Assembly (NCBI RefSeq): GCF_024357955.1
Contig: NZ_JANEYT010000006.1
Span: forward strand, 1-64,000
DNA: 64,000 nucleotides
DNA from: Photobacterium pectinilyticum
Lineage (GTDB): Bacteria > Pseudomonadota > Gammaproteobacteria > Enterobacterales > Vibrionaceae
Direction: 5' to 3'
Within the stretch, counting starts at the first letter, position 1; the number at the start of each line of letters is the position of its first letter. Both the position numbers and the translations under genes were made by a program. The notes beneath the pieces are model-generated. The model was not told where the DNA came from. It saw only the letters and a list, made by a program, of their open reading frames with translations, and ran no database searches. This document shows, in pieces, positions 1-64,000 of this stretch.

Positions 1-774
1 CACGGAAAAGTGAACAGCATGCAACGGTATCGCTGTAAGAATTGCTTGAAAACCTTTATGGCTACGACAGGGACACCGTTGGCTCGTCTTCATTACAAAG
101 AACAATGGGGTCACTACATGAAATGCATGCTGGAGAGCAAAGTGCTTCGTGTCAGCGCCCGAGAGTGCGGTATTAATCTCAAGACCTCATTCCGCTGGCG
201 ACACCGATTTCTGGAATTACCTACAACCCTTAATGCATCAGGACTTGAAGGAATTATCGAAGCTGATGAAACATTGTTCGCATACTCAGAGAAAGGTTCA
301 AGGACACTGACACGAAAACCCAGAATACGGGGCATGAAAGCATCGAAGCGTGGCCGCTCCAAAGAAGATTGGGTTCCAGTCCTCACCGTTCGTGATCGAG
401 GTAAACATACCTTTGAAGCGCTCCTCCCTAATGTTTCAGAAGAGGCATTAGCCAACGAATTGAAGGGAAAGCTGCAAAAAGATAGTGTCCTTTGCACCGA
501 TGGCTTGCAACCGTATGTCGCCATAAGCCTACGCAATGATTTGATCCATAAAAGGCTGAATGTATCAGCAGGGATCAGGGTGATAGATAAAGTGTTTCAC
601 ATTCAGAATGTTAACGCTTACCACAGCCGCCTAAAGGGTTGGATGAAACGATTCCACGGAGTAGCGACGAAATACTTAGAGCATTACCTTGGTTGGCATC
701 GATACATGGATGTGACTGAAGAAATTAACGAAAACAGGATGTTAAGTCTTCAGCAACAGTTAAAAGGAACATAG
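1..774 (+). mobile_element. IS1595-type (ISXO2-like) transposase, 5'-truncated by window edge
   Basis: The reading frame is already open at base 1, so the true start and the first half of the N-terminal zinc ribbon lie outside the window. Visible is the ribbon's second half (RYRCKNC), then an ISXO2-like catalytic domain: an EADE motif around 258-270, a CTDG motif around 495-505, and the family signature YHSRLKGWMKRFHGVATKYL near 619-678. This is a DDE-type transposase acting on its own element. No stop or frameshift interrupts the visible part, so it may be functional. I could not identify the right terminal inverted repeat in the downstream DNA, so the element's right boundary is undefined. 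Classification is by motif recognition only. Confidence 0.88.
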
Positions 775-1461
775 CGTATAGGTAAGTCTTCATTAAGACT
801 ACAATTGATAAGGTTAAGAGTTAAATGCTTTGATTGGCTTGGTGACTTGTATGAATCGTAATATTTATCTTCTCATATAGTACTGCAATTGACACCTCCA
901 AATAAAGCATTGATTTTTAACGTTTAAGCTTCGTAGTTCAATGAGATGAGCTTCAAGATCTGATGCTTGAAATGCAGAGCCTAGGCAGTAACGCCCAAGG
1001 TGAGCATGATGACATGGATGGGGCTTTAATTTTAAATACCAAACAACACAAATGGAACAAATTATAACGAGTTGGTAACTCGTAACTGTTGATCTTTGAA
1101 GCCATTTTTTGCAGCTACTTGTAGGCTATTTATATACAGTAAAGACTTTGAACTGTAATTGTTCTATCTGACAAGCCACTAACGCTGTAAAAAGGAATTC
1201 AAGTGCTGCCCAAATGGGTGGCAAAAAGCGTTTACTCTTTGTTGAGAGGTGTTTGACTTAAAATGGCTAGTCGGTACACTTCTTGCCTTGATTCACACGC
1301 TTTTGACTAGACGTCTCCATCGAAGAGAATTCAACCATAAAAAGATAACAGCCCCTAACCCCACAGAAATTTGAAGTTAGAGGCGGTATCATATGCATTT
1401 TGCACTTTTTGTTAGACATCAACTTTGGATATGTTGTGAGTAATTTGGAAATAGTAAGAGT
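775..1461. other. A+T-rich non-coding stretch after the IS transposase
   Basis: No convincing gene is present. It must contain the right end of the IS1595-type element, but no terminal repeat could be paired because the left end is outside the window. Small hairpins occur: AGTCTT/AAGACT at 785-800, ACGAGTT/AACTCGT at 1067-1083 and an imperfect CCCCTAAC/GTTAGAGG near 1352-1386. The promoter for the downstream glycosyltransferase pair is presumably here but no strong one was recognised. Confidence 0.5.
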
Positions 1462-2547
1462 ATGAGAGTAGCTATCGCGATTGATCGGTTATCTAAAGGC
1501 GGAGCGCCGAAGGTGATGCTATCACTGGCAAATGAGTTGTTGACACTTGGTCATGAACCACATTTTCTTTTGATATCTGAGGAAAATATCTACAATCTGC
1601 CTAAAGAAATCAATGTTCATTACCTCTTTAAGAGTAATGACAAAAGGCTTAACAGATTATTCAACCTCGATAAGGTCGCTAATGAACTAAATGAAAAAAT
1701 TGCGAAAATCGAATCTGAGGTCGGCCAATTTGACCTGTTTTTGTCTAACCTAGACAAAACAAATTTATTGATGTCCAGAACATCAGTTAAACCATTATTT
1801 TTTGTTATACACGCATCAGTGGAAGAAGAGCTCAAAAGACACGCAATGTTGGGGCCGTTAAAATATGTAAAAAAAATCAGGTCAAAACTAGCGCTTAATG
1901 GCCACCATTTGATCACCGTTTCAAAAGGTATTGAAGAAGAGATTAGAACTAAGGGTAGAATTAAACCAGCATCGATCACCACAATATACAACCCATTTGA
2001 TATTGAGGATATTGTATCTAAGTCACTAGAACCTAACCCAGAAATTCCTAGTGGCGAGTATTGGATTCATATTGGGCGTTTTGTACAACAAAAGAGACAT
2101 GACATCCTTTTTGCATCTTTATCAAAGATGGAAAACAATCTCCCTATTGTTTTGCTTTGCCATAAGCCCAAGCAAGCAAGGAAACTGGCGAGAAAATACG
2201 GTGTTGAAGATCGCTTGATTATCCCAGAATTTCAGTATAATCCCTACCCATGGATTAGAGCAGCTAAAGGAATGTTATTAAGCTCTGATTTTGAAGGACT
2301 TCCAACAGTTTTAATTGAGTCTCTGATATGTGGAACTCCCGTTGTAAGCACTGATTGCCCACATGGCCCAAAGGAGATTTTATTGGATAATTTGGCTGAA
2401 TATTTGGTGCCGAGACGTGATCCAGAGAAACTGGCCCAAAAAGCCGATCTATTGTTGTCAAGAACGATAGACTTGACTGATTGTGGTATTGAAAGCAAAG
2501 TGGCATCAGAAGTGGTGGCTAAGCAATATCTGGGGTTGATGGATTAA
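1462..2547 (+). CDS. Family 4-type glycosyltransferase
   Basis: A 361-residue GT-B fold glycosyltransferase expected to move a sugar from a nucleotide-sugar to a growing surface glycan at the cytoplasmic face of the inner membrane. Visible family features are the N-terminal GGAP loop (13-16), the linker IYNPFD (175-180), the start of the C-terminal Rossmann domain at HIGRF (203-207), and the nucleotide-sugar site SSDFEGLPTVLIES (274-287) with the E-x7-E arrangement, followed by CGTPVVSTDCPHGPKEI. Only 4 bases separate it from the next gene, so the two are probably co-transcribed. Its A+T content is higher than that of the rest of the window, consistent with recent acquisition. Donor and acceptor sugars cannot be read from sequence. 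Confidence 0.85.
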   Translation: MRVAIAIDRLSKGGAPKVMLSLANELLTLGHEPHFLLISEENIYNLPKEINVHYLFKSNDKRLNRLFNLDKVANELNEKIAKIESEVGQFDLFLSNLDKTNLLMSRTSVKPLFFVIHASVEEELKRHAMLGPLKYVKKIRSKLALNGHHLITVSKGIEEEIRTKGRIKPASITTIYNPFDIEDIVSKSLEPNPEIPSGEYWIHIGRFVQQKRHDILFASLSKMENNLPIVLLCHKPKQARKLARKYGVEDRLIIPEFQYNPYPWIRAAKGMLLSSDFEGLPTVLIESLICGTPVVSTDCPHGPKEILLDNLAEYLVPRRDPEKLAQKADLLLSRTIDLTDCGIESKVASEVVAKQYLGLMD

Positions 2548-2551
2548 TTTT

Positions 2552-3550
2552 ATGTCTTTTTTACCAGCCAAGAAAAAAATCGTTTTCGAAAATACCTATT
2601 TTAGTTTGTTCATTTATGTGCTTTTAGATGATGACTGGCAAAATAGTGATTATATCTTTTGGGGGAATCGATTTACGTTGAACTGCGTGAAGCGAATGGC
2701 AAACACTGTAAACGTATTAGCATGCTCCTACCATTATTTGCCTAGGGTAATACCTAAGTTGAATAAAGCGCCGATTCGGTACTTTAAGAGAAAGATTGAG
2801 CAAAAGCAGATTTTTAGAAGCTATGATATTTGTGTTGGCAATGCACGTGAAATAAACAACCCTTTGATAAACATAGACCGAGTTCAAATTGACGACGGCG
2901 TGGGAACAACTCATGTGGAACTGGCTAACGGTCCAAAGAATAAAAGCGTGTTAAATCGCTTTCTGAGTCGACTCGTTCTCAAAGAAGCCACGAAAATTTC
3001 TAAAATTGGAAAGTTTTATCTCAGCCAAGACATTGAAGTAAAAGCTGAGTTCAAAGAAAAGATCGAAGTTCTTGATCTAAATGCTTTGTGGGCAGAAAAA
3101 ACTGAAGAGCAGCGAGCCCAGATACTTGAATTGTTTGATGTTGATGCGAATGAGTTTGAATGCTTCGACAATAGTTACAGTGTACTCTTCACGCAACCTT
3201 TGAATGAAGTTATTTCGGGTTATTCTGAGCAGAGTAAGGTTGATGGCTATAAGACTCTACTTAAAAACTTAGACATAGATGAGTCAAAATTGATTATCAA
3301 ACCTCATCCAGCGGATCAAACGGACTATACTGTGCACTTTCCTCATGCATCGGTTCTTCGCCCAAGCTTTCCTGCGGAAATTATGTCTTTATTAGGCATG
3401 GAAGCGGATAAGGTTATAACATTAACCTCGACAGCCGTTGAGCTTTTTCGACATAGCAGTCGAGAGGTTATCTACGCTAAAGCTCCTGATTATTTTAAAT
3501 TGCCTGAAAAGCGTGCAAAAGCATTCAATGCTCTTAATTTTAAAAAGTAG
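2552..3550 (+). CDS. Sialyltransferase-like glycosyltransferase (GT52/polysialyltransferase type)
   Basis: This 332-residue protein carries the two motifs shared by bacterial sialyltransferases of families GT38/GT52/GT80: a D/E-D/E-G motif (IDDG, 113-116) and an HP motif (KPHP, 250-253). A serine/threonine-rich motif follows (TSTAVELF, 292-299), and LFTQPLNE (212-219) resembles GT52 enzymes. In the known families these residues bind CMP-sialic acid, so the likely role is adding sialic acid or a related nonulosonic acid to surface polysaccharide or lipooligosaccharide. It follows a GT4 gene by 4 bases and shares its low G+C. No sialic-acid synthesis genes are in the window. Specificity is inferred; a capsule-type transferase with another donor is possible. 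Confidence 0.65.
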   Translation: MSFLPAKKKIVFENTYFSLFIYVLLDDDWQNSDYIFWGNRFTLNCVKRMANTVNVLACSYHYLPRVIPKLNKAPIRYFKRKIEQKQIFRSYDICVGNAREINNPLINIDRVQIDDGVGTTHVELANGPKNKSVLNRFLSRLVLKEATKISKIGKFYLSQDIEVKAEFKEKIEVLDLNALWAEKTEEQRAQILELFDVDANEFECFDNSYSVLFTQPLNEVISGYSEQSKVDGYKTLLKNLDIDESKLIIKPHPADQTDYTVHFPHASVLRPSFPAEIMSLLGMEADKVITLTSTAVELFRHSSREVIYAKAPDYFKLPEKRAKAFNALNFKK

Positions 3551-3567
3551 TATGATGCTTGCTGTTC

Positions 3568-3592
3568 CTTATCGCATCGCCGATGCGATAAG
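3568..3592. repeat. 25-base near-perfect palindrome
   Basis: CTTATCGCATCG and CGATGCGATAAG flank a single central C, giving a 12-base stem if extruded or transcribed. It lies 18 bases after the sialyltransferase-like gene and just before a second, perfect palindrome. No T-run follows it. Confidence 0.7.
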
Positions 3593-3611
3593 CCTGGCAT
3601 TGCGTAGTTTT

Positions 3612-3637
3612 GGCCAGCAACCGGTTGCTGGCCTTTA
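3612..3637 (+). terminator. Perfect 22-base palindrome with short T tail, probable terminator
   Basis: GGCCAGCAACC is followed immediately by its exact reverse complement GGTTGCTGGCC (3612-3633), then TTTAAT. It would end transcription of the glycosyltransferase pair. The T tail is short, so efficiency is uncertain. Confidence 0.65.
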
Positions 3638-3793
3638 ATCATCTATTGCATCGTGCAAAGAATACAGCACCTTCGCCCCTTTCGTACCCTAATATCTTTC
3701 TTCCTTCCTCAGTGTTCTCGTTACTCTTGTTCTATGAACTAACTGCCTTGACCGCACGTAATTATATGTATTCAGTTTCGTGGGTAGCTCAAT

Positions 3794-5158
3794 ATGAAAT
3801 CGGAGATGATGATTAACAAAGGTAAGCCAGGTACGGCAAGAGAATACGCAAAAGTCCCCAAAGGGCGCCTCTCTCGTTTGGGACAACTAGGTTCATTGGC
3901 AACGCGTGTTGCTGGCAGCATGGTCACCGAAGGGGTTAAACAACTCGCCCAGGGAAACCGCCCCAAAGCCAGTGAGTTATTACTTACCCCAAGCAATGCC
4001 AAGCGTGTCGCAGAGCAATTAGCTCAACTTCGGGGGGCGGCAATGAAGGTGGGGCAGCTACTTTCTATGGACGCTGGCGACCTGCTACCCCCCGAGTTGA
4101 CTGAGTTGCTCGCCCGTTTGCGGGCAGAAGCTAAAGCCATGCCCATCAGCCAACTCAACGCAGTCCTGCAGGATGAATGGGAGGTTGATTGGCAAGACAG
4201 GTTCCAAACCTTCTCTTTCTACCCCGTTGCAGCAGCTTCAATTGGTCAGGTTCATTCAGCCACTAACCTCAATGGCGAAAAGATAGCGCTGAAAATCCAG
4301 TACCCAGGTATAAAAGAAAGTATCGACAGTGATGTCGATAATGTCGCGACATTACTACGGGTATCAGGTCTATTACCCAAGGATGTCGATTATAAAGATT
4401 TGCTAGAAGAGGCAAAACAGCAGCTTCATGCTGAAGCCGATTATCAACTCGAGGCCTCATTACTCAAGCAATACCAACAGCACCTTGCTAATGATTCTCG
4501 TTACCTCGTCCCCTCTGTTTTCGATCAGTTGACGACTGAAAACATCCTTGCCATGCAATTTGTCGACGGCTTGCCAGTGGAGTCACTGGCGGATCAGCCG
4601 CAGCATACCCGTGACCTAGTCGTGGAGCTTGCTTTCGAATTGCTGTTCAAAGAAATGTTTGAATTCAAACTGGTACAAACCGATCCAAATTTTGCAAATT
4701 TCCAATTCAAAGAACAGACCCAACAATTGGTTTTGTTAGATTTCGGGGCGACTCGTGCCTACCCCACCCATGTTGCAGAAGGGTACCAACAACTGCTTAG
4801 CGCCGCCCTTTATCACGACAAAACGTGTATGAGTGATGCGCTACGACAAATCGGCTTTTTCAGCCAACCAATTACCCCCTCACAGCAAAGTGCCGTGATT
4901 GATCTTTGCTTGGAAGCCTGCGAACCGATCATGACAGAAGGCGTGTTTGACTTCGGCCAAACCGACTTAGCTAAGCGTATTCGAGATGCAGGCAGCGCAC
5001 TGAGCATGAAGGAGAATTACTGGCACGCCCCACCTGCGGATGCAATATTCTTCCACCGTAAATTAGGTGGGCTTTACCTTCTGGCTGCTCGACTCAAAGC
5101 AAAAGTCAATGTAAGGGAGATCTTTTCTCCGTATTTATTGGCTCCAACAAGTACATAA
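3794..5158 (+). CDS. ABC1/AarF (UbiB-like) atypical kinase family protein
   Basis: A 454-residue member of the ABC1/ADCK/UbiB atypical kinase family, which supports isoprenoid-lipid (often ubiquinone) metabolism through ATPase activity rather than classical protein phosphorylation. In order: the KxGQ motif (KVGQ, 85-88), the alanine-rich nucleotide loop AASIGQVH (147-154), the nucleotide-binding lysine in ALKIQYPG (165-172), a catalytic-loop variant QTDPNFANF (295-303) and the metal-binding DFG (316-318). It lacks the C-terminal membrane helices of UbiB itself, so it is a paralogue rather than UbiB. It is monocistronic, between a terminator and a convergent small gene. Its substrate is unknown. 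Confidence 0.85.
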   Translation: MKSEMMINKGKPGTAREYAKVPKGRLSRLGQLGSLATRVAGSMVTEGVKQLAQGNRPKASELLLTPSNAKRVAEQLAQLRGAAMKVGQLLSMDAGDLLPPELTELLARLRAEAKAMPISQLNAVLQDEWEVDWQDRFQTFSFYPVAAASIGQVHSATNLNGEKIALKIQYPGIKESIDSDVDNVATLLRVSGLLPKDVDYKDLLEEAKQQLHAEADYQLEASLLKQYQQHLANDSRYLVPSVFDQLTTENILAMQFVDGLPVESLADQPQHTRDLVVELAFELLFKEMFEFKLVQTDPNFANFQFKEQTQQLVLLDFGATRAYPTHVAEGYQQLLSAALYHDKTCMSDALRQIGFFSQPITPSQQSAVIDLCLEACEPIMTEGVFDFGQTDLAKRIRDAGSALSMKENYWHAPPADAIFFHRKLGGLYLLAARLKAKVNVREIFSPYLLAPTST

Positions 5159-5167
5159 CGCGTTTCT

Positions 5168-5497
5168 CTACGAAGAAGGGCTCAGGTAATGAGCCCGCCA
5201 ATAGCCAGCGTCATCAAACAATTCTTCATTAATAGCAATGGCATTTTCGATCGACAAAAACAGTGCAGAATTTTCTTCACCTAACATTTTAAGCTTTTCA
5301 CGTGCCCTGTACAGTTCAGCGATGTAATCCTGCTGGATTTGTACTGACGGGCTTTGAGACTGACTCTGAGCAGCATAACTTTGACTCCGACTCCCTTCAC
5401 CAGCTTGCGGTCCATCTTGCTCCAGACTGACAACAAGTAACGAGCAGCCTAGAGCCATACCTAACAAACCTGTCGTTATTACACTATTCATAATCAT
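5168..5497 (-). CDS. Small exported or membrane-anchored hypothetical protein
   Basis: A 109-residue protein that I do not recognise. Residues about 4-24 form a hydrophobic N-terminal segment (signal peptide or anchor), followed by a polar Q/S-rich stretch (about 35-50) and a charged helical C-terminal half (AELYRAREKLKMLGEENSALF). It is convergent with the ABC1 kinase gene, with 9 bases between the stops. The alternative start is the methionine at residue 3. A structural periplasmic role is possible, but no function can be assigned. Confidence 0.5.
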   Translation of the reverse strand: MIMNSVITTGLLGMALGCSLLVVSLEQDGPQAGEGSRSQSYAAQSQSQSPSVQIQQDYIAELYRAREKLKMLGEENSALFLSIENAIAINEELFDDAGYWRAHYLSPSS

Positions 5498-5685
5498 GCA
5501 ACCTCAACCCCGAACATTAATTTCATAATGACAACCAATTAAACGACGTTCAATTAATGCAGGCTGAACGAGTGAGCTTTACTCTACATTATGCATACAC
5601 TCAATATTCTGCCACCCCATATATACATAGAGCTGGATTCACTTAACTACATAGGAATAGAGAGGCAAGTTGCGCCTCCTTCACA

Positions 5686-6594
5686 TTAGGGAGCCGATTT
5701 AGCTGATGCTGTATATGTCTCCGACTTTGGTAATTTCGGTTTTCGAGTAACAAGGAACACGGCAACGGCGGCCAAAACAAACCCAGCAACACCCAACTCA
5801 TCAAAACTTTCACCAAAAATCAGCCAGGCTTGGAAAGCGGTCATTGGCGGCACGAGATAAAAAGTCGAGGCGACTTTAGATGACTCACCATGCTTAACCA
5901 TGTACAGCAACAGTAAAATCGCCACGACTGACAACACCAAGACTAACCAACTCAAAGCAAACACAAATGTCGGGGTCCAGTTAACTTCCATAGTCTCGGT
6001 CGTCAATGCCACCGGTAAGAACAGTAATGCAGCCGCACTGTATTGCCACACCGCGCTTCCCACCATATCTATCCCCTGGCAGAATTTTTTCTGGTATAAG
6101 GTACCAAAGGTGATCCCCACTAAAGACAAGAGTGTGAAGAGATAAGCCATCTCACGGCTACCGTCCTGGTGCCAAGCCATATTGCCTTGTAAGACAAGAT
6201 TAATCCCGATAAAACCAATGACGAGTCCAACCCACTGTGATGCCCGCATACGCTCTCCGACACAACCAAACATTACCACGGCGGTCACTATCGGCTGCAA
6301 CCCGACCAACAGCGAACACAGCCCTGCAGGCATACCCAAACCAATGGCAAAATAGGTTCCTCCCAAATAAAAGCCGTGGATCAGTAACCCTGCGACCATG
6401 CAGTGGGCCATTGCCTTCCCGGTGGGGACTCGGACTCTGAGAGTAACAACCAGCAACAAGAACACGGTGATATTCGCCACCATCCTCAACAGCAAGAATG
6501 TCGCCGGCTCAGCATAGGGTAAACCCAACCTTGCGCCAATAAAGCCGGAACTCCAAAGCACAACAAACAAAAATGGGATAAAACGCGTCATCAT
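5686..6594 (-). CDS. EamA/DMT-superfamily metabolite exporter
   Basis: About 302 residues with ten hydrophobic segments arranged as two EamA repeats, typical of drug/metabolite transporters of the inner membrane. The start is placed at 6594 because the longer frame begins with a TTG, whereas ATG-ATG at 6594/6591 is preceded by GAGAGG. It is divergent from a MocR-type regulator, the classical arrangement in which the regulator controls the transporter. Repeated TAGGGTACA-like words lie between the two genes. The substrate (amino acid, amine or vitamin-like compound) is unknown. Confidence 0.85.
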   Translation of the reverse strand: MMTRFIPFLFVVLWSSGFIGARLGLPYAEPATFLLLRMVANITVFLLLVVTLRVRVPTGKAMAHCMVAGLLIHGFYLGGTYFAIGLGMPAGLCSLLVGLQPIVTAVVMFGCVGERMRASQWVGLVIGFIGINLVLQGNMAWHQDGSREMAYLFTLLSLVGITFGTLYQKKFCQGIDMVGSAVWQYSAAALLFLPVALTTETMEVNWTPTFVFALSWLVLVLSVVAILLLLYMVKHGESSKVASTFYLVPPMTAFQAWLIFGESFDELGVAGFVLAAVAVFLVTRKPKLPKSETYTASAKSAP

Positions 6595-6635
6595 GACCCT
6601 CTCACTTTCTTTTTCCCTCAATAGCTTTTACTTTA

Positions 6636-6687
6636 TAGGGGTACAAAAAACTTGGTAGGGACAGATTTGTGTATTTTTTAGGGTACA
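6636..6687. promoter_or_regulatory. Candidate MocR operator: TAGGG(G)TACA repeats
   Basis: The divergent EamA/MocR intergenic region contains TAGGGGTACA (6636-6645), a degraded TAGGGACA (6656-6663) and TAGGGTACA (6679-6687), all in the same orientation. MocR-type regulators usually bind direct repeats. An exact inverted copy occurs again at 8169-8179, before the sugar dehydrogenase gene. Binding is inferred. Confidence 0.5.
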
Positions 6688-6692
6688 GATGA

Positions 6693-8150
6693 ATGGATGA
6701 CAGCCATAGCCAGTTGAAAACAAAATACCACTATGTATATCGATGGATTGCAGAGCGCATTGATAAACAAAATTTTCAACCCGGAGAGCGCTTGCCGTCT
6801 ATTCGGGATCTGAGTCAACAACTGTCAGTAAGCAAAAACACGGTGATCCGTGCCTACCAGCAACTTGAGGCCAACCAGAAAATCACCGCTCTGGCTCGTT
6901 CTGGCTACCGAGTCAATACATCCGCCATAGCTTCAACCAGCCTCAAGCCAGTACCAGAACCCGGTTTTGTCGATTTAATGTCCTTGAGCAAGAAAATTAT
7001 GGGGCTACCAATATCCCGTGAGGTACTGCCGATGGGCTCAGCTCATCCTGATACAGACTTCCCTGCCATCAATAGCCTGTATGCTGAGATTGGCCGTCAT
7101 AGTCGCTATCAACGCCATATCCCCAGTCACTACCAGCTCCCCCCCGGCAACGATTTGTTATTGAAACAATTAGTAGGAATAAACCGAGAGCTGGGTATTA
7201 CCACCTCCAAACAATCATTGCTGTTAACCCACGGTGCCCAGCAAGCAATCAGCCTGAGCTTGCAAGCTATCACCTCTACTGGTGATATTGTTTTAGTCGA
7301 ATCTGCCAGTTACTTTGGTAACTTGATGTTGTTGGAATCTCTTGGCCTGAGAGTGATCGAAATTCCAGCTAGCCCAGTAACGGGGATCCACCTTGATGCC
7401 CTAGAGCAAGCTCTTAAAGAATGGTCAGTCAAAGCTATTTTGATCAACCCCAGTTTCAACAACCCCACCGGGTATGTGATGTCGACGGCTGATAGGCTTC
7501 GCTTTCTTGCTATAACCAGTGGGATCCCGATCATCGAAGATGATGTCTTTGGTGGGCTAGCCTATCAGCAACGTCCCCTGCCACTGAAAACCCTCGACCA
7601 AGATAATCGGGTGATCTATTGCAACTCTTTATCGAAAACCCTGGACTCCCGTCTTCGTATCGGCTGGGTCATTGCCGGACAATACCAAACTGTGATTGAA
7701 AAAAGACTACTGACTGACAACATGGGCAGCCCCAACCTAATCCACTCTGCCGTAGCCCAATTCCTTGAAGGGGGAAAATACCGTCAGCATCTTGGAAAAA
7801 TTCGTCGCAGCTATGCTAAAAAACAAAAGCTATTTTCTCGGCAACTAACCAAAGCCTTGGATCACTATCCGCAACTACAGGGACAATATCATCTTACTCA
7901 GCCAGTTGGTGGGTTCCTATGCTGGCTCATCTTACCCGAAGAGGTAAACAGCCAAGCCATCTACCAAGAAACACTAAAACAAGGGATCAGCGTATTACCT
8001 GGCAGCATGTTCAGCACCAACAAGCGCTATGCCCATTGCCTACGCTTAAGCTTTGCCAACTTTCGCGAAGACGACACCTGGCAACGCGGGCTAAGGCAAC
8101 TGGCTACGATCATTGCGAGACAAATCATCCCTCTGACCGGAGACACCTGA
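6693..8150 (+). CDS. MocR-type (GntR/aminotransferase fusion) transcriptional regulator
   Basis: A 485-residue fusion of a GntR winged helix-turn-helix (about residues 10-78, with GERLPSIRDLSQQLSVSKNTV) to a fold-type I aminotransferase domain. The PLP-binding elements are visible: NNPTG (256-260), EDDVFGG around 282-288 and SLSK with the internal aldimine lysine at about 315. Members of this family sense PLP adducts of amino compounds and activate or repress a neighbouring operon. The divergent EamA exporter is the natural target. The ATG lies only 5 bases after a TAGGGTACA word and has almost no Shine-Dalgarno, suggesting autoregulation and a very short leader. PdxR or GabR identity is not supported by the neighbours. 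Confidence 0.88.
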   Translation: MDDSHSQLKTKYHYVYRWIAERIDKQNFQPGERLPSIRDLSQQLSVSKNTVIRAYQQLEANQKITALARSGYRVNTSAIASTSLKPVPEPGFVDLMSLSKKIMGLPISREVLPMGSAHPDTDFPAINSLYAEIGRHSRYQRHIPSHYQLPPGNDLLLKQLVGINRELGITTSKQSLLLTHGAQQAISLSLQAITSTGDIVLVESASYFGNLMLLESLGLRVIEIPASPVTGIHLDALEQALKEWSVKAILINPSFNNPTGYVMSTADRLRFLAITSGIPIIEDDVFGGLAYQQRPLPLKTLDQDNRVIYCNSLSKTLDSRLRIGWVIAGQYQTVIEKRLLTDNMGSPNLIHSAVAQFLEGGKYRQHLGKIRRSYAKKQKLFSRQLTKALDHYPQLQGQYHLTQPVGGFLCWLILPEEVNSQAIYQETLKQGISVLPGSMFSTNKRYAHCLRLSFANFREDDTWQRGLRQLATIIARQIIPLTGDT

Positions 8151-8168
8151 ACCAAACTGCTACACTAC

Positions 8169-8179
8169 TTGTACCCTAA
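8169..8179. promoter_or_regulatory. Third TAGGGTACA-type word, inverted, before sugar dehydrogenase
   Basis: TTGTACCCTAA is the reverse complement of the TTAGGGTACAA-type word found upstream of the MocR gene. It lies 22 bases before the dehydrogenase start and 19 bases after the MocR stop, so the regulator may also control that gene. Confidence 0.4.
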
Positions 8180-8200
8180 TGAATAGAGGAAGGAGCCTTC

Positions 8201-9382
8201 ATGATTTCAGGTCATACTTTATCTGCCACGGTAAACTCTGTATTCATCACGCTGCTATGCGGTATCGGCTTAACATCGGCACCCAAGGTTATTTCGGCCC
8301 CAGCTGTTGCACTTCAAGGCAGTAGTCAAGGGATGAACTACGTCGTCGAAAAAATCGCACAAACCGATGGTGTGCCATGGGGTATGGTATTCACCCCCAA
8401 CAATCAATTACTGATCACCTACCGCGACGGCACTGTTCGCCTCCTTGATCCAGCCAACGGCACAATACAAGATGTTTCTGGACAACCCGCTATCAGCCAA
8501 TACGGCCAAGGTGGGCTGTTAGATGTCGCGAAACTGACGATCGTTAATGACAACAATGCTGCTCAAACTTGGTATTATTTTACCTATAGCAAGGCCAAGG
8601 GCGGAGAGGCGGCAACGACCCTCGCCCGTGCTCAACTAGAAGGTCGCCGGTTAACACAGTGGCAAGATTTATTGTTCACTCAATCACTCAGCGATGCTTC
8701 TCGTCACTTCGGTAGCCGTATCGCTTTCGATGACGAGGAACACGTCTTTTTTTCTATCGGTGATCGGGCACACCGGCCTAACGGGCAAGATCTCTCTACC
8801 CATGCCGGCAGCATCCTGAGGCTCAACCTCGATGGCTCTGTGCCTAAAGACAATCCTTTTGTCAATACCGCCAACGCCTTACCGGAAATATGGAGCTACG
8901 GCCACCGCAATCCACAGGGATTGCAGTTCGATCCGCTAACCCATCGCCTGTGGTCCAATGAACACGGACCTCGTGGCGGAGACGAAATCAATTTAATCAC
9001 TGCCGGCGCAAACTATGGTTGGCCCAAGATTTCGCATGGCAAAGAATACTGGGGGCCAATTGCTGTCGGGGAAGGCACCGAGAAAGACGGCATCATCTCA
9101 CCACTCAAGGTATATATCCCCTCCATCGCTCCGGGTAGCCTACTGCTATACAGAGGTACCGCATTTCCCAACTGGCAAGGTCACCTATTTAGTGGCGCAC
9201 TGAAACTGCGCCATTTAAACCGGGTGAGCGTTACTGACACTGGAAAACTAGAAAATGAAGAGCGATTACTTGAAGAATTGGACGAGCGGATCAGAGCACT
9301 GGTGTTAGACGAGCAGGGCTGGCTATATTTCTCGGCCGACTCTGGTACCATTTACCGACTAAGGCCTCATCCAAGTAAATAA
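8201..9382 (+). CDS. PQQ-dependent aldose sugar dehydrogenase (YliI/Asd family)
   Basis: A 393-residue secreted six-bladed beta-propeller quinoprotein predicted to oxidise aldose sugars in the periplasm with PQQ. A signal peptide covers about the first 35 residues. Family motifs visible are VPWGMVFTPN, SRHFGSRIAFD, FFSIGDR, GSILRLNLDG, IWSYGHRNPQGLQFDP and EHGPRGGDEINLI followed by GANYGWP. The catalytic-histidine region is the HFGSR segment. A strong AGGAAGGAG precedes the ATG. No PQQ biosynthesis genes are in the window, so the cofactor would come from elsewhere in the genome or from the environment. It may be co-regulated with the upstream MocR gene. Confidence 0.87.
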   Translation: MISGHTLSATVNSVFITLLCGIGLTSAPKVISAPAVALQGSSQGMNYVVEKIAQTDGVPWGMVFTPNNQLLITYRDGTVRLLDPANGTIQDVSGQPAISQYGQGGLLDVAKLTIVNDNNAAQTWYYFTYSKAKGGEAATTLARAQLEGRRLTQWQDLLFTQSLSDASRHFGSRIAFDDEEHVFFSIGDRAHRPNGQDLSTHAGSILRLNLDGSVPKDNPFVNTANALPEIWSYGHRNPQGLQFDPLTHRLWSNEHGPRGGDEINLITAGANYGWPKISHGKEYWGPIAVGEGTEKDGIISPLKVYIPSIAPGSLLLYRGTAFPNWQGHLFSGALKLRHLNRVSVTDTGKLENEERLLEELDERIRALVLDEQGWLYFSADSGTIYRLRPHPSK

Positions 9383-9574
9383 GCTCAACCCATTATCATC
9401 ACTAAGCCGTGTTACAGTTTGTCCTGTTGAAACAAGAACATCAACCTCACAACCCAGTAAGGCTCTGGGTCAGTGCTGCATGCATATTATGCATAGTATC
9501 TTTGTTATTTTCTCATTTGTGTCATAGGTTGAATTCCACTACCATCCCCGCTCTTTTTTGCACTTGAGGCACTG

Positions 9575-9745
9575 ATGTTTTCACAATCACTCACAGCCCA
9601 ATTAATGCGTATGGTACTGCTGCTTACTCTGACCTTGATCGCGGTTCACCACTGCCAGCCATTGTTGGACTCGTTGGCTGAGCATGCCATGAGCGGCGGT
9701 TGCCATCAGCAAAACTCAAATGACCACACTTTGACTGGACTTTAA
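9575..9745 (+). CDS. 56-residue Cys/His-containing small membrane protein
   Basis: A short gene encoding 56 residues: N-terminal MFSQSLTAQLMRM, one hydrophobic helix (about 13-25), then HHCQPLLDSLAEHAMSGGCH and a polar tail. It has a good Shine-Dalgarno (GAGG, five bases before ATG). Its stop lies only two bases before the ATG of the MFS transporter, which itself has a weak ribosome site, so the pair is probably translationally coupled. Two cysteines and five histidines suggest a metal-related or redox role. I do not recognise the family. Confidence 0.6.
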   Translation: MFSQSLTAQLMRMVLLLTLTLIAVHHCQPLLDSLAEHAMSGGCHQQNSNDHTLTGL

Positions 9746-9747
9746 CA

Positions 9748-10956
9748 ATGAGTATTTTTCGCTTTCCACTGCTTGTGTGGATGGGCATTGGAACACTAAT
9801 TATCAGCCTAGGGATCAGGCAGTCTTTTGGTATCTTCATGATGCCGATTTCTATGCATTTTGATACTGGCCGTGAGTTTTTTAGTCTGGCTATCGCAGTT
9901 CAAAATCTACTCTTTGGTGTGTTCCAGCCGTTTGTCGGCATGGCTGCCGACCGGTGGGGCGCGCAAAAAGTGATCTGGACCGGTGCCATTGCCTATGGTT
10001 TAGGTTTGTACCTCACCTCTCTTGCAGTTGAACCAAGCTGGTTATTTGTCTCCCTCGGCGCATTGGTTGGCCTTGGCTTAAGTGCGACTAGTTACGTTAT
10101 CGTACTGGGTGCCGTTGCGCGTGTAGTCCCCGCTGAGCATACAGCTAAAGCCTTCGGTCTGACTACCGCAGCTGGCTCTTTCGGTATGTTCGCGGTGATC
10201 CCGGGAGCCCAATACATGCTAAGTGAATTCGATTGGCAAACCGCCCTACAAGTGTTCGCCATGCTGTGTGCGCTGATGATGGCGTTCTCATTCTTCATGA
10301 AAGCCAACAAACAAAGCACAGCCTCAACGGCACCATCAGAGCAGAAGCAAACACTGAAAGAAGCGTTAAAAGAAGCTTTTAGCCACCGTGGATACTGGCT
10401 CATTCATATGGGCTTTTTCGTGTGTGGCTTCCACGTTATGTTCATTGCGACTCACCTGCCAAGCTATCTAGCAGATAAAGGGTTACCGGGCTCCACTGCC
10501 GCCATGGCACTGGCCTATGTAGGTATTTTCAATATCTTCGGTAGCTACTTCTGGGGAGTGATGGGTGACAAATTCAACAAGCGTTATGTGATGTCTACCC
10601 TGTACATTATGCGTACCTTGGTTATTGCAGCCTTTGTTACTTTACCTGTAACAACAGATACGGCTGCGATCTTCGGAGGTGCTATTGGTTTTTGCTGGCT
10701 AGGTACCGTGCCACTAACCTCTGGCTTGGTTCGCCAGATCTTTGGCCCGCGTTACCTATCCACACTATACGGATTGGTTTTCTTCACCCACCAAGTCGGT
10801 AGTTTCCTTGGTGCATGGTTCGGTGGTCGCATCTACGATTACTACGGCAGCTATGAGCCAATCTGGTGGTCAACCGTTGCGTTTGCCCTCATTGCCGCGC
10901 TTCTGCATATTCCGATCAACGACAAGCCAATTGTTCGCCAGCCCGCTGTCGCATAA
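9748..10956 (+). CDS. MFS transporter (monocarboxylate/OFA-like)
   Basis: 402 residues with 12 predicted membrane helices. The N-half has RQSFGIFMMPI and the loop 2-3 motif GMAADRWGAQKV, as in the oxalate-formate/monocarboxylate-like branch of the major facilitator superfamily. The C-half contains GVMGDKFNKRYVM and the FFTHQVGSFLGAWFGG segment typical of that branch. It is probably an inner-membrane carrier for a small organic acid; the substrate cannot be assigned. It follows the 56-residue gene by two bases and ends at a bidirectional terminator shared with convergent htpX. Confidence 0.82.
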   Translation: MSIFRFPLLVWMGIGTLIISLGIRQSFGIFMMPISMHFDTGREFFSLAIAVQNLLFGVFQPFVGMAADRWGAQKVIWTGAIAYGLGLYLTSLAVEPSWLFVSLGALVGLGLSATSYVIVLGAVARVVPAEHTAKAFGLTTAAGSFGMFAVIPGAQYMLSEFDWQTALQVFAMLCALMMAFSFFMKANKQSTASTAPSEQKQTLKEALKEAFSHRGYWLIHMGFFVCGFHVMFIATHLPSYLADKGLPGSTAAMALAYVGIFNIFGSYFWGVMGDKFNKRYVMSTLYIMRTLVIAAFVTLPVTTDTAAIFGGAIGFCWLGTVPLTSGLVRQIFGPRYLSTLYGLVFFTHQVGSFLGAWFGGRIYDYYGSYEPIWWSTVAFALIAALLHIPINDKPIVRQPAVA

Positions 10957-10981
10957 CGATTGTAAAAGCCTATCAGCAAAT

Positions 10982-11016
10982 AAAAAGCCCCCGGTCAGAA
11001 ACCGGAGGCTTTTTTA
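10982..11016. terminator. Bidirectional terminator between MFS gene and htpX
   Basis: AAAAA-GCCCCCGGT, loop CAGAA, ACCGGAGGC, then TTTTTT. The stem has one mismatch. It serves both convergent genes. Confidence 0.85.
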
Positions 11017-11053
11017 TCATTGAAGCAACAGTCATTGGTTGCTTTTAATTTAC

Positions 11054-11932
11054 TTACAGGTGCTCACCACGACGCAGCGCATCAATACGCTTGTCCAATG
11101 GTGGGTGCGTCATGAACAGCTCAGAGAGTGACTTCTTACCGTTGATACCAAAAGCCATCATCGAACCTTCAAGCTGAGGCTCGTGGCTCATCTTCAGACG
11201 CTCAAGTGCAGCAATCATCTTCTCTTTACCCACTAGGTGTGCAGAACCTGCATCGGCCTTGAACTCACGGTGACGGCTGTACCACATAGTCAGGATGCTC
11301 GCCAAGAAACCGAACAGAACTTCCATGATAGAAGAGACAATGAAGTAGGTCATGTAGCTACCGCCACCACCTTCTTCGTCGCTGTTATTGACACCACTAA
11401 TCGCGCCAGCCACCAAACGAGATACAAAGATAACGAAGGTGTTCACCACACCTTGCATAAGGGTCATGGTTACCATGTCACCATTTGAGATGTGGCTAAC
11501 TTCATGTGCTAATACTGCTTCGGCTTCGTCACGGGTCATGTTATGCAACAAACCTGTCGACACTGCCACCAGCGAATCATCACGCTTTGCGCCAGTGGCA
11601 AAGGCGTTGATATCGGCAGAGTCGTAAACAGCGACCGTTGGCATACCGATACCTGACTGTTGTGCCTGACGGGCAACGGTTTCCATCAACCAGTGTTCAG
11701 TCTCATTACGCGGATGTTCGATAACCATCCCGCCCACAGAGCGCAGAGCCATTGACTTCGACATGAACAGTGAAATCAATGAACCACCAAAACCAAACAA
11801 GGCAGCCATCACCAATAGCCCAGAAAGGCTACCCGGTTGCATGCCTGTCACCGCATAAACGACGTTCAAGACAACGCTGAAAACCAGCATTACAGCTAGG
11901 TTAGTTGCCAAAAACAATGCAATACGCTTCAT
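11054..11932 (-). CDS. htpX: HtpX membrane zinc metalloprotease
   Basis: 292 residues, the family length. HtpX degrades misfolded inner-membrane proteins together with FtsH. Two N-terminal helices (about 5-28 and 36-57) precede the zinc-binding HEVSH (143-147), then further hydrophobic segments and the third ligand, glutamate at about 223 in SRHREFKAD. All catalytic elements are intact. The ATG is preceded by GGAGAAAG. In relatives htpX is induced by envelope or heat stress; I saw no clear CpxR or sigma-32 site here. Confidence 0.96.
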
Positions 11933-12348
11933 AAAATACTCTTTCTCCAGAAAAGAAGGTGCTGTTCCCCTGTTATCCCCATGATTAGGGCAACGGAGGC
12001 ATCATCCATTTGTTATTGATATGTATAGTATGGTCGTTGAAACAGAAAACAAGTGAAAGTGAAAAATTGTTACGTTTCATTTTTGTTATTAAACAACCCA
12101 ATACTATTAAACAATCTTCCTTATGATAATAGATTCAGCTTTAATTGGGGCTTAACATAGGAAACGTACTCATTGATCAAATGAATACACCACAACGTAA
12201 TTGGCAGACCAACGGCAAAGATGAAACACAGAGAAGTGGTAAGACCAGATTAGTTTAGACTTTGGTCTTATTGTATCTAAGACTAGGATATTCTATTGTC
12301 GTATTTCGTTAGTGATGATGCATGGTATTCAATTATCAAGGAGGAATG
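11933..12348. other. Intergenic region between divergent htpX and a small ORF
   Basis: No gene seen. It contains the htpX leader and, at about 12241-12271, a TAAGACCA/TGGTCTTA stem with a 15-base loop just before the small downstream gene. I saw no tRNA or known riboswitch. Confidence 0.45.
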
Positions 12349-12507
12349 ATGGCCGATCACGAAAACTACCAGGTAGCGATTGACATCTTACGCTGTCATC
12401 TTGGTCTGTCTGCAGATGAAGCACGCAAAGAGCTGGGGCTAGACGGAAACAACAAAAAGCTTACTGATACTCAAGAAGCGCTTATTGGCCTGACTGGCAA
12501 TAATTAA
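12349..12507 (+). CDS. 52-residue conserved-looking small acidic protein
   Basis: The start is set at the second ATG of ATG-ATG because AAGGAGG lies 4 bases upstream. The 52-residue product (MADHENYQVAIDILRCHLGL...) is acidic and helical with no membrane segment. The word ADEARKELGLDG suggests a small helical bundle. It is followed at once by a strong terminator, so it is a single-gene transcript, which supports it being real. I do not recognise the family. Confidence 0.6.
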   Translation: MADHENYQVAIDILRCHLGLSADEARKELGLDGNNKKLTDTQEALIGLTGNN

Positions 12508-12534
12508 GCACTTCTGCTTATAACCAGATTCACC

Positions 12535-12563
12535 AAAAACCTCTCTGAAAAGAGAGGTTTTTT
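12535..12563 (+). terminator. Rho-independent terminator of the 52-residue gene
   Basis: ACCTCTCT, loop GAAA, AGAGAGGT followed by TTTTT, starting 28 bases after the stop codon. Confidence 0.85.
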
Positions 12564-12850
12564 CATACATATTGAGAACCAGATCGCAAATAAACTGTTA
12601 TTCAACGAGCAAGCAAACACAGGCAGTGCTTCCTTCGAGACCATATACAGCACACGGGTACGCTATACCGCCAACCACTGATTAAAACGTTCCCCTGTTC
12701 ATTTTGCTTGCGCTACTGTTGGATCAATTTGCTTTAACCGTCCATTTTGATGTCCTTACGTTCCAAAATAATATTGGGGAAAATTCCTAGACGGAATTTT
12801 CGCAAGAAACCTACCGGTTCATCGTATTATTTACTATCGGTCAATACGCA

Positions 12851-12877
12851 AAAAAAAACCTGCCAGTTGGCAGGTTT
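12851..12877 (-). terminator. Rho-independent terminator of the bioBFCD operon
   Basis: Read on the minus strand: AAACCTGCCA, loop AC, TGGCAGGTTT then a run of T. It sits 25 bases after the bioD stop. Confidence 0.88.
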
Positions 12878-12901
12878 ATTATCACGCGAATACCGCAACG
12901 G

Positions 12902-13582
12902 TTAAAGACCAAGCGGTGACAAGTCGACGTAGCTCGACAGGTTACGCTTTTTGATGCCCGGCATATAGGGGATTTCACCCAATTTTTTACCCGGTAGGTT
13001 TTCTTCCAACATGCGGATGATGTCCGCGTAATTCTCTGTACCTGGATTAATACGGTTTGCTACCCAGCCAACCACTTCCAAGCCATCATTTTGAATCGCT
13101 TCAGCCGTTAGAATAGCGTGGCTCAAACAGCCAAGCTTCACCCCAACAACCAAGATAACAGGCAGCTTTTCCTGCTTAACCCAAGTCGACAGGTAGTCAT
13201 TCCAAGAAACAGGGACACGCCAGCCACCTGCGCCTTCTACCAGCACTGCCTCGGATTTATGCTTTAGGCTATCTAGCCCTTGCGAAAGAACATCAAACTC
13301 AATAACACGCTTTTCTTGTTCAGCGGCCAAATGCGGAGAAATGGCAGCTTCAAAAGCGTATGGGTTAACTTCATCGTACTCTAACTCAACAACCGATGCG
13401 TCTTGAATATACAAGGCATCTGAATTACGCATACCACTGGCTGTCAGTGCACTTCCGGATGCGACCGGCTTATAACCCGCCATCTTGATATTCGCGCTAG
13501 CTGCAGCATGAAGAATGGCGCGAGAGGCTACAGTTTTACCGACTTCAGTATCTGTACCTGTTACAAAGAAAGCGTTAGTCAT
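12902..13582 (-). CDS. bioD: Dethiobiotin synthetase
   Basis: 226 residues. BioD closes the ureido ring of dethiobiotin from 7,8-diaminopelargonate, CO2 and ATP in the cytoplasm. The P-loop GTDTEVGKT (8-16) is intact, and [11 protein letters not shown] (about 120-130) matches the family's second conserved region. It is the last gene of the minus-strand biotin operon; its ATG overlaps the end of bioC by 8 bases and a terminator follows. Confidence 0.96.
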
Positions 13583-14399
13583 TAATAATTACTCCAAAAC
13601 AGACTTGGTATGTTGCCGGCAGCTGGTTATCCTCATGTCGAAACTCATCATAAGCGCTCTCTAATGCCTTAAATGTCTTTCGACTGGCCAAGCCTGCTTT
13701 TCGCCCCTGATGAATATGTGTTGCCCCTATACCTTTCAAATCTTTCATAAGGTCAACTGCCGAACGGTAATACATGGTGATTGGCTCGAATTCTAGGTCA
13801 ACCTCTGTACACCCCGCTTGCGCCAGCGCAAGTTTTATGGCCTTTTGCGAAAGAAACTGGTTTACATGTTGATATTGATCAACCTGCTCCCATGCATGAA
13901 CAAGCTCGTGCAGGGAGCCTTCGGTCAAGGTGGAAAACACGATTTTCCCCCCAGGCTTTACCACGCGTCGCAGTTCACGAAGCGGTACAGACAGATCATC
14001 ACACCACTGCAAGGCCAAGCTAGTGAAAGCAAAGTCAAACTGATTGTCCGGCAATGGCAAGCATTCCGCATCACCTTCTACGTAGCTAATCCCCTCACCA
14101 CAGCGCAACCTGGCTTGCTCAAGCATCAGGCTAGACAGATCTGTCGCGCAAACTTGCATACCTCGCTGTTGCAATTGCTGACTGAAATAACCAGTCCCGC
14201 AACCTAGATCAAGAACTTGGCTACCCGCGACATTAAGAACGGGTAGTTTAGCCAATAAATGATGACCAACCTGACGTTGAAAAGCCGCTGATTGATCATA
14301 ATGTTTCGCGGCCTTGCCAAATGCATCGGCGATGGCTTGCTTATCGGTAACAACAGCATCATTCAGAACAGGGACTGCCGTTTCTGTATTACTCTTCAT
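13575..14399 (-). CDS. bioC: Malonyl-ACP O-methyltransferase BioC
   Basis: 274 residues. BioC methylates malonyl-ACP with SAM to prime pimeloyl synthesis on the fatty-acid machinery. Motif [16 protein letters not shown] (about 58-72) and the downstream motif [17 protein letters not shown] mark the SAM-binding fold. The start is set at 14399, four codons inside the longer frame, because GAGG lies 6 bases upstream. It overlaps the end of bioF by 11 bases and bioD by 8, so the operon is translationally coupled. No bioH is nearby; it is usually unlinked in Vibrionaceae. Confidence 0.93.
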
Positions 14400-15549
14400 G
14401 CCATACCTCATTGATAGCCTGTGCCAACAAACGAATATCTGCGTCTTGGTGGGCAGCGGTCAAAGTTACCCGCAACCTTGCGGCACTAGCAGGGACTGTC
14501 GGCGGCCGGATAGCACTGACCCACAGTCCCCGCTGTCGCAATTTTTCTGCAACGTTTACCGCTCGCTCGCTACTGCCCACCATTAAGGGTTTAATCGGCG
14601 TTTGGGTTTCGAGCATCTCTACATCAGGTGATAAGTGTTCCGACAAGGTTTCTCCAAGTGCGGTGAGTCTCTCACGGCGCCATTCGTCACGCTGAATGAT
14701 ATCGCACGCCTTAGATAGTGCATGAGCTTGGGCGGGTGGTATCGCGGTTGAATAAACAAAATGACGGGCAAACTGCACAAGATATTCTGCCATCGTTTGG
14801 CTACACAATATGGCAGCTCCTTGGAGACCAAAAGCCTTACCAAAGGTCACGACTAAAATATCCGGCTTGATGCCAGCGTGATCACAACTGCCACGGCCTG
14901 ACTCCCCAAGTACTCCACAACCATGAGCATCATCAACCACCAGCATGCTCTGGCTTTGCTGGCAAACACTTGCGATATCACTGAGTGGCGAGAGATCCCC
15001 GTCCATACTAAATACTCCCTCAGTTACCACTAGTTTGGGAGCGTGTTCACCAAGGCGAGAGACCAAGCGAGACAAGGATGAAGGATCGTTATGGGCAAAG
15101 CGCCGCATCGTTGCTGGTGACAGCATTCCCGCCTCAATGAGAGATGCATGAGTGAGCTTGTCCTGCAGCAGGTGATCACCCTCTTGCAGCAAGGCAAACA
15201 GTAGCGCTTGGTTGGCACTGAAACCACTGCTGAACAGCAATGCATGTTCATAACCCAGCCACTCCGAGAGCTGTGCCTGTAAGTTCTGGTGGGGAGAGTG
15301 GAAGCCCGTAACCAGTGGACTCGCACCACTCCCTGCACCGAAGCGAGATAGGCCGTCTTGCCAAGCTCTAACCAGTTCAGGGTCTTGTGCTAGACCTAGA
15401 TAGTCGTTGCTTGAAAAATTTAGCAACGATTGACCTTCATGCTGCACTGACATTGCCTGTCCGCGCCCTAAGCAATTCAGTTTTCGGTACAGCCCTTGTG
15501 CCTGTCGCTCTTCAAGGGCTGACGTTATCCGCTGGTTAAACCGATGCAT
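14389..15549 (-). CDS. bioF: 8-amino-7-oxononanoate synthase
   Basis: About 386 residues, the usual size. BioF condenses pimeloyl-ACP/CoA with L-alanine using [14 protein letters not shown] near the N-terminus, [12 protein letters not shown], and [14 protein letters not shown] carrying the PLP lysine are all present. The frame is open for 50 codons upstream, but MHRFNQRI at 15549 is taken as the start because it aligns with the family N-terminus and overlaps the end of bioB by only 14 bases. Confidence 0.95.
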
Positions 15550-16588
15550 CGTAGAACAGATCATCCTTAGTTGGTCGCGCTGCAACCCGCTGAGCAACCT
15601 GTCCCAATAGTTCCTGTGCCTGTATTTCATCAGGTTTGGCACTTTGTTCCTGGCGATTAATACCCAGCTTGGCGAACAGTTGCATGTCTTTGTCTTCACC
15701 TGGATTTGGTGTCGTTAATAATTTGCAGCCATAGAACACCGAATTAGCACCGGCCATAAAACACAGCGCCTGCATTTGCTCGTTCATGTCCTCACGGCCT
15801 GCCGATAAACGAACAGCCGACTGAGGCATAATGATACGGGCAACCGCGATGATACGAACAAAGTCGAACGGGTCAACGTCATCAACAGACTCTAGCGGCG
15901 TGCCCTTAACCTTAACCAGCATGTTGATCGGTACGCTCTCTGGGTGGGTCGGTAAATTGGCAAGCTCAACCAATAACCCCGCTCGGTCTCGGGAGCTTTC
16001 CCCCATACCGATAATCCCGCCAGAACAAATTTTCATCCCCGCTTCACGCACATGGCTTAAAGTATCAAGGCGATCTTGGTAAGTACGGGTGGTAATGATA
16101 TTGCCGTAGAATTCCGGCGAGGTATCAAGGTTGTGGTTGTAGTAGTCCAAACCGGCTTCAGCCAGCTCGCTAGCTTGATCACCGGTGATCATACCGAGCG
16201 TCATACAGGTTTCGAGCCCCATCGATTTCACCCCGCGTACCATATCGAGCAGGTAAGGCATATCGCGTTCTTTCGGATTTTTCCATGCCGCCCCCATACA
16301 GAAACGCGTTGCCCCGGAAGTTTTTGCCTTTTCCGCCGCATCGAGCACCCGCTCAACTTCTAGCAGTCGCTCGCGATCAACATCGGTGCGGTAATGCGCA
16401 CTTTGTGGACAGTACTTGCAATCTTCCGGGCAAGCGCCCGTCTTAATGGACAGCAGGGTACTCACCTGCACCCTATTGGGATCGTGGTAATGACGGTGTA
16501 CCTGCTGCGCGGCAAACACCAAATCCATAAATGGCTGGTCAAATAGCGCTTGAACTTCCTCGACTGTCCAGTCGTGACGTACTTCCAC
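15536..16588 (-). CDS. bioB: Biotin synthase
   Basis: 350 residues, family length. BioB is a radical-SAM enzyme that inserts sulfur into dethiobiotin. The radical-SAM cluster cysteines are in [10 protein letters not shown] (C53, C57, C60), followed by the typical CPQSAHY context. GTG is the start codon (16588), preceded by AGAGGTGA. First gene of bioBFCD, transcribed away from bioA across a shared operator. Confidence 0.97.
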
Positions 16589-16666
16589 GTGTAATCACCT
16601 CTTATTATGTGTCCAGCAACCCCTTATCGCTGCCACTGGAGTTATGCATTCATTGCTTCTTGTTAC

Positions 16667-16726
16667 TTGGCTAGTCTACTTCGAGACGGTAGACTGTCAA
16701 CCATCAACAAGGAGCAAGGTTTACAA
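16667..16726. promoter_or_regulatory. Divergent bio promoters with BirA-like operator
   Basis: A BirA-type dyad is visible: CTGTCAACC (16694-16702), 15-base spacer, GGTTTACAA (16718-16726), close to the consensus TTGTAAACC-N15-GGTTTACAA. The left half-site on the minus strand contains TTGACA (16700-16695), which with TAGACT (16678-16673, 16-base spacer) forms the bioB promoter. On the plus strand TTGGCT (16667) and TAGACT (16690-16695, 17-base spacer) form a candidate bioA promoter. Holo-BirA binding would block both when biotin is plentiful. The operator ends two bases before the bioA start codon. Confidence 0.75.
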
Positions 16727-16728
16727 CT

Positions 16729-18009
16729 GTGCAAAAAGCAAACAACAAGGTCGATTTGGAATTTGACCAGCAGCATGTCTGGCACCCATACACGTCAACA
16801 CTCACCCCACTGCCATGCTATCCGGTGATCAGTGCCAATGGGGTATATTTGCAACTTGAGGACGGCAGGGAAATTATTGACGGGATGTCGTCATGGTGGT
16901 CAACAATCCATGGCTATAACCACCCAACTCTGACAGAAGCAGCCAAAGCCCAGCTCGACAAGATATCACACGTTATGTTTGGTGGCATTACTCACCAGCC
17001 TGCAGTGGAGCTCTGCCGCAAACTGGTTGAGATCACACCGGAGCCTCTCCAGCATGTTTTTCTGGCTGACTCTGGTTCTGTCGCGGTGGAAGTGTCCCTA
17101 AAGATGGCGTTGCAATATTGGCATGCCAAAGGTGAACGCCGGCCGAAATTCCTCACCGTCAAGCACGGCTACCATGGTGACACCTTTGCCGCGATGTCAG
17201 TCACCGACCCTGACAACTCTATGCACAGCCTGTACAAAGGATTCTTGCCTGAGCATATTTTTGTCCAATCACCGAAATGTGGGTTTTTCGAACCATGGCA
17301 AGAATCGGATATTGACGATTTCCGCTATCAACTAGAACGACATCAGAAGGAGGTTGCTGCCGTCATTATCGAGCCTATCGTTCAGGGCGCGGGTGGGATG
17401 CGGATCTATCATCCAACCTTCCTCAAGCGGGTACGTCAATTATGCGACAAATACGGGATCTTGCTTATCGCTGACGAAATTGCGACCGGTTTTGGGCGTA
17501 CAGGAAAATTATTTGCTTGTGAACATGCCGGTATCAGTCCCGACATTATGTGTGTTGGCAAGGCATTAACCGGAGGCTACATGACACTTTCCGCCACCCT
17601 CGCCAGTACCCATGTCGCAAATACGGTATGCAGCGGAGAAGCCGGGTGTTTCATGCACGGACCAACATTCATGGGTAACCCGCTGGCCTGTGCGGTCGCC
17701 AACGCCAGCTTGGATATCCTCGCCCAAGGCCATTGGCATGATCAAGTAAAAAACATTGAAAAACAATTATCTGAGTCGTTGCCAGAGATTGAAAAACTGG
17801 CCAAAGTCAAGACTGTTCGTTGGCTGGGGGCTATCGGTGTTGTTGAGCTTTATGAGCCTGTCGATATGGCCAAGATTCAGGAAACGTTTGTAGACAGTGG
17901 CGTCTGGATTCGCCCTTTTGGCACACTTGTCTACATAATGCCTCCATTTATCATTAACCAACAACAACTTAGCCAACTCACTTCGGCGATCAAGCTAGCA
18001 CTTAAGTAG
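16729..18009 (+). CDS. bioA: Adenosylmethionine-8-amino-7-oxononanoate aminotransferase
   Basis: 426 residues. BioA makes 7,8-diaminopelargonate using SAM as amino donor and PLP as cofactor. Visible are the N-terminal HVWHPYTS, the substrate/PLP region DSGSVAVEVSLKMA (about 114-127), LIADEIATGFGRTG (about 246-259) and the PLP lysine K278 in VGKALTGGYM. The start is a GTG; AAGGAG lies rather far upstream (14 bases), so initiation is probably weak. Divergent from bioBFCD. Confidence 0.96.
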   Translation: MQKANNKVDLEFDQQHVWHPYTSTLTPLPCYPVISANGVYLQLEDGREIIDGMSSWWSTIHGYNHPTLTEAAKAQLDKISHVMFGGITHQPAVELCRKLVEITPEPLQHVFLADSGSVAVEVSLKMALQYWHAKGERRPKFLTVKHGYHGDTFAAMSVTDPDNSMHSLYKGFLPEHIFVQSPKCGFFEPWQESDIDDFRYQLERHQKEVAAVIIEPIVQGAGGMRIYHPTFLKRVRQLCDKYGILLIADEIATGFGRTGKLFACEHAGISPDIMCVGKALTGGYMTLSATLASTHVANTVCSGEAGCFMHGPTFMGNPLACAVANASLDILAQGHWHDQVKNIEKQLSESLPEIEKLAKVKTVRWLGAIGVVELYEPVDMAKIQETFVDSGVWIRPFGTLVYIMPPFIINQQQLSQLTSAIKLALK

Positions 18010-18016
18010 TATCGAA

Positions 18017-18056
18017 AAGCAGACAACTTCTAATGATTGTCTGCTTATACTTTTCC
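18017..18056 (+). terminator. bioA terminator
   Basis: AAGCAGACAA, 10-base loop, TTGTCTGCTT (18017-18046), then ATACTTTT; starts 7 bases after the bioA stop. Confidence 0.75.
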
Positions 18057-18127
18057 TGAACGTTATAGCAATCCCAACTTATGGTTGGCTCGTATTTATA
18101 ATGAATAACGTCAGTAAGGCTAGAACT

Positions 18128-18694
18128 ATGCAATTACCACTATTTCCGTTACAGATATACCTACTACCTGGTGGGATAAGTAAACTGAGGATTGTCGAAC
18201 CTCGCTATACCCGGTTAGTCAAACTAGCTATGGGTGACGGCAACGGTTTCGGCCTCTGTATGAAAGATGGAGACTCTCTGTGCCATTTCGGAACCCGAGT
18301 GATCATAACGGATTTCGAAAAACTCCCTGATGGCCTACTGGGCATTACCATTAGAGGTGTGGAAAAATTCGTAATCAATAAGCATTGGCAAGAGGAAGAC
18401 GGATTGCGGTTTGGCGATGTCACATCGATGTCCAACTGGACGCCAAGTCAAATTAAATTCGTTGACCGAGACATATCCAATAGCTTAAAAGCACTATTTG
18501 AAGAATACCCCGAACATGCAGAGAATTATCCGTTGCCGGATTACAATGACATGACTTGGGTGTGCCAACGCTGGCTTGAATTGTTGCCTCTGGAAACCAA
18601 CCAGAAGCAGTGGTTTATGAGTCGCAATGACCACCGTGCAGCACTTTCGTTTCTGCACAATGTCATTGACGATCAACTTAAAAGAGAGTGTTAG
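18128..18694 (+). CDS. LON N-terminal (substrate-binding) domain protein
   Basis: 188 residues forming only the LON substrate-binding domain, without ATPase or protease domains. The N-terminus QLPLFPLQIYLLPGG followed by LRIVEPRYTRLV is typical of stand-alone members. The start is placed at 18128, where AAGG lies 8 bases upstream and the protein begins exactly at the domain; the frame extends 9 codons further upstream. The role in bacteria is not established; it may bind unfolded or tagged proteins. It is convergent with mlc. Confidence 0.85.
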   Translation: MQLPLFPLQIYLLPGGISKLRIVEPRYTRLVKLAMGDGNGFGLCMKDGDSLCHFGTRVIITDFEKLPDGLLGITIRGVEKFVINKHWQEEDGLRFGDVTSMSNWTPSQIKFVDRDISNSLKALFEEYPEHAENYPLPDYNDMTWVCQRWLELLPLETNQKQWFMSRNDHRAALSFLHNVIDDQLKREC

Positions 18695-18769
18695 GCAATA
18701 ATAATATGCAAGCTCATGTCTGTGGATGTGAAAGTTTTACAAAGACATGATGACTTCGCGTCGAAGCCG

Positions 18770-20011
18770 TTAACCTTCAATCAACTTCATCAATAAGTGA
18801 CCATCGTACATCGCCTGTTTGACTAAAGCCGCACCTGGCATGGTCGCCTGGGTATAAAACGAGCTTTGCTCGATAACTAAATCACGATTGTAAACTGGTA
18901 ATGACTGATTACGGACGCACTCCATAATCGCCGGATAAAGAATATCTTTTGCCCGGTTGAATTCACCGCCGAGAAGGATCTTCTCCGGGTTAAACAAATT
19001 CACCATAATGGCAATGGCCTGCCCTAAATGATGCCCCAATTCAACTATCACCTGCCTTGCCAAAGTATCTCCTGCCATCGCAGCATCACAGATACGTTCA
19101 ATTGTCAGAGTCTTGCCGTGCAGTGATGAAGGGTGGCCCTCACGCAAACGCTGCTCAACTTGCTCGATAACGGCCTTCAGGCTCGCTACCGTTTCCAAAC
19201 AGCCATGGTTACCGCAGTAACAGCGTTTACCGTAAGGCTTAATTTGAATATGGCCAAGTTCGCCGACATTACCGATCCTTCCTTTCAATACCACATTATC
19301 AAGTACAATCCCTGCACCTACGCCGTGATGAATAGAAACCAAAATGGAATTGGCGACATCACGCGAATTACCAAACAATTTCTCAGCAAGTGCCCACGAG
19401 CGGGTGTCATTACCGATAAATACTGGTAACCCCGTCGCTTGATGTATCGCTGGCCCGAGTTCAAGGTTATGAACATCATAATGCGGCATCTGAATAATTG
19501 TACCGGTCGAAGAGTTAACCAACCCCGGTAAGGTCACCGCGATAGCAGTAATGCGATCAAGTTCACTCACATGGTTGGCGAAAAAGGTATGAATTTCAGC
19601 GATGAGCTTTTTCATTACTTCATCTTGATGAAGTACATCTATATCTTGACGCTCTTCAACCAAGATATCTCCTCCCAACTCATGTAGCGCAATAGTTAGG
19701 TAACCCCGTCCTAAACGAAGAGACATAAACTGCCAACCTTCATTGGACGGCACCAAGCCTACAGCAGGCCGGCCTCGACTGGACGACTCTTGGATCGCCG
19801 TTTCTTTGATCAGGTGAGCTTCAATCAATTCACGAGTGATTTTTGTTATACTTGCAGGCGCTAATTGGCTACGTTTGGAAAGCTCAATGCGGGAGATTGG
19901 GCCAAACAAGTCAATAAGCTTGTAAACGCTGCCGGCATTATTTCTTTTGATATGGTCAATATGACCTGGCTGAGCGACATACATGCCTAAACTCCCGATA
20001 AAATCTGTCAT
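18770..20011 (-). CDS. mlc: Mlc-type ROK transcriptional regulator
   Basis: 413 residues, closely matching Mlc of enterics, the glucose-responsive repressor of PTS genes that is sequestered by EIICB-Glc. Visible are QPGHIDHIKRNNAGSVYKLI leading into the winged HTH (LSKRSQLAPASITKITREL, about 44-62), the family stretch SRGRPAVGLV, and the ROK zinc motif KRCYCGNHGCLET. LFNPEKILLGG near the C-terminus is also conserved. It is about 20 residues from Mlc in length and more similar to Mlc than to NagC in the HTH flank. Monocistronic, divergent from queE. Confidence 0.9.
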   Translation of the reverse strand: MTDFIGSLGMYVAQPGHIDHIKRNNAGSVYKLIDLFGPISRIELSKRSQLAPASITKITRELIEAHLIKETAIQESSSRGRPAVGLVPSNEGWQFMSLRLGRGYLTIALHELGGDILVEERQDIDVLHQDEVMKKLIAEIHTFFANHVSELDRITAIAVTLPGLVNSSTGTIIQMPHYDVHNLELGPAIHQATGLPVFIGNDTRSWALAEKLFGNSRDVANSILVSIHHGVGAGIVLDNVVLKGRIGNVGELGHIQIKPYGKRCYCGNHGCLETVASLKAVIEQVEQRLREGHPSSLHGKTLTIERICDAAMAGDTLARQVIVELGHHLGQAIAIMVNLFNPEKILLGGEFNRAKDILYPAIMECVRNQSLPVYNRDLVIEQSSFYTQATMPGAALVKQAMYDGHLLMKLIEG

Positions 20012-20250
20012 TGTTTAATATTACATTTTAATTTTTTTACTTTGCGAAGTAATTGTGAAGCCGATTATGTTGAGTACGTGACAATGGTCACATCGAATCA
20101 TGAAAAACACCGCAATTCTTGCCCTGGCTCTCATTATACCGCAAAAATATTTCCTTTTTTTTAACTGCAAAAATTAACCTATTTAAAGACAGCCTGCTGC
20201 AATTTTGCGATAATCGCCGGTCGCAAAAATCCCCCACCATGAGGTTAACG

Positions 20251-20919
20251 GTGTACAAAATTAACGAAGTCTTTGAAACTATCCAAGGCGAAGGCGTATT
20301 TACTGGTGTGCCAGCCATTTTTGTCAGGCTCCAAATCTGCCCTGTCGGCTGTGCCTGGTGTGACACCAAACAAACTTGGAGCGCCGAACCTCAAGATCAC
20401 GGCTCTGTCGTCGACGTCATGGCTAAGACAGGTGATTCACCTATTTGGACAGAGCTAGATGCTCAAGGCATCGTTAATTTGCTCACTGAGCAACAATACA
20501 CCGCCAAGCACGTAGTTATTACTGGTGGTGAGCCTTGTATCTATGACTTACTGCCACTAACCACCGCGCTGGAACAGGTCGGCTTCCGTTGCCAGATTGA
20601 AACCAGCGGCACATCCGAAATACAGGCAACACCAAACACCTGGGTTACCGTGTCTCCAAAGATTAACATGAAGGCCAAGCTGCCAGTACTTGCGAGTGCG
20701 CTTGGGCGAGCCGATGAGATCAAGCACCCAGTCGGTACCCAAAAAGATATCGAACAACTTGATGAGTTGCTTGCCGGCAAGCAACTCAAAACCGAGGTTG
20801 AAATCGCACTGCAGCCGATTAGCCAGAAGCCAAGAGCGACAGAGTTGTGCATCGATACCTGTATCAAACGCAACTGGCGCCTATCGATCCAAACCCACAA
20901 GTATTTGGCTATTGCATAA
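20251..20919 (+). CDS. queE: 7-carboxy-7-deazaguanine synthase
   Basis: 222 residues. QueE is a radical-SAM enzyme converting 6-carboxytetrahydropterin to 7-carboxy-7-deazaguanine in the queuosine/preQ0 pathway. The GTG at 20251 is chosen as start: GAGG lies 6 bases upstream and the product (YKINEVFETIQGEG) then aligns with QueE N-termini; an ATG 12 bases upstream has no ribosome site. Cluster cysteines C30, C34, C37 are in CPVGCAWC, the QueE-type C-x3-C-x2-C. No preQ1 riboswitch was recognised upstream. Confidence 0.93.
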   Translation: MYKINEVFETIQGEGVFTGVPAIFVRLQICPVGCAWCDTKQTWSAEPQDHGSVVDVMAKTGDSPIWTELDAQGIVNLLTEQQYTAKHVVITGGEPCIYDLLPLTTALEQVGFRCQIETSGTSEIQATPNTWVTVSPKINMKAKLPVLASALGRADEIKHPVGTQKDIEQLDELLAGKQLKTEVEIALQPISQKPRATELCIDTCIKRNWRLSIQTHKYLAIA

Positions 20920-21094
20920 CTAACCTGACACTTCCTCGCATTTCAGCAGACCTTGAGCGGCAGTCTTATTTTCAGGACAGCCGCCCTATATCCGAGACCC
21001 ATCTTCTTTCTTAACTTTGCACCTTTTTGTCCTATCTATACTCAGCAGAAAACAAATACCAACAAAAGATTCATGACCTCTTGGGGAATTTAAT

Positions 21095-23947
21095 ATGCGC
21101 AGTTATATGGGATATATCCTGCTGTTTATCAGCAGTCTGCTGCTTGCGGCCTGCGGAGGCGGCAGTGACACAACCGAGCCTGCCGCGGGTACTCCAGTGC
21201 CTGTTTCGACAACCTTCACGGTGTCTGTCGATGCTCCTGATGGTATGCTTCTTGCCAACCAACAACGTTTTTCTTTTATTCAGCCGGCTTATGCCAATGC
21301 TGTGAAAGACCTTACCGAACAGAACTTTGCCGCTGTATGGCTAGATGACAAAGGTAAAGTCTTTGAATCAATTGAAATTACCCGGCTCGAAGCAAAAGGC
21401 GACGGGATCTACGAGCTTGATGCTGGAACCCGAGCCAGAATCAATGCGGTGCTATTAGTTGACCTCGACGGTGTACCTGAGTTTACGCTCGGTGAAAATT
21501 TACCAGATGGCTTATTTATGACACCACTGGCCGCCGAACGACTCGCTGTATCCCTAGAATTATCGCTCACCTACTATGCTCTAGCTCAGCGTGTGGCTGC
21601 AGACGAAAACTGGGGAGTATTCAATGATGTATTTGAATCTGGTGCGCAAGGGGCTGTCGCCCTCGCCCTTGAAGACATCAACAAGATCGCCATTGATATT
21701 CGTGACACGCTCTTCCCTAAAATCGGCGTTCAAGGTCTATCACTCAAAGATCTTATGAGCCTCACCATAGTGCAAACCATGACCGAAGGCAGGCTGGAGC
21801 GATTCTTTACCGAACAGTCAGCAGCCATCGCCAATATACTGGCTATCTTAAATGATGGTTACTGGGAAATAAGCACAACGGAAGGTAACGACGGTAAAGG
21901 GATTTTTGCCGACAACACGTCTTATGACGGCAACGAAACCACCGTCACTGAGTACAATTGGGATAAAAGGGGCAGTGACGATATCACCCTCACCGAAATG
22001 TTCACCTACCTGAGTAATTCAACGAGCTTTGGCACCGAAGATGTCAAATCTCAAGTATTAACAGATCAAGGCTGGATGGGGCTGTTTGAGTACCTCAAGG
22101 TACAATTTGCTACCGACCGTAATGCCCTACTGACAGATGCCGCCCTTAACCTCTCTGATGAAAGAGGCGTCACCTTGGAAGCCAAGGTTTACTCACTATC
22201 TGGCAAGAAAATGCACGACTTTCTTTCCAGCAAGGACAACCATTACCTGACCCGCTATATACCCGATGACACAACCTTTACTGAAGGCTCTTCTGGCTTC
22301 TATTTCACATGGCGACCAGAAAGCGAAACTTATTTATTGTGCGATAATACCAACGATCAAGATACCTGCCGGGTTTCTCCTATCCTAACACCAGAAGCCG
22401 CCTATACCAGTTTGGAAGATATCAAAACCTCTTTGTTTGATGTTGGAATAACCATCGAACAAGTCAATGGCTTCAAACTCAGTGACAATATCGTAGCAGA
22501 ATTTATCGACGATGATTTCTTCACCGTCCGCTACTGGAGCCGCATTGCTGCTAACGAATGGACAATCCAAGATACCAGTGTATGGGCGCCAACCACTATA
22601 GCTGGCAAATCTGTTATACGTTTTGATATCCCCGATATTGTTAGACAGCTCTCCGATGACTACGCCTTCAATGGTCGTAACCTATTCCTTGTTGAGGACC
22701 GAGGCTTTGTCAATATAGGTGAAGTACTTCTTGAATTAGCAGAGTTTAACTTCTCAGGATTCGACAATGACGCCAAAGCACAGATCTTTGCGGCTGCAAC
22801 CCGCGATAACTTGCCACCCTTTGGCGAGTGTGCTTTCGGGAACACTGAGTTAGCCAATGAGGGGCTATTTCTCAATGCGGTTACCGAGTGTGGCGGTGAT
22901 GAACGGTTCACCACTCAATCTGTTAATGATTTGGTCGATAAGACCTTGGTACAAATCAGTGATGATGGGGAAATCAGCGCCCACATTCTCCGTGGTGACA
23001 ACAGCTGGGATCACTACCGCAATACCAACGAAGAATCCGGATCACGTGCATGGTCACTGACGGAAGACGGTTACTTAAAGCTTGTTGGTAACACCAACCT
23101 CGAAGACGAATTCGATTTCTGGTCTCTGACAAATTACGACTACCAGCAAAACCTACTCGCGATTAAGGTATTCAGCCAACAGGGGCAAGAAGCACAAATT
23201 TCCAGCTTGATGGCCCGTGAGTATGCACCTGATTCATTAGCGGCATGCCTTGATGGTGACTCCGGTTGGGATCCAGAAACCACGACACCAACGGTCAAGG
23301 AAAGCTTAAGCAACTACAACAACCAAGTTCAGCAATGTAAACAAATCTGGTTTGGTCGCGACCCTGTTTTCACTGAAGCGCTGTTGGTTGGCCAGACTGG
23401 TAACAACAGCGATGATAAAGCCCTGACTTTTGCTAGTGACAGTGGAGGTGATACTGGAAATCACAGTAATGAAAATACCGCTCGTTACCTAAAATTAAGC
23501 GATGACTTTGATGGTGATTTTTTCGAGGGAAGTTATGTTGATGGAAGTGGCTGTGGTTTCAACTTCGCCATTCGCTGGAAAATAGAAGACGACGGAACTC
23601 TGTACTATGAAGCCGTAGACGGCTCGATGAACGAACGGATCCAAATCACCGATACCGACGGTTTGAAATTGGCGGTCAAAGCCTTTAACCACCAGACCCG
23701 CTGGGAAACCGATGAGACTTTGAACTATGGCAGTGATGAAGGAGAGATCTGGAGTGACATCGTCACCTTGATCGATGCGAGCCAAGTGCCTGATGTTGTG
23801 CCTGTTGAGCCGCCACCGCCCACACCACCTGCTGAGGGAGAAGAGCCACCAGTAGAGGAAGAACCAGCAGGCCCTCCAGGGGGAACCATCCTTAATGATG
23901 GCCAGACTTGTGCCTATCTGGATAACCCTGAGGATACAGCTCCATAA
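21095..23947 (+). CDS. Very large (950-residue) lipoprotein of unknown function
   Basis: A type II signal peptide ends in LLLAAC (lipid-attached C20) followed by GGGSD, which lacks an Asp at +2 and so predicts outer-membrane sorting. The body is acidic (many D, E, N, T), mostly beta-rich in appearance, with a helical section around 180-260 (YYALAQRVAAD..., ALALEDINKIAIDIRD). Scattered cysteines (LLCDNTNDQDTC, GECAFGN, TECGGD, AACLDGD, GSGCGF) could form disulfides. Near the C-terminus is a Pro/Glu-rich spacer (about 908-930) and a short cysteine-containing tail. GGGGA precedes the ATG. I do not recognise the family. It is monocistronic; the downstream terminator is disrupted by an IS-like end. 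A surface or adhesin-like role is only a guess. Confidence 0.75.
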   Translation: MRSYMGYILLFISSLLLAACGGGSDTTEPAAGTPVPVSTTFTVSVDAPDGMLLANQQRFSFIQPAYANAVKDLTEQNFAAVWLDDKGKVFESIEITRLEAKGDGIYELDAGTRARINAVLLVDLDGVPEFTLGENLPDGLFMTPLAAERLAVSLELSLTYYALAQRVAADENWGVFNDVFESGAQGAVALALEDINKIAIDIRDTLFPKIGVQGLSLKDLMSLTIVQTMTEGRLERFFTEQSAAIANILAILNDGYWEISTTEGNDGKGIFADNTSYDGNETTVTEYNWDKRGSDDITLTEMFTYLSNSTSFGTEDVKSQVLTDQGWMGLFEYLKVQFATDRNALLTDAALNLSDERGVTLEAKVYSLSGKKMHDFLSSKDNHYLTRYIPDDTTFTEGSSGFYFTWRPESETYLLCDNTNDQDTCRVSPILTPEAAYTSLEDIKTSLFDVGITIEQVNGFKLSDNIVAEFIDDDFFTVRYWSRIAANEWTIQDTSVWAPTTIAGKSVIRFDIPDIVRQLSDDYAFNGRNLFLVEDRGFVNIGEVLLELAEFNFSGFDNDAKAQIFAAATRDNLPPFGECAFGNTELANEGLFLNAVTECGGDERFTTQSVNDLVDKTLVQISDDGEISAHILRGDNSWDHYRNTNEESGSRAWSLTEDGYLKLVGNTNLEDEFDFWSLTNYDYQQNLLAIKVFSQQGQEAQISSLMAREYAPDSLAACLDGDSGWDPETTTPTVKESLSNYNNQVQQCKQIWFGRDPVFTEALLVGQTGNNSDDKALTFASDSGGDTGNHSNENTARYLKLSDDFDGDFFEGSYVDGSGCGFNFAIRWKIEDDGTLYYEAVDGSMNERIQITDTDGLKLAVKAFNHQTRWETDETLNYGSDEGEIWSDIVTLIDASQVPDVVPVEPPPPTPPAEGEEPPVEEEPAGPPGGTILNDGQTCAYLDNPEDTAP

Positions 23948-23965
23948 TTTAGCGATACCACGAAC

Positions 23966-24026
23966 AAAAAGCCCGAGAAGAGAACTGACCCCCAATAGTT
24001 GGACACCAATTATTGGGGGGCTTTTT
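23966..24026. terminator. Terminator of lipoprotein gene containing a probable IS end
   Basis: Outer arms AAAAAGCCC (23966-23974) and GGGCTTTTT (24018-24026) enclose a second inverted repeat, CCCCCAATA (23989-23997) and TATTGGGGG (24011-24019). Either can form a G+C stem followed by T5. The inner part begins like an IS3/IS150-type end. Confidence 0.6.
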
Positions 24027-24107
24027 ATGTCCAAAGCTCGAAATCAACGAATTTTGACAGTGGATGAATTAGAATATTCGAGAAAGAGAAAATCGGTGCG
24101 TCAATGA
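23986..24107 (+). mobile_element. Possible IS3-family (IS150-type) left-end remnant
   Basis: TGACCCCCAATAGTTGGACACC (23986-24007) looks like the terminal repeat of IS150-group elements (TG first, TTGGAC inside). After the usual short gap a 26-codon frame starts at 24027 (MSKARNQRILTVDELEYSRK...) and stops at 24107, which could be a truncated orfA. No right end or orfB is present. The assignment rests on remembered consensus and is tentative. Confidence 0.35.
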
Positions 24108-24120
24108 AAAGGTAGTGTGA

Positions 24121-24987
24121 ATGATCACTTGGAAGCAGCCACTTAAAGGCTATGAATGGCTAATCCACCAGATCTGGTATCTAGAATTAGAACAAGATGA
24201 CATTATTGAGCAACTACCACAGCTCATTCCTAATCCTAGGGCGCACCTTCTCTTTACTCCGGAGGACCAAGGCTATTGCTATCAAAAAGGTGATGAGCAG
24301 ATTGCCGGTCACGGGAGCCACCTGCTTGCAGCCAGTGAACAACTACTTACGCTGGTTGATAACGCGCCGCTCAAGCGCATTGGTATTACCTTTCGCCCCG
24401 AAGGGCTCTATCTTCTGAATAAAGCGACCGAAGGGCTAATTAATCAATGTGGCTGGTTTGACTGGCTGCCCCCCATGTTTGATAGCCACTTTCAAAATGT
24501 TTTATGGCAATGCAACACGAAGCAAAACATCATCGATTGTGTTAATCACCAAATTGAAACATTGAGTTTGACCAATAATATCGATAAGCCCTTCACCGTC
24601 ACACAAAAGACCATTGCACTTTTAGAGCAACAACAAAGCGGTTCGGATCACAGCAATGCTGCTCAAAACCAATTGACTGAGAACAATTTAGATATTAATC
24701 ATCTAGCAAAGCAATGCGCGTGTTCTAGACGTACTCTGGAGCGTAGCTTTCGGCAAGTCACGGGGTTAAGCATCAAGAAATACCAGCTAATGATGAAGCT
24801 GGAGCAAATGATTTTAGCTCTCTACAATAAACAGGGAGATATCGATTGGACCGCATTTTCCCAACAGTTTGGCTTTAGCGACCAGTCCCACCTGATCAGA
24901 CAACTAAAACAACAGCTCAAGCGTACACCTTCCCATTACCTGGAAAACCGAGATCTGACTATCGACATCTATGGTGATTTTGAATAA
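24121..24987 (+). CDS. AraC-family transcriptional regulator
   Basis: 288 residues. The C-terminal third is a two-HTH AraC domain: DINHLAKQCACSRRTLERSFRQVTG (about 190-218) and the second helix pair containing FGFSDQSHLIRQLKQQLKRTPSHYL. The N-terminal part resembles the DUF6597-type sensor of AraC regulators. AAGG lies 8 bases before the ATG. No obvious target operon adjoins it: an IS-like remnant is upstream and a repeat element downstream, so it may have been separated from its original neighbours. Confidence 0.87.
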   Translation: MITWKQPLKGYEWLIHQIWYLELEQDDIIEQLPQLIPNPRAHLLFTPEDQGYCYQKGDEQIAGHGSHLLAASEQLLTLVDNAPLKRIGITFRPEGLYLLNKATEGLINQCGWFDWLPPMFDSHFQNVLWQCNTKQNIIDCVNHQIETLSLTNNIDKPFTVTQKTIALLEQQQSGSDHSNAAQNQLTENNLDINHLAKQCACSRRTLERSFRQVTGLSIKKYQLMMKLEQMILALYNKQGDIDWTAFSQQFGFSDQSHLIRQLKQQLKRTPSHYLENRDLTIDIYGDFE

Positions 24988-25001
24988 CCCACAGCCCTTT
25001 T

Positions 25002-25163
25002 ATACCAATCTGGATAAGTCGTTGATCAAGTATTTGCCCTGGAACAATCGTTGTTATCCAGGCAGATATTGCAGTAACTAGTCGCTCTAATTACAAAATA
25101 TCTAACGCAGAGAACAGCGATTTTAACCTGCAAGACTGATCAAATATTTATGTAGGTTGGTGT
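25002..25163. repeat. 162-bp MITE-like interspersed repeat, copy 1
   Basis: Aligned without gaps to 28403-28564 with 7 substitutions (about 96 percent identity). The ends are imperfect inverted repeats of about 27 bases beginning ATACCAATCT and ending AGGTTGGTGT, with TTGATCA as the inner conserved part. Both copies lie between genes. No open frame is present inside, so it is a non-autonomous element or a structured repeat. Confidence 0.9.
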
Positions 25164-25241
25164 TATTTATCTTTTTGTCGCAAAAATCCAATTACTACCC
25201 AATCAGGTTCGCTATTATGGCCACCTGAAAACGAGGTAATC

Positions 25242-25850
25242 ATGTCAAATTTAAATGAAAATTCAGGATTTTATTCAAAATTAAAACAAGGCGAGTCAGT
25301 GGCGTTTCACCAGGCATTGACCATCCGGCTTATCCAGCCATCGGACTTGAGCGATATCATCACCATGCTTGGCGATGAGAAGGTAAACCAATACCTATTT
25401 TTTGCTCCCGCAGATGAGAGTTTGTACCAAGGATTCTTCACACCCATTATTGAAAATACCCAAGAAGCCATGGCCAACGGGGAATGGCCTGACAACCCGA
25501 TCTTCATCATTCGCGATCAGCAGGGTCGGTACATGGGCATGGCAGCTATCACCCAAGTGATGTTCTGTGAGGGCAACTATGAAGTCGGTTACCAACTACC
25601 GGCTCACTCTTGGGGACAAGGCATCGCGACCAGTGCCTGCCAGCTAATGACGGAACTTGGCTTCACCGTATTCGGTAGCCATAAGATCAGTGCAGACTGC
25701 TACGGGGCAAATGTTGGTTCGTACAAAACGCTGGAAAAGTGTGGCTACCAACGTGAAGGGTGCCAAAAGGACTATTACAAACTCGAACAAGGGTTTGATG
25801 ATAAAGTTTATTACGGTATTACAGCAGCACAATTTTTTGCTCCGGCATAA
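25242..25850 (+). CDS. GNAT family N-acetyltransferase (RimJ/RimL type)
   Basis: 202 residues with a GNAT fold: IRLIQPSDLSDIITMLGDEKVNQYLF at the N-terminus as in RimJ/RimL-like enzymes, the pantetheine-side strand YEVGYQLPAHSWGQGIATSACQLM (about 108-131) with Q/G-x-G-x-A for acetyl-CoA, and the closing ANVGSYKTLEKCGYQREG. Expected to acetylate an amino group of a small molecule or protein N-terminus; the substrate is unknown. GAGG is 5 bases before the ATG. It directly follows copy 1 of the 162-bp repeat. Confidence 0.88.
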   Translation: MSNLNENSGFYSKLKQGESVAFHQALTIRLIQPSDLSDIITMLGDEKVNQYLFFAPADESLYQGFFTPIIENTQEAMANGEWPDNPIFIIRDQQGRYMGMAAITQVMFCEGNYEVGYQLPAHSWGQGIATSACQLMTELGFTVFGSHKISADCYGANVGSYKTLEKCGYQREGCQKDYYKLEQGFDDKVYYGITAAQFFAPA

Positions 25851-25892
25851 CATCGACTTACAAGTCGAAGATCTCCGTGTGCTAACGAAATA

Positions 25893-25922
25893 TTATGCAA
25901 GGCAAATCACCGCCTTGCATAA
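25893..25922. repeat. 11-base-pair hairpin after the acetyltransferase gene
   Basis: TTATGCAAGGC, 8-base loop, GCCTTGCATAA. No T-run follows on either strand, so if it acts it may be a processing or weak termination signal. Confidence 0.5.
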
Positions 25923-25969
25923 TTCACGCTCAATCAACCTTATTGTGCGAAATATTTCCTCCCCGCCCC

Positions 25970-26137
25970 CATCAAGCCTCCAGTAATATCCAGACCATTA
26001 CTGACACCCAACACGCAGAAGATACCGCTACTCATGCCCAGGCATCAAAAGCAATTAGTGTAAATATTGAACACTTAGCAGAACAATTAGAGCGATTACT
26101 GCATCAATTTACCCTTTCAAGCAATAACAAGGGTTGA
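25970..26137 (+). pseudogene. Remnant of methyl-accepting chemotaxis protein C-terminus
   Basis: A frame ending at 26137 encodes a tail (NIQTITDTQHAEDTATHAQ, then NIEHLAEQLERLLHQF) with the heptad pattern and final LAxQLxxLxxQF typical of the C-terminal end of Vibrio chemoreceptors. The sensory, HAMP and signalling-hairpin regions are absent. Upstream, the same frame runs through non-receptor sequence and a hairpin, so no plausible full gene exists. The left boundary of similarity is approximate. Confidence 0.5.
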
Positions 26138-26239
26138 TGCTAAACGTAAGACAGGTAATATGGACTCCTTGGACTGTGTATTGGGGTAAAATACCCAGCA
26201 GTACACTAATAAAGTGCCTTAACGGAGAATAATTTACAC

Positions 26240-27640
26240 ATGACTTACGCGCCTGTAACAGACGTACTTAGCGGTAAGCTAGCGGTTGACAGTGAAGTCA
26301 CTGTTCGCGGCTGGATCCGTTCACGTCGTGATTCCAAAGCTGGAATCTCTTTCCTTGCCATTTATGACGGCTCTTGTTTCGACCCGATTCAGGCCGTGGT
26401 CCCTAATGAGTTAAATAATTACCAGGAAGAAGTGCTTAAGCTGACAACTGGTTGCTCTGTTGAGGTCACAGGTAAGATTGTTGAATCACCAGCTAAAGGT
26501 CAAGATTTCGAACTAGCAGCAACTGAAGTAAAAGTGGTTGGCTGGGTTGAAGACGCTGAGACTTACCCAATGGCGAAAACTCGTCACTCTATCGAATACC
26601 TTCGTGAAGTGGCCCACCTTCGCCCTCGCACCAACGTAATCGGTGCGGTTGCACGTGTTCGTAACTGCCTATCTCAGGCTATCCACCGTTTTTACCACGA
26701 GCAAGGCTTCTTCTGGATGTCTGCACCACTGATCACTGCATCTGATGCAGAAGGTGCTGGTGAAATGTTCCGCGTTTCAACGCTGGATTTGGTGAACACA
26801 CCAATGACAGACGCTGGTGAAGTAGACTTCGACAAAGACTTCTTTGGTAAAGAAACCTTCCTGACGGTTTCTGGCCAGTTGAACGCTGAAGCATACGCTT
26901 GTGCCCTAAGCAAGGTTTACACATTCGGCCCAACGTTCCGTGCTGAAAACTCGAACACAAGCCGTCACCTGGCTGAGTTCTGGATGGTTGAGCCGGAAGT
27001 TGCATTCGCAGATCTTGATGATGCAGCAAAGCTTGCAGAAGACATGCTGAAGTATGTATTCAAAGCTGTTCTTGAAGAGCGCCGTGATGACCTTGAGTTC
27101 TTCGCTCAACGCATCAACAAAGAAGCAATCTCTCGCCTAGAAAACTTCGTTGAGTCTGACTTCGCACAAGTTGACTACACCGACGCTATCCAGATCCTAA
27201 AAGATTCTGGCCGTGACTTCGAGTTCGACGTTGAGTGGGGCATCGACATGTCTTCTGAGCACGAACGCTACCTAGCTGAAGAACACTTCAAGGCACCGGT
27301 TGTTGTTAAGAACTACCCGAAAGACATCAAAGCGTTCTACATGCGTATGAACGAAGATGGCAAAACAGTTGCTGCAATGGACGTTCTTGCACCGGGTATC
27401 GGTGAGATCATCGGTGGTTCCCAGCGTGAAGAGCGCCTAGAGCTTCTAGACAAGCGCATGGTTGAAATGAACATCGACCCTGAGCACATGAACTGGTACC
27501 GCGATCTGCGCCGTTACGGCACTGTGCCACACGCTGGTTTCGGTCTGGGCTTCGAGCGTCTAGTCACTTACGTGACAGGTATGGCTAACATCCGTGATGT
27601 GATCCCATTCCCACGTGCACCACGCTCTGCTAACTTCTAA
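26240..27640 (+). CDS. asnS: Asparaginyl-tRNA synthetase
   Basis: 466 residues, the standard bacterial length. A class II aminoacyl-tRNA synthetase charging tRNA-Asn. It has an N-terminal OB-fold anticodon-binding domain ([19 protein letters not shown], about 21-39), then the catalytic core with motif 2 [25 protein letters not shown] (about 230-254) and motif 3 [15 protein letters not shown] near the C-terminus. Codon use is strongly biased, as expected for a highly expressed gene. Followed by a strong terminator. Confidence 0.98.
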
Positions 27641-27692
27641 CTTAGCGTTAGAAGAGAAGCTAAGCCTATTTCGATATAGGTAAACATACCCC

Positions 27693-27726
27693 ACAGGGCG
27701 AGCTTTATGCTCGTCCTGTTTGTTTT
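27693..27726 (+). terminator. asnS terminator
   Basis: ACAGGGCGAGC, loop TTTAT, GCTCGTCCTGT (one G-T pair), then TTGTTTT. Confidence 0.82.
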
Positions 27727-27884
27727 CCGCCTCGTAAAATCCCACATACTCTCCCCTGCACTTTTAACAACCACCGAACATCGATACGTCGTAATACGCT
27801 ATAAATAATATTCAATGGCTTGGCTGCTTTTCTCACTACAGCCGATTGGTATAATTTCAGAGCAATTTGCAGCAAGGAGTACAC

Positions 27885-28403
27885 ATGTTTAAACGGATAT
27901 TTGATAGGCTCATTTTCGGTGGGCTCTTGGTAGCAACATTGCAAATCCCCATGCTGGCCGATCATTACCTGCAGTACCTTTCCGGCTTTTATGATGCTAA
28001 CAAGCAGCAAGTTAGTCGCTATGAAGACAATGCTCGCCAACACGGCTTTGACAGTGCCGAGAGTCTGATCAATGCACTGTTACAGGAAAAGAGCTCTATT
28101 GTCCGGGTCGATGCAGAACAAAAGCGTAACGTTCTCCAACAGCACCAGTTACTTGAACAGGCGATGGCCACCCTTTCAAAAGGCCACTTAATCGAAAAAG
28201 CGCTTTATATGTTTAACCCATTAAGGGGCAACGAACTTCAGCGGGTATTAATCCATTTCAAGCCAGGTATTCCGGTTGATATAGAAAGTATTGCTATCTG
28301 TGTGGTCATTGCTTTTGGGCTCAACGCTGTGCTGTATTTACCCTTGATGTTATTTCAACGTCGTCGGAACAAAGCCCCTCACCCAGCTTCTTCACATACC
28401 TAA
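27885..28403 (+). CDS. DUF2937 family membrane protein
   Basis: 172 residues with an N-terminal hydrophobic segment (about 6-22), a central coiled-coil-like region (about 40-115), and a C-terminal membrane helix (about 138-158) ending in a basic RRRNK tail. DHYLQYLSGFYDANKQQV is the conserved N-terminal block of DUF2937. The start at 27885 has AAGGAG 5 bases upstream; the frame extends 6 codons further. The function of the family is unknown. It is followed immediately by the second copy of the 162-bp repeat. Confidence 0.8.
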   Translation: MFKRIFDRLIFGGLLVATLQIPMLADHYLQYLSGFYDANKQQVSRYEDNARQHGFDSAESLINALLQEKSSIVRVDAEQKRNVLQQHQLLEQAMATLSKGHLIEKALYMFNPLRGNELQRVLIHFKPGIPVDIESIAICVVIAFGLNAVLYLPLMLFQRRRNKAPHPASSHT

Positions 28404-28564
28404 TACCAATCTGGATAAGTCGTTGATCAAGTATTTGCACTGGAAAAATCGTTGTTATCAAGGCAGAGATTGCAGTAACTAGTGGCTCTAATTACAAAAT
28501 ATCTAACGCAGAGAACAGCGATTTTAACCTGCAAGACTGATCAACTATTTATGTAGGTTGGTAT
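28403..28564. repeat. 162-bp MITE-like interspersed repeat, copy 2
   Basis: Same length as copy 1 (25002-25163), seven mismatches. It starts ATACCAATCTGG and ends AGGTTGGTAT; the end matches the reverse complement of the start better than in copy 1. The first base falls on the last base of the DUF2937 stop codon, so insertion occurred right at the gene end. Confidence 0.9.
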
Positions 28565-28705
28565 ACCTGCTGGTGAAAACAGCAAATATGGGGTTAATGA
28601 TACCAAGGAGGCACGAGCCAATAGACTTAGTTATTGGCTTCGCATAAGCTTATGCCAATCCGCTTGAACCTATCAAGCTACAGCCAGATACCCAATGAGC
28701 CTACT

Positions 28706-29284
28706 ATGATCAGAGATGTCACCCTAGCCCCTGCCAACCAATGGAAAAAACCCTTCGTTTCCGAGGTGGCTGAAATTATCAACCTGCTTAAAGAGTATGG
28801 TTACGATGGCGCAACCCTTGCGCAATTAACGGGTCTACCAGAGAAAAAGCTCTCTGCTTGGATGTCTCGCTACAAGCGTGAACCTGAGAATCTGTCGGAT
28901 ATCCCTTACCCTTGCTGGTGTTTCCTCGCCGCTCTGGTTGGCCGACCAAATATTCAAAACAATGGTCAGCCTCTTGAAGTCGATGCCAGAAAAGTGATGC
29001 GTGCGTTCAAACCAACCGCATTTAAAAGCAAGAGCGCTTTTGAAATGCCATCGGAAAAAGAGTTCAAGCGTGTAATCGGCGACAACACCTTTACAGGGAT
29101 CACAATTGAAAGCCTTTGCGACACTTTTCAATGGAAACCAGCACAGCTTTCTGAAAGTTTAGAAAAAGGGACACTGCCTTTCTTGAACTGGTGCCTGATC
29201 TTGATGCTGTGCGGCTTCAATGTTCAGAAAATGCTGCTAAATCAGCATGACGGTGATATTAGCCTAGATGAGCAAACCAGCTAA
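28706..29284 (+). CDS. Hypothetical protein with two HTH-like repeats
   Basis: 192 residues from the ATG at 28706 (frame open to 28634; no good ribosome site for any start). I do not recognise a named family. Two related segments are visible: one with GATLAQLTGLPEKKLSAWM and a PCWCFLAALVG end, and a second with GITIESLCDTFQWKPAQLSE and an LNWCLILMLCG end. Each looks like an XRE/phage-repressor type helical bundle, so DNA binding or a dimeric helical scaffold is possible. A terminator follows directly. Confidence 0.6.
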   Translation: MIRDVTLAPANQWKKPFVSEVAEIINLLKEYGYDGATLAQLTGLPEKKLSAWMSRYKREPENLSDIPYPCWCFLAALVGRPNIQNNGQPLEVDARKVMRAFKPTAFKSKSAFEMPSEKEFKRVIGDNTFTGITIESLCDTFQWKPAQLSESLEKGTLPFLNWCLILMLCGFNVQKMLLNQHDGDISLDEQTS

Positions 29285-29291
29285 CAAACAT

Positions 29292-29322
29292 AAAAAAGGC
29301 TGCTCACTGGCAGCCTTTCTTT
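29292..29322 (+). terminator. Terminator after the two-repeat HTH-like gene
   Basis: AAAGGCTGC, loop TCACTG, GCAGCCTTT, then CTTTC; preceded by an A-run, so it may act in both directions with the convergent DUF1456 gene. Confidence 0.75.
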
Positions 29323-29384
29323 CATCGTTCAAAGCTTAACCAAATCAGGTTTAATCAAACTCGTCGATAGATTTAATATCAGAA

Positions 29385-29855
29385 TTACTCTGCCGCTTCC
29401 GGGCGGAATTTATTCTGCACACCAAGCAAAAAGTTGCGCAGGATTTGATCTTTACACTCACGGTAATGCTTATTGTCCGGCTTTCTGAAGAAAGCGCTAA
29501 GTTCATGCTTGCTCAGATTGAAATCAGTACTCTCCATGATTTCAAGAATATCTTCCGCTTTGTAGTTCAGCGCAATACGCAGTTTCATGAAGATCATGTT
29601 ATTGGTCAGACGCGACTCTGGCTCAGCCTGTGGGCCTTCTTTTTTGCCACGTTTTTCATTGATCAAACCATTTAGAAAGATAGCTAACTCACGATCTGTG
29701 CATTTTTTAAATGCAGGATCGTCTTCTTTTTTCAACCAATCACTAACTTGCTCACGTGTCACCTCGTGTTCCGCTGCAGCAAAAATATTGATCATCGCTG
29801 AGTCGTTGAAGTCAAAGGTGTAGCGGATACGTCGCAAGATATCGTTATTGAGCAC
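29385..29855 (-). CDS. DUF1456 (YehS-like) family protein
   Basis: 156 residues made of two DUF1456 repeats: NNDILRRIRYTFDFNDSAMINIF at the start and NNMIFMKLRIALNYKAEDILEIM around 88-110, each ending in a short acidic/lysine helix (DRELAIFLNGLI; KDQILRNFLLG). E. coli YehS has the same layout. The biochemical role is not known. Gene orientation is convergent with the preceding gene. Confidence 0.9.
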   Translation of the reverse strand: MLNNDILRRIRYTFDFNDSAMINIFAAAEHEVTREQVSDWLKKEDDPAFKKCTDRELAIFLNGLINEKRGKKEGPQAEPESRLTNNMIFMKLRIALNYKAEDILEIMESTDFNLSKHELSAFFRKPDNKHYRECKDQILRNFLLGVQNKFRPEAAE

Positions 29856-30002
29856 AATAAATCCTAAAAATAATGCAGCCTTGCCAATATGGCTCGCTGC
29901 GAAGTTCTTCTATAGTCTAACAGATATTAATCGCTGAAGATTCAATCGTGCAACCCAAGCTGGTATAGTGCCATTCCCAGATCAAACCATGAAGCAGACT
30001 CA

Positions 30003-30224
30003 ATGAACCAGCACCAACCAAACAACCCATTACACGGCCTAACCCTGCAAAACATCGTGCAAGAGCTCGTCGACCATTATGGCTGGGAAGAACTTGGAAA
30101 AATCGTCAAAATACGTTGTTTCAACAGCGACCCGAGTATCAAGTCGAGCCTGAAGTTCTTGCGTCGTACTGAATGGGCAAGGAAAGAGGTTGAGCAACTG
30201 TATCTCGATACCTTTATTATCTAG
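30003..30224 (+). CDS. VF530 (DUF2132) family small DNA-binding-like protein
   Basis: 73 residues. [47 protein letters not shown] and VEQLYLD are the conserved blocks of the VF530/DUF2132 family, whose Vibrio member has a solved helical structure with suggested DNA binding. Full length, single domain, monocistronic. Confidence 0.88.
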
Positions 30225-30424
30225 TTGCCTTCGTCGACCAGAGCAAGTAACTGCTGGCACGCTTCCTTTGGCGAGTCAGCATGGCTATACCGGACTCATT
30301 GACCAACGAGTCCAAGGACCATGGATAGAACACGCATACACACGGTTATAGTGTGTTAATTGCTTCAGTATCCTCCTAGGACAAAACATAAACACCTCCT
30401 AACCACTCCACGCCGTTCGATTAA

Positions 30425-30524
30425 CTATAGCTCTTGATTGAGCTCTGCCTTCCCTCGTTCGATCTCACTTTTTGCGCTGTAGGTTGGCATCCCGCTGAAC
30501 TTTGTCCATGATTAATTGAATCAT
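30425..30524 (-). pseudogene. Possible frameshifted small gene with strong ribosome site
   Basis: On the minus strand AGGAGG (30536-30531) lies 6 bases before an ATG at 30524 that opens a 19-codon frame (MIQLIMDKVQRDANLQRKK). A one-base shift near the stop would continue as AKSEIERGKAELNQEL to 30425, giving a plausible helical peptide. Either a very short peptide gene or a frameshifted small gene lies here in the 332-bp gap between VF530 and the hydratase. Confidence 0.3.
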
Positions 30525-30556
30525 ACGACTCCTCCTACCACTCAAGGAAAGCTGAA

Positions 30557-31306
30557 ATGGATATTCAACTTACACACAACGGGCCGATTCTGGATATTCA
30601 ACTTACTCGCCCAGAGGCCAAAAATTCTCTTAATCAAGCCATGTATCACACCTTGGCAGATACCATTATACAGGGTAACAATTCCTCAGAGACTCGTGTA
30701 ATTGTATTGCGAGGATTATCGGACATCTTTTGTGGAGGCAATGATATGCAGGACTTTGTGGCTATTTCACAAGGCATGGCAGACTTTCATGGCGAGCGGT
30801 TTATGAAATCACTGGTAGAGTGCGAAACACCGATCGTTGCCTCTGTTTCAGGCCCTGCAATAGGTATCGGAACCACCATGTTGCAGTTTGTCGATGTTGT
30901 GTATTGCTCACCATCCGCCGTATTCAAAACACCGTTTGTACAATTGGGACTTTGTCCAGAAATGGCTTCGAGCACCGAGTTTTCCAAACTGGTCGGCCCA
31001 AGAAAAGCCAAAGAAATGCTATTGCTGGGTGCACCGATGACCGCCGAAGAGGCGTTGACACTGGGCTTTGTCAACCAAATCAGCAACACGCCAGATGACG
31101 CCGCTCTGCAATGTGCTGAGCAAATTGCTCTACTTCCTCCCAAAGCAATGCAAATAAGTAAAAGCATGCTCGGACAACAAGATAAAGAACGCCTGCTGCG
31201 AACAATAGAAAACGAAAACGTCGAGCTAATAAAAAGGATAAGGAGTGAAGAGGCCAAGGAGGCGGTCAGTGCCTTTTTGGAAAAAAGGCCGGCTCAATTT
31301 AGCTAG
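30557..31306 (+). CDS. Enoyl-CoA hydratase/isomerase family protein
   Basis: 249 residues with a crotonase fold. Visible are the CoA/substrate region RPEAKNSLNQAMY (about 15-27), the oxyanion-hole segments IFCGGNDMQDF (about 57-67) and SGPAIGIGTTMLQFVDVVY, and FVQLGLCPEMASS, where the acidic residue resembles that of isomerase-type members. It probably hydrates or isomerises enoyl-CoAs in fatty-acid or aromatic breakdown. AAGGAAA precedes the ATG. Stand-alone gene ended by a terminator. Confidence 0.88.
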   Translation: MDIQLTHNGPILDIQLTRPEAKNSLNQAMYHTLADTIIQGNNSSETRVIVLRGLSDIFCGGNDMQDFVAISQGMADFHGERFMKSLVECETPIVASVSGPAIGIGTTMLQFVDVVYCSPSAVFKTPFVQLGLCPEMASSTEFSKLVGPRKAKEMLLLGAPMTAEEALTLGFVNQISNTPDDAALQCAEQIALLPPKAMQISKSMLGQQDKERLLRTIENENVELIKRIRSEEAKEAVSAFLEKRPAQFS

Positions 31307-31346
31307 CTAAGTGGCTACTGACAAATGACTCATCATATCGAAATAG

Positions 31347-31373
31347 AAAGGCCAGCAAGCTGCTGGCCTTTCC
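31347..31373. terminator. Bidirectional terminator between hydratase and MFS genes
   Basis: AAAGGCCAGCA, loop AGC, TGCTGGCCTTT. It lies between convergent genes and can serve both. Confidence 0.85.
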
Positions 31374-31392
31374 ATCACTTCACGGTTTGAAT

Positions 31393-32739
31393 TTAAGCAG
31401 TAACAGCTTTTTCCGATGCACCTTGCTCAACCTGGTTGGGCTCATCTTCATCTTTCACAATACAGACGACAAGCCCAGCGAATATCATTGATACCCCACC
31501 CAGAACAATCGCCATCATCGTATTACCATCAAACGCCCAGCGGGTGAAGAAGCCCAGAATACCGGCGGCCAAGATCTGTGGCAGTACAATAAAGAAGTTG
31601 AACACCCCCATATAGAAGCCCATCTTGTGCGCGGGCAATGCACCGGCAAGAATAGCATATGGCATACAAAGAATACTTGCCCAAGCTAAACCAATACCGA
31701 CCATGTTAACCATCAACATTGCAGGGTTGTCGATAAGAGAGATAGACGCAAGGCTCAGGCCGCCAATGATCAGCGACAGGCTGTGAACAAACTTACGGCT
31801 GGTACGCTGTGCCAGCCAAGGCAGGGCAAAGGCAGCCAGTGCTGATATCCCATTATAGGTGGCAAAACACAAGCCGACCCAGTCAGCCCCTTCGTTATAC
31901 AGGGTCGAGCTAGTATCAGTGGTCCCGAAAATTTGCGAGGTCACCGCCGAGGTGGTGTAAATCCACATAGCAAACAGCGCGAACCAAGAGAAAAACTGTA
32001 CCACAGCCAGTTGCATCATGGTCTTTGGCATCGATTTGATATCAGCCGCAATCGCTTTCAGGCTGGCCTTCTCTTCTTCCGGCTCAGAGACCTCACCGTG
32101 AAATGCCGCTAGTTCTTTCGGTGAGTATTCCTTGGTTCTGAGCACCGTCCAAAGAATCGATGCCACAAATACCAAGGCACCGCACAAGAATGAGATCTTC
32201 ACTGAGGGTGGCACTACCCCCGCCGGTGCCGTATTAGCCACGTTGAAAACATTGCTAAGCAAGTAAGGCATGGCGGATGCGACCACCGAGCCAACACCAA
32301 TAAAGAACGTTTGGACAGCAAAGCCTTGTGTGCGCTGCTCAGAAGGCAAGTTATCTGCTACCAAGGCACGGAACGGCTCCATTGAGATATTAATGGACGC
32401 ATCCAAGATCCACAGCATACCTGCGGCCACCCACAAATACGGCGAATAAGGCATGATAATCAATGCCAATGAGGACGCGATAGCCCCGCAAAGAAAATAA
32501 GGACGACGGCGGCCAAGTACCGTCCAGGTGCGGTCACTGAAGTAACCAATAATTGGCTGGACGAGCAATCCGGTTAACGGTGCTGCAATCCAAAGGATCG
32601 GGATTTGATCAATGCTTGCTCCCAGAGTTTCAAAAATTCGACTGACATTGGCATTTTGTAAGCCGAAGCCAAATTGAATTCCCATAAAGCCGAAGCTCAT
32701 ATTCCATATCTGCCAAAACGTAAGGCGTGGCTTTTCCAT
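31393..32739 (-). CDS. MFS sugar transporter (SLC45/GPH-like)
   Basis: 448 residues and 12 membrane helices. FGFMGIQFGFGLQNANVSRIFETLGA at the N-terminus and the loop GYFSDRTWTVLGRRRPYFL are typical of the SLC45-like sugar-H+ symporter branch, which imports disaccharides or glucosides. The start is set at 32739 (GGGGA 7 bases upstream) because the conserved N-terminus begins there; the frame runs 23 codons further. A near-ideal CRP site lies about 280 bp upstream in the gap shared with aspC, consistent with a catabolic transporter. Confidence 0.83.
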   Translation of the reverse strand: MEKPRLTFWQIWNMSFGFMGIQFGFGLQNANVSRIFETLGASIDQIPILWIAAPLTGLLVQPIIGYFSDRTWTVLGRRRPYFLCGAIASSLALIIMPYSPYLWVAAGMLWILDASINISMEPFRALVADNLPSEQRTQGFAVQTFFIGVGSVVASAMPYLLSNVFNVANTAPAGVVPPSVKISFLCGALVFVASILWTVLRTKEYSPKELAAFHGEVSEPEEEKASLKAIAADIKSMPKTMMQLAVVQFFSWFALFAMWIYTTSAVTSQIFGTTDTSSTLYNEGADWVGLCFATYNGISALAAFALPWLAQRTSRKFVHSLSLIIGGLSLASISLIDNPAMLMVNMVGIGLAWASILCMPYAILAGALPAHKMGFYMGVFNFFIVLPQILAAGILGFFTRWAFDGNTMMAIVLGGVSMIFAGLVVCIVKDEDEPNQVEQGASEKAVTA

Positions 32740-33012
32740 TAAGTGTTCCCCGATAATGCCTGCTACAAAACTCATTGAAACAGCAGCAGATTTACAACAA
32801 TCGGACAAAACAAATGATCGTTTATATATTCAAACCCAAGTGACCTCAAAATAAGAGACTTAGAGATAACTTAGGTATATTAGTATGTTTCTGAACTAAT
32901 CAAACTGAAAACAGGATTTTTCTATGTTTACATCGCTAATTCAGACCATGATCATCACATTTGACCGATTTCCATCGGGAAGCAATGCTATGACAACCCC
33001 ACCCCTACCAAC

Positions 33013-33028
33013 TGTGATCAGTTTCACA
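33013..33028. promoter_or_regulatory. CRP-binding site, perfect core
   Basis: TGTGA-TCAGTT-TCACA matches the CRP consensus TGTGA-N6-TCACA at all ten core positions. Centred about 280 bp from the MFS transporter start and 310 bp from aspC. Its target is more likely the sugar transporter. Confidence 0.8.
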
Positions 33029-33255
33029 TAGAATCACACTTTTGCATTGGCTTTATAATAAAATTACGTTTTTAGATAAAATTTATACAAATTACATGAG
33101 ACTTGACGCACAAAAAACCAGTACTTTCTTGTTTTTTGTTGTAATTTTCTTGCAAACAACATTGATGAGACTTTGGCCATTTTGTTCTAATGTTAGTGAA
33201 AACTAGTAACAATTCACTGCTGTCACATTTTATTTGGCCAAGATGTTACAATTTC

Positions 33256-33285
33256 TTGTCAACCGCCGGTGATAAAAGGTATAAA
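33256..33285 (+). promoter_or_regulatory. Candidate sigma-70 promoter for aspC
   Basis: TTGTCA, 18-base spacer, TATAAA (five of six matches in each hexamer), with the -10 element ending 43 bases before the aspC ATG. Confidence 0.55.
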
Positions 33286-33328
33286 GAACATATTAATCTT
33301 TTACTATTACCAGCATGGATGATTGACA

Positions 33329-34519
33329 ATGTTTGAGAAAATTTCTGCTGCACCCGCCGATCCAATTCTTGGTTTAACTGAAGAATTTAAAAAAGACACC
33401 CGCCCTGAAAAAATCAACCTTGGTGTAGGTATCTATAAAAATGAATCAGGTAACACACCGGTTCTAGCCACCGTCAAGAAAGCGGAAGCGATTTTGCTAG
33501 AAAAAGAAACCACCAAGTCTTACCTCAGTATTCCTGGCACGGCGGAATACGGTCTGGCTGTACAGCAATTGTTGTTCGGTGCCGATTCGCCAATAATTTC
33601 ATCCAAGCGTGCACAGACAGCACAAGCCCCTGGTGGTACGGGTGCTCTTCGCCTAGCCGCTGAGTTTATCAAACGCCAGCTTGGCGATGTAAAAGTTTGG
33701 ATCAGTAACCCAACGTGGGCTAACCATAACGGTGTATTCACCGCTGCTGGTCTTGAGACTGTGCAGTACAGCTACTACGATGCACAAAGCAAAGACATGG
33801 ACTTTGACGCAGCGCTAGCTGATCTAGCCAATGCCGCACCTGGCGATATCGTGCTACTTCATGGTTGCTGTCACAACCCAACGGGTATTGACCCGCAAGC
33901 ACCACAATGGCAACAATTGGCTGATTTGTGCAAAGAGAAGCAGCTACTACCTATGTTTGACTTTGCCTACCAAGGCTTTGCCAAAGGAGTGGAAGAAGAC
34001 GCTCAAGGGCTTCGTATTTTTGCAGACCTGTGTGAAGAACTTCTTATCGCCAGCTCATTCTCGAAAAACTTCGGTCTGTACAACGAACGTGTCGGTGCGT
34101 TTACTCTCGTAGCGAAAAACAGTGCTGAAGCAACGACAGCATTTAGCCAAGTTAAGAGTATTGCTCGCGTGATCTACTCCAATCCGCCAGCACACGGTGC
34201 CGCGATTGTTACCGAAATTTTGAACGATACAGCTCTACGCGCTGAGTGGGAAATTGAGGTGGCTGACATGCGCGATCGCATTCAAGAAATGCGCACGCTG
34301 TTTGTTCAGACTCTGAAAGATTTCGGTGTCGACGCTGACTTCAGCTTTATTGAACGCCAGAACGGTATGTTCTCTTTCTCTGGTCTGAATAAAGACCAAG
34401 TGAACCGCCTGAAAGACGAATTCGGTATTTATATCGTTGGCTCTGGCCGTATCAGTGTCGCCGGGATGACCAAAGCCAATATGCAGCCGTTATGTAAAGG
34501 TATTGCCGCGGTTCTTTAA
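33329..34519 (+). CDS. aspC: Aspartate aminotransferase
   Basis: 396 residues, the E. coli AspC length. A PLP enzyme interconverting aspartate/2-oxoglutarate and oxaloacetate/glutamate. The N-terminus [16 protein letters not shown], the NPTW motif (127-130), HNPTGIDP (182-189) and the PLP lysine K246 in SFSKNFGLY are all in place. The first ATG at 33329 is used rather than an in-frame TTG two codons upstream. First member of the aspC-ycbL-ycbK-ldtD-muk neighbourhood known from enterics. Confidence 0.95.
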
Positions 34520-34550
34520 CCTCAGCCATTACTTCAAATGCTAAGACTAT

Positions 34551-34576
34551 AAACGGGCGCTTTTGCGCCCGTTTTT
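34551..34576. terminator. aspC terminator
   Basis: AAACGGGCGC, loop TTTT, GCGCCCGTTTTT; may also serve the convergent small gene. Confidence 0.9.
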
Positions 34577-34600
34577 GATACTGATATTGCGCAATATCGA

Positions 34601-34906
34601 TTAGCCAGACTTGTCTAACGGTAGCACATTGCAGAACAGCTCTCGTTCGTATTGGTGCTCCAACTGTTCGCGCCATGGTTTGTTCGACACAGGAACCAAA
34701 TAAAAAGTCTCTCGCGATGTATCAGTGACAAATGCCATACCATGTTGCATGAGTTCATAGTGGATGTCGTTGACAAATCCTAGCGAAAAACTCTGGCGGC
34801 CCGTCAGTTGGTTAATATCACCCCTTGTTAAACTCACGCCTTGCTCATCGCTAGCGAAACGAACGCGTAACCAGTCGGCGAACTCTCTAGCACTTATCAT
34901 TGTCAT
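34601..34906 (-). CDS. 101-residue hypothetical protein
   Basis: The start at 34906 has GGAGG 7 bases upstream (frame extends 7 codons further). The product is soluble and looks alpha/beta; ISAREFADWLRVRF, LTRGDINQLTGRQSFSLGFVNDIHYELM and ETFYLVPVS are its strongest stretches. The helix-turn pattern in DINQLTGRQSFSLGFVNDI could be a winged helix. I do not recognise a family. Monocistronic. Confidence 0.6.
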   Translation of the reverse strand: MTMISAREFADWLRVRFASDEQGVSLTRGDINQLTGRQSFSLGFVNDIHYELMQHGMAFVTDTSRETFYLVPVSNKPWREQLEHQYERELFCNVLPLDKSG

Positions 34907-35213
34907 AAACTCGCCTCCGTATAACACATCTTGAAAACCAAGACGTTACTGATAGGTGTCTATTTATAATAAGTTATAGCAGAGATGAGACATAACGACA
35001 GGATAATGCAACATGTTTATCATTGAAGGATACATTAGCGCATTATTGAGACAGAATTACAAATGTTGCAGGATGGCGGTTTGAACGGGGAAATATAACA
35101 AAGAATGAAGAGGGTTATACCCGCCCCTGACAAAATCAGGAACGGGCCTGGCTGCAATTTCAAAACAGTCAAGAGACGCCCAGCTTTAAGCAGCGCGCTT
35201 CGTCATTATGAAA
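34907..35213. other. 307-bp intergenic region, no gene seen
   Basis: Leader of the 101-residue gene on the left. At about 35119-35147 is an interrupted hairpin, CCCG-CC-CCTGA, loop, TCAGG-AA-CGGG, without T-run, downstream of the basic winged-helix gene on the minus strand. Nothing else was recognised. Confidence 0.4.
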
Positions 35214-35624
35214 TTAAAGTGCTTTGTAAAGCACCTTGTTGCCTGCCAGTTGGATGCGCTCAACCAAACCTTCTTCGGTCAGTTTTTTCAGTGCACCAGT
35301 GGCCCAAGAAGCCGCTTTGGTGTCTTCTTGGCCCGCTTCAAGACCAATACCTTTCGGATTGATACCTTCAGCGTTCTTAACAACAATATCTAGCACTTGC
35401 TGCTGTTTTGGAGTCAAAGACACTTTTACAGCAACGGGTGCTGCTGCTTCAACTGGCTTCTGCTCTTCAACAACAGGTTTCGCCGCTGGAGCAGCTTTTA
35501 CTGTTTCTGCAGTTGGTGCTTTTTTCACAACAGACTTAACTGCTGCTGGTTTTGCTTCAACAACAAGACCTTTAAGGCGTTTTTGTAGTTTCAGCTGAAC
35601 TTTACGTTTGTGAGAGATTCTCAT
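35214..35624 (-). CDS. Basic protein with Ala/Pro/Lys linker and C-terminal winged-helix-like domain
   Basis: 136 residues in three parts: a basic N-terminus (RISHKRKVQLKLQKRLKG, 1-18), an A/P/V/K/E-rich flexible linker (about 22-68), and a compact C-terminal domain (about 69-136; SLTPKQQQVLDIVVKNAEGI, then ALKKLTEEGLVERIQLAGNKVLYKAL) that reads as a winged helix with helix-wing order. The layout suggests a nucleic-acid-binding or nucleoid-associated protein. I know no assigned function. Monocistronic. Confidence 0.7.
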   Translation of the reverse strand: MRISHKRKVQLKLQKRLKGLVVEAKPAAVKSVVKKAPTAETVKAAPAAKPVVEEQKPVEAAAPVAVKVSLTPKQQQVLDIVVKNAEGINPKGIGLEAGQEDTKAASWATGALKKLTEEGLVERIQLAGNKVLYKAL

Positions 35625-36016
35625 TAAATTTCCTACTCCGTTGCACTACTTTCAGTCACCACCATTCATCAACCTGAAAACATAACAGGCCGATACTTCC
35701 AGCGGGAAAAAGTAAGCGCGTGTTATACCAAGGATGTCAGAGAAATACCAGCAAACGGTTATTTCATCCGCAACAAAAGGTGATTTAACTCAAAAACAGG
35801 CGACAAGCTCTCATTTTTGATGTTTAGATCTGACAGGAAAAACCCCGAAATAAAAAGATGTTATCAAACTATGCAGGGATAATTCTGCATCTTCGCCAAA
35901 AATCTGGATAAAAAACCATATGCAATTAATGGTGTATTGAATAAAATCACAACTTAAGTGATCGTTTTTGCCAGTTCGGCAATACTTAAATTGATAAAAA
36001 CAATTAGGTATTGTCC
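35625..36016. other. 392-bp A+T-rich intergenic region, no gene seen
   Basis: Divergent region between the basic winged-helix gene and the DUF2982 gene. A+T-rich; presumably promoters for both, but none with convincing spacing was identified. Confidence 0.4.
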
Positions 36017-36691
36017 ATGCGTGACAGTTTGAAAACACGGTATATCACCACAGGCATTACTCCCTCTCAAGCGAACCTGTTTATTGCAGGCATTGCAGGG
36101 TTCGTTGTTGCCACGCTCATAGGTCTGGTATTCCCTTCCGTAGCTCCACCAGTTGTCGCCATTTTATTGATCGGCGCATGCATTACGATGCTCATTGGGT
36201 ACAAGTACTCACTAGGCCCAGAGCTGTCTTTCACCCTGACATATATGCATATCCAATTTCACAGCCCTTGCGGTGGTTGGCTGGCTCGCTGGAAAAATAT
36301 CGACACTATCTCCCAAGCCAGTATTGCCAAAGACGGCTGGCACCAGCCTATTCCTTGGGTGGGCGTTAAGCTCAAAGACTATGAAGAGTTTATCGCGGCT
36401 ATTTGTCCTCGGGTCGCCACCAAGCTCCTCATCGATCAACGGATCCTGTTAATCATGGCCCACAAAGGAATTGATAACCCACGCTTTGAGATCGAAGACA
36501 TCCTGTTTGACGATAAACACTACCTCACCCAATCGGGTAAGGTGCTAAAGGGCTTACAAGCCATGCTGGCCAACCGAATGCATTATAACCGTGAGCTCAT
36601 TGGCTATGATTTCTTTATCTCCGAAGACTTCTTAGACCGCCCTGCGGCCGACTTCGCTGGTTTGGCGAGGCGGTATCTAGCAGCAAGCTGA
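36017..36691 (+). CDS. DUF2982 family membrane protein
   Basis: 224 residues from the ATG at 36017 (a TTG two codons upstream is less likely). Two membrane helices at about 20-38 and 41-58 are followed by a cytoplasmic domain with FTLTYMHIQFHSPCGGW, RWKNIDTISQASI and WVGVKLKDYEEFI, the conserved blocks of DUF2982 found in Vibrionaceae and relatives. Function unknown. Confidence 0.8.
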   Translation: MRDSLKTRYITTGITPSQANLFIAGIAGFVVATLIGLVFPSVAPPVVAILLIGACITMLIGYKYSLGPELSFTLTYMHIQFHSPCGGWLARWKNIDTISQASIAKDGWHQPIPWVGVKLKDYEEFIAAICPRVATKLLIDQRILLIMAHKGIDNPRFEIEDILFDDKHYLTQSGKVLKGLQAMLANRMHYNRELIGYDFFISEDFLDRPAADFAGLARRYLAAS

Positions 36692-36891
36692 ATTATGATG
36701 TCGTACGTTCCGTGTCGCCTGTGCTTGAGGAAAGGCAATAGCAGCAGCCCAATTAATTGGCAGGCATTGTAGGGAGACAAATAGAGCGTGGCTTGATAAG
36801 CAGGCTCAAGGCAATAACCATTTCCTAGTTCCAGCCGAAGAAAGAGAGAAACATGAAGGTAGTCGCAAAAATCACGAGGAGATAGAGGAGG

Positions 36892-36915
36892 ACAGCCCAG
36901 ATAAATCTGGGCTGT
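36892..36915. repeat. Perfect 11-bp hairpin downstream of the ycbL-like gene
   Basis: ACAGCCCAGAT, AA, ATCTGGGCTGT. It lies just after the minus-strand ycbL stop but without a T-run, so termination would be inefficient. Confidence 0.55.
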
Positions 36916-36927
36916 GGAATGAATGCT

Positions 36928-37581
36928 TTAGTACAGCGGCATTTCGTCGGCAACGAATGGGTTTGATGCACGCTCACGGCCAAAGGTCGAGATCGGACCG
37001 TGACCTGGAACAAAGGTTACCTCATTACCCAATGGCCACAGCTTACCCTTAATTGAGTCAATCAGAGTTTGGTAATCACCTTTCGGGAAGTCAGTACGGC
37101 CAATACCCCCATTGAACAGCACATCACCGACAAACGCCACGTTTGCATCATTGCTGAAAAGCACCACGTGACCAGGTGTGTGGCCTGGCGTATGCAGCAC
37201 AGAGAGCGTCTGGTTACCCACTGTTACGGTGTCGCCTTCTTCCAGCCACTGATCAGGTTCAAACGCTTCGGTTAGCGGAAAGCCAAACATTTCACTTTGA
37301 CGAGGTAAGCCCTGTAGCCAAAATGCGTCTTCCTTATGCGGACCAATCACCGGAATATCCAGCTCTTTCGCCAGTGGGGCTGTGCCACCAACGTGGTCAA
37401 GGTGACCATGAGTCAAGATCAGTTTGGTAACGGTCAGCCCTAATTGCTGTGCTTTTTCCTTAAGAAGGTGGATATCACCCCCCGGATCAACCATTGCTGC
37501 TTCTTTGGTTTCATCACACCAGATGATGGAGCAGTTTTGCTGAAATGGGGTGACCGGCACAATTTCAAATTGAAGACTCAT
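36928..37581 (-). CDS. ycbL: YcbL-like metallo-beta-lactamase-fold hydrolase (type II glyoxalase family)
   Basis: 217 residues. The metal-binding motif THGHLDHVGG (H58, H60, D62, H63) is followed by HTPGHTPGHVVLF, FVGDVLFNGGIGRTDF and FVPGHGPIS, all standard for the glyoxalase II/YcbL branch, which hydrolyses S-lactoylglutathione or similar thioesters. Position downstream of aspC and next to ycbK/ldtD matches the enteric neighbourhood. Confidence 0.9.
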   Translation of the reverse strand: MSLQFEIVPVTPFQQNCSIIWCDETKEAAMVDPGGDIHLLKEKAQQLGLTVTKLILTHGHLDHVGGTAPLAKELDIPVIGPHKEDAFWLQGLPRQSEMFGFPLTEAFEPDQWLEEGDTVTVGNQTLSVLHTPGHTPGHVVLFSNDANVAFVGDVLFNGGIGRTDFPKGDYQTLIDSIKGKLWPLGNEVTFVPGHGPISTFGRERASNPFVADEMPLY

Positions 37582-37684
37582 TGATTTTCCCTAGCGGTTT
37601 CAGTTCTTGCCGCAGGATAGCATATACATAAGTGACTTCAAATTGCGGTATTCAGTAGAGCAAAAATGGGAGTACAGAGACAGC

Positions 37685-37725
37685 AAAGCCGACAACTACC
37701 AAGAGAGGGAGGCAGTGTCGGCTTT
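37685..37725 (-). terminator. Terminator of the ycbK/ldtD unit
   Basis: AAAGCCGACA and TGTCGGCTTT enclose a 21-base loop; it lies 43 bases after the ycbK stop. The T-run is short. Confidence 0.55.
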
Positions 37726-37767
37726 GTAATTATTCGGTTTGCTTCCAAGCGTATGCTGACAGGCTAA

Positions 37768-38322
37768 TTACCCATTCCAGCGACGCACAGGACCCGTATC
37801 AATATGGACGAATCCGCTACGAGGATAATATCCTACACCACCGAGGCGCATTTCAAGTGCGGCATTACGGATCCGTGACAGAGAGACACCTTCCAGATTG
37901 AAGTCGATGGCCTGACCTTTCATATGATAGCTCTTTGTCGCAACACCGCCATTTTTCCGCAGCGCTTTATTGGTCGCTGGCGAACGGTAGCCTGAAATGA
38001 TCCGTACCTGCCCTTTGTGGCCTAGACCAGCTTGGATTTCGGTGATCGCATCAAATAAACGGCGATCCATATGCGCAACTTCATTACGCCTGAAATCTCG
38101 ACAAATATGGTTAATTTTCTGTAATTCTTCTTTGACATACAGCTTACCATTGAAGTACTCCGTTTCGAGATCTTCACTGGTATGGATATTGTGCAACGAT
38201 ATCTGGCGAGCACTCCCTGCTTTATACGGACTTGCTATCGCCCAACTTGGCAATAAACATGCCCCAAGCGCTACTCCACCAGCAGCCAGTAACTGACGGC
38301 GCTTGTAATCAATTTCAGACAT
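37768..38322 (-). CDS. ycbK: YcbK-like (DUF882) M15-type peptidase, Tat-exported
   Basis: 184 residues. The N-terminus YKRRQLLAAGGVALGACLLPSWAIA is a twin-arginine-type signal. The mature domain has the zinc-site signatures SYHMKGQAIDF (about 131-141) and GFVHIDTG (about 169-176) of M15/DUF882 peptidases; the E. coli homologue YcbK (MepK) is a murein endopeptidase. It sits just downstream of the L,D-transpeptidase gene, so both probably remodel peptidoglycan. Confidence 0.88.
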   Translation of the reverse strand: MSEIDYKRRQLLAAGGVALGACLLPSWAIASPYKAGSARQISLHNIHTSEDLETEYFNGKLYVKEELQKINHICRDFRRNEVAHMDRRLFDAITEIQAGLGHKGQVRIISGYRSPATNKALRKNGGVATKSYHMKGQAIDFNLEGVSLSRIRNAALEMRLGGVGYYPRSGFVHIDTGPVRRWNG

Positions 38323-38496
38323 AACTCAACAACAACTAACTTCTTGCCTTTTTCAGGCTTTGTCACGCAACCCCAACCGGGCTCCCTTAATGGAGAAGCA
38401 AGATAACGTTCAGATATTGTTCAGTCAAACCTTGGAATGACAAAAAAACGGCGACTTCTCACCCAAAGGCCGCCTAATTATTGACACGAAAGCATT

Positions 38497-40209
38497 TTAT
38501 TCAGTGTAAATAGATGTAAATAATTCTTGGTTTTGCGACATGGCGATAAACTTGTCATAGTCGTAAACATCGTTGCGATAATTTACCAAGCCATCATTAT
38601 CAACCCACGCAGTCTGATAGATCACCTGTATTTTCACCTTATTGGACAAGCCAACTGTCTTGGTTTTCGTACGTGCCTTGAGCTGATTCACTCGCTGCTC
38701 CGTCACGCCAGAATGATTGAGTAAAATCATTGCCAAGTTGCCAGCCTGCTCTACCCTGACACAGCCGGAACTGAATGCCCTGGACTCTTTGGCGAACAAG
38801 CTTTTGGCTGGGGTATCATGCAGGTAGATTGCTTGGTCGTTTGGCATGTTGAATTTAAACCGACCCAGTGCATTTCTATTACCCGGCTTTTGCCGTAACC
38901 GGTATGGGAAGGATTTAGCATTAACGATACGCCAGTCAATGGTATGGATAGGAATTTGCTCTGAGCTCTGCCAGCTTCTTATCACGGCAAAGCCATTACG
39001 GTGCAGGTACCCTCTGTCTCTTCGTGCCTTGGGCAGGATATCCTTGCGCATGATCGACATCGGCACATTCCAGTATGGATTGAACACCACAGACGAAACA
39101 TTGGTAGTCATCAACGGAGTCCGGCGACTAGGTCTACCTACTATGACTTTACTGTCGAGCACATGCCTATCATTCAGCCACAGGCTTAACTCGTAATTAG
39201 GAATATTGACCACCAGCAGTGACGAAGCGTCCGAAGGCCATAACCGGGTACGCTGGGCATTAAGGGCTAGAACACGAATACGGGACTTGGGTGATATCGC
39301 CAACCATTGACGTGTTTGCGGGCCAATTGCCCCATCGACTTTCAGCCCGTGGCGGCGCTGGAAACTCTTCACTGCATTGGCTAGGTCTACGTTATAGGTT
39401 CGCACCCCTGCTGCACGGATCTGGTCAGCTTCGAAGTCACGCAAATCGCCCAACTTCTCCAATACTGTGATAAGCGATTCCGGGTTTTTCAACCGAGTGC
39501 CAAGCCGGATGATCCCCGGTTGATAGAACCCAGGCCAGTTATCATTGGCTGATGGCTCGAGAGCATCAATAGCCAATAATAAACGGGTGTAGTTTTCATC
39601 GTCTGGCTTGAGAGTATTGATATAAAAGCGCAATCGCTCGGTATCAATTGCGTTGTACAACCGGGATAAGGTCGCTTCAGATGGCATTGGTAACTGGGGA
39701 TCGACCCCTGCACCAAATAACCACCCTTTACCATAAGATGGGATCCCCTCGACATAACTCATGTAGGCAAACAGAGTATCGGTAGCCAGCAAGTCATACT
39801 GGCGCCAGTCGTTTGCTTGTTTGTAATGCTGGAGAAGTGAGTAGCGGCGGTTGAAATCACTACTGATATTCGACAGCACCACCATGCGTAGCTGCTGCTC
39901 GAAATCACTGGCAGTAAAGGTATCCTGCCACAGCGGAACAAAGCCAATACTCTGGTACAGATCTGCCAGTTCATCAATATAGCGAATGGCCGCTATATCG
40001 TTAGCAACTTCATGTACCCATTGACGGGCTTTCTTCTGCTGCAGGATATCATCTGAAAACTGTTGCTCCAGCTGATCTCTTGCAGATAATGGCTGTACCG
40101 GCCAGGCCTCTTCCTCAGCATGGTTCACCTGAGAGAAGACACACATTAGGACAAGCCCCACACGACTGAGCGTTAACATTACCAACTGACTCCTCATTGC
40201 CGTTATCAT
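38497..40209 (-). CDS. ldtD: L,D-transpeptidase (YcbB/LdtD type)
   Basis: 570 residues, a little shorter than E. coli LdtD. It forms 3-3 crosslinks in peptidoglycan in the periplasm. An N-terminal signal segment ends near VNHAEEEAW; a peptidoglycan-binding repeat is visible at AVKSFQRRHGLKVDGAIGPQTRQW, and the YkuD catalytic site is at IYLHDTPAKSLF... ending SSGCVRVE with the nucleophile cysteine. The start could be the first or fifth codon. In enterics mukB lies next upstream; here about 18 kb of other genes intervene. Confidence 0.9.
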   Translation of the reverse strand: MITAMRSQLVMLTLSRVGLVLMCVFSQVNHAEEEAWPVQPLSARDQLEQQFSDDILQQKKARQWVHEVANDIAAIRYIDELADLYQSIGFVPLWQDTFTASDFEQQLRMVVLSNISSDFNRRYSLLQHYKQANDWRQYDLLATDTLFAYMSYVEGIPSYGKGWLFGAGVDPQLPMPSEATLSRLYNAIDTERLRFYINTLKPDDENYTRLLLAIDALEPSANDNWPGFYQPGIIRLGTRLKNPESLITVLEKLGDLRDFEADQIRAAGVRTYNVDLANAVKSFQRRHGLKVDGAIGPQTRQWLAISPKSRIRVLALNAQRTRLWPSDASSLLVVNIPNYELSLWLNDRHVLDSKVIVGRPSRRTPLMTTNVSSVVFNPYWNVPMSIMRKDILPKARRDRGYLHRNGFAVIRSWQSSEQIPIHTIDWRIVNAKSFPYRLRQKPGNRNALGRFKFNMPNDQAIYLHDTPAKSLFAKESRAFSSGCVRVEQAGNLAMILLNHSGVTEQRVNQLKARTKTKTVGLSNKVKIQVIYQTAWVDNDGLVNYRNDVYDYDKFIAMSQNQELFTSIYTE

Positions 40210-40372
40210 AATTATGGCAAGTTTGATCTATAACGGACTAAATTTAGCCGTCATTACCAGTTGGTAATGTTTCAAATCCTGACAACTGTCAGGATATTTG
40301 ACATATTTTGCTATTAATAGGGCAACAATCTACCAATTGTACTTATGCAGTTAAATTACCGCCCCTTTCATT

Positions 40373-41530
40373 TCAGATAATATTCCAGTGGTTATCCCAT
40401 ATCACCGGACTTTGCACCATGGTTACCGCCTTAGGAGGATTAATCGATAAAACTTTTCCTGCGCCCGAGCCAACTAACCATTTCCCGCCCTTGACGCCGA
40501 CTCCAGAGGCATCAACCAAAGGGCGCAGCTCAATCAGCTCACGGCTGGCTTCATGCCAAATCCCATAACAATTACCGCGGGGAGACGTTACCAATAGGTA
40601 ACCATCCAGACTCGCAATACTGGCAATATAGTGGTTGAAACGCAGCCACTGCTCTTCCTCGGCCAACAGAGGTTTAAGCGTTTCCCCCTCCCCTTTTCGA
40701 TGGAGCGCCACGAGCGGAGCAGCCTCTTCAGGAAGACCTCGATATTGTTGCCCGCAGGCAATCCCGCCGGTATCGGTCACACTCAAATGACGAATACTTA
40801 ACTGCTTATCGGCCAATACAGCCTTATCGACGATTTCCCCGGTTGTTCTATCAAGGTAGACAAGCGCGGGTTGCATGGTATCTAGATTCAGTGGTGTCCG
40901 GCCACGAGTATGAACACCACCGACGCCAATGGCCAATGTGTGGGTATCAGCCAGTACCACTTCGTGCGGCCCGATCCCGAACCCACTGAACTCTTCTACC
41001 TTTTCAAGTCGCCCCGACGCTAAACTACCCACCTCATAGACACCAATGATACCTTGACTGGTTTGACGCCCCCCTTCAGTGGCGTAGAGGTACTGACCAT
41101 CAGGGGAAAACACGCCATGGCCATAAAAATGACGATTGGCAGGGGCAACGTAAAGCGGCCAAGCCCGACCTTGACGATAATCGAAGATCTGTAAATAGCT
41201 GCCCGGCCGACGACTAAATGCCGCCGCCAAGGGCCCGTTAGATTGCAATGCCACCCCATGGCCGCGATCAGGCAACGGTACTTGATAGAGCGGCGCACCA
41301 TCATCACTCGCAACCACCACACTGTAGCGACCATCTGTTTGGCGGCTACAGCCGACAATTGCGGCTTTCCCATCATTGACGGAGCTTACTGCAATACCAT
41401 TAGAGATCGTACGACTACACCCGCCCAAAGCACCTCCAGCCACGATGGCAGACAAAGGCCGAAGGGCGACACTGCCCAATGCACCAAGTAATAGCCGGCG
41501 CCGCGTTTTATCAGTCACCATCGGTTGCAT
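40373..41530 (-). CDS. DUF1513 beta-propeller-like lipoprotein of iron-uptake operon
   Basis: 385 residues. RRRLLLGALGSVALRPLS resembles a Tat signal and is followed by a lipobox-like LGGC (C38). The body is beta-rich with repeated strands (GHGVFSPDGQYLYATEGG; GIGPHEVVLADTHTLAIGVGGVHTRGR; LYLAT-like blocks), as in DUF1513 proteins. This family is found with imelysin and di-heme oxidase genes in iron-regulated operons of Gammaproteobacteria. The start overlaps the imelysin stop by 20 bases, with GTGGGG 4 bases upstream. Last gene of the operon. Confidence 0.85.
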   Translation of the reverse strand: MQPMVTDKTRRRLLLGALGSVALRPLSAIVAGGALGGCSRTISNGIAVSSVNDGKAAIVGCSRQTDGRYSVVVASDDGAPLYQVPLPDRGHGVALQSNGPLAAAFSRRPGSYLQIFDYRQGRAWPLYVAPANRHFYGHGVFSPDGQYLYATEGGRQTSQGIIGVYEVGSLASGRLEKVEEFSGFGIGPHEVVLADTHTLAIGVGGVHTRGRTPLNLDTMQPALVYLDRTTGEIVDKAVLADKQLSIRHLSVTDTGGIACGQQYRGLPEEAAPLVALHRKGEGETLKPLLAEEEQWLRFNHYIASIASLDGYLLVTSPRGNCYGIWHEASRELIELRPLVDASGVGVKGGKWLVGSGAGKVLSINPPKAVTMVQSPVIWDNHWNII

Positions 41531-42518
41531 TGAACCCCACCACGATACCCAACTCAGGAGCGACCTCGTCTTGCAGCGTTAGCTGGATATACTCCAGTCC
41601 ATTAAAAATGGCGATCAGCTGACGGTAACCCTCACGACTTTTAAGCATGCTAGTCATCGACGGCTCTTTCGGCCAAGTGGCCAGCAAATTGGTAAATTGG
41701 TCAACGAGACGATCAGCTGTTTCTGCATAGCCTTTGTGACGTAACAGCTGATCCAGACCGTACCCATCAGCAAGATATAGTTGCTGCATAGCGGTTACAT
41801 TGGTCTTTAGGTTCATCATCGACGTGCCAGAGCGCCATGACTCAGCCTGATAGGGCTTAGGAGTACCGGGCTTACCCATTGGCCGCTGCAGCTTCTTAAT
41901 GCTGTAATCAAGCTGATTGTTCAGCGCCCCAAGGTACTCCCCTAATGCCAGCTCAGGCGTCATGGTTTGCCATGGGTTTTCTTGCCATGCGCTAACCAAT
42001 GTATTCCCGCTCTGATTGACATGAGTAGTCACCGCCTCAGCTAACTGGCAGCCTTTCTCTGACTGTAATGCTTGCGGGTTGTCATACAAAAACCATTCGA
42101 CAGCCCCCAGCCCCTGAACAGCAACACTTTGGCTGGTAAGATCATCAACAGTCCACACGTTATCCTGTTTCAATAACTGGCTAAGCTTACGTCCGGTGGT
42201 ATTTTTCTTATCTGGCCAAAATTGAATTTGCCAACTGAGTGCCAGTGCCGCTTCACTGCCTTTCTCTCTACCTTGAAACGGCATCCAGCTCTGCATGGTG
42301 TGAGCCCAAGCCAGCTGTACTGTTTCCAACGATGCGGTACTGTCTTTCTGGCACAGTGCGGCCATCGAGGTGTTCAGCCTACTCGCCGCTGCTGAAAACT
42401 GATTGGCGGCGGCGAGGTGTTGCTGGTGAATGGTTTGACTTGTCTTGTTGGTATCGCTGTTACACCCAACCAACAGTGCTGTCGACAAGAACGCTAATGC
42501 AAAAGCACCATTATTCAT
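41511..42518 (-). CDS. Imelysin-family lipoprotein
   Basis: 335 residues. A lipobox (TALLVGC, C19) directs it to the outer membrane. The helical imelysin (peptidase M75) fold is indicated by WAHTMQSWMPFQG, GLGAVEWFLYDN and repeated amphipathic helices. The usual GxHxxE motif is degenerate here (GLGAVE), so the histidine ligand is missing; the other imelysin of the operon retains it. Imelysins are iron-linked proteins related to EfeO. Third gene of a four-gene operon. Confidence 0.85.
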   Translation of the reverse strand: MNNGAFALAFLSTALLVGCNSDTNKTSQTIHQQHLAAANQFSAAASRLNTSMAALCQKDSTASLETVQLAWAHTMQSWMPFQGREKGSEAALALSWQIQFWPDKKNTTGRKLSQLLKQDNVWTVDDLTSQSVAVQGLGAVEWFLYDNPQALQSEKGCQLAEAVTTHVNQSGNTLVSAWQENPWQTMTPELALGEYLGALNNQLDYSIKKLQRPMGKPGTPKPYQAESWRSGTSMMNLKTNVTAMQQLYLADGYGLDQLLRHKGYAETADRLVDQFTNLLATWPKEPSMTSMLKSREGYRQLIAIFNGLEYIQLTLQDEVAPELGIVVGFNATDGD

Positions 42519-42530
42519 ACTTCTATCTCC

Positions 42531-43970
42531 TTATAATGAATGGAGAAAGGCGACTAATGCCTCTCGGTCAGGCTTGGAGAGTGCGACAACCTGATCACGG
42601 CTTTGCTGGGCTTCACCACCGTGCCAAAGAATCGCTTCCATCACATTGCGGGCGCGGCCATCATGCAGCAAGTTGGTATGACCGTTAACTTCCTGGGTAT
42701 AACCTAACCCCCATAGCGGTGCCGTACGCCACTCTTGACCATTGGCAAGGTATTCGCCGCGGTTGTCTGCCAACCCCTCCCCCATATCATGGAGCAACAA
42801 ATCGGTATAAGGGTTGATTAACTGCTCCGACAATGCAGGGGAAACGGTCGTCTTCGCTGTTTTGATTTGAGTGACATGACAGCTTTGGCACCCTACCTCG
42901 GCAAACAGCGCTTCACCTTTGATCACCTGTGGGTCATTGACATTGCGACGAGCAGGAACGGCTAAATGACGAGAGTAGAACTCAACAAATGTCAGGACAT
43001 TGCGGCTCACTTCTGGCTTACCACCATTAGGCAGTTCATCACATACCGATTGCAGCAAGGAACAATTCTCGACCGGAAACAGTTCGCTTGTCAGGCCAAG
43101 ATCGCCATTGAACGCCGCCGCATTTTGCTGCATCAGGCTTGGCTGTCCGGCTTTCCAACCAAAGCGTCCCGCAGCAAATGCCTGCGCTTCAACATCCCAT
43201 ACTCGATTGAGTTTGCCCGAAATACCTTTTGCTTCAGCTCGTTGCTCTTTGGCAATCTGCTCTAAAGTCTGCTCGGGGATAAGCTCAAGCAAACCAAGAC
43301 CAATCATAGGAGGTGCCACCCGTGCTGACATCATCACCTGTGGGTGCATTGGGCCATACTGCAAATCGGTAATCGATAATTGCGGCTGACGCAAGGTAAT
43401 AACCTCGCCACCAGCCATTGTTACCGGTACAGCCTGATAGGCCAGTTGAATTTGCCCTTCAGGCTTGGCGCCGGATAGTGAAAAGTCCTGTAACTGACCA
43501 CCATAAATCGGATCGGGGATCACCCCATTTTTAATAATGGCCTGCTTTTGTTCGGCGGTTTGAGCTGGAATACTCAAACGAACCAGCATCGACACCGCGT
43601 TGGTATCGCCATCTTGAGGCGGATGACCTCGGCCATCTTTGATATGGCAATTCTGGCAACCATTAGTATTGAATAGTGGGCCTAAACCATCACGGGCATC
43701 GGTTGTTGCCGGCGCTTGTACCCAGGGGTTTCGAAAAAAACTGTTGCCGACACTGAAATCTAACCGCTTAGAAAGGGGCAAGTTGGCCGCTGGTAGGGAA
43801 AAAGCATTGCTACCGCTTTTTCTAACCGTCGTTTCACCGCCCGACTTCATCGCCAGAATATCTTCTGCTGACAGAGAGTTATCTTTCGTTTGGGCAAACA
43901 CAGAAAAAGAAAATACGGTTGAGAGCAGCACTCCCGCTGCAAATAAATTAAAAGACAACGTCATTTTCAT
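42531..43970 (-). CDS. Di-heme oxidoreductase-like protein (DUF1111)
   Basis: 479 residues with a Sec signal (about 1-26, cleavage near FAQ). Two c-type haem sites are visible: CQNCH (C105, C108, H109) and CQSCH (C361, C364, H365), as in the DUF1111/di-heme oxidoreductase family related to MauG and cytochrome c peroxidases. The GGEAQQSRDQVVALSKPDREALVAFLHSL ending is typical. It is thought to act in periplasmic iron oxidation or reduction alongside the flanking imelysins. Confidence 0.9.
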   Translation of the reverse strand: MKMTLSFNLFAAGVLLSTVFSFSVFAQTKDNSLSAEDILAMKSGGETTVRKSGSNAFSLPAANLPLSKRLDFSVGNSFFRNPWVQAPATTDARDGLGPLFNTNGCQNCHIKDGRGHPPQDGDTNAVSMLVRLSIPAQTAEQKQAIIKNGVIPDPIYGGQLQDFSLSGAKPEGQIQLAYQAVPVTMAGGEVITLRQPQLSITDLQYGPMHPQVMMSARVAPPMIGLGLLELIPEQTLEQIAKEQRAEAKGISGKLNRVWDVEAQAFAAGRFGWKAGQPSLMQQNAAAFNGDLGLTSELFPVENCSLLQSVCDELPNGGKPEVSRNVLTFVEFYSRHLAVPARRNVNDPQVIKGEALFAEVGCQSCHVTQIKTAKTTVSPALSEQLINPYTDLLLHDMGEGLADNRGEYLANGQEWRTAPLWGLGYTQEVNGHTNLLHDGRARNVMEAILWHGGEAQQSRDQVVALSKPDREALVAFLHSL

Positions 43971-43998
43971 CGCTCAAAGTATAATTATTATGATGACG

Positions 43999-44020
43999 AA
44001 AGGGCTCATCCGAGCCCTTT
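43999..44020. terminator. Hairpin between imelysin and di-heme oxidase genes
   Basis: AAAGGGCTC, ATCC, GAGCCCTTT. Few T residues follow on the minus strand, so it probably attenuates or marks an mRNA-processing point rather than ending transcription. Confidence 0.5.
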
Positions 44021-44045
44021 GTCTATCGTGATATGCGTTTTCACA

Positions 44046-45305
44046 TTAGAACTGGTGATCAGCCGTATCAGGGTTAAGGTTGCTTACCCCGATAATTGAC
44101 GCTGCTTGCTCGATGCTCTCAGTCTGCTTAACCAATGCCATGATAGATTCGTTCACCAACGCGTTACCCGCCTGGTTACCTGCAGCGATAAGTTGATCAA
44201 ACGCTTGGTTTTGTTTCTCTGCAGATTCAACCAAGGTGTAAACCTGACTACGGGCACGATCGAACTCAGCCTGAATAGCCTCTGCCGCGGCTTTGTCTTT
44301 ATTAGCGACGAGGTCATGGATGCTCGGACCTGATACCAGGGTACCGTTCACACGCTTGTAGGTGCCGGTATAAACGTTGTAAATACCCTGCTCGTTGTAA
44401 TAATGAGAGTTGTGGGTATTGTCCGAGAAGCAATCATGCTCATCTTCGGTGGAGTTTGCTTCCAGAGCCACTTTCATCCGCTCACCGGCCAATTCACCCA
44501 GCGAAAGCGAGCCCATACCAAATAGCATCTTGCGCAAGCCGTTATCCGCTGAATCAGCCAGCAACTCTGCACGGTAATTATCGTTAACTTCCGGAGACCA
44601 CTGCTGGGTCATCCAGCTCAAATCATTTTGCAGCAGAACCGATGCCGCTTTGAGGTATTCTCGGCGGCGCTCACAGTTACCATTGGTACATGCATCACCG
44701 TAGGCAAAGTCAGTGAACTGACGCTGACCGGCCCCTGGGTTGGTGCCATTCAGATCTTGGCCCCACAACAAAAACTCGATCGCATGATAGCCAGTAGCCA
44801 CGTTTGCTTCCGAGCCACCAATTTCGTTGAGGTCAGCCAATAACGCTGGCGTGATCTTAGCGGTATCAAGTTGTTGATTACCGACTTGAACAGACCTGCT
44901 GGCCACAATGTTAGCCTTGGCACCTTCGTTACCGAGTTCATACTGGTAATCATCAGCCACATAATCAATCAAGCCCTCATCAAGCGGCCACGCGTTAAGC
45001 TGGCCTTCCCAGTCATCAACGACAGAGTTACCAAAGCGAAACACCTCAGATTGCTGGTAAGGCACGCGAGATGCTTTCCAAGCCAATCGTGCTTTCTCGA
45101 GTGTTTGTTGTGAAGGGGAAGCAATAAACGTATCAATGGCTTTATCCAAGCCTTGTGCTGTCGTTAGCGAGTCACTGTATACACTGTGGGCAAGATCAGC
45201 ATAGTGGGATACAACGTCTTGTTTGGAAACCGTCGTGGCGCTAACCATCGCTGGCGTTACCAAAAATGTAGCCATAATTAAGTTACGAGGAAATTGAGTC
45301 TTCAT
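44046..45305 (-). CDS. Imelysin-family iron-regulated protein
   Basis: 419 residues from the ATG at 45305 (signal peptide MKTQFPRNLIMATFLVTPAMVSA; an ATG at 45317 is an alternative, and the frame stays open further). The conserved imelysin site GYHAIEFLLWGQDL (GxHxxE) is intact, with ARLAWKASRVPYQQSEVFRFG near the N-terminus. It is the first gene of the operon, 54 bases after a Fur-like box. The EfeO-like fold suggests periplasmic iron binding or delivery. Confidence 0.9.
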   Translation of the reverse strand: MKTQFPRNLIMATFLVTPAMVSATTVSKQDVVSHYADLAHSVYSDSLTTAQGLDKAIDTFIASPSQQTLEKARLAWKASRVPYQQSEVFRFGNSVVDDWEGQLNAWPLDEGLIDYVADDYQYELGNEGAKANIVASRSVQVGNQQLDTAKITPALLADLNEIGGSEANVATGYHAIEFLLWGQDLNGTNPGAGQRQFTDFAYGDACTNGNCERRREYLKAASVLLQNDLSWMTQQWSPEVNDNYRAELLADSADNGLRKMLFGMGSLSLGELAGERMKVALEANSTEDEHDCFSDNTHNSHYYNEQGIYNVYTGTYKRVNGTLVSGPSIHDLVANKDKAAAEAIQAEFDRARSQVYTLVESAEKQNQAFDQLIAAGNQAGNALVNESIMALVKQTESIEQAASIIGVSNLNPDTADHQF

Positions 45306-45358
45306 TATATTTTTCATCCATGTGAAAGCTGTTTTATAACCACAAACAACAATGTAAG

Positions 45359-45373
45359 TGATAACTATTATTA
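45359..45373. promoter_or_regulatory. Fur-box-like site upstream of the imelysin operon
   Basis: TGATAACTATTATTA matches the 7-1-7 Fur core TGATAATnATTATCA at 12 of 14 defined positions. It lies in the divergent region before the imelysin gene, as expected for iron repression. Confidence 0.65.
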
Positions 45374-45542
45374 TTACGGAAATAATAACCAAGTTTGTAA
45401 CTGAATGTAAATTGTTTTTATTAAGCGATACATTGCATCTATATCCAATCACAAATCAGATCGAGACAACATTATGAAAAGTAAGGCTTCCAACTTTCGC
45501 CCGTTTGATGTAATTTCGCCGAGCACTAATTAGGAGAGTAAA

Positions 45543-46028
45543 ATGGATAAGCACGAAGAGGTCTTGATTGCCCTACGACAAATCATCCGAGCGATCGATC
45601 TGCATTCCCGCAAATTGAACAAACTGGCTGGTTTAACAGGCCCACAGCTGGTGTTGATGCGTGCGATACGCGACTCCGGCGAAGTGACTATCCGTCAACT
45701 TTCCAATAACACCAATATGAGTCAAGCAACGGCAACCACTATTCTGGACCGATTGGAAAAGCGTAACTTGGTGGTCCGTGAGCGCAGCAAACTGGACAAG
45801 CGTAAAGTCCATGCCTACCTCACCGAGGAAGGAAAAGAATTGCTAGCAAAAGCACCGCAACCGCTGCAAGAAGATTTCGTTGCCCGTTTCCATCGCCTAG
45901 AAGAATGGGAACAATCATTACTGCTATCTTCTGTACAACGTATTTCATCAATGATGAATGCCGAACACCTTGATGTTGCAGCCATGCTAGAAGTTGGTAG
46001 CATTACTAAGCAAGAAACAGAACGATAA
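45543..46028 (+). CDS. MarR-family transcriptional regulator
   Basis: 161 residues. The winged-HTH core VTIRQLSNNTNMSQATATTILDRLEKRNLVVRERSKLDKRKVHAYLTEEG (about 54-103) is typical MarR, including the DxR wing motif variant LDKRKV. AGGAG precedes the ATG. It is divergent from the iron operon and followed by a LysR gene after 28 bases. The ligand is unknown. Confidence 0.9.
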   Translation: MDKHEEVLIALRQIIRAIDLHSRKLNKLAGLTGPQLVLMRAIRDSGEVTIRQLSNNTNMSQATATTILDRLEKRNLVVRERSKLDKRKVHAYLTEEGKELLAKAPQPLQEDFVARFHRLEEWEQSLLLSSVQRISSMMNAEHLDVAAMLEVGSITKQETER

Positions 46029-46056
46029 ACGCGACTGTGCGGCATAGGATTTTCAA

Positions 46057-46902
46057 TTGTTACTTGAAGGTATAGAAACGCTACTGGTACTGGCCCAAGA
46101 AGGTACCATGAGTAAGGCAGGAAGCCGTTTGTACCTAAGCCAAAGCGCCGTCAGCAAACGTATTGCCAAACTGGAAAAGCGGATCGGTAAGAAGCTTATT
46201 GAACCTGATGGGCGGCGTATAAAGCTAACGGCCGATGCCCTTCAGTTGATCACGGCTGTAGAGCCGGGTTTCAAGGCATTGAAAGGGCAGATTTTTGATC
46301 AACTCGATGTAGATGATCACACCCTTATTCACATCGCTTGCTCGGAAACTTTGGTTGCCGGTTATTTGGCCCCTTTTATGGGTAAATACATCCAACAAGA
46401 TCCTTACCTTGCCATAAGCACTCACCATACCCCGGTCATTGTCGAGAAAGTACAGTCTGGGGATGCCGCTGTCGGCTTCTGCGCCGGTCACCTACCACCG
46501 CAACACGGGTTGGCTGTGACCCATTTGTTTGACGAACCATTTTCTGTTGTCAGTCACCAACCGCTTGAGCAACAGCCCAATCAGTTATTGGTTAATGACT
46601 TAAAAAATCCGGCTAATGCCAACCAAGTCAGTACATTGCAAAAAGCGGGAGTTGCTCCGCTAATGGAAATGGACTCCTATACCGCTGCCGCCCAACTTGC
46701 ATTGGGCGGTGTCGCAGCCGCATTGGTGCCAATTTCAATTGTTAGAACCCTTAAAATAGCGCCTCACCACTGCCACCACTTCCCTTTTCTTGATGAATTA
46801 ACCCGTCCGGCCCAGCTTTGCTATCGCCAAACGAGTTTCCAATCCACTCGGATCCGCCGACTTATTGAAACCATTGCGGATTCTGTTCGACTAGCAATTT
46901 AG
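46057..46902 (+). CDS. LysR-family transcriptional regulator
   Basis: 281 residues. The N-terminal HTH is LLEGIETLLVLAQEGTMSKAGSRLYLSQSAVSKRIAKLEKRIGKKL, followed by a LysR substrate domain. Initiation is at a TTG (46057) with AGGAT 6 bases upstream; no ATG is available near the domain start. Its last 41 bases overlap the 3' end of the convergent TauE/SafE gene, an unusually deep tail-to-tail overlap. It may regulate that transporter. Confidence 0.86.
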   Translation: MLLEGIETLLVLAQEGTMSKAGSRLYLSQSAVSKRIAKLEKRIGKKLIEPDGRRIKLTADALQLITAVEPGFKALKGQIFDQLDVDDHTLIHIACSETLVAGYLAPFMGKYIQQDPYLAISTHHTPVIVEKVQSGDAAVGFCAGHLPPQHGLAVTHLFDEPFSVVSHQPLEQQPNQLLVNDLKNPANANQVSTLQKAGVAPLMEMDSYTAAAQLALGGVAAALVPISIVRTLKIAPHHCHHFPFLDELTRPAQLCYRQTSFQSTRIRRLIETIADSVRLAI

Positions 46903-47632
46903 CCGCCATACACATTGAGGTGATCACCACCATCGGCCTGATCAACTTACGTCCCTTAGATATGACAACTTTAGCGCCCATTCTCGCCCCGATAAAGCCA
47001 CCAACGGCCATGATAATCCCGATTTCCCAAACAGGCAGACCGGCAAAAATAAAAAACAGCAAAGCTGCAAAATTCGAGGTGAAGTTCAGAATTTTAGTTC
47101 GCGCGGTCGCTTCTACCAGACCAAACTGAGCGATAGCAACAAAACAGATGGTGTACAGTGCACCCGCCCCAGGACCAAAAAAGCCATCGTAAAAGCCAAT
47201 ACTGGTACCCACGGTCAGAGCAAAAACATTCTCCGACAATTTCGGCGTACCGCCTCCCTGCCCGACCTGCGGTGCGAACAAAAAATACAAAGAAATACAC
47301 ACCAGCAAGATAGGGAGCAGTTGCGTTAATAACCCTGCATCAATGCGCTGGACTAACTCAGCGCCGACAGCTGCTCCGATGAAGGTGAACACTATCGCAT
47401 TGCGCATTTCACGCAGACTAACCAACCCATTACGAACGAAGTACAGCGACGCTGAGAAACTGCCAAATGATCCCTGTAACTTATTGGTTGCCAATGCTTG
47501 TGTTGGCGGTACTCCCGCAGCGAGCAAAGCAGGTACCGTTAACAGTCCCCCCCCTCCTGCAATGGCATCAATAAAACCCGCCAGTCCTGCTACAAGAAAC
47601 AGCAGACCCAATACTTCCAATGACAATTCCAT
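46862..47632 (-). CDS. TauE/SafE (TSUP) family transporter, paralogue 1
   Basis: 256 residues with eight or so hydrophobic segments. AGLAGFIDAIAGGGGLLTVPALL and the inverted-repeat counterpart GFYDGFFGPGAGAL are the TSUP signatures; LNFTSNFAALLFFIFAG is also conserved. TSUP proteins export or import sulfur oxyanions or small organic acids. About three quarters identical by eye to the second copy at 49598-50386. A LysR-type dyad lies about 90 bp upstream. Confidence 0.9.
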   Translation of the reverse strand: MELSLEVLGLLFLVAGLAGFIDAIAGGGGLLTVPALLAAGVPPTQALATNKLQGSFGSFSASLYFVRNGLVSLREMRNAIVFTFIGAAVGAELVQRIDAGLLTQLLPILLVCISLYFLFAPQVGQGGGTPKLSENVFALTVGTSIGFYDGFFGPGAGALYTICFVAIAQFGLVEATARTKILNFTSNFAALLFFIFAGLPVWEIGIIMAVGGFIGARMGAKVVISKGRKLIRPMVVITSMCMAAKLLVEQNPQWFQ

Positions 47633-47718
47633 TTACTCACTTCTCTTCGTTTAGCTTTGAGTGCAGGAAAGTACCACTCACATCCACTTCGGAATAGCGA
47701 AACGTCGGACGACAACCC

Positions 47719-47733
47719 ATTCCAGTTTGGAAT
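47719..47733. promoter_or_regulatory. LysR-type box upstream of TSUP paralogue 1
   Basis: ATTCCAGTTTGGAAT is a perfect dyad with the LysR T-N11-A pattern, extended by AACC/GGTT (47714-47738). It lies 87-101 bp upstream of the transporter start, a usual recognition-site distance. Confidence 0.5.
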
Positions 47734-47768
47734 AGGTTGGCCTGATTCACTATGACCCGTTCATGCAG

Positions 47769-48662
47769 CTAACTCAGTTTCAAATCAGCATGTTGACGCA
47801 ATGCTTGCCATACTTGCTCCCCAGCTGGGTGCAAACGGGCTTGGTAACGGTAAGCGTAATAGGTGATGGGAAGTCGAAGTGAGTCATCGCCAACAATAGC
47901 GACCTTCCCACTTTCAAGCTCGTGCTTTATGGCGTAATCCGGCAGCCATGCTATACCTAATCCTTGCAGTACCAATGACTTCAACAAGTCTGTCATTGAT
48001 GACAGGAATACGGGTTGCAAGTTGACCTGATCCCGGACTGCCTCGACTTGACGCCCCATGTAAGAGCTCGGGCTGTACGCCAGCCAAGGCACTTCCTTAT
48101 TAGTGGCAATTCTATAAAGCGGTTTGCCCGCACTATCGCAAGCACATACCGGTAGTAGTTCTGCTTGGCCAATTTGCAAAGACTGGTATGGCGGCAAACG
48201 CAGCAATTCATCATCGAACGCAAGCAATAGGTCACACCCTCCCTCTTGCAGCTCTTCTATCGCCTCATCGACATCGATCGCTTCGACACTCAACACCGGC
48301 TTATGTTTGCCTGCGAGTAGTTCCAATTGAATAGACGGAACGAGGCTGGTTGCCAATGAATGGGCAGCCGCAACACGGACATTGTTTCCCCCCAATTTTG
48401 ACAAGTCTGAAAGTTGACCCACGCCGTCCATAATCTGATTGATCAAGGTTCTGGCTGTCATTCGGAACAATCGGCCACTGGGTGTAAGCGCTACCGGCGT
48501 CTTACTACGATCAATCAACTCTGCACCGACCGTTTGCTCTAGCGCTTTGATCCGGCGGCTAAATGCAGGCTGGGTTACATTACGCTTTTCTGCTGCCAGC
48601 GAGAAGTTTCTCACCTCGGCTAACGCCAAAAAATCTTCTAACCACTTACTTTCAATATTCAT
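47769..48662 (-). CDS. LysR-family regulator, HypT/YjiE-like
   Basis: 297 residues. The whole length resembles E. coli HypT, the hypochlorite-responsive regulator: IESKWLEDFLALAEVRNFSLAA, NVTQPAFSRRIKALEQTVGAELI, IDVDEAIEELQEGGCDLLL, SYMGRQVEAV and GLGIAWLPDYAIKHELESGKV. Oxidant sensing of HypT depends on methionines and cysteines; whether those are conserved was not checked. It is divergent from an aspartate racemase gene, which is its most likely target. Confidence 0.8.
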   Translation of the reverse strand: MNIESKWLEDFLALAEVRNFSLAAEKRNVTQPAFSRRIKALEQTVGAELIDRSKTPVALTPSGRLFRMTARTLINQIMDGVGQLSDLSKLGGNNVRVAAAHSLATSLVPSIQLELLAGKHKPVLSVEAIDVDEAIEELQEGGCDLLLAFDDELLRLPPYQSLQIGQAELLPVCACDSAGKPLYRIATNKEVPWLAYSPSSYMGRQVEAVRDQVNLQPVFLSSMTDLLKSLVLQGLGIAWLPDYAIKHELESGKVAIVGDDSLRLPITYYAYRYQARLHPAGEQVWQALRQHADLKLS

Positions 48663-48868
48663 AACAGTTCAACCCGCTCTTCCCTAACCAGAAGCAACGG
48701 CAGTATAGCGAAACCCAGTACACACACAGAAATATTTCAAGCTATTGGGATCACAGTTTTGGCTCATAGCCATACTGATTTTGCATGACAGGCTCAGCAA
48801 CGGCATTTCTCAGCGCGACAGCGCTCCCCTATAGTGAATTCAGTGAAAAATAGTGTAGGAACAATAAA

Positions 48869-49579
48869 ATGAGCAGGAAATTAGGTATATTGGGCGGAAT
48901 GGGGCCACTCGCCACTGTCGAGTTCATGCAAAAAATTATCGCGCAGACACCCGCTAGCAGTGATCAACAACATATCCCTATGCTGGTTAGTAATAATCCT
49001 CAGATCCCCGACCGTACCGCTTTTCTGCTCAGTAACGGCGACGATCCCTATCAAGTACTGAAACAAGGTATGGAACAACTCGAACAAGCAGGGGCCGAAT
49101 GCATCGTCATGCCTTGTAATACCGCGCACTACTGGTATCCCCGACTGAGTAATACCAGCCGGGTACACATGATCAGCATTCTTGACAGTGTTGTTACTGA
49201 AGCCCAACAGCGTGGCTACCAAAAAGTCGGTATTCTGGCCACCACGGCGACCATGACGACCCGAATGTACCAAACCAAACTAGCGCAAAAACAAATTGCG
49301 GCCATTGCACCAGATCAAGACCAGCAACAAGCAGTGATGGCAGGGATCTATGCCGTAAAAGCCGGTGATGTCGAACAGGGTCACCGCTTAATGAAACCGG
49401 TCTTTGATGCCCTACTTGAACAAGGCGCTGATGCCGTGCTCTTGGGGTGTACTGAAATCCCGGTCGCTCTTGCAGAAACGGGCTTTCACCAGCCAGAAAA
49501 ATGTCTGGACTCACTCAATATCTTGGCAAAAGCATGTATTGATTGGGCAACAGCCGACTCTGCCGAACTCGTTGCCTGA
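48869..49579 (+). CDS. Aspartate/glutamate racemase family protein
   Basis: 236 residues, cofactor-independent racemase fold. Both catalytic cysteines are present: C83 in MPCNTAHY and C194 in LLGCTEIPVAL; GGMGPLATVEFM (9-20) and NNPQIPDRT are the aspartate-racemase hallmarks. It should interconvert L- and D-aspartate (or glutamate). AGGAA precedes the ATG. It lies between a HypT-like regulator and a TSUP transporter on the opposite strand, suggesting a link between D-amino acid production and export, which is inferred. Confidence 0.9.
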   Translation: MSRKLGILGGMGPLATVEFMQKIIAQTPASSDQQHIPMLVSNNPQIPDRTAFLLSNGDDPYQVLKQGMEQLEQAGAECIVMPCNTAHYWYPRLSNTSRVHMISILDSVVTEAQQRGYQKVGILATTATMTTRMYQTKLAQKQIAAIAPDQDQQQAVMAGIYAVKAGDVEQGHRLMKPVFDALLEQGADAVLLGCTEIPVALAETGFHQPEKCLDSLNILAKACIDWATADSAELVA

Positions 49580-49597
49580 TAACCTCTATATACACAA

Positions 49598-50386
49598 CTA
49601 AACAAAAGAAATAATAGCATCGACCCATTTCGGGTTTTGCTCGACCAGCAGCTTAACGGCCATGACCATCGATACCATTACCACTAAAGGGCGGATCAAC
49701 TTCCGCCCTTTGGTAACCACCACTTTCGCTCCCAACCTTGCGCCAATAAAGCCACCCAGCGCCATCACCAAGCCGATTTCCCAAATGGGTAAACCCGCAA
49801 AAATAAAAAACAGTAGCGCTGCAAAATTAGACGTAAAGTTAAGTACCTTGGTTTTTGCGGTCGCTTCAACAATCCCCAACTGAGCGATCACGACAAAACA
49901 GACAGCAAACAATGAACCGGTTCCCGGGCCAAAAAAGCCATCGTAGAAGCCGATGCCAGTCCCCACCGTCAAGGCAAACCCCGCTTGACTTAGCTTAGGG
50001 GTTCCGCCCCCGTCACCCGCGTCTGGGGCAAATAGGAAGTAGAGTGCAATCGCCACGAGAAGGCCCGGAATCACCTGAGTTAACGTTCCGGCATCCATAT
50101 ACTGGACAAGCAATGCCCCTGCCGCAGAGCCAACAAACGTACACACTATTGCCAAACGCATATCGTTGAGATTAACCAAGCCGTTACGGACAAAATACAA
50201 GGTGGCAGAGAAGCTGCCGAATGAACTTTGCAGTTTATTGGTTGCCAATGCTTGAGCCGGAGGGATCCCTGCAGCTAATAATGCTGGCACGGTAAGCATA
50301 CCTCCACCGCCAGCGATAGCATCAATAAAGCCCGCAAGGCTAGCAACCACAAACAGGGCCCCAATAATTTCCCAAGAAAATTCCAT
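49598..50386 (-). CDS. TauE/SafE (TSUP) family transporter, paralogue 2
   Basis: 262 residues from the ATG at 50386 (GGGA 5 bases upstream; the longer frame to 50479 adds a non-homologous extension). It has the same features as paralogue 1: AGFIDAIAGGGGMLTVPALL, GFYDGFFGPGTGSL, LNFTSNFAALLFFIFAG and GGFIGARLGAKVV. Convergent with the racemase gene, 18 bases apart. The duplication brackets the regulator and racemase. Confidence 0.9.
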   Translation of the reverse strand: MEFSWEIIGALFVVASLAGFIDAIAGGGGMLTVPALLAAGIPPAQALATNKLQSSFGSFSATLYFVRNGLVNLNDMRLAIVCTFVGSAAGALLVQYMDAGTLTQVIPGLLVAIALYFLFAPDAGDGGGTPKLSQAGFALTVGTGIGFYDGFFGPGTGSLFAVCFVVIAQLGIVEATAKTKVLNFTSNFAALLFFIFAGLPIWEIGLVMALGGFIGARLGAKVVVTKGRKLIRPLVVMVSMVMAVKLLVEQNPKWVDAIISFV

Positions 50387-50516
50387 ACTATTCCCAACAC
50401 CCAAGTTATAACACAGCAACTGGCAAGCACCTTTTGGCCTTCTGTCACGCCAGAGGCCCGATAGAATACGGATTTTCATTCAGTAATTAAATTTCTTTTT
50501 TCAGCCTGAAGCACTG

Positions 50517-50532
50517 ATACCAACCTGGATAA
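50517..50532. repeat. Solo end of the 162-bp repeat family
   Basis: ATACCAACCTGGATAA matches the first 16 bases of the repeat at 25002 and 28403 with one change (T to C, the base found in the opposite end). It stops abruptly 4 bases before a lutB remnant. Confidence 0.6.
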
Positions 50533-50535
50533 ACT

Positions 50536-50701
50536 GGTCCGCGCGAAGACGAACCCCTCGACGACCCGGAAGAGTTCCATTTAGTCATCGTCGATATTGG
50601 TCGCTCTCATATATTGGGATCGGAGTTCAAAGATATTCCTGCGCTGTGTTCGCTGGGCAAGGGCTCTCCCGCAACCTGACGGCCAACCGTTCCGCAGCTA
50701 G
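50536..50701 (+). pseudogene. lutB: lutB remnant (lactate-utilisation iron-sulfur protein)
   Basis: Frame 1 from 50536 reads [14 protein letters not shown], then [19 protein letters not shown], which is the segment just before the first ferredoxin motif of LutB/YkgF. It then loses homology and stops at 50679. A second frame, 50645-50701, reads [13 protein letters not shown], like the C-terminal end of LutB. The N-terminal half and both 4Fe-4S motifs are gone, and lutA is absent. This is an internally deleted remnant upstream of intact lutC. Confidence 0.65.
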
Positions 50702-50737
50702 TTTTAAAAACAGACAATTAACCCCGGAGTCTTGAAC

Positions 50738-51481
50738 ATGAGCGATATCATCAACCGCGAGCACTTTCTCGATAACATCGCCGCCAAACTGGGGCGTCCA
50801 CGACAAATCAAACCGGTGAAGCGCCCGTCCCTGCTCTATACGTGCCACCACGAGGTCATGGCGGGAAAAAGCAGTGATGAACTCAAACACATCCTGATCG
50901 ACTACACCCGCAAGGCACTGGGAGCCCATGCTCTGGTCACCACCAAAGACGGCTTAAGCGAATCACTGCGTCAGGTGTGTGCCGATTACTGTAATGATGA
51001 AACCGCAGCCAGCCCGTCCAAAACCCCTAGCGAAACCTTGGTGTCCGCTGATCCGAGATTGCTCGAACTGTTTGATCCCGAACAACTTGATAGTGACGTT
51101 CATAGTGTCCATGTATGGAATACCCAGCTGGGTTATGGACCAAATATCAAGATAGCCGAACGGGCAAAAGTGGGGATCGTTTATGCCGAGCAAGCGCTGG
51201 CAGAATCTGGCACCATGGTGCTGTATAGCCAACCGGCACAAGGCCGGGCGATTAGTCTACTTCCTGAAGCCTCGGTCTTTGTCGTCCCCAAAAGTGCACT
51301 GGTGGCCCGCTTGACCCAAGCAACCGCTGAGCTGTACAAAAAAGCCCAGCAAGGGGAAAGGCTACCCTCATGCGTGAACTTTATCTCCGGACCCAGTTCT
51401 ACCGCCGATATTGAGCTTATCAAGGTTGTCGGGGTCCATGGCCCAGTCCATGCCACCTATATCATCATTGATGATCTGTAG
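50738..51481 (+). CDS. lutC: LutC/YkgG family (lactate utilisation protein C)
   Basis: 247 residues with the DUF162 fold: HALVTTKDGLSESLRQVC, KVGIVYAEQALAESGTMVLYSQPAQGRAISLLPEASVFVV and FISGPSSTADIELIKVVGVHGPVHATYIIIDD are the family blocks. In intact operons LutC acts with LutA and LutB to oxidise L-lactate to pyruvate. Here lutA is missing and lutB is a remnant, so LutC is an orphan of a decaying operon unless the partners exist elsewhere. GGAG lies 8 bases before the ATG at 50738. Confidence 0.88.
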   Translation: MSDIINREHFLDNIAAKLGRPRQIKPVKRPSLLYTCHHEVMAGKSSDELKHILIDYTRKALGAHALVTTKDGLSESLRQVCADYCNDETAASPSKTPSETLVSADPRLLELFDPEQLDSDVHSVHVWNTQLGYGPNIKIAERAKVGIVYAEQALAESGTMVLYSQPAQGRAISLLPEASVFVVPKSALVARLTQATAELYKKAQQGERLPSCVNFISGPSSTADIELIKVVGVHGPVHATYIIIDDL

Positions 51482-51490
51482 CAGTAAAAC

Positions 51491-51931
51491 TTAATTGCGA
51501 TTCCGGCACATTTCGGCAGGGAATGACAACTGAACCATGATATGGCGGATGAACAGTTCGTCATACCCCTGTTCGTCGAGTGCTTTTTGCATGCAATGCA
51601 ACCATATTTCTTTCTCTGCGACACCAATCGCCAAATGGCGATGTGCGCCCGGTAGGTTCATCATCCCAAACTTCTCTTCATAGCGCGAAGGACCACCGAG
51701 CCAACCAACAAGGAAAGTCGTCAGCTTGTCGATGGACTCCGCTAGGTCGTCACCGTGCATCTGACGCACTTTCTTTGCCTGCGGTAACGTATCCATATGA
51801 CGATAAAATGATTCAACCAGGGTCCTTATCCCTTCTTCACCGCCTGCCGCGTTGAAAGTATTCTCTGCTACCGTGTAATCGGGTGCTGTTTTTACTTGGA
51901 CGGTGTAATCATTGGGTCTGTATGGCTTCAT
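51491..51931 (-). CDS. Group II truncated haemoglobin
   Basis: 146 residues with an N-terminal extension of about 25. The 2-on-2 globin pattern is visible: GGEEGIRTLVESFYRHMD (helix B region), KLTTFLVGWLGGPSRYEEKFG (E helix region), the proximal histidine in PGAHRHLAIGVAEKEIWLHCM with the group II tryptophan, and the C-terminal helix. TrHb2 proteins bind O2 and NO. Convergent with lutC, 9 bases between stops. Confidence 0.87.
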   Translation of the reverse strand: MKPYRPNDYTVQVKTAPDYTVAENTFNAAGGEEGIRTLVESFYRHMDTLPQAKKVRQMHGDDLAESIDKLTTFLVGWLGGPSRYEEKFGMMNLPGAHRHLAIGVAEKEIWLHCMQKALDEQGYDELFIRHIMVQLSFPAEMCRNRN

Positions 51932-52015
51932 GTCTATCTACAACTTACAGCTATCTGGCATATCAATAGACTAATTATACGGAATATTTAACGATGAGTG
52001 CTGTATGACATCTCA

Positions 52016-52045
52016 GAAAAAAGCCACCGGTAATGGTGGCCTTCT
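52016..52045 (-). terminator. torECA terminator
   Basis: On the minus strand GCCACC, loop, GGTGGC followed by six T, 28 bases after the torA stop. Confidence 0.85.
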
Positions 52046-52067
52046 CTTCTATTATGCCAATGCTCGA

Positions 52068-54557
52068 TCAAGACTCAACGATCGGCCCACCGAATGCGGT
52101 AACCGGCGGTACTTCTCCTTTGAATTTTTCGATGTCCGCCACCACGGTATTAGCGCTAGTTGCCTGAGCCAGTTCGGATGAGCCCACATCCATAGTCAAG
52201 GTATTCGGATCGCCGTACGTATCAATGGCACCTAGCTTCTCATTAAGCGGCCCATACCAAGCCCCTTCATGAATACGGATCACGCCGGGTGGGTAATCAG
52301 GGGATACCACCGCACCAGCTAACAGCTGGCCGCGGTCGTTAAACACCCTGACCAAATCACCATCGCTGATCCCCCGGGCTTTAGCGTCTTCCGGACTGAT
52401 ATAGACCGGCTCGCGATCTTGTACCGTATAAGTTGCGCGATATTCGTCTGATTCACACATCTGTGAGTGCAACCGCTTGTCAGGGTGGCAGGACTGTAGC
52501 CAGAGAGGATGCTTATCAGATCCCGGCCCGCCGTGCGAGCGCTCAGCTTTTTCAAACCACATCGGATGCCCTTGGCAGTGTTCGTAGTTATAGCTGGCAA
52601 TCTTGCGGCTGTAGATTTCAATAAACCCTGACGGTGTTCCCAACGGATTGATTTCCGGATCTTCACGAAAGTCAGCATGACGGACGAAGTTCTTACCCTC
52701 ACCAAAATCAACCCAACCCGCTTGCCCGACTTCCCAGAACTGATCGAACTCCGGCATTTCAAAGTTGGCCTTGTTGGCTTCACGGCATTCATCGTAAAGC
52801 GAGCGTACCCACTCCATCTCATCCATACCGCGAGTGTATTCCTTGTTGCGGCCAAAGCGTCGGCAGAAATCAGTAAAGATATCGAAATCAGTTCGTGATT
52901 GATAAAGCGGATCCACCAGTTTGTGCATCGCCAATATACCGGTGCCCGAATACGCCCCGTACAAGTCGATATCATTGCGTTCAAACTGAGTACAGGCAGG
53001 CAGCACGATATCCGAGAAGCGGCACGTCGCCGTCCAAGCAAAATCGATAGTCACAACGGTTTGCAGCTTCTGGAACGCGGTTTTCATCCGGTTGCGATCT
53101 TGGTGGTGGTGCCAAGGGTTACAACCACTGACCACCAGCATTTTGGTATCGGGTAGGATGACCTTCGCACCGTTATAATTAATTTCCTTACCAGGTTCGA
53201 GAATCGCATCAATCCAACGGGCAACAGGAATAGTCCGGCTGTAGCCCTTGAAGTCGTTGTTATCCCATTTCGGCTTTTTACCTTCATCCACATTACGCGG
53301 GAAACCACCAGGGCCTGCAGCCCCCGTAGGTGGGATCCCCACCCCACTGTAGTGGTGAGAATAGGAAATACCACCACCCGGCAAGCCGATCTGACCCAGC
53401 ATGGTAGCGATCACCGCACCCATCCAATATGGCTGCTCACCGTGTTGCTGACGCTGCACCGCCCAACCAAAGATCAACTGGGTACGGTCACTGGCCAGCA
53501 AACGGGCAAACTCACGGATATCATCGGCTTTCACACCACAGATAGGCTCCGCCCATTCCGGGGTTTTCTCTACATTGTCTTTCGATTCACCCAATACATA
53601 AGGGATAAATTCATCGAAGCCCAAGGCATAGGTGTCGATGAATTCTTTATCGTACAAGTCTTCTTTATACAAGGTGTGGGCGATAGCCAACATGAATGGC
53701 ACATCGGTTTGGGGATTGACATAAAGCTGATCGCACTCAAAGTAGTTTTGGCTTTTCGACTTCACCGGATCCACCGAGATCACTTTGATCTCCCCCTTGG
53801 CAATCTTGTCTTTGAGTTGCTCGTAATACATATAGGAATCGTGGGTCTCGCACTGCCAGCCCACTTGGGTATTCTTGATTGGATCATTGGCCCATAACAC
53901 GACCGTTTTACTGTTGGCCAGAATATCAGGCCAAGAAGTACCTTGGGCATAGACCTCGGTTGAACCTAGCACATAAGGCATAATGGTCTGACCGGCACCG
54001 GTCGAGTAATCCCCCACCTTAGTCATGAAGTTACCGTGCATACCCACGGCACGTTGCATATGGTTACCACAGCTATGGAACTGTCCGGTTTGACGCCAGC
54101 CAGTCATGCCGGCATGCAGCGCCCAAGGTCCGTAGTCCTTTTGGATCCGTTCTAACTCGTTGTAGAAGATATCTAGCGCTTCATCCCAAGTAACCCGAAC
54201 AAAACGGTTATTACCCCGGGTATCACCGCTGTACTTGTGCTTCTTCAGCCAGTCGAGGCGGATCATAGGATAACGGACTCGGGAAGGATTATAGATAATA
54301 CCTTTGACCCCATTGATCATATCAGTCGGGTACTTGTCCCGCTCTAACGGCTTGATCTCAGTAACCTTGCCGTTATAGATCTTGGCGCGAAAAGCCCCCC
54401 AATGAGACCCGGTCGTTTTCCATACCCCGTCCGCCGAATACGGTGACGACACCTCTTCGGCAGCGCGGGCAACAGAGGTGAGTAAACTTGGACCGATAAC
54501 ACCAACAGCACTCGTTGTTACCAGCCCTGATAAAAATTGACGTCGACTCAGAGACAT
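52068..54557 (-). CDS. torA: Trimethylamine-N-oxide reductase catalytic subunit
   Basis: 829 residues, a periplasmic molybdopterin enzyme reducing TMAO to trimethylamine in anaerobic respiration. A Tat signal [15 protein letters not shown] starts the protein. The mature part begins with the [17 protein letters not shown] block; the molybdenum-ligand serine is in [25 protein letters not shown] and the C-terminal MGD-binding region [19 protein letters not shown] are conserved. It follows torC by 23 bases. The TorD chaperone gene is not in the window. Confidence 0.94.
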
Positions 54558-54580
54558 GTTCTTACCTCGCTTCGCTTCTT

Positions 54581-55765
54581 TTAATGGCCGGCATCAGAAA
54601 AATCTGATGAGTGTTTCTGTAGGTATTTCAGCACTAGAGCTTCACTATCACGGTCCAGATTGACGAATGCCAACATACCGTTGAACATACCCGGCCATGT
54701 ATTCGCATCGAAGTGATTTTCTGCTGGTTGAGTATGGCAAGTACTACAGTTGTTGTTATAGGCAGGTCTCGCTTCATCCCAAATCGGTTCCACATCATCC
54801 ATCAATGACTCTTTTGGCATCCACAGTTTCACCGTTACCCGCTGCCAACCCAAGCCAGTCAAATCATCTTCTTTCTCTTCAAATTTCTCGACCAAGGTGT
54901 CACTCAGTGCCGCATCTTTACTTAATGCCGCCGTCGGGATATTCAGACCGAAATCCTCATTAATCACCCGGCCAAAGCCCTTGGTTTTACGCCAACCGGC
55001 AATTTCAACCTGAACCACATTGTCTTTGACCTGCACGACCTTCACTTCGGAAGCAGGATTAAGCTCACCGCCATCGATGGTAAGCGCTTCATCTTCGTAC
55101 ATAGGCAGGTAGCGAACACTGAAGTAATTTTCCCCTTCTTTAAAAGAAGTATTGCTGGCTTTCTGGACCAACTGCTGAACCATGCCACCTGAAAGATTCA
55201 TATTTCCAGGTAGCTCATGGGCTATCCCTTTGTGACAGTCAATACAGCTTTGATCCCGCTCAGCCGCTTGCTGCATCTGGGTACGAGCAAGATCCGACAT
55301 CTCATCCCATTTCATGCTGTCGTAGTCGTGGCAGTTTTTACATTCCAGAGACCCGTTAGATGCAAAACGCTCCCACTCGTGGTTGGCAAGTTCTAGACGC
55401 TTTTCCAAAAATTTTTCACGGGTATTGATCGTTCCGAAAATCGCACCGTATACCTCTTTACTGGCTTGCATTTTACGGGCGATTTTGTCGGTCCAATTAT
55501 GAGGAACATGGCAGTCTGGGCAGGTTGCCCTCACGCCGGAGTGATTTGACCAGTGTACCGTTTGCTGCAATTCCTCATAAACATTGTCACGCATCTCATG
55601 GCAGCTAATACAAAATTTCTCCGTATTGGTCATCTCGAGGGCGGTGTTAAAGCCCCCCCAAAAAATGATCCCGGCGATAAACCCACCAAGGGTCAATACG
55701 CCCAAACTAATATGCACTGCTGGACGCCAAAATGTCGCCCACAGTTTTTTCAAAGCACTCATCAT
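54581..55765 (-). CDS. torC: Pentahaem c-type cytochrome TorC
   Basis: 394 residues. One N-terminal anchor helix (about 15-38) precedes a NapC/NirT-type tetrahaem domain with CxxCH at 52-56, 82-86, 142-146 and 174-178, and a TorC-specific C-terminal domain carries the fifth haem CSTCH at 340-344. It passes electrons from menaquinol to TorA. AGG lies 8 bases before the start. Second gene of torECA. Confidence 0.95.
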
Positions 55766-55825
55766 AGTGTTTACCTATATCACCCTTTGCTCATTGCCCT
55801 GGCGTTCATATCTCGGCAATCGACA

Positions 55826-55999
55826 TTACCCGTGACCTGGAGGTCCTACGAAAAACACTTGCATCGCCCACACGATAAAGCCGTAACCACCAACAATGGC
55901 AACAGCTAATATGGGAAACAAAAAAATGGTGATAAACAAAAAAGAGCGCCATTCATATTTGGCTTTCTCTTTGTCACTGACGGGTTCAGGGTTGCTCAT
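55826..55999 (-). CDS. torE: TorE/NapE-type small membrane protein
   Basis: 57 residues: a short charged N-terminus (MSNPEPVSDKEKAKYEWRS), one membrane helix (about 20-47) and a VGPPGHG tail, as in the TorE/NapE family that begins Vibrionaceae-type torECA operons. AAGGA lies 8 bases before the ATG. Its role in TMAO respiration is not defined. First gene of the operon. Confidence 0.88.
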   Translation of the reverse strand: MSNPEPVSDKEKAKYEWRSFLFITIFLFPILAVAIVGGYGFIVWAMQVFFVGPPGHG

Positions 56000-56053
56000 T
56001 GCTTTTTTCCTTCTACCATTCTTTTTATCTGTCTCTTAAGTAAGGCTATACCT

Positions 56054-56093
56054 AATCCTTAAGAGCTAATTTCAGTAAGTATAGTTAAGGATT
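56054..56093. promoter_or_regulatory. Inverted repeat upstream of torECA
   Basis: AATCCTTAA (56054-56062) and TTAAGGATT (56085-56093), centres 31 bases apart (about three helical turns), 55-94 bp upstream of torE. It does not match the enteric TorR box. Candidate operator for the tor operon. Confidence 0.4.
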
Positions 56094-56155
56094 GAAACTG
56101 GACCCGTGATTGGTAATGAAAATGAAGGATTAGTGATGAGGGTAAAAACAAGCAC

Positions 56156-56188
56156 AAAAAAAAGGTGCCACTTGGCACCTTTTTTTTA
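56156..56188. terminator. Terminator of the Sel1-repeat gene
   Basis: GGTGCCA, CT, TGGCACC flanked by an A-run and a T-run; separates the Sel1 gene from the tor promoter. Confidence 0.9.
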
Positions 56189-56213
56189 TTTTTGTTCTAT
56201 ATTTTTCAGCTTA

Positions 56214-56999
56214 TTACAGTGAAGCGCTGTAGATAGTCTGATTTTGTTGATACAGCTTCAAACGCTGTTCGAACTTTGCATAACGCTGGCCTTCTGGCTC
56301 TTGCAGTTTACCGATTGCCGTTTGCTGGGCTTCAATCGCGCGGCGGAATTCACCGCAGGCGGCATAGGCAGCAGCAAGATTATCGTAGTCACCCGCATCA
56401 CCTGTACCATTACGGCTCAATACTTGTTTGGCCAATTTCAATGCACGGTCACCGTCACGCATACGCTCATCCGAACATGTTGCATACAACCAAACTAAGT
56501 TTCGCTTTGATTCCAACGAACCACCATTTGCCGCTTCGTTAAACCACTTAATCGCATTTGCACAATCTGTTGATCCTGTTGCGCCTGACGCATAGTACAT
56601 ACCAAGCTCAACCATCGCAGGTACATCACCTTCATTGGCAGCTGCCGAGTACCAATGCAAAGCCTGCTCATTATCACGAGGCAACACTTCACCTTTCTTA
56701 AACAAATCGCCAATCAAGGTTTTGACTTCTGGCATATCTACTGCTGCTTTTTCCAACCAATACATGCCTTTTAGCGGGTCCGCTTTTAGACCATTGCTGC
56801 CTTCAAGGTACGCGCGCCCTAAAAATAGCTGCATATTCTTATCACCCTGCTCAGCTTCAAGCTCAACATAGTTCAGGGTTGATAGCAGGTGGTGCTCTGG
56901 AGAAGTGGTAATAGAAGCGTGGGCTGTCGTTGCACCGAACGCAACTAGGCCGAAAATGGCACCGAATACAACGTTTTTCAGGGTCTTGGTAGCTGGCAT
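56214..56999 (-). CDS. Sel1-repeat (SLR) secreted protein
   Basis: 261 residues with a signal peptide (about 1-28, ending THA). At least three Sel1-type repeats are visible: NMQLFLGRAYLEGSNGLKADPLKGMYWLEKAA, LIGDLFKKGEVLPRDNEQALHWYSAAANEGD and AMVELGMYYASGATGSTDCANAIKWFNEAAN, followed by a TPR-like tail. Such proteins scaffold protein-protein contacts in the periplasm or cell envelope. The partner is unknown. Monocistronic. Confidence 0.88.
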   Translation of the reverse strand: MPATKTLKNVVFGAIFGLVAFGATTAHASITTSPEHHLLSTLNYVELEAEQGDKNMQLFLGRAYLEGSNGLKADPLKGMYWLEKAAVDMPEVKTLIGDLFKKGEVLPRDNEQALHWYSAAANEGDVPAMVELGMYYASGATGSTDCANAIKWFNEAANGGSLESKRNLVWLYATCSDERMRDGDRALKLAKQVLSRNGTGDAGDYDNLAAAYAACGEFRRAIEAQQTAIGKLQEPEGQRYAKFEQRLKLYQQNQTIYSASL

Positions 57000-57346
57000 A
57001 TCTCAGTCTCTTTCAAAGCGTTTGCGGTTTATGGGTAAGGAATTTAAAGAAGTAGCGGTCAAAAAACAACCACAAAAAAGAGGACTATTGAGACCAGAAA
57101 GGGTGACATACGGGGTTAATATTACTTTTGTCAGCAACTTAACGCTGACAAAAAAATATAGTCAAAAACCAAAAATGAGATATAGATCCGATTTCTATAG
57201 GCTACAAGATACGGATATAAGCTGAATAAAAGCTTGATAGCAGAATAATATGCGGGGGCTCGGGCTTTATTGCCCTATAAATGAAACAGCCAGACATTGT
57301 CTGGCTGTTATTCATATTATGCTTTTTATATAGATACTTACATCAA
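57000..57346. other. 347-bp intergenic region, no gene seen
   Basis: Contains the leader of the Sel1 gene (left) and the terminator of the DUF4382-like lipoprotein (57285-57309). A short open frame on the plus strand (56905-57225) mostly overlaps the Sel1 gene antisense and is not supported. Confidence 0.5.
57285..57309 (-). terminator. Terminator of the DUF4382-like lipoprotein gene
   Basis: AACAGCCAGACA and TGTCTGGCTGTT around one central base, 38 bases after the stop; on the minus strand TTTCATTT follows. Confidence 0.7.
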
Positions 57347-58351
57347 TTACAGGTTACGATAATGCTCGTCACCGGCTTTGATGTACTGGTTTTCATATTT
57401 CGTTGATTCGCCATCAAGGTCAAGATCCAGATCGATTTGATTCGGTAAATCAAACAGCGCATCACACACCAGCACCACATCGTAGTTCCCTTCCGGCACA
57501 TACTTCATTTCATAACCGTTGTCGTCACTGACCTTAGCCGTTTTTACCGGTGGATAATCCGAACCTAAATCACCATATTCAGGAGAGTCAGCGTCATAAA
57601 GATAAACATACGCATCTTTTACCGAAGTGCTACACGATGACACATCGATATCACCAAACAAGGTTCCTGCTGTGATATTGTCTACCACCTTGAAACCTTC
57701 ATTCTTGAGGTAATAGGCTTGCTCAATGAGCTGAATCATACTCTTGAGGTCAAACGTCATAGTAAAAGTAGTCGGCACATCAATGTTAATATCTAAACCA
57801 TCAAACGTTAGATCATCAACAATATCCATCTTCATCTTGTCGACTGGATTGCCGACATAAGAGTACGGTGTATCAAGGAAGTCACCGTAGCTACCTTGCA
57901 AGATGGAAAGAGCCATACTGGTGTACTCACCCACAGGTAACAGTTGCTCTGAAATTAAGTTGACCAGATCAATTCCCGTTACATCGTACAAGTCGATAAC
58001 GATAAACTTCGGATAACCATCGTTATCAACCGGAATATCAGAATCAGCCGGGATACATTGTGTTGAATTGACCCCGTAAGGATCAGTCATACTCTTGGTC
58101 GTCCATTCCACGATAGTCCCAGCTAAATCCGTTACCTGCACCGCATCAATTGCAACACATGCCTGAAGATCATCCGCCCCCTTTGGTACTTCTGTGGGTG
58201 GTATAGAAACATCCACAGAAATTGGCACTGAAGAACCGTCATCCTGATTGGCTGCTGCGTCATTGTTTGCTGACGTTGACGCTGCCCCATCTGAATCACT
58301 ACACCCGGCCACAATGAGCGTGGCGAGCACTGGTAGTATTATTTTTTTCAT
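57347..58351 (-). CDS. DUF4382-like acidic lipoprotein
   Basis: 334 residues. The lipobox IVAGC (C17) precedes an S/A/N/D-rich spacer. The core has the DUF4382 layout: VAIDAVQVTDLAGTIVEW, IDLYDVTGIDLVNLISEQLLPVGEYTSMALSIL, and a C-terminal carboxypeptidase-regulatory-like strand set (GYEMKYVPEGNYDVVLVCDAL). Acidic runs such as DLDLDLDGE may bind calcium. Outer-membrane or surface location is likely; function unknown. It sits just downstream of mukB on the same strand but behind the mukB terminator. Confidence 0.72.
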   Translation of the reverse strand: MKKIILPVLATLIVAGCSDSDGAASTSANNDAAANQDDGSSVPISVDVSIPPTEVPKGADDLQACVAIDAVQVTDLAGTIVEWTTKSMTDPYGVNSTQCIPADSDIPVDNDGYPKFIVIDLYDVTGIDLVNLISEQLLPVGEYTSMALSILQGSYGDFLDTPYSYVGNPVDKMKMDIVDDLTFDGLDINIDVPTTFTMTFDLKSMIQLIEQAYYLKNEGFKVVDNITAGTLFGDIDVSSCSTSVKDAYVYLYDADSPEYGDLGSDYPPVKTAKVSDDNGYEMKYVPEGNYDVVLVCDALFDLPNQIDLDLDLDGESTKYENQYIKAGDEHYRNL

Positions 58352-58593
58352 GTCATCACCCCTACGACAAAATAAAATCTGGCCTGTACCAAACCAATAT
58401 GCTGGCCGCTTAGTGTTTGGTTATGTATTTGTGCACCATACCTGATCAAAACGAGGCAGCTAGCAAAGCCCTGTTTTAATCAAGCTGGCAAGTGGCCGAA
58501 TCTGACAGTTAAAATTTTAGGCGGATATGGGAGGGCAAAAAATTTATCGTTGAGGTAATTAATTAATGAGAAAAAGTTCTTATGTTCAAGACG

Positions 58594-58620
58594 AAAAAAA
58601 CCGGTCTAACGACCGGCTTT
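58594..58620 (-). terminator. mukFEB operon terminator
   Basis: On the minus strand CCGGTC, GTTA, GACCGG followed by seven T. Confidence 0.88.
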
Positions 58621-58647
58621 AGTAAATAGGAAACAGCTTGCTCGCGG

Positions 58648-61600
58648 TTACACCGGATCTAACTCCAGCATGGTTTGGATATTAGCGGGAGATTTCGACT
58701 CCTGACCAAAGCCACGTAGACCGACCACATGAACGTGCTCGCGATCTTTGAAGATCTTACGCACCAATTTGTAGGTGGTTCCTTTCTCTGGGCTGATATT
58801 CTCCGGTGCAGCGATCAATAACTGCATATCCAGGCGATCACACAGTTCGAACAGAGTCGCAATCGACTTGCCATCCAGTCGTGCGGCCTCATCGAGGAAC
58901 AGCAAGCGACATGGAATGATATCTTTACCACGCAAGCGACGAGACTCTTCTTCCCAGCTTTGTACAACCATCAGCAAGATGGCCTGACCAGTACCAATAG
59001 CTTCACCAGTTGACAACGCACCCGACTCAGCCTGTAGCCAGCCATCCGTGCCACGGTTAACTTCAATGCTCAGCTCAAGGTAATTACGGTAATCCAGTAG
59101 TTCTTCACCCATGATCTGGGGTGAGCGCTGGCCGACATCAATATGCGGATTCAGGCGCTGGAACAACTTGGCAATCGCTTCAGAGAATGACAAGCGGTGA
59201 TTGCCGAACAAGTCTTGGTGCTGGTCCTGCTGATCAGCCAGGCCTTCCAATAGCTGCTCGTGAGTATCGCGTACCTTCACGTTCAGGCGCACACCCTTGA
59301 CCTGACCAAAGCCGATGTTCTGCAGGCCTTGGTTCAGCATACGGATACGGTTCTGCTCGCGCTGGATGGTCTTGCGAATAATGTTTGCTACGGAGTCTGA
59401 GCTAAGTGCCAGACGTTGTTCACGGGCCGTTAGTTCTTCACTCAGACGCGCCAGCTCAACTTCCATTTCTTCAATCGCTTCAACCGGATCGTCGGTGCGA
59501 ATGATGTCGTGACGGATACGCTCGCGCAGATGCTGGTATACGGCAATGTAAAACAGTACCTTTCGCTCTGGACGAGAGACATCTTCCGATGCTCGCAGCG
59601 CATCGCGTAGGTTTTCGTTATCAGCCACCGCCAAACGAAGCGCACCCAGAGATTTATCCGATAGTGAACGCAGTTCGTCAGCCGACATATAAGCCATTTC
59701 ACGACGGTGCAGTCGACGTTCAACATCGCTTTCACGAGCCAAACGCAATACGGCACACCAGCCCGCTTTTGCAGTCACTACCAGTTTACGGATCTCTTGG
59801 TATTCTTTGCCTACTTTACGCAGGCGCTTCACCAATCCTTTCATCTCCAGCTCAACAGACGTAATGCCTTTTTCCAGCTGACTACGACGGGTACGAGAAG
59901 TATGCAGACGCTCGTTCAGTTCATCTCGGCGAAGGCGTGCACGCTCTTCGGCTTCAACATCGGCACGAACACCTAGCTCCTGAAGCTCGCGCTCAAATTC
60001 CTGCACTGTTTCCAGTTTTGCCTGATGAGAACTCTTCAGCGAAGCCATTAGCTGGTTATACTGGTTAGCCTGCGAGCGAGCCTGCTTCAGGGCGTCACGG
60101 CAACGGTTACGCTCACGCTCAGCCGATGCCAGTTTGGCTTTCAGTTGCTCGTTAAGCTCGGAGCTCTTATTGAGCATATCGATTGAATCGGCGTACCCAA
60201 AGTGGTGACGTCGTTCAGCCAAATCAGCCACAGCGAAGATCTTGGCTTTTAACGCTTGCAGCTGCTTGTCAGCGTCATCATAGCTGATCTGCAATGCGCC
60301 AAACTGCTGCGGGTCTGCATCCAGGGCGGTCACCAAGGATTCCAGCTCGGCAATTGCTTTACCGTGACGGTCTAGGTAGTGGCGGGCCTCATCAAGCTGT
60401 GACAGCTGCTGCTGCACTTCATCAAAGCGAGCCTGCAAAGTATCATCTTCCAGCAGGCTAACCAGTGGGTTGATTTTCCCCAACAGGCCCAACGCTTCAC
60501 GGGCAGCCGATAGCTGGCTGCGTTGCTGCTGCTCCTGTGCTTGCGAATCGGTCAGCTGGCGGCTTACCTGGTTACGCTTGTCACGCGCAACTTTCAGGCC
60601 GGCTTCCGGATCATCATCAAACGCCACGCCCATATGGGTTGCCACAAAGCTGTTGAAGCTCTGGTACAAGCGTTGCAGTTTCTGTGAATCGAATGCAACC
60701 TTGGCATGGTCTTCCACCAACTGTTCACGCTCTTCACGCAAGTGCTCAAGGCGCTGCTCACGTGCGGCACGGCCAAATAGCGGTACTTTCGGGAAGCGAG
60801 AATAACGTAGCTGGCGATCGTTAAGGTGAACACATACCGCCCCTTCCATCTCGTCGACATCAAAACCGCTGTCGTCGAAAGAGTCTGCATCCCCCTCAAT
60901 GATGTACAGGTCGTCCGGGCAGTCATCCAGCGCAACCAATTTTTCTTTGATACCTTTGAGATCCGGCACCACGATAGCGTGACGCGAAGGACCATACATG
61001 GCACTGAAATAGGGAGCATCGGCCAAGGTAATATCGTCGTAGATTTCCGACAGCAGGCTGCCGCCCAAGGTATCTGCCAGTGCACGCAAACGGGAATCAT
61101 CACTACCACCCGGCTGTGCTAGGCGCTCGATATCCAGTTCGATTTGTTGTTTTCGTACTGCCAGCTTATCGCGAGTCGCAGAGGCTGCGCGCTCTTTGTC
61201 CAGCGTCAGCTGCATGGCATCCATCACCGCCTGACTATCGTACAGCTCGCGCTCCGATTGCTCAGACAATTTTTCCAATGCATCGGATGCGGCGATCCAC
61301 GCCGGGGCTGCGGCTTCTAGCGTCGAAATCTGGCTGGTTAGCTGCTGCTCTTGACGACGCAGATCATTGCGCTGCTCGACCAAGGTCTCCTGCTGTTGCT
61401 CAAGCTCTTCCAGTGTTGCTTCATGGCGGGCCTGCTCTTCAGCCAGCGCGAGTTCACCGTCAAGCTGGACAGCAAAACGTTTGGTATAGGTTTCTGCAAG
61501 CTCAAGAGCCTGACGTTGATTGCGCACTGAGCGCTCAAGGTCACGGTACTGGGCTTTTAGCTGATCACTACGCTCGGTGATTGCACCTAACTGGCGGGCT

Positions 61601-63111
61601 TTGGCTATCAGTTCACGGGCTTTGCTACCGGCTTGTGAACGCTCGATGCTACCGGCAATAGTGGTAACAATCTGTAAGCCTTTATCGAACTGTTTTGCTG
61701 CAGCCGACGACATATCCAACTTGTGCTTAAGCGCAAGCAATGCTGTAGTCTGTGTCTCTTGATCCTGCTTTAGCTGAGCAAGATAAGGCACTGCCTGATC
61801 GGCCAGCATCTGGTGCTCGCCAGTAATATCACGGGCTTTTTCCAGCGCCTGTACCGCCTGCTGGTATTGCAGGGCACGGGTTTGCTGCATATCCAGCGCC
61901 TGCTGGTAGTCAGCAAGCTGGGTTTTCAGGCTGTCGACTTCTTCTTCAGTCAGCAGGGACTGCTCTTCAGCCATGGCAAGCTGTTCAGCGGCTTCTTCAA
62001 CCACCATCACTTGCTCTTCCAAGCGCTCGGTCAGCTCTTCGAGATCTTCACGGTAGCGTTCGATCTTTTCCTGCTGCCGCACGGCGGTTTGTACCAGCTG
62101 CAAGTGATCAGATGCCGCTTGGTGATCCTGCTCCAGCGCACCTTCACGCTCAGTCAGCTCATCCAGCTCTGCAGTCATGTTAGTCAGCGACGTTTGCTGA
62201 TCATCCAAGTTTTTACGAGAGCCCATCAGCTCGCCACGCAGACCCAGTGTTTTCTCGAGCTTCTGGCGACGTTCGTTGGCATGGCGCATGTAATCCGCCG
62301 CCACGTAGTGAGTCGCTTCGGTGATCAGGTGTTTGAACAGATCACGGTCACTCTGGGTAAGCTTGATTGCTTCCAGTGTCATGCGGTTTTCGCGCAATGC
62401 GGCTTCCATGTCCTGGAAGGCTTTTTTGACACCGCTGTTGTGTGGCAACAAGTAGTCACGCAGCGAACGGGTAATGGCACTGGATATACCGCCGTAAAGC
62501 GAGGCTTCAATCAGGCGGTAGAACTTCGAGCGGTCGGTGCTGTTACGCAATTTCTTCGGCAACACACCAAATTCAAACATTTGAACGTGATAATCAGTGA
62601 CCGAGTTGAAGGCTTTGAATACAACGCCTTCATACTCGCTAGTCACCAACTCTTTCACTTCGTTGATTTGACGCACACGGGCCTGGTTGTCTGACAACGT
62701 CTCAACCAATACTTCCGTTGGTTTAACATGCGATGGCAAGCCCTGGATGATAAACGGCTTGATATCCACCTTTTTATCACGACCAGCAACTTGCTGCAGT
62801 TTTACCGCAAAAATAATACGTTGGTTCTTCGAGTTCACCACATCCAGTGCCGAGTAACAGGTACCCGGTTTCAACTTACCGTGCAGGCCCTTGTCGCGTG
62901 AAGCATTCGAGCTCCCCGCTTCGGTAGTATTACGGAAATGAAGCAGGCTCTGATCCGGAATAAGGGAGGTAATAAATGCCGCCATGGTCGTCGACTTACC
63001 GGCACCGTTACCGCCAGATAGCGTGGTAACCAAGTTGTCGATATCAAAGGTTCGGGCAAAGAAGCCATTCCAGTTGACCATGGTCAACGATTGATACTTA
63101 CCGCGTTCCAT
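58648..63111 (-). CDS. mukB: Chromosome partition protein MukB
   Basis: 1487 residues, essentially the E. coli length. An SMC-like condensin ATPase that, with MukE and MukF, organises and segregates the chromosome. The N-terminal head has Walker A GGNGAGKS (33-40). Two long coiled coils flank a globular hinge around the [17 protein letters not shown] region. The C-terminal head has the signature [19 protein letters not shown] and Walker [13 protein letters not shown]. The start codon shares its A with the mukE stop (TAATG). Confidence 0.98.
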
Positions 63112-63839
63112 TAGGCTTCATCCTCCAAATCGGCTTTGTCTAACTCTTTATCGGATGCTTCGTCAGCATCAAGCAAGCTCGATTGGCTTGGCTCCTGCTG
63201 ATGAACAACCAGCGCTTCACCATCACGAATCAAGCGGATTTGCGCTTCGCGAACATCATCACCGACACGGACATCAGCACCGAAACGGAACACCGCTTCG
63301 CTGATCCGGAATTTACCGTTTTCACCGATAGGGATAAGCATACCAAGGCGACGTAGACGACGCAGAGAGGTCTTGGTCTTGTCGAACAGCTTTTCCCGAT
63401 CAAGATCAGAGCCTGTCGCACGGTGAGTCACCAACTTCATTAGCTTCTTCTCATCGGCTAACTGGATCAGTTCGTCAAATAACTCTTGGTTGCTGAAAAT
63501 ACCTTCGTGCGCTAAACGCTCTGGGCTGAGATAAAGGAAACACAGTACCTTGCCCACCAGCATGTCCAACTCTGTCAGTACCGAGCGGCTGATCAATGAT
63601 GTCGAGCGCGGGCGCAGGTAGAAGAACCCTTCCGGCGCACGCACCAATTCGGCATTATAGCGCTTGTAAAACATGACCAACTCCTGCTCGAACTCAATCA
63701 GCAGGGCGTGGTTATCCAAATCTTCGCTGGAGATATGACGACCCGAGCGAAGGGCATTATCCAGTGCCGGGAAAAGCGGGTTGGCAATCGCCTTGGCCAG
63801 CTTTTCAGGCATAAATTCTTCAATATTTGTCAATGACAT
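63111..63839 (-). CDS. mukE: Chromosome partition protein MukE
   Basis: 242 residues from the ATG at 63839, which aligns with MukE N-termini ([21 protein letters not shown]) and overlaps the mukF stop by 20 bases; AAGG lies 9 bases upstream. MukE bridges MukF and MukB in the bacterial condensin. [38 protein letters not shown] and [25 protein letters not shown] are conserved winged-helix blocks. The C-terminal tail is acidic. Confidence 0.96.
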
Positions 63840-64000
63840 TTGCTTGTACCTTGGCTCCATAGTCATTAATAGCTTCCCAATCAGGCTGAATGGCATTGAA
63901 ATCCGACTCGGAGTAACCCAGTCTTACCGCCTGATCTATCACCAAACGCGCCATATCGAAATGCTGGGCGTATGGGTGCTGAGCCAAATAATCTTTAAGA
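63820..64000 (-). CDS. mukF: Chromosome partition protein MukF, C-terminal fragment (runs off window)
   Basis: The minus-strand frame ends at 63820 and continues beyond base 64000. The visible 59 codons include [22 protein letters not shown] and [17 protein letters not shown], the very C-terminal end of the MukF kleisin. Only the terminal winged-helix part is seen. It is followed by mukE with a 20-base overlap. Confidence 0.95.

Follow-up and report, generated by a model that had tools for sequence, protein, structure and literature searches.

A glycosyltransferase gene pair of Photobacterium pectinilyticum may be a displaced lipopolysaccharide-core module whose GT52 enzyme attaches Kdo

The two adjoining glycosyltransferase genes described here lie at one end of a 64,000-nucleotide stretch of the Photobacterium pectinilyticum genome (the window). 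We suggest that they are a displaced module of the lipopolysaccharide (LPS) or lipooligosaccharide (LOS) core, now found outside the waaA locus, in which the second enzyme, a member of family GT52, would add a Kdo cap; judged from sequence, we give this reading a probability of a little under 0.6. The role in the LPS core is the better supported part of the proposal, and the choice of donor draws on what the genome lacks and on precedent. The GT4 enzyme encoded by the first gene would work in the cytoplasm, extending the growing core by a hexose or N-acetylhexosamine, and the GT52 enzyme would then cap that core with Kdo from CMP-Kdo, which would be the only CMP-activated ulosonic acid that this cell is seen to make. 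We infer which acceptor and donor are used and which enzyme acts first, and for the displaced copy both expression and function are predictions. Kdo itself is a sugar generally made by Gram-negative bacteria.

The first gene (positions 1462..2547, + strand) encodes a protein of 361 aa that matches the GT4 profiles PF00534 (E=3.7e-20), PF13692 (E=4e-20) and PF13439 (E=7.1e-12) and contains the E-x7-E motif as EGLPTVLIE, read in the translation, so that profile and motif both place it in GT4. The second gene (2552..3550, +) encodes a sialyltransferase-like GT52 protein of 332 aa (PF07922, E=3.7e-23). The frames are on the same strand and separated by 4 nt; in three relatives the corresponding ORFs, as called, overlap by 4-11 nt. 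The initial annotation had described two tightly spaced glycosyltransferase genes, the first of them a GT4, with a composition unlike the rest of the window, and all of this holds: the G+C content of the pair is 38.3% versus 48.0% for the window to the right of position 3550, and the two genes have the lowest G+C among the window's 24 ATG-initiated ORFs of at least 900 nt. Since the orthologs discussed below are likewise low in G+C (GT52 28-32% and GT4 33-37%, in surrounding stretches of 38-41%), the composition seems to characterize these genes as such more than to mark them as newly acquired. The enzymes PglJ and LPS 1,6-galactosyltransferase are also of GT4 type, but the window protein scores far below equivalog level against both (102.8 bits against NF050063, cut-off 500, and 80.4 bits against NF007396, cut-off 385), and the exact sugar therefore cannot be read from the match.

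The assignment of the second gene to the GT52 family of bacterial sialyltransferases is likewise upheld. Its product scores 82.6 bits against PF07922 (cut-off 26.1) over residues 147-296 and 24.3 bits against PF07388, the GT38 polysialyltransferase profile (cut-off 23.3); this second match, over its cut-off but marginal, is much weaker than the first, and the protein does not fit GT38 better than GT52. No match to a GT80 profile was found, PF07922 and PF07388 being the only matches in a Pfam scan with E up to 10. The initial annotation had proposed this three-way comparison of GT52, GT80 and GT38, and by profile it favors GT52. The sialyltransferase motifs that it had pointed out are all present: the D/E-D/E-G motif as IDDG (residues 113-116, codons 2888..2899, +), the HP motif as KPHP (residues 250-253, codons 3299..3310, +) and the S/T motif as TST (residues 292-294, codons 3425..3433, +) within TSTAVE, which begins at residue 292. 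An alignment of 19 distinct GT52 proteins (20 rows, with the protein of genome G229 entered twice) shows D115, G116, K250, H252 and P253 without variation and S293 conserved at 90% or more; some outlying members of the full set of 43 GT52 proteins deviate at these motifs. An AlphaFold2 model built from two sequences only, the window protein and its ortholog from P. lutimaris, reached a pLDDT of 29.5. Sequence searches of the PDB with the window protein gave nothing meaningful, and a profile built from the Vibrionaceae GT52 proteins, searched with a limit of E = 1, retrieved no PDB chain either. No relative was present among the viral contigs, phages and plasmids searched, and a search of genome contigs with the single GT52 protein gave a match in P. 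lutimaris only.

P. lutimaris (contig NZ_PYMH01000002) carries the pair at the same place, with a GT52 protein 95% and a GT4 protein 92% identical to those of the window. To its right in the window is a gene for an ABC1/UbiB-like kinase (3794..5158, +; PF03109, E=1.4e-59), whose P. lutimaris counterpart is at L002 11298-12662. To its left in P. lutimaris are ECF riboflavin-type transporter genes (L002 4891-8360), of which the window genome shows only short matching fragments (L046, G000:C47, 76-638), indicating that the islet has decayed along its left side. A GGCGGTA at position 1382, resembling the RfaH/ops consensus, was dropped as a candidate site: P. lutimaris does not conserve it, and 17 copies of the 7-mer are present over the two strands of the window.

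The transposase gene noted earlier beside the pair is indeed of IS1595 type (10..774, +; NF033547, E=3.8e-57; PF12762, E=9.4e-16), an incidental neighbor outside the pair. Because base 1 of the window (G000:C167:1-64000) is base 1 of contig C167 and falls inside this element, the transposase frame is open to the contig start and runs off the contig end. As read from the sequences, the element has the ends CGCTATG...CATAGCG and is flanked on each side by TATAGGTA, the right copy at 777..784 and the left copy near the end of contig C47; transposase family, inverted repeats and 8-bp target duplication are thus all those of an IS1595 element. The P. lutimaris site has one copy of TATAGGTA and no IS. 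Since the IS has a target duplication of its own and is absent beside the P. lutimaris pair, mobilization of the pair by the adjoining IS is ruled out, the suspected tie between the two falls away, and by these sequences the IS is an independent insertion. Nor does the flanking sequence bear out a larger neu, pse or leg locus to the left, a possibility raised in the initial annotation: beyond the IS the sequence continues into the end of contig C47 (5.5 kb), which carries uvrY, uvrC and pgsA, and this rules out a larger glycan locus there. No other glycan-synthesis gene was recognized around the P. lutimaris pair in an ORF list covering 8.9 kb to its left and 10 kb to its right, in which six ORFs on the two sides and a GH16 hydrolase were family-scanned.

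A role in the LPS core is suggested by the places in which orthologous pairs are found. Three Vibrionaceae genomes, G229, G136 and G126, have both genes (GT4 57-61% and GT52 44-47% identical to the window), and these closest pairs outside Photobacterium are, in all three cases, inside the waaA-coaD LPS-core locus in the order c352-GT4-GT52-c370. Homologs of waaA, kdkA, a GT9 heptosyltransferase gene and coaD are present in each of the three loci, with waaA, kdkA and coaD over their NCBIfam cut-offs in 3/3; waaA encodes the Kdo transferase and kdkA the Kdo kinase. Of the flanking genes, c352 matches PF04464 weakly (23.1 bits against a cut-off of 22.1); the homolog of c370 is a GT4 gene. The window pair is itself outside the waa locus. 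In the waa loci of the window genome (C123) and P. lutimaris (C48), the gene next after c352 is c367, with no pair between them; c367 shares 73-75% identity with c370 of G126 and G136 and 69% with that of G229. The gene order is thus that of the relatives minus the pair, which in these two genomes lies at another place. The G126 locus has a further feature, pseudaminic acid genes directly behind GT4-GT52-c368 (L050 10530-15985; PseB 537.8 bits, PseI 519.1 bits).

As to the donor, the draft of the window genome, in 200 contigs with a completeness rating of 100%, yielded no nonulosonate synthase: the single PF03102 match (44 bits), a candidate NeuB, is a DAHP synthase (NF006421, 481.4 bits). Neither did we find a nonulosonate cytidylyltransferase in this genome, as the PF02348 matches are KdsB and, more weakly, IspD (TIGR00453, 250.7 bits) only. 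KdsB, the enzyme that makes CMP-Kdo, is encoded at C167:69818-70468 (TIGR00466, 385.8 bits, cut-off 155.2), which provides for a supply of CMP-Kdo, and it is the sole ulosonate-activating enzyme found in the window genome. With no route to activated sialic acids apparent in the cell, the GT52 enzyme probably attaches Kdo in their place. The nonulosonic-acid capping proposed at the outset for this strain thus lacks its pathway, as far as a draft of this completeness shows; absence of any such pathway had been named beforehand as the finding that would speak against the proposal, and it is what the draft genome presents. We conclude that the sialic-acid interpretation is probably wrong for the window strain. 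By the same evidence the cell makes no CMP-nonulosonate of its own, as far as the draft goes, and might still take up a ready-made donor.

P. lutimaris differs in this respect. It has NeuB (460.8 bits, TIGR03569) and NeuC (437.6 bits, TIGR03568), both over their cut-offs, and a cytidylyltransferase that is nearest to PseF (139.7 bits) and below the PseF cut-off. A 7.8-kb stretch of P. lutimaris holding neuB, the cytidylyltransferase gene and neuC is replaced by approximately 0.5 kb in the window genome, where both sides of the missing block are present on one contig. The NeuB/NeuC-type genes of P. lutimaris (L051 8643-12099) sit among flagellar genes, named by eye, and this placement suggests flagellin glycosylation. 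With its 95% identical GT52 protein, P. lutimaris, like G126 with its pse genes, could have a nonulosonate donor for this enzyme.

We asked how GT52 and NeuB are distributed across the family. PF07922 matches (E up to 0.001) occur in 42 of 329 Vibrionaceae genomes, 35 of them over the cut-off and 7 below it; the 42 genomes contain 43 matches, of which 30 entered a first tree and all 43 a second. Within the genus, the window GT52 protein itself has a match in 3 of 52 genomes: the window genome, P. lutimaris (G024, 95%) and G030, whose protein is a 29% relative. A true NeuB was taken to be one with a best E below 1e-40, and weaker matches, scoring at most about 44 bits (E 1e-8 to 1e-12) and confined to the window genus, were set aside as DAHP-synthase-like, that of the window genome being the only one of these named by family scan. 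So defined, and counted by hand, NeuB is present in 153/329 genomes overall (12/52 in the genus, 141/277 outside it) and in 34 of the 42 GT52 genomes. One of the genomes scored as positive, G133, has both of its NeuB genes split over two frames (G133:C2:2593306-2594020 and 2627328-2628132), either because the genes are broken or because of sequencing errors.

Every GT52 genome without NeuB falls into one of two clades of the 43-protein tree (support 100/99 and 100/100). Clade A, which includes the window protein, comprises G000 (the window genome), G024, G229, G136, G126 and G030, with NeuB in 3/6; clade B comprises G012, G045, G131, G305, G181 and G220, with NeuB in 1/6. Together they have NeuB in 4/12 genomes versus 30/30 of the other GT52 genomes and 119/287 of the genomes without GT52. 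By Fisher's test on these hand-counted numbers, treating related genomes as independent, clades A and B do not depart from genomes without GT52 (p=0.77), and the other GT52 genomes do (p=2.6e-11); the two clades are only two lineages, and their genome counts are accordingly not independent. On the tree, the NeuB labels need 5 changes, a number as low as which was reached in 2 of 500 shuffles. Proximity follows the same division: NeuB is within 15 kb of the GT52 gene in 1/12 genomes of clades A and B versus 28/30 of the others, a count made from hand-entered coordinates, and in the two remaining genomes NeuB is on another contig. The eight GT52 genomes without NeuB, examined within a set of 14 of the 42, have KdsB in 8/8 and a nonulosonate-type cytidylyltransferase in 0/8. 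G131 has a second KdsB-like match (182.6 bits).

In clade B the order of the genes is reversed, GT52-GT4, within waa/LPS-core loci, and five of its six genomes are without NeuB (L052, L053, L054, L055, L056, L058). Homologs of waaA and kdkA are present in 6/6 of these loci, waaA also by NCBIfam in 5/6, and the GT4 neighbors are 30-35% identical to the window GT4. Three residues of the GT52 protein, R99, F263 and P264 (window 2846-2848 and 3338-3343), occur in 11, 12 and 12 of the 12 clade A and B proteins versus 6, 8 and 4 of the 31 other GT52 proteins. They are among six columns listed, without a null test, as shared by the two clades and rarer elsewhere, and they are possible donor-selecting residues, a lead only.

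These distributions bear on the explanation that fares best after our own, namely that the GT52 protein does act in the LPS core as a sialyl- or nonulosonate transferase, its donor pathway having been lost or never present in this strain, leaving an orphan or an enzyme that uses ready-made donor taken up from outside. Membership in GT52 is consistent with it, as are the NeuB, NeuC and cytidylyltransferase of P. lutimaris and the pse genes that in G126 immediately follow the pair and c368. There is also a precedent in the gonococcus, which, according to the passages cited, does not synthesize CMP-Neu5Ac and uses it when supplied (PMC8092323). Nevertheless, 8 of the 12 clade A and B genomes are without NeuB, yet all 12 GT52 reading frames are free of stops and keep all three motifs, and NeuB is no more frequent in these clades than in genomes that have no GT52. 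The P. lutimaris nonulosonate genes, as noted, are among flagellar genes. Sister enzymes, moreover, coexist with different nonulosonate genes: the G126 and G136 proteins are 79% identical, and their genomes have, respectively, PseB and PseI, both over cut-off, and a NeuB-type synthase that at 377.1 bits is below its cut-off of 399.65. We regard this explanation as unlikely.

Pfam describes GT52 as also holding alpha-glucosyltransferase activity, and an LPS core needs hexosyltransferases; the protein might then use a donor that is not CMP-linked, such as UDP-glucose, as an ordinary core hexosyltransferase. This seems to us quite improbable, since the 12 clade A and B proteins keep, along with the S/T motif, the D/E-D/E-G and HP motifs that the cited passage attributes to bacterial CMP-sialate-dependent enzymes (PMC4202792). 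A role of the pair in capsule, exopolysaccharide or protein glycosylation is very improbable: the pair is now outside the waa locus, and a distant clade A relative, in G030, is on a fragment with a flippase-type gene (PF01943), a GT2 gene and acyltransferase genes, with no adjoining GT4 gene and away from any waa locus, which counts against the Kdo and core reading, but the closest non-Photobacterium orthologs of both genes (3/3) lie between two genes that the window genome keeps in its waa locus, and no flippase, polymerase or exporter gene was recognized around the islet in the ORF lists of the window and P. lutimaris.

A Kdo-capping GT52 enzyme in the LPS core would have relatives in function among characterized proteins, as far as the cited passages describe them. 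When Neu5Ac is in short supply, LsgB of nontypeable Haemophilus influenzae draws on the cell's own CMP-Kdo (PMC6069110). The Haemophilus lsg operon has been expressed in a laboratory E. coli K-12 strain lacking a CMP-Neu5Ac synthetase (PMC6069110). Lst of Neisseria, which is assigned to glycosyltransferase superfamily 52 and described as a homolog of LsgB, uses CMP-Kdo when CMP-Neu5Ac is absent; of the two donors it prefers CMP-Neu5Ac, and little terminal Kdo is present (PMC8092323). Like these enzymes, to which we compare it by description and not by sequence, the window protein would be a sialyltransferase-like GT52 enzyme that caps LOS and is able to transfer Kdo. Unlike them, it is encoded in a pair with a GT4 gene, and since 8 of the 12 clade A and B genomes show no nonulosonate synthase, Kdo would be its regular donor and not a fallback. 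The arrangement also recalls KdoT of Acinetobacter baumannii, described in the passages cited as a Kdo transferase beside a GT4 partner, GnaT, in LOS core assembly (PMC12856342). According to that source, KdoT is assigned to no characterized GT family, depends on an SRRT motif and adds inner-core Kdo; the window protein has no SRRT and has instead the PF07922 match and the DDG and HP motifs. Kdo outside the inner core has been described as well, the cited passage on Plesiomonas LPS placing alpha-Kdo in the outer core (PMC3210612). In titles and the openings of abstracts, with subscription papers mostly outside this scope, we found no report of Kdo transfer by a GT52 enzyme in the Vibrionaceae.

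We would extend the proposal tentatively to the family, at slightly less than even odds. Two GT52 lineages in Vibrionaceae LPS-core loci, A with the order GT4-GT52 and B with GT52-GT4, may be dedicated Kdo transferases and not sialyltransferases, in which case the name "sialyltransferase" is wrong for part of the GT52 family and the window contains a lineage A copy outside its locus. The label sialyltransferase is readily given to GT52 genes and encourages claims of host-like sialylation; genome context suggests that in these two lineages the label is probably wrong, and would place Kdo further out on the LPS core. If this is true, what serves Haemophilus and Neisseria as a fallback reaction is the regular reaction of lineages A and B. 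It would extend the Kdo-capping activity of LsgB and Lst to environmental marine bacteria and would give a natural set of enzymes in which to look for the residues that decide between Kdo and sialic acid as the donor sugar. It would also matter for the phages and hosts that read the LPS core.
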